Part shown: piece by piece, positions 1-14,080 of the stretch
Numbering within the stretch: the stretch's first letter is position 1
Layout of the letters: every line of letters starts with the position of its first letter
NCBI GenBank assembly: GCA_947490035.1
Contig: CANLGS010000030.1
Coordinates: forward strand, 1 to 14,080
Source of the DNA: Gemmataceae bacterium
GTDB taxonomy: Bacteria; Planctomycetota; Planctomycetia; Gemmatales; Gemmataceae
Reading direction: 5' to 3'
DNA length: 14,080 nt
Program-made: the position numbers and the translations under genes
Notes under the pieces: model-generated
What the model saw: the letters and a program-made list of their open reading frames with translations, nothing else
Databases searched by the model: none
Told to the model about the DNA's origin: nothing

Positions 1-836
1 AACGGCGCGATGCCGTCGCCGGGGTACACGCGGTCCGCGTCGTTGATCTTGTCGCGCTCGATCTTCGGGTAATCGTTCACATGGAAGATGCCGATCGCCG
101 ACGCGGACAGCAGCGGCAAGCCGGCGAAGTCGGAGCCGCCCTTGTAGAGGTGGTACACGTCCGGCAGCACGCACCCGCGCGAACTGCCGCTCTCGACCGC
201 CACGAGCAGCGCCTCGCCCAACCGCCGCAGCGTCTTCGAGAAGCCCCACAGCTCGACGATGGGTGTGACGTTCATCTTCGCGCCGACTTCCATGAGCGCG
301 TGATAGCGGTCGGCCGCGGCGACGAGGTCAACGATGGGCTGTGTGAACTTCGGGTCGTCGCGCTTGCTCATGCCGCCGGTCGCGCCGACGGGCGGCGCCG
401 CGATGTGGGGGCAGCCGATCTCCGCGGCCCACTCCATGTCCCGCTTCGCCTGCTCCAAGCCCTTCTTGCGGCGGTCGGCGTCCTCGACGATCCACTCCGC
501 GAACCCGATCACATCGGGCACCTGGAGGTTGGCGTCGGTGATCCGCTTGCGGAGTTCCTTGAGCGTGCCGCCGCCCTTGAGGTAGGCGTCGATCTCGGAG
601 GTCCACGGCTCGAAGGCGTCGTACCCGGCTTTCGACGCGATGTCGATGAGGTCGGTGATCGGGCGCGATTTCCCGTCCTTGTCGCGCACGGTGCTGGTGT
701 TCAGGCAGAAGCGGAATTTATGCTGGGGCGAGCCGGGAGCGTCAGCGACCGGAGTTGCGGCGCATTCGGTCGCGGTCATCGCCAGCCCTCCGGCGGCGCC
801 GGCGAGCAGCGCGCGGCGGGAGATGTCGCTGTTCAT
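1..836 (-). CDS. Tat-exported sugar phosphate isomerase/epimerase-like TIM barrel protein (3' end outside window)
   Basis: The first 278 codons are present and the gene runs off the left edge. The N-terminus carries a twin-arginine export signal (SRRALLAGAAGG, Arg7-Arg8), so the protein is probably exported folded. After the signal, the mature part shows the layout of the xylose-isomerase-like TIM barrel (AP endonuclease 2) superfamily: FRFCLNTST as first strand, GYDAFEPW, then DVIGFAEW, HIAAPPVGATGG, PIVELWGFSK with a likely metal-binding Glu, DVYHLYKGGSD and IFHVNDYP. These resemble the metal-ligand strands of sugar isomerases/epimerases. The substrate cannot be told from sequence. The start is ATG at 836; codons 33-42 lie on a dispersed 28-bp repeat (727-754). 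The gene follows the PKS gene by 70 bases, across a hairpin, so co-transcription is uncertain. Family confidence is high, function low. Confidence 0.85.
   Translation of the reverse strand, partial: MNSDISRRALLAGAAGGLAMTATECAATPVADAPGSPQHKFRFCLNTSTVRDKDGKSRPITDLIDIASKAGYDAFEPWTSEIDAYLKGGGTLKELRKRITDANLQVPDVIGFAEWIVEDADRRKKGLEQAKRDMEWAAEIGCPHIAAPPVGATGGMSKRDDPKFTQPIVDLVAAADRYHALMEVGAKMNVTPIVELWGFSKTLRRLGEALLVAVESGSSRGCVLPDVYHLYKGGSDFAGLPLLSASAIGIFHVNDYPKIERDKINDADRVYPGDGIAP
727..754 (-). repeat. 28-bp dispersed repeat, copy A (inside the isomerase-like gene)
   Basis: Read on the minus strand, this starts CTCCGGTCGCT and ends CTCCCGGCTCGCC, with G-AC-G between. It matches copies B (10139-10166) and C (13224-13251) at 26 of 28 positions across all three. 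Here it is in frame and encodes PVADAPGSP just after the Tat signal. Confidence 0.85.
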
Positions 837-847
837 GTGTGCCTCTC

Positions 848-910
848 GTAGGACAGACTACCAGCCCGTCTCGGTACGACCAAGATGACAGGCTGGCAGC
901 GCTGTCCTAC
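848..910. terminator. Long imperfect inverted repeat over the PKS stop codon, possible terminator
   Basis: Arms 848-866 and 891-910 pair as GTAGGACAG with CTGTCCTAC (9 bp), then a small internal bulge, then CCAGCC with GGCTGG (6 bp), around a 24-base loop. The right arm contains the stop codon of the PKS gene (907-909). No T-run follows on either strand, so an intrinsic terminator is not proven; it may instead be a dispersed palindromic element. Confidence 0.5.
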
Positions 911-2031
911 ATAAACAGCGCGGCTTCCGCCACAAGTCCCGGCCCGAACCCGAGCGCGACGCACGGCCCGGGCGCGTTCGCTTCGCGCAACCGCCGCAGG
1001 ATGAACAGCACGGTCGGGCTGGACATGTTGCCGTACTCCGCGAACACGCCGCGCGACGGCGCGAGGGCTTCAACCGAGAGCGCGAGCGACTCTTCGACCG
1101 CGGACACGATCTTCGGCCCGCCGGGGTGGATTGCCCAGCTGCGCACGTCGGCGAGTGACAGCCCGTTGTCACCGAGCCACGCCTCGAGCCACGGCTTCAG
1201 GTGCTGTGCGATTAACGAAGGCACGCGGCGCGACAGCGTCATCGCGAACCCGTGGTCGCCCACGGTCCAGCTCATGTCGGCGGCGGAGTTGGGGATGAGA
1301 CACGACCCGGAAGAGGCCAGACTCCAGGGCGAGCGGGGGGCGTAAGCCCCCTGTTTCTTCTCTTCGCTCGCGCAGCCCACAACAGCCGCGGCGCCGTCGG
1401 CGAAGATCGCGTTGGCGATGAGCTTGTCCGCGGCGCTGCCGTAGTAGTAGTGGAGGCTGCTCAGTTCCACCGCGCACACTAGCACGCGCGCGGTTGGGTC
1501 GGAACTCGCGAACGCGTTCGCCACGCGCAGCCCGTTCAGCGCGCCGTGACAGCCCATGAACCCGACGTGCGTGCGCGCCACGGTCGGCTTCAGTCCCAAC
1601 CCCGTAATGAGTGCGAAGTCCACACCCGGCGCCGCGAACCCGGTACACGACACCGTCACCAGGTGCGTGATCGTCTCCGGGCTGAAGCCGGCTTCGGCCA
1701 GCGCGGACGCCGACGCCCGCAGCGCGAGCGGCCCGGCTTGCTTCGCGTAAATCTCCATCCGCTCGCCGGTGGTCGGGCCGACGCCGTCGTTCGCGGATGT
1801 CGGCAGGAACGGCGAACCGCTGTGCGCGGTGCCGTCCAGCACGTCGTTGACGACCGGCCCGCCGATCACCTGGAAGCGCGACGCGGCGCCGCTGCTCGCG
1901 TAGATCGGGCCGAGCCACGTCGAGGTGCGCACGTCCGGCCCCGCGAGAGCGCGCGCGAGGCCGAGTCCCTGCGCGGCGGTCACGGCGTCCGGCGGGTGCG
2001 CGATGCCGAGGCCGTGAATCGCGAAGCTCAT
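907..2031 (-). CDS. Type III polyketide synthase (chalcone/stilbene synthase family)
   Basis: This 374-residue protein has the normal length of a homodimeric type III PKS. The catalytic triad is visible: Cys161 in GFMGCHGALNG, His302 in AIHPGGPKI and Asn335 in EYGNMSSPT. The C-terminal GFGPGLVAEAALF is the usual family end motif. Such enzymes extend an acyl-CoA or acyl-ACP starter with malonyl-CoA and cyclise the chain; bacterial relatives make alkylresorcinols, alkylpyrones or tetrahydroxynaphthalene. Given the methyltransferase and flavoprotein partners, an alkylresorcinol-type phenolic lipid is the best guess. The ATG at 2031 is chosen because it overlaps the stop of the upstream oxidoreductase (ATGA) and has GAGGAA at 2039-2044. 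An in-frame extension to 2283 only shadows the oxidoreductase gene. Last gene of a three-gene translationally coupled operon. Confidence 0.95.
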   Translation of the reverse strand: MSFAIHGLGIAHPPDAVTAAQGLGLARALAGPDVRTSTWLGPIYASSGAASRFQVIGGPVVNDVLDGTAHSGSPFLPTSANDGVGPTTGERMEIYAKQAGPLALRASASALAEAGFSPETITHLVTVSCTGFAAPGVDFALITGLGLKPTVARTHVGFMGCHGALNGLRVANAFASSDPTARVLVCAVELSSLHYYYGSAADKLIANAIFADGAAAVVGCASEEKKQGAYAPRSPWSLASSGSCLIPNSAADMSWTVGDHGFAMTLSRRVPSLIAQHLKPWLEAWLGDNGLSLADVRSWAIHPGGPKIVSAVEESLALSVEALAPSRGVFAEYGNMSSPTVLFILRRLREANAPGPCVALGFGPGLVAEAALFM

Positions 2032-3116
2032 GCGGGAGTTCCTCGGCGGTTGAGTGACGCGACCACCGGGCGCGACAGTATCGGCAGCGCGGACAGCGCG
2101 CGAACTACAACTGTCGTGAGTCTTGGCGAGCGCAGCACACGCGACACGACGCGGCACACCCGCTGTCGCGTTCCGATCGCGCGTGCGTGAGCGCGTTCCC
2201 ACTCGCGAACGTGCGAAGCGTGCCACTGTTGCACAGCGCGTGCCGCGATCGGTGCTACCGCCGCGGCGGAGGCGATGGCCCACGCCATGCCCTCGCCGGT
2301 GAACGGCTCAACATAGCCGGCCGCGTCGCCGATGGCGAACCACCGCTCGCCGGCCAGGTGCCGAGCGTGCCGCGTCAGCGCCGGGGTTCCTTTCCACGGC
2401 AACTCCGCGAGTTTGGGCGGTCGCGGCCAGCCGACTTCGCCGAGAACGGTTTCCGCCGCGGGGCCCAGTCCGCCTTGCGCTTTGACGAACCCGACATCGA
2501 ACGCGGCGGCCACATCGAGGCGCCCGTCTTCGACGCGCACGAGGCCGACGTATCCGCCGAAACCGGTCGCCATGAAGATTGTTCCGGGGGTGAAGTGTGC
2601 GGGCACCGCGTCGGCTGGAACGACGACGCCCGCGCCGATGCGAGAGCCGGCGTCGGGCGCCGCGTCGGACCCGCCGAGGCCAGTCGCGACGATGACGACC
2701 TTCGCGCGAACACGCTCGTGACCCACAAAGATTTCGGGCGTAACCGCGTCCGATTCGCCGAGTTTCGCGGTCACGCCCTCGCGCAACTCGACGCCGGCTT
2801 TCACGGCTTCGCGCACGAGCGCCAGGTCGAACGCTTCGCGCGACAGCGACACGCCGCCGGGTAGTTTCACGGTCGCCGCGCGCCGACCGGCGCCGATGCG
2901 CACGTCGCGCAGGGGCACGCCGTTCGCAAGAACGTGACCGAGGCCGAGGCGCCGGAGTGACGCGACCGCGGAACCGTTCACGCAGCACCCGCACACCTTC
3001 GGTCGCGGGAAGTGCGCCTTGTCTACCAGCAGCACGGAACACCCCAGGCGCGCGAGTTCGCGCGCCGCGACCGCGCCCGCGGGACCGGCCCCGATCACCA
3101 CCGCGTCCCACGTCAT
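2028..3116 (-). CDS. FAD-dependent oxidoreductase, geranylgeranyl reductase/hydroxylase-like, of the PKS operon
   Basis: A 362-residue flavoprotein. The Rossmann dinucleotide motif VIGAGPAGAVAARELARLG lies at the N-terminus, followed by FPRPKVCGCCVNG, the PRxKxCG signature of the geranylgeranyl reductase superfamily, and GDAAGYVEPFTGEGMAWAI, the second FAD-contacting motif, near residue 280. Related proteins either reduce isoprenoid double bonds or hydroxylate aromatic rings. In the Streptomyces srs pathway the flavoprotein SrsC hydroxylates the PKS product on the way to alkylquinones, so a tailoring oxidation of a phenolic lipid is a reasonable inference here. The ATG at 3116 overlaps the methyltransferase stop (ATGA), and its own stop overlaps the PKS start, so all three proteins are probably made by coupled translation. 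Reduction rather than hydroxylation cannot be excluded. Confidence 0.92.
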   Translation of the reverse strand: MTWDAVVIGAGPAGAVAARELARLGCSVLLVDKAHFPRPKVCGCCVNGSAVASLRRLGLGHVLANGVPLRDVRIGAGRRAATVKLPGGVSLSREAFDLALVREAVKAGVELREGVTAKLGESDAVTPEIFVGHERVRAKVVIVATGLGGSDAAPDAGSRIGAGVVVPADAVPAHFTPGTIFMATGFGGYVGLVRVEDGRLDVAAAFDVGFVKAQGGLGPAAETVLGEVGWPRPPKLAELPWKGTPALTRHARHLAGERWFAIGDAAGYVEPFTGEGMAWAIASAAAVAPIAARAVQQWHASHVREWERAHARAIGTRQRVCRVVSRVLRSPRLTTVVVRALSALPILSRPVVASLNRRGTPA

Positions 3117-3811
3117 GCGCGGCTCCACGTAAGCAGGAATCGCGAAGGGAACTTGCTCTTCACGGTCGCGCCGGAAAGTCCCGCGCGCGAGGCAATCGCG
3201 AGCGCCTCGGCCGGCGTGAACGCCGAGCGCACGGACGCGGGGCCGTCGAACCACACCACCCGCGAGCGCGTCAGTACGCGGCACGCGAACCACACCGCAC
3301 AGTAGTTGAACCGCGAGCGCACGAGGTCGTTCACCAAAATCATCCGGCCGGCCGCGTTCTCCATGTTCGCGAAGAGCGCGACCGCTTCGTCTTCGCTCAG
3401 GTGGTGGAGGAACAGCGAACACGTGACCACGTCGAAGCCGGTCGGCAGGCGGTCGTGGAGCGCGTCGTGAACGAAGAACCGCACGCCGGATTGCTGCCGC
3501 GAAGCCTCTTCGATCGCGGTCGCGCTCAGGTCGCACCCAGACACTTCGAGCGAAACGCCGGCGAGAGTCGCGCGGGCAAGCAGTTTGCGCGGCACGTCGC
3601 CGCTGCCGGTCGCCACGTCGAGCACTTTTACGGTTCGCTGAAGTTGCCGAGACAGTTTCGCGATCGCGGGCCACAGCACGCCGACGCTGTTGCTGAACCG
3701 GTTCAGGCGCGCCAGCCCGGCGAGCGCGTGCCGGTGCGCGGCCGGGTCGATGGCCGGGTCGTCCATGAGTTCGGGGATGCGGTCGCGCGTGCGCAGACCT
3801 GCGAGCAACAT
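3113..3811 (-). CDS. Class I SAM-dependent methyltransferase of the PKS operon
   Basis: A 232-residue protein with a standard SAM-binding fold. Motif I is VLDVATGSGD (residues 63-72), the acidic residue after strand 2 is in SGCDLS (Asp94), and the post-motif is FDVVTCSLFLHHLSEDE, then ILVNDLVRS. Family members methylate small molecules; the setting suggests O- or C-methylation of the polyketide, as SrsB does in the S. griseus alkylresorcinol cluster. The start at 3811 is preferred because GGAG sits at 3818-3821, six bases upstream, and because the 31 extra residues available from 3904 are low-complexity and lie over the divergent promoter region. First gene of the operon; its stop overlaps the oxidoreductase start by ATGA. 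Confidence 0.92.
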   Translation of the reverse strand: MLLAGLRTRDRIPELMDDPAIDPAAHRHALAGLARLNRFSNSVGVLWPAIAKLSRQLQRTVKVLDVATGSGDVPRKLLARATLAGVSLEVSGCDLSATAIEEASRQQSGVRFFVHDALHDRLPTGFDVVTCSLFLHHLSEDEAVALFANMENAAGRMILVNDLVRSRFNYCAVWFACRVLTRSRVVWFDGPASVRSAFTPAEALAIASRAGLSGATVKSKFPSRFLLTWSRA

Positions 3812-3836
3812 TGAGGCTCCGGGTGCGGGCCAGGGT

Positions 3837-3842
3837 ATTGTA
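3837..3842 (-). promoter_or_regulatory. Possible -10 box of the PKS operon
   Basis: On the minus strand TACAAT (five of six to TATAAT) lies 25 bases upstream of the methyltransferase ATG, in the 125-base gap between divergent genes. A -35 box at 17-base spacing is poor (GCGACC). Short AT-rich sites are rare in this DNA, which gives some support. Confidence 0.35.
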
Positions 3843-3936
3843 AGCGTCTGGGCTGTTGCGGTCGCGGAACGGGTGTGGTAGCGTGCAACGTAACGGTCGC
3901 TCATACGTCACGAGTTTGCCTCACCCGGAGCCGCCC

Positions 3937-4356
3937 ATGTCGCACCCCAACGGCCACGCCGCACACCTCGCGAAGCACGACTTCATCATCCCGCCGGGCG
4001 ACGACTTCACCGCCGCGGAGTGCGACCTGCTTCGCAAGTACGGTCGATGGATGGACGCGCTCGTGTCGGGAACACTGGAGCCGACCACTCCGAGCCAGGA
4101 GCAGTTTCTCCTTGTCGCGCGCGGTGGGCGCGAACCGCAGACGGACTTCGAGAAGGTGTGGGCCAAGGTGGCACAGTGGCGCGCGCTCGGCGGTCTGGTC
4201 GCGCGCACGTTCGTGGCGCTGCGCGACGCGCGGCAGCACGCCGCCACGGTCGAAGCGGAATACCTCGCGGCCCGCGTCGAAGTGTTGACCGCGGTGCACG
4301 AGCAACTCGCCGCGGTGGACGCGGCGTTCGCGGAGCAACTTCAGGGCGCAAACTAA
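3937..4356 (+). CDS. MaoP/YifE-like (DUF413) domain protein with a C-terminal helical extension
   Basis: A 139-residue cytoplasmic protein. Residues about 21-80 match the DUF413 family: FTAAECDLLRKYG, then LEPTTPSQEQF, then GGREPQTDFEKVWAKV. Against the E. coli YifE/MaoP sequence as I remember it, about 23 of 55 residues align identically without gaps, including the repeated EP.T pattern and the final V-W-x-K. MaoP helps organise the Ori macrodomain in enterobacteria; whether this protein does anything similar is unknown. Residues about 80-135 look helical and coiled-coil-like (ARTFVALRDARQHAATVEAE and onward), and differ from the MaoP tail. Start ATG at 3937 has CGGAG at 3925-3929; upstream in-frame starts lack this. 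Its stop overlaps a further ATG (TAATG). Confidence 0.8.
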   Translation: MSHPNGHAAHLAKHDFIIPPGDDFTAAECDLLRKYGRWMDALVSGTLEPTTPSQEQFLLVARGGREPQTDFEKVWAKVAQWRALGGLVARTFVALRDARQHAATVEAEYLAARVEVLTAVHEQLAAVDAAFAEQLQGAN

Positions 4357-4413
4357 TGCGCGACCGGCGCGGAACAGGCGGCGCGCGAATTCGTACTCCG
4401 GCTGGGGCGCAGC

Positions 4414-4659
4414 GTGACACGTTTGGCCGGTATTACCGCGACGTACAACGCCGGTCGCGTGACGTGGGATCCCGAGAAGATGGCGGCGTTCGTTGAGCGG
4501 CATCCAGAGATGCTGGAGTTCCGCAAGGTGGGCAAGCCGTGGGTCGCGCTGCGGTTCGGCGACGCAAGCGGACCCCGACCGGTATCGGAGAGGGGCGAAG
4601 TGAAGATGTTGTCTGAAGGCGAGCGGCGTGAGCCTTCCGAGGCATCCCAACAACCGTAA
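4414..4659 (+). CDS. Small unknown protein downstream of the MaoP-like gene; start uncertain, possibly frameshifted
   Basis: From a GTG at 4414 this encodes 81 residues, with a well-behaved middle part (ATYNAGRVTWDPEKMAAF, then HPEMLEFRKVGKPWVALRFG) and a polar, probably disordered tail. I do not recognise the family. The same frame continues upstream to 4357 as AEQAAREFVLRLGRSV, which also looks like real protein but has no standard start codon. An ATG at 4356 that overlaps the stop of the MaoP-like gene (TAATG) would lead into this frame if one C in the run at 4365-4366 were absent. So either the gene starts at 4414 (weak GGGG at 4405-4408 as ribosome site), or it starts at 4356 and carries a one-base insertion. 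Probably co-transcribed with the MaoP-like gene. Confidence 0.55.
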   Translation: MTRLAGITATYNAGRVTWDPEKMAAFVERHPEMLEFRKVGKPWVALRFGDASGPRPVSERGEVKMLSEGERREPSEASQQP

Positions 4660-4671
4660 TGCCGTTCAGAA

Positions 4672-4688
4672 GCAGGCGGGACGCCTGC
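4672..4688. terminator. Short perfect hairpin between convergent genes
   Basis: GCAGGCG (4672-4678) pairs with CGCCTGC (4682-4688) around a 3-base loop. It sits between the convergent ends of the small plus-strand ORF (4659) and glgX (4723), where a two-way terminator would be useful. No T-run follows. Confidence 0.45.
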
Positions 4689-4722
4689 ACAACAATTCAA
4701 ACTGAGATAATACCGACCAGCC

Positions 4723-6878
<2,156 letters not shown>

Positions 6879-7062
6879 GAAACCCCCTCAATGAACACTC
6901 CGCAGCCAACAGTCGGCGCGGATGCCGTGCGAATCGCATACCGGCGGCGCGACCAATTCCGCGACCGGTCGCACCGGCGGCACGGGTCGTGCAAGTGTTG
7001 GCGCCGAGGCGCGCACTTCGCGTACCGGTTTGATGACTCAAAAACTCCATAGGAGAGACTAC

Positions 7063-7758
7063 GTGGCCGTTATCGTTGCATCGACGGAACCTGTAAAGAT
7101 GGAAGACGTGGCCGGCGTGCGGAGCCGCATCTCGTGGCCCGCGATCGTCGCCGGGGCGGTCGTCGCGGTCGCGGTCAACCTCGTCCTGACGCTGTTCTTC
7201 GCGGCCCTCGGGCTGACGGTCGCGGAAGCCGGCGTGCGGGCCAACACGGTCGGCACCGCGGCGCTCATCGCCGCGCTCGTGAGCATCATCCTGTCGCTGT
7301 TCGCCGGCGGGTGGGTGAGCACCCAACTGACCGCCGGGGAGAGTGAGCGGGAATCCGTCCTGTACGGGATTCTGACGTGGGCGCTGGTGGTCGGGTTCTC
7401 GCTCGCGATCGTCGGCATGGGCGCGCGGGCGGGGTACTTCGCCATCGTCGGCGGGTCGATGATCGGGCAGCAGAACCCGGCCATCCAGCAGCGCATCGAC
7501 GCGGGGATGGCGACCGCCGAACAAAAGGCTGCTCAGACCCAGGAAGAGCTGAAGAACGACCCGGCCGCCGCCCAACAGCGGATCGACCAGGCGCAGAAGG
7601 CCGCGGTCGGGGCGTCGTGGGCGGCGCTGGTCGGCATTATGCTGTCGATGGCGGCGTCGATCATCGGCGCGATGGTCGGGTGCGGTCACGCGTTCCGACT
7701 CATCCCGGTCGCTCGCCCCCGTATGGTCGGGACGCGGCGGGAAGTCGCGGTCTCGTAA
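7063..7758 (+). CDS. Small integral membrane protein with four predicted helices, unknown function
   Basis: This 231-residue protein has hydrophobic segments at about 26-50, 64-84, 98-120 and 184-207. Between the third and fourth lies a polar Gln/Ala/Lys-rich stretch (about 136-182, including [15 protein letters not shown]) likely to form an amphipathic helix or coiled coil. The first helix, [19 protein letters not shown], resembles a widespread type of unnamed bacterial membrane protein. A GTG start at 7063 is chosen because AGGAGA lies at 7051-7056, six bases upstream. Longer in-frame starts (ATG at 6922 or 7033) lack a ribosome site, and the 47 residues after 6922 are composition-biased. 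The stop is followed by a strong palindrome. The neighbouring genes give no clear functional hint. Confidence 0.8.
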
Positions 7759-7781
7759 GTGGGAAGGCAACTCGTCAGACC

Positions 7782-7819
7782 TGTTCGTAGTGACCCGCTA
7801 AAGCGGATCACTACGAACA
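7782..7819. repeat. Strong near-perfect palindrome, terminator or dispersed palindromic element
   Basis: TGTTCGTAGTGA (7782-7793) pairs with TCACTACGAACA (7808-7819), 12 perfect base pairs. After one C/A mismatch, CCGC (7795-7798) pairs with GCGG (7803-7806) around a TAAA loop. It lies 23 bases after the membrane protein stop. No T-tract follows. It is markedly less GC-rich than its surroundings, which suggests a discrete inserted element rather than drifted local sequence. Confidence 0.8.
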
Positions 7820-7893
7820 CATTCGCGTTCGGCACAGAGGTTGCGGCATCCCACTTCCGTCCGCGTCCGCCCGCTCTACCACCAGCAGCACCC

Positions 7894-9363
7894 ATGACCA
7901 ACACCACAAGTTCCGTTTGGTCCACTGACGACCCGGTTCGGGCCGCCGCGCCGCTCGCCGGTAAGACCCGCTACGAAGTGTGCGTGATCGGTGGCGGTAT
8001 CGCCGGCCTCACCACCGCGTACCTGCTCGCGTCCGAAGGCAAGTCGGTCGTCGTCCTCGACGCCAAACCCGCCGTCGCCGGCGGCGAAACCGAATACACC
8101 ACCGCGCACCTCGCCTGGGTACTCGACGACCGGTTCGCGCGCGTCGCGTCGATCCGCGGCGACGAGGCGGCGAAGCTCGCGGCCAAAAGCCATCGTTCCG
8201 CGATCGACCTGATTGAGGAGATCGTGCGCCGCGAAGGCATCGCGTGCGACTTCAAGCGCCTCGACGGCTACCTGTTCCCCGGTTCCGACGGCCCGGAGGC
8301 GGTTCGCGAGGAGATGCTCGCGCTGACGCGCCTCGGGCTGATGTTCGAGCGCGTGGACCGCGTACCGTTCCCGGCCGGCGCGGTCGGCCCGGCGCTGCGT
8401 TTCCGCGACAACGGCCAGTTCCACCCGCTCAAGTACCTGGGCGACATCGTCGGGCTGATCCGCAAGAAGGGGGGCGTGATCCACACCGACACGCAGGTGG
8501 TGAAGATGGAGAACGGCTCGCCGTGCGTCGCGCACACGAAGTCCGGCCACACGGTTACCGCCGACGCAATCGTGATCGCCACCGGTTCGCCGTTCGACGC
8601 GGGGCTGACGCTGCACTTCAAACTCGCCGCGTACAACACCTACGCAATCGCGCTCGAAGTGCCGCCGGGGTACGTGCCGCCTGGCCTCTTCTGGGACACT
8701 GAAGACCCGTACCACTACGTGCGTACCGCGCACGGCACCGGCACCGAATACCTCATCGTCGGCGGCGAAGATCATAAGACCGGGCAGGCGCAGGATCAGA
8801 AGGAGCGCTGGGCCGCGCTGGAGGCGTGGACGCGGGCGAGCTTCCCCGACGCCGGCCCGGTGCGGCACCACTGGTCCGGGCAGGTGTTCGAGACGCCCGA
8901 CGGGTTGGGGCGGATCGGCCTCGCGCCGGGCTGGCGCGACAACCTGTACGTCATCACCGGCGATTCGGGCACGGGCATGACGCACGGCACTCTCGGCGCT
9001 CGGCTCGTGGCCGACCTGATCCTCGGTCGGACGAACCCGTTCGCGGGGTTGTACTCGCCGTCGCGCTGGATGCCCGGCGCGCTCAAGACGCTGATCGAGG
9101 AGAACGCGAACTTGGCGGCTCAGTACACCGACTGGCTCACCGGCAGCGAGGTGGCGTCCGCCGCGGACATCCCAAAAGGCCACGGCGCGGTGGTCCGCGA
9201 CGGATTGAGCAAGACCGCGGTGTACAAGGACGACAAGGGGCAGGTTCACGAGATGACCGCGGTGTGCCCGCACCTGGGCGGCATCGTGCAGTGGAACCAC
9301 GGCGAGAAGACGTGGGACTGCCCGTGCCACGGCTCGCGCTTTTCCTGCACCGGCGAGGTGTAA
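7894..9363 (+). CDS. FAD-dependent oxidoreductase with C-terminal Rieske [2Fe-2S] domain, prematurely stopped
   Basis: A 489-residue fusion like Bacillus YhfW: a DAO-type flavin domain plus a Rieske domain. The Rossmann motif is CVIGGGIAG (Gly33-Gly38), with ADAIVIATGSPF and VITGDSGTGMTHG completing the FAD site. The Rieske ligands are Cys458 and His460 (CPHLGG) and Cys476 and His479 (CPCHGSRF). The reading frame stops at TAA 9361-9363, but the same frame continues HGPAVEGLKLKTT to a second TAA at 9403-9405. The GPA is the conserved Rieske proline loop, which covers the cluster, so the first stop looks like a nonsense change or a base error. Restored, it has 503 residues. The physiological electron partners are unknown. 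The start ATG at 7894 avoids the palindrome at 7782-7819 that an upstream in-frame start at 7759 would translate. Confidence 0.9.
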   Translation: MTNTTSSVWSTDDPVRAAAPLAGKTRYEVCVIGGGIAGLTTAYLLASEGKSVVVLDAKPAVAGGETEYTTAHLAWVLDDRFARVASIRGDEAAKLAAKSHRSAIDLIEEIVRREGIACDFKRLDGYLFPGSDGPEAVREEMLALTRLGLMFERVDRVPFPAGAVGPALRFRDNGQFHPLKYLGDIVGLIRKKGGVIHTDTQVVKMENGSPCVAHTKSGHTVTADAIVIATGSPFDAGLTLHFKLAAYNTYAIALEVPPGYVPPGLFWDTEDPYHYVRTAHGTGTEYLIVGGEDHKTGQAQDQKERWAALEAWTRASFPDAGPVRHHWSGQVFETPDGLGRIGLAPGWRDNLYVITGDSGTGMTHGTLGARLVADLILGRTNPFAGLYSPSRWMPGALKTLIEENANLAAQYTDWLTGSEVASAADIPKGHGAVVRDGLSKTAVYKDDKGQVHEMTAVCPHLGGIVQWNHGEKTWDCPCHGSRFSCTGEV

Positions 9364-9417
9364 CACGGCCCGGCCGTCGAGGGACTGAAGCTGAAGACGA
9401 CGTAATTTTCGCCGCGA

Positions 9418-9444
9418 GCGGCTTCGCAAGACTCGCGAAGCCGC
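9418..9444. terminator. 10-bp stem hairpin after the FAD/Rieske gene
   Basis: GCGGCTTCGC (9418-9427) pairs perfectly with GCGAAGCCGC (9435-9444) around a 7-base loop. It lies 12 bases beyond the second in-frame stop of the FAD/Rieske gene. No T-run follows. It may be a terminator or a repeat-family member related to the adjacent palindrome at 9454-9467. Confidence 0.5.
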
Positions 9445-9453
9445 GACTTACGA

Positions 9454-9467
9454 AGCCGCAAGCGGCT
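9454..9467. repeat. Short palindrome beside the 9418-9444 hairpin
   Basis: AGCCGC and GCGGCT flank AA. The core AAGCCGC recurs in the neighbouring hairpin, so the two may be decayed copies of one element. It ends nine bases before the ribosome site of the glycine-zipper gene. Confidence 0.45.
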
Positions 9468-9488
9468 CAACCCAACAAGGAACCACTC

Positions 9489-10007
9489 ATGAGCACCGAG
9501 ACCAAGAACGACGACAAGAAGTCCGTCGATCTGCCGCCCTACGGGCCGCGGAACCCGGACCCGATCACGAACACGCCCGGCTCGCACCCGATCGAAGCCG
9601 GCGTCGGCGCCGCGGTCGGCGGGGCCGCGACCGGCGCCGCCATCGGCCTGCTCCTCGGCCCGCCCGGCGTGATCCTCGGCACCATCGACGGGGCCGTGGC
9701 CGGCGGCCTCGCGGGGAAGGGCGTGGGCGAACTGATCGACCCTACTACCGAGGACAACTGGATTCGCGAGTGGCTGGCCGAGCGCAAGCACACGCAGGAG
9801 GTGAGCGACGAACACGCGGCCGAGGCGTACCGGTTCGGGCTGAAGGCCGAGTTCGACCACCCGAACGAAACGTTCGACGAGGTGGAGCCGGAACTTCGGG
9901 CGAAGTGGGAAGCCCAGCCCAAACAGGACGATCCGCACTGGGACGACATCCACGGCTCCGCCCGCGCCGGCTACGAGCGCATGCACAGCTTCCGTGACCG
10001 GATGTAA
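9489..10007 (+). CDS. Glycine-zipper protein of a widespread unnamed family
   Basis: A 172-residue protein in three parts. Residues 1-36 are polar and end in the motif PDPITNTPGSHP. Residues 37-80 are a glycine zipper with GxxxG spacing (GVGAAVGGAATGAAIG, then GAVAGGLAGKGVGE), which usually packs as paired membrane-inserting or membrane-associated helices. Residues 81-172 are an acidic soluble tail with AYRFGLKAEF, FDEVEPELRAKWE and HWDDIHGSARAGYERM. The same three-part layout is, from memory, common in hypothetical proteins of proteobacteria and planctomycetes, whose function I do not know. No signal peptide is seen. The ATG at 9489 has AAGGA at 9477-9481. It follows the FAD/Rieske gene on the same strand with two hairpins between. 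Confidence 0.88.
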   Translation: MSTETKNDDKKSVDLPPYGPRNPDPITNTPGSHPIEAGVGAAVGGAATGAAIGLLLGPPGVILGTIDGAVAGGLAGKGVGELIDPTTEDNWIREWLAERKHTQEVSDEHAAEAYRFGLKAEFDHPNETFDEVEPELRAKWEAQPKQDDPHWDDIHGSARAGYERMHSFRDRM

Positions 10008-10056
10008 GGTTTTGCTCATCGAATGCTCGCGCCGCTTCCCTTCGCGGTCGCGGGCT

Positions 10057-10086
10057 GATACCCTCGTTAGTATCCGCCTGACGAGG
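10057..10086 (+). promoter_or_regulatory. Two mutually exclusive small hairpins over the ribosome site of the cytochrome gene
   Basis: GATAC (10057-10061) can pair with GTATC (10070-10074). Alternatively CCTCGT (10062-10067) can pair with ACGAGG (10081-10086), which contains the GAGG ribosome site of the gene at 10096. The stems are only 5-6 bp, so this could be chance. Confidence 0.25.
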
Positions 10087-10095
10087 TTCCCGCCG

Positions 10096-13000
10096 ATGCG
10101 CTCTCTTTCCCGCGTTGTGCTGTTCGCGTTGCTTCTCGCTCCGGTCGCTTACGCTCCCGGCTCGCCCGAAGCACAGCAACCCAAAGATAAGGTCGATCCC
10201 GATCACGTCGCGAAGGTGGCGAAGGGGACGGAGTTGTTCAAGACGAGCGTGCGCGCCGTGCTTCAGGCGAAGTGCCTGAAGTGCCACAGCGGGGAGCGCG
10301 TCGAAGGCGCGCTCGACATGAACACCCGCGATTTGCTTCTGAAGGGCGGCGAGCGCGGCCCCGCGATCGTCAGCGGGAATGCGAAGAAGAGCCTGCTGTA
10401 CCAACTGACGGCTCACCAGAAAGAGCCGCATATGCCCCACGAGCGGGCGAAGCTCGCGGACGCGGACATCGCCAAGATCGCCGAGTGGATCGACCTCGGT
10501 GCGCCCTACGACAAGCCCTTCATAGCGATCGACGAGACCGCGTGGACGAAGAAGGTCACGCCCGCAGAGGGGAAGAAACACTGGGCGTATCAACCCCTCT
10601 TGAAGGTGCAGCCTCCGAAGGCGAGCGCGAACCCCATCGACGCCTTCCTCCTCGACAAGCTCGACAAGGCCAACCTCAAGCCCAACCCCGCGGCCGACAA
10701 GCGCACGCTGATCCGCCGCGCGTACCTCGGCCTCATCGGGCTGCCGCCGACGCCTGAACAGGTCGATGCCTTCCTCAAGGACGAAACCCCCGGCGCCTAC
10801 GACAAGGTGATTGATTCGCTACTCGCGTCGCAACACTTCGGGGAGAAGCAAGCACGCCACTGGCTCGACCTCGTGCGGTTCGCCGAGAGCCACGGCTTCG
10901 AGCACGACTACGACCGGCCCACCGCGTACCACTACCGCGACTTCGTCATCAAGGCGATCAATCAGGATTTGCCCTTTGATACGTTCGCGAAATGGCAACT
11001 CGCGGGCGACGAGATCGCGCCGACCGAGCCGCTGGCGGTGATGGCGACGGGCTACCTCGCGGCCGGCGTTCACAGCACGCAGATCACCAAGAACGAAGCC
11101 GAGAAGCACCGGTACGACGAGATGGACGACATGCTCGCGAACGTCGGCACCACGTTCCTCGGCCTCACCGTCGGTTGCGCTCGCTGCCACGACCACAAGT
11201 TCGACGCGATCCCGGCGCGCGACTACTACCGGATGCTCGCGGCGTTCACCACGGTCGTCCGCACGGAGGTGGAACTCGACCTCGACCCGCAAGGCTACGC
11301 GAAGGCGAAGACCGCGTTCGACATCGAACACATGCGGTTCACTGAAGCGCTAACGAAGTTCGAGAAGGAGCAACTGCCGGCAAAGTTCGCGGCCTGGGAA
11401 AAGGATCGCGCCGGCAAGCCGCTGCCCGCGGACGGGTGGGTGCTGCCGCGCATCACCGCGAGCAAGTCCGCCGGCGGCGCGACGCTCACCGCGCAGCCCG
11501 ACGGCAGCGTGCTGCTGTCCGGCAAGAACCCGACCACCGAAACGCTCACGTTCGAGTTGCTCACCGACTTGCAGGAGATCAAGTCGCTGCGGCTCGAAGC
11601 GCTGGCGCACGCGTCGTTCGTGAAATCCGGGCCGGGGCGCGCCGCGAACGGTAACTTCGCGCTGTCGGACATTCGCGTGCTGGCGGAAGCGGTCAATAAC
11701 AAGGAATCGCTGCCGGCGGTGCGCGTGAAGCTGACCAACGCCCGCGCCACGTTCGAGCAAAAGGGGTTGGGCGTTTCGGCCGCGATCGACGAGAGCGTGA
11801 CGACCGCGTGGGCCATCGACCCGCAGATCGGGAAGGATCACGCGGCGGCGTTCGCGTTCGAGAAGCCGGTCGGGTTCGCGGGCGGCACGAAGCTCACCGT
11901 GACGCTGTCCTTCAATAACAACACCGGGCACGGCATTGGTCGCCCGCGGTTCAGCGTAAGTGGAAGCGAGAAGCCGGAACTGACCGGCACCGCGACCGCG
12001 GAGGCCGTGCGCGCCGCGCTCGCACTTCCGGCCGACAAGCGCACGCCGGAACAAGTGACCGTGCTGCTCAGGTGGTACGCGCCGCAGGACGCGGAGTTCC
12101 AGAAGTTGCAAAAAGCGGAGCGCGATCACTTCGCGACCGCGCCCAAGCCGAACAAGGTGAAGGCTCTCGTCGCCAGCGAGGGCTTGCCCGCGGTCAAGTT
12201 GCACACGCAGGCCGAAGCGGAGTTCCTCAAAGAAACGCACTTCCTGCGGCGCGGCGACGCGGCGCAGAAGTCGGGCGTCGCGTCGGTCGCGTTCCTGCAA
12301 ACGCTCATGCCGGACGCGGAGGCGCAGTCGAAGTGGGTGAAGCCCGCGCCCGCCGGATCGCGCCTCAGCTACCAGCGCACCGCGTTCGCGAACTGGATGA
12401 CCGACACCGACGGCGGGGCCGGGCACCTCGTCGCACGCGTCATCGTGAACCGACTCTGGGCGCAGCACTTCGGGCGCGGGTTGGTGGCAACCACGAGCGA
12501 CTTCGGCATCCGCGGCGAGGCGCCAAGCCACCCGGAGTTGCTCGACTACCTCGCGGCCGAGTTAATCCGCAACGGCTGGAAGCTGAAGCCGATTCACAAG
12601 CTGATCGTGACGAGCGCCGCGTACCAGCAAAGCTCCGCACGCGACGAAGCGAAGGCAAAGGCCGACCCGGAGAACAAGTTCGTGTGGCGCCAACCGGTGC
12701 GCCGGCTCCAAGCCGAAGTGATCCGCGACAGCATCCTCGCGGTCGGCGGGCGGCTCAACACGACGATGTACGGTGCGGGGACGTTAAGCGAAGAAAGCCC
12801 GCGGCGGAGCATCTACTTCACCATGAAGCGGAGCAAACTGATTCCGTCGCTGGTGGTGTTCGACGCCCCGGACGGCACGACCGCCGTGGGCGACCGCCCG
12901 AACACGACGGTCGCACCGCAGGCGCTTCACCTCATGAACAACGTGCATGTGCGAGCCGCGGCCTACGGGCTGGCGAAGCGTGCCAGCAACGACGGCAAGG

Positions 13001-13182
13001 CCACCGACACCGAGAGCGTGACGGGCGCCTACAAGATCGCGCTGTGCCGCGAGCCGTCGAAGGACGAACTGGCCGACGCGCTGGCGTTCCTGAAACCGCA
13101 CACCGGGGCCGCCCGCGAGACCGCGCTCGCGGACCTGTGCCAGGTGCTGTTCTGCCTGAACGAGTTCCTCTACGCGGAATAG
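10096..13182 (+). CDS. Planctomycete cytochrome protein: PSCyt1, PSCyt2/DUF1549 and PSD1/DUF1553
   Basis: A 1028-residue exported protein. Residues 1-20 form a Sec-type signal (LSRVVLFALLLAPVAYA). PSCyt1 follows, with a haem c motif CLKCHSG (Cys60, Cys63, His64) and a probable distal Met in EPHMPHER. DUF1549 spans about 176-400 (RRAYLGLIGLPPTPEQVDAF, then RHWLDLVRFAESHG) and contains a second CxxCH (CARCHDHKFD, Cys361-His365). A beta-rich insertion (about 465-640, including LTDLQEIKSLRLEAL and GPGRAANGNFALSD) resembles carbohydrate-binding-like insertions seen in this family. DUF1553 covers about 760-1000 (VIVNRLWAQHFGRGL). Family members are numerous in planctomycetes and thought to act in the periplasm; their reaction is not settled. 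The start ATG at 10096 has GAGG at 10083-10086 and begins at the signal peptide. Repeat copy B encodes its cleavage region. Confidence 0.95.
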   Translation: MRSLSRVVLFALLLAPVAYAPGSPEAQQPKDKVDPDHVAKVAKGTELFKTSVRAVLQAKCLKCHSGERVEGALDMNTRDLLLKGGERGPAIVSGNAKKSLLYQLTAHQKEPHMPHERAKLADADIAKIAEWIDLGAPYDKPFIAIDETAWTKKVTPAEGKKHWAYQPLLKVQPPKASANPIDAFLLDKLDKANLKPNPAADKRTLIRRAYLGLIGLPPTPEQVDAFLKDETPGAYDKVIDSLLASQHFGEKQARHWLDLVRFAESHGFEHDYDRPTAYHYRDFVIKAINQDLPFDTFAKWQLAGDEIAPTEPLAVMATGYLAAGVHSTQITKNEAEKHRYDEMDDMLANVGTTFLGLTVGCARCHDHKFDAIPARDYYRMLAAFTTVVRTEVELDLDPQGYAKAKTAFDIEHMRFTEALTKFEKEQLPAKFAAWEKDRAGKPLPADGWVLPRITASKSAGGATLTAQPDGSVLLSGKNPTTETLTFELLTDLQEIKSLRLEALAHASFVKSGPGRAANGNFALSDIRVLAEAVNNKESLPAVRVKLTNARATFEQKGLGVSAAIDESVTTAWAIDPQIGKDHAAAFAFEKPVGFAGGTKLTVTLSFNNNTGHGIGRPRFSVSGSEKPELTGTATAEAVRAALALPADKRTPEQVTVLLRWYAPQDAEFQKLQKAERDHFATAPKPNKVKALVASEGLPAVKLHTQAEAEFLKETHFLRRGDAAQKSGVASVAFLQTLMPDAEAQSKWVKPAPAGSRLSYQRTAFANWMTDTDGGAGHLVARVIVNRLWAQHFGRGLVATTSDFGIRGEAPSHPELLDYLAAELIRNGWKLKPIHKLIVTSAAYQQSSARDEAKAKADPENKFVWRQPVRRLQAEVIRDSILAVGGRLNTTMYGAGTLSEESPRRSIYFTMKRSKLIPSLVVFDAPDGTTAVGDRPNTTVAPQALHLMNNVHVRAAAYGLAKRASNDGKATDTESVTGAYKIALCREPSKDELADALAFLKPHTGAARETALADLCQVLFCLNEFLYAE
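10139..10166 (+). repeat. 28-bp dispersed repeat, copy B (signal peptide end of the cytochrome gene)
   Basis: Starts CTCCGGTCGCT and ends CTCCCGGCTCGCC with T-AC-G between. It is in frame and encodes PVAYAPGSP at the predicted signal peptidase site (AYA), in the same frame as copy A (727-754, minus strand). Confidence 0.85.
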
Positions 13183-13197
13183 GTCGAACACGGCCCG

Positions 13198-13220
13198 ACA
13201 TCCAACCGAGACATCCAACC
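13198..13220 (+). repeat. Two-copy tandem direct repeat, 13-base period
   Basis: ACATCCAACC occurs at 13198-13207 and again at 13211-13220, separated by GAG, in the gap between the cytochrome and DUF1501 genes. Confidence 0.6.
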
Positions 13221-13223
13221 AAA

Positions 13224-13251
13224 CTCCGGTCGCTTACACTCCCGGCTCGCC
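13224..13251 (+). repeat. 28-bp dispersed repeat, copy C (leader of the DUF1501 gene)
   Basis: Starts CTCCGGTCGCT and ends CTCCCGGCTCGCC with T-AC-A between. This copy is untranslated: it lies after the cytochrome stop and ends exactly where the AGGAA ribosome site (13252-13256) of the next gene begins. Confidence 0.85.
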
Positions 13252-13262
13252 AGGAACCCGCT

Positions 13263-14080
13263 ATGCACAACCTTCCCCGTTTGTTCGCGTCGCCTGGCGA
13301 AAGCACCGCGTACCGCTCGCGTCGCGAGTTCCTCGCCCGCGCCGGCTTCGGCTTCGGCATGCTCGCGCTCGCCGACCTGCTGAACGCCGAAGAGAAGTCC
13401 GAAGACCCGCTCGCGGCGCGGAAGCCGCACTTCCCCGCGAAGGCCAAGTCGGTCATCTGGCTGTTCATGAACGGCGGGCCGTCGCAGGTCGATACCTGGG
13501 ACTACAAGCCGGAGTTGGAGAAGCGCGACGGTCAGGAACTCAAGGGCTTCGACCCGAACACCGGGTTCTTCGCCGCGCAGGTCGGGCCGCTCATGAAGTC
13601 GCCGTTCAAGTTCGAGAAGCACGGGCAGTGCGGGAAGATGGTCAGCTCGCTGTTCCCGCACATGGCGAAGCACGTGGACAAGATGGCGTTCATCCACTCG
13701 CTGTGGAGCGACTCGAACAACCACTCGCCGGCGCTGTTCAAGATGAACACCGGCATGGGGCGGATGGGCTTCCCGTGCGTCGGCAGTTGGGTGACCTATG
13801 GCATGGGTAGCGAGAGCCGCAACCTGCCGGCGTTCTGCGTGATGTACGACACGCTCGGCCGCGGCATCCCCAAAGGCCACTCGCTGAACTGGGGCGCCGG
13901 GTTCCTGCCGACCGTCTACCAGGGCACCGCGTTCAAGCCGCAGGGCGACCCCATCGACAACTTGACGCGACCGAAGGACATCACCGACGAGCGGCAGCGA
14001 AGTCAGCTCGACCTGCTCGCGAAACTGAACAAGCAGGCGGCCGACAAGCACCCCGGCGAAGCGGACTGGACCGCGCGAGT
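13263..14080 (+). CDS. DUF1501 protein with Tat signal (3' end outside window)
   Basis: The first 272 codons are present and the frame is open to the right edge. The N-terminus has a twin-arginine signal, SRREFLARAGFGFGMLAL (Arg20-Arg21). The mature part begins with the DUF1501 hallmark KSVIWLFMNGGPSQVDTWDYKP and continues KHGQCGKMVSSLFPHMAKHVDK, AFIHSLWSDSNNHSPALFKMNTG and FPCVGSWVTYGMGS. DUF1501 belongs to the alkaline phosphatase/sulfatase-like superfamily; its activity is not established. In planctomycetes it regularly follows a PSCyt/DUF1549/DUF1553 gene, as here with an 80-base gap, so the two are probably co-transcribed and act in the same exported system. The start ATG at 13263 has AGGAA six bases upstream. 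Confidence 0.95.
   Translation, partial: MHNLPRLFASPGESTAYRSRREFLARAGFGFGMLALADLLNAEEKSEDPLAARKPHFPAKAKSVIWLFMNGGPSQVDTWDYKPELEKRDGQELKGFDPNTGFFAAQVGPLMKSPFKFEKHGQCGKMVSSLFPHMAKHVDKMAFIHSLWSDSNNHSPALFKMNTGMGRMGFPCVGSWVTYGMGSESRNLPAFCVMYDTLGRGIPKGHSLNWGAGFLPTVYQGTAFKPQGDPIDNLTRPKDITDERQRSQLDLLAKLNKQAADKHPGEADWTAR

Follow-up and report, generated by a model that had tools for sequence, protein, structure and literature searches.

The window analysed here, a stretch of 14,080 nucleotides from a Gemmataceae contig (CANLGS010000030.1 in assembly GCA_947490035.1), carries three copies of a 28-bp repeat, designated A to C, and one member of a sister subtype. These copies and the genes beside them are as follows:

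3..836, minus strand: gene carrying copy A; the product is a TIM barrel of sugar isomerase-like type (PF01261) and has a Tat-like signal; truncated by the window end
727..754, plus strand (GGCGAGC end on the plus strand): putative REP copy A, loop base C
907..2031, minus strand: gene carrying the sister-subtype copy; the product is a type III polyketide synthase with chalcone/stilbene synthase domains
1328..1353, plus strand: putative REP copy of the sister subtype with other arms, GGCGAGCGGGGGGCGTAAGCCCCCTG, giving in-frame KQGAYAPRSP within the polyketide synthase gene
10093..13182, plus strand: host gene of copy B, a planctomycete cytochrome C / DUF1549 / DUF1553 protein
10139..10166, minus strand (GGCGAGC end on the minus strand): putative REP copy B, loop base A
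13224..13251, minus strand: putative REP copy C, intergenic, one base off the pattern (GTGTAAG), abutting the AGGA of the DUF1501 gene on its upstream side
13263..14078, plus strand: DUF1501 gene downstream of copy C, truncated by the window end

A sequence-only reading of this DNA had already placed the three 28-mers at these positions, with A on the minus strand and B and C on the plus strand in the orientation it used, and their pairwise mismatches of 1, 2 and 1 leave 26 of 28 positions invariant, as it had said. Translation confirmed its claim that copies A and B lie in frame at the ends of export signals: read on the minus strand, copy A gives PVADAPGSP at the end of a Tat signal, and copy B, read on the plus strand, gives PVAYAPGSP within a Sec signal. 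The identities assigned to the genes held as well, with an AP_endonuc_2 TIM barrel for A, a PSCyt1/DUF1549/DUF1553 protein for B, and downstream of C a DUF1501 gene whose ATG is separated from the repeat by 11 bases, the first four being AGGA. The fourth family member, at 1328-1353, had been overlooked. No match to the window reached the gathering threshold in an Rfam search.

Genome-wide, the 28-mer occurs far more often than chance would give, in 47 copies with up to 3 mismatches (0 in a reversed-pattern control), and the wider motif GGCGAGC-N6-CGTNAGC in 266 (control, 0). Such counts fall within the tens to hundreds of dispersed copies of a 20-50 nt repeat that characterize REP/REPIN families, and many copies of the wider motif form the closely spaced inverted pairs that are also typical of them; 28-mer pairs in this genome are 37 to 105 bp apart from start to start. 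The consensus can be written as an imperfect hairpin with a GGCGAGC foot, CCGG arms, a GA/GA internal mismatch and a GTNA loop. Single 28-mer hairpins do not clearly exceed shuffled sequence in stability: as DNA, they were matched by 108, 54 and 82 of 200 shuffles; as RNA, the strand bearing GGCGAGC gave z values between -1.8 and -2.7 and, for copy B, the other strand gave -0.9. The GGGGGG sister subtype forms a near-perfect hairpin (RNA z -3.7), and the inverted pairs beside two transposase genes, L154 and L164, fold strongly as single strands (z -12.8 and -12.3). Every title among the matches listed from a scan of a genome collection (80 of 112) was planctomycete, while a plasmid collection returned six records, all weak matches with a best E of 0.01.

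In the available text of PMC3733652 and PMC8266576, REP/REPIN systems with a RAYT (TnpA_REP) resemble the present family in having a short repeat, here a putative hairpin, in many copies, as singlets and inverted pairs, with such copies on either side of a Y1 HUH transposase gene. GGCGAGC starts 44 of the 47 28-mer copies, the foot itself having been part of the search pattern. Because the copies start in this way, and not with a 5' GTAG or CGTC tetranucleotide, the 28-mer lies outside the GTAG and CGTC superfamilies as defined in the same text, from which it also differs in arms and loop.

Four further genomes of the family contain a Y1 (HUH) transposase gene that lies between copies of this 28-mer. 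A survey by protein similarity yielded 30 transposase loci in 102 genomes, and the 28-mer lay within 400 bp of all five loci at least 64% identical to L154 (L154 included; a cut-off picked after seeing the data) and near none of the remaining 25. Four of these five loci are flanked on both sides and the fifth abuts a contig end. A sixth locus, L418, is also flanked by the 28-mer, having been located via the repeat itself. The five loci from the survey all come from other genera of the family; no member of the L154 clade turned up in the own genome (68% complete) or in the 18 other genomes of the genus that were searched, where the best protein was 48% identical. Among candidates in the own genome, none of the five Pfam Y1_Tnp genes had the repeat in the stretches examined, and it was likewise absent from the stretch examined around C150, a sixth Y1 gene obtained by protein search.

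The five L154-clade proteins all score above the Y1_Tnp cut-off, and their best NCBIfam family is NF047646 (RAYT), at 34.6-46.2 bits and thus below its 80-bit cut-off. L154 carries NHFH (HUH), WWT and YVLYKQ, with equal spacing in L152, L156, L163 and L164; by visual comparison with motifs given in the available text of PMC6006769, all five show the HUH, W and Y----Q signature of class 3 TnpA_Y1, a group of REPtron-like systems. That text places class 3 mainly in Planctomycetes, Acidobacteria and Proteobacteria, its genes being flanked by many-copy hairpins. L154 has no letter-for-letter match to the class 3 motif printed there, YV[VI][AENY]EQ, and the foot reported is CnGA, whereas the 28-mer has GCGA; a related repeat of genome G038, at locus L122, has CCGA. 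Given the many copies, the inverted pairs and the occurrence of the 28-mer on both sides of Y1 transposase genes, we consider it highly probable that the repeat belongs, as a REP element, to a REP/REPIN family of planctomycetes that moves by single-strand transposition through a Y1 (HUH) RAYT-like transposase. A literature search, with most subscription papers outside its reach, returned no account of REP elements in Gemmata, and on REPINs in Planctomycetes only PMC3733652 and PMC6006769 bear on the topic by title.

Comparison with the nearest siblings, G001 and G004, agrees with the view, already put forward from the letters of the window, that this is a mobile short repeat, as do the copy number and the inverted pairs. 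Copies A and C are missing from both siblings, and copy B is common to G001 (one base off) and G004. Elsewhere in the genome, the inserts at C445 (+10 residues), C193, C223 and C705 are missing in both siblings, and those at C226, C6 and C95 in one. Gene conversion or recombination among existing repeats, with no transposase, would account for the net gain of 21 nt, not 28, at copy A, which replaced host bases, and for C144, a position that the other subtype occupies in both siblings; the failure to find a cognate transposase in the genus genomes searched also speaks for it. This explanation is nonetheless unlikely, as some sites are new, C445 for example, with no repeat-like text in either sibling, and the exact 28-mer co-occurs in other genera with a single transposase clade.

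Within the own genome, 23 of 45 copies examined (one subtype) lie inside genes, whereas REPs are mostly intergenic in the available text of PMC3733652, which reports in-gene REPs for several species, most of them in O. terrae and R. conorii. In this set the pattern's N was scored as a mismatch, giving an effective limit of 2 mismatches, so that two 3-mismatch copies of the 47 fall outside it; the same scoring set the effective limit at 1 mismatch in the copy search of genome G089. A Pfam family is present in 16 of 20 host proteins scanned. NuoA, a PLD-like protein and a biotin-carrier protein also contain PVAxAPGSP internally. The second favoured reading, GEPGASATG or a closely similar peptide, is present within IleRS, RibBA and a molybdopterin oxidoreductase; the RibBA insert is not present in the PDB relative 4i14. 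Because copies lie within RibBA, IleRS and NuoA, the encoded peptides are not specific to export.

The sequence-only reading had looked to a frame preference and an enrichment near gene starts among the genome-wide copies. The preference was borne out: with paired copies removed (8 of the 23 own-genome in-gene copies, sorted by eye) and stop-free frames assumed equally likely, the 15 solitary in-gene copies of the own genome fall without exception into two frames (p = 4e-7). The bias is weaker elsewhere, at 6 of 7 in G089 and 10 of 16 in a wider set, cleared beforehand of copies close to locus ends and of 11 loci attributed to already-used genomes. Pooled, siblings G001 and G004 excluded, 31 of 38 solitary copies use the two frames against 14.3 expected (p = 2e-8), 19 of the 38 being in the PVAxAPGSP frame. 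There is a genuine, if modest, excess near gene starts: of 22 solitary copies from two genomes, 7 lie within the first 45 codons versus 2.2 expected (p = 0.0035), and 4 of 15 versus 1.6 in the own genome alone (p = 0.06). For this test, positions were entered by hand and the gene A protein length was assumed to be 400; gene starts are approximate because the gene calls came from a home-made codon-usage script.

The sequence-only reading had also held that the repeat was domesticated as a portable module that equips exported proteins with a flexible linker and a signal-peptidase site. The position of A and B at signal ends and the N-terminal excess favour this, and so do the DUF1501-hosted copies, of which all nine found sit at the signal/mature junction, six in the PVAxAPGSP frame; among 85 gene-B orthologue signals, text resembling VAxAPG[SA]P is present in 10 and a looser version of it in 20. 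The six of nine are in line with the share of that frame among solitary in-gene copies in general (19 of 38). The 99 in-gene copies behind the DUF1501 count include some common by descent to G000, G001 and G004, and take the GGGGGG subtype from G000 alone; two in-gene C65 copies, which lack a single-locus reference, were left out of the DUF1501 test. Against the module, most solitary in-gene copies are internal to genes, several of them within cytoplasmic enzymes, so that copies are neither mainly at export signals nor confined to a single conserved peptide. Four frames are used at the DUF1501 junctions, which also read GEPGASATG, LRSLTLPAR and EASGGRKPSE. Proline at +1 hinders signal peptidase I, and the predicted AxA-type site is doubtful because proline directly follows ADA and AYA. 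In both nearest siblings, moreover, gene A has a Tat-like signal but no repeat. We regard domestication for export as quite improbable; a tolerant landing spot is a more likely explanation for the signal-end position of A and B than a purpose-built export tag, the DUF1501 clustering fits a tolerant site, and tolerance accounts for the N-terminal excess as well as domestication does. A farther gene-B orthologue, G005, encodes APGSP in different codons, which could suggest convergence at the protein level, with Pro/Ala/Gly linkers alike through chance or selection. The identity, however, is at the DNA level over 28 bases and extends to intergenic copies and both strands; near-identical intergenic copies exclude convergence for the window copies, and as an overall explanation it is scarcely credible.

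Under the REP/REPIN interpretation, a short imperfect hairpin, single or in inverted pairs, would spread as single-strand DNA, presumably mobilized by the Y1 (HUH) RAYT-like transposase. Selection would purge insertions that cause frameshifts, stops or arginine-rich peptides, and the surviving in-gene copies would mostly encode PVAxAPGSP or GEPGASATG at tolerant places, that is, loops, inter-domain linkers and signal/mature junctions. The two window genes would then match because one element landed twice, with no common export function. In the available text of PMC10969869 and PMC3733652, Rickettsia palindromic elements (RPE) are likewise in-frame palindromic inserts in many unrelated conserved genes, with a peptide that is apparently tolerated; they differ in length (about 150 bp; PMC10969869) and in phylum, and for the CGTC type, including RPE-4 and RPE-6, the text of PMC3733652 available reports that a dedicated transposase was not found.

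These findings would give the poorly known class-3-like planctomycete Y1 transposases a concrete cognate repeat, in a genome where roughly half of the copies examined, all of one subtype, are in-frame residents of genes, many being conserved genes. More speculatively, and with considerable doubt on our part, such a class-3-like REP family might keep supplying in-frame linker peptides, with selection favouring the two Pro/Gly/Ala frames, signal/mature junctions of exported families (foremost DUF1501) acting as recurrent landing pads and the linkers perhaps adjusting export or surface spacing. As a natural experiment, the copies bear on the question of which reading frames and sites in proteins tolerate insertions, and they caution that short peptides common to unrelated planctomycete proteins are not automatically functional motifs.

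The 28-mer reported in the sequence-only reading occurs three times in the window with 26 of 28 positions invariant, and copies A and B stand, as claimed there, in frame at the signal ends of two different proteins (PF01261 versus PSCyt1/DUF1549/DUF1553). The opposite-strand reading of the 28-mer is GGCGAGCCGGGAGCGTNAGCGACCGGAG. The family members in the window are:

727-754, minus strand: copy A, in frame where the signal of a PF01261 TIM-barrel protein (product of gene A) ends
1328-1353: fourth family member, a sister-subtype REP with GGGGGG arms and a near-perfect hairpin; it lies in frame within the gene of a type III polyketide synthase
10139-10166, plus strand: copy B, in frame at the end of the signal of a PSCyt1/DUF1549/DUF1553 protein (gene B)
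13224-13251, plus strand: copy C, followed downstream by a DUF1501 gene

The genome to which the window belongs (G000; assembly of 4.67 Mb, 68% complete) holds 47 copies of the 28-mer with no more than 3 mismatches, against 0 for the reversed control, and 266 copies of the wider motif GGCGAGC-N6-CGTNAGC (control 0), many copies of the repeat being arranged as inverted pairs. Among 91 collected contexts, the six arm letters were GGGGGG in 48 and CGGGAG, the subtype of the 28-mer, in 37. Among 49 GGGGGG-subtype copies of G000, 12 have CTT immediately before the GGCGAG foot, against a background of about 1.4%, and this may be the signature of a cleavage site. The wider motif was present in 39 of 59 genomes, G000 included, and reached 21 to 220 copies in 16 of the 58 others (reversed control 0-5), counts of one to five per genome being no higher than the control level. 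Scanning one-genome-per-species contigs for exact matches gave at least 112 stretches, and all 80 among the matches listed had planctomycete titles. The family's foot, GGCGAGC, differs from GTAG, CGTC and, strictly, CnGA.

The first hint of an associated enzyme came from G038, a genome of the same order, where two Y1 transposase genes each carry related repeats on their flanks. A search of 102 genomes of the order with the protein of one of them (L122) gave matches in 64. Among 30 transposase loci obtained from this search, the 28-mer was found on both sides of the gene at L152 (G115), L154 (G069), L163 (G089) and L164 (G111), and at L156 (G023) on the only side left by the contig. These are the five loci with at least 64% identity to L154 (L154 counted), a cut-off chosen post hoc with the result already known; the 28-mer occurred within 400 bp at none of the remaining 25. 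A sixth flanked locus, L418, was found through the repeat scan itself. All five flanked proteins matched Y1_Tnp above the cut-off, and their best match was NF047646 (REP-associated tyrosine transposase), yet below its cut-off. They carry the motifs NH-F/L-H, WWT and Y----Q, the kind of signature that passages of PMC6006769 give for class 3 TnpA_Y1 proteins, described there as mainly from Planctomycetes with many-copy hairpins on their flanks. Other repeat subtypes adjoin other members of the transposase family (for example at L151, L165, L192 and L193).

No transposase of the L154 clade was detected in G000 or in 18 other genomes of the genus searched, and more distant relatives occurred in 10 of the 19 genomes (best 48% identity). 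This absence is the weak point of the transposase model, given that copies A and C are missing from both siblings, G001 and G004 (the nearest genomes by gene A and gene B identity, followed by G008 and G003). The cognate enzyme may be encoded in the third of the genome that the assembly lacks, it may have disappeared, or a distant enzyme may have taken its place. G000 has two IS200-like Y1 genes (L061 on C51 and L062 on C261) that seem to be flanked by different short repeats of their own, spotted as repeated peptide text in translations. In G001, the orthologues of gene B and of the DUF1501 gene are followed a short distance downstream by a Y1 transposase gene at C29:10051 (L129, C29:8551-11742), which adjoins a longer GGCGAGC-type palindrome.

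We set 14 G000 host genes against the siblings for presence of the insert; 12 of them, all but those on C38 and C597, gave a clear picture. It was missing in both siblings on contigs C445 (+10 residues), C193, C223 and C705, and in one sibling on C226, C6 and C95. Both siblings carried it intact on C388 and with changed arms on C17; on C40 it differed in each sibling, and on C101 it had no counterpart in the one sibling aligned. In a PLD-like gene on C144 (L015; siblings L250 and L247), G000 has the CGGGAG subtype and both siblings have GGGGGG at the same position, which suggests conversion between subtypes or repeated insertion. Since both siblings carry the other subtype there, gene conversion between copies may contribute too.

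The surroundings of copies in G000 were examined over 207 kb, in 63 merged pieces with 194 called genes and a coding share of 86%. Of the 45 CGGGAG-subtype copies there, 23 lay in genes, 21 were intergenic and 1 was partial, the in-gene copies being fewer than random landing predicts from the share of DNA. G000 is unusually intragenic for the 28-mer, because in-gene copies made up only 30 of 128 exact copies in the wider set and 4 of 61 examined in G069. A Pfam family was found in 16 of 20 host proteins scanned, including RibBA, isoleucyl-tRNA synthetase, NuoA, a biotin-carrier protein, a molybdopterin oxidoreductase, a DnaK-related protein, DUF1501 proteins and DUF1549/1553 proteins; in RibBA, the repeat peptide falls within a stretch lacking in the PDB relative 4i14. 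Passages of PMC3733652 describe in-gene REPs in a number of species, with the largest numbers in O. terrae and R. conorii, and suggest that such insertions may be neutral; in-frame insertion of Rickettsia palindromic elements is well known (PMC10969869). Neither a frame filter for this family nor the role of DUF1501 junctions as insertion sites had a match in the literature searched, which covers a minority of subscription papers.

Solitary in-gene copies show a frame preference. All 15 in G000 fall in two frames, 8 of them reading as PVA[DYHN]APGSP and 7 as GEPGASATG (with altered letters in two), whereas 5.8 would be expected in these frames over stop-free frames (p = 4e-7). The loop base was C in 7 of 7 GEPGASATG-type copies; A or G would create a stop in that frame, which C avoids. 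The favoured frames held 6 of 7 copies in G089, from another genus (p = 0.04), and 10 of 16 in the wider exact set (p = 0.013), giving 31 of 38 pooled against 14.3 expected, and the other frames mostly yield arginine-containing peptides. We infer that purifying selection after insertion accounts for the frame bias.

Within 45 codons of the start we counted 7 of 22 solitary copies from G000 and G089 (2.2 expected, p = 0.0035); G000 alone gave 4 of 15 (p = 0.06). When the 99 in-gene copies of the two subtypes are taken together, 9 fall in DUF1501-like hosts, all nine N-terminal at the signal end; eight were confirmed by Pfam with the repeat ahead of the domain, and the ninth (C28) was assigned solely by a profile built in this analysis. 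DUF1501 genes are extremely numerous, with no fewer than 109 matches in G000 and 119 in G089, which explains part of the host count, not the position. The junction peptides were PVANAPGSP (four times) and, once each, PVAHAPGSP, GADAPRSP (sister subtype, same frame as PVAxAPGSP), GEPGASATG, LRSLTLPAR and EASGGRKPSE, so that four frames are used, with 6 of 9 copies in one. Because half of all pooled solitary copies (19 of 38) share the PVAxAPGSP frame, we read the signal junction as a tolerant place rather than a selected peptide, small numbers leaving room for a preference. Directly after the proposed AxA site comes a proline, which is unfavourable for signal peptidase I.

The 28-mer of copy B is kept at the DNA level in G000 and G004, and in G001 with one base changed; farther relatives have different text of similar length at this position. 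Of 120 listed gene B orthologues, 35 lacked the anchor used; among the signals of the other 85, VAxAPG[SA]P-like text appeared in 10 and a looser form in 20, and the G005 orthologue encodes APGSP in other codons. The copy B pattern could stem from an old insertion that is decaying at silent sites, or from convergence; of the evidence left for some retained role, the pattern across gene B orthologues is the best.
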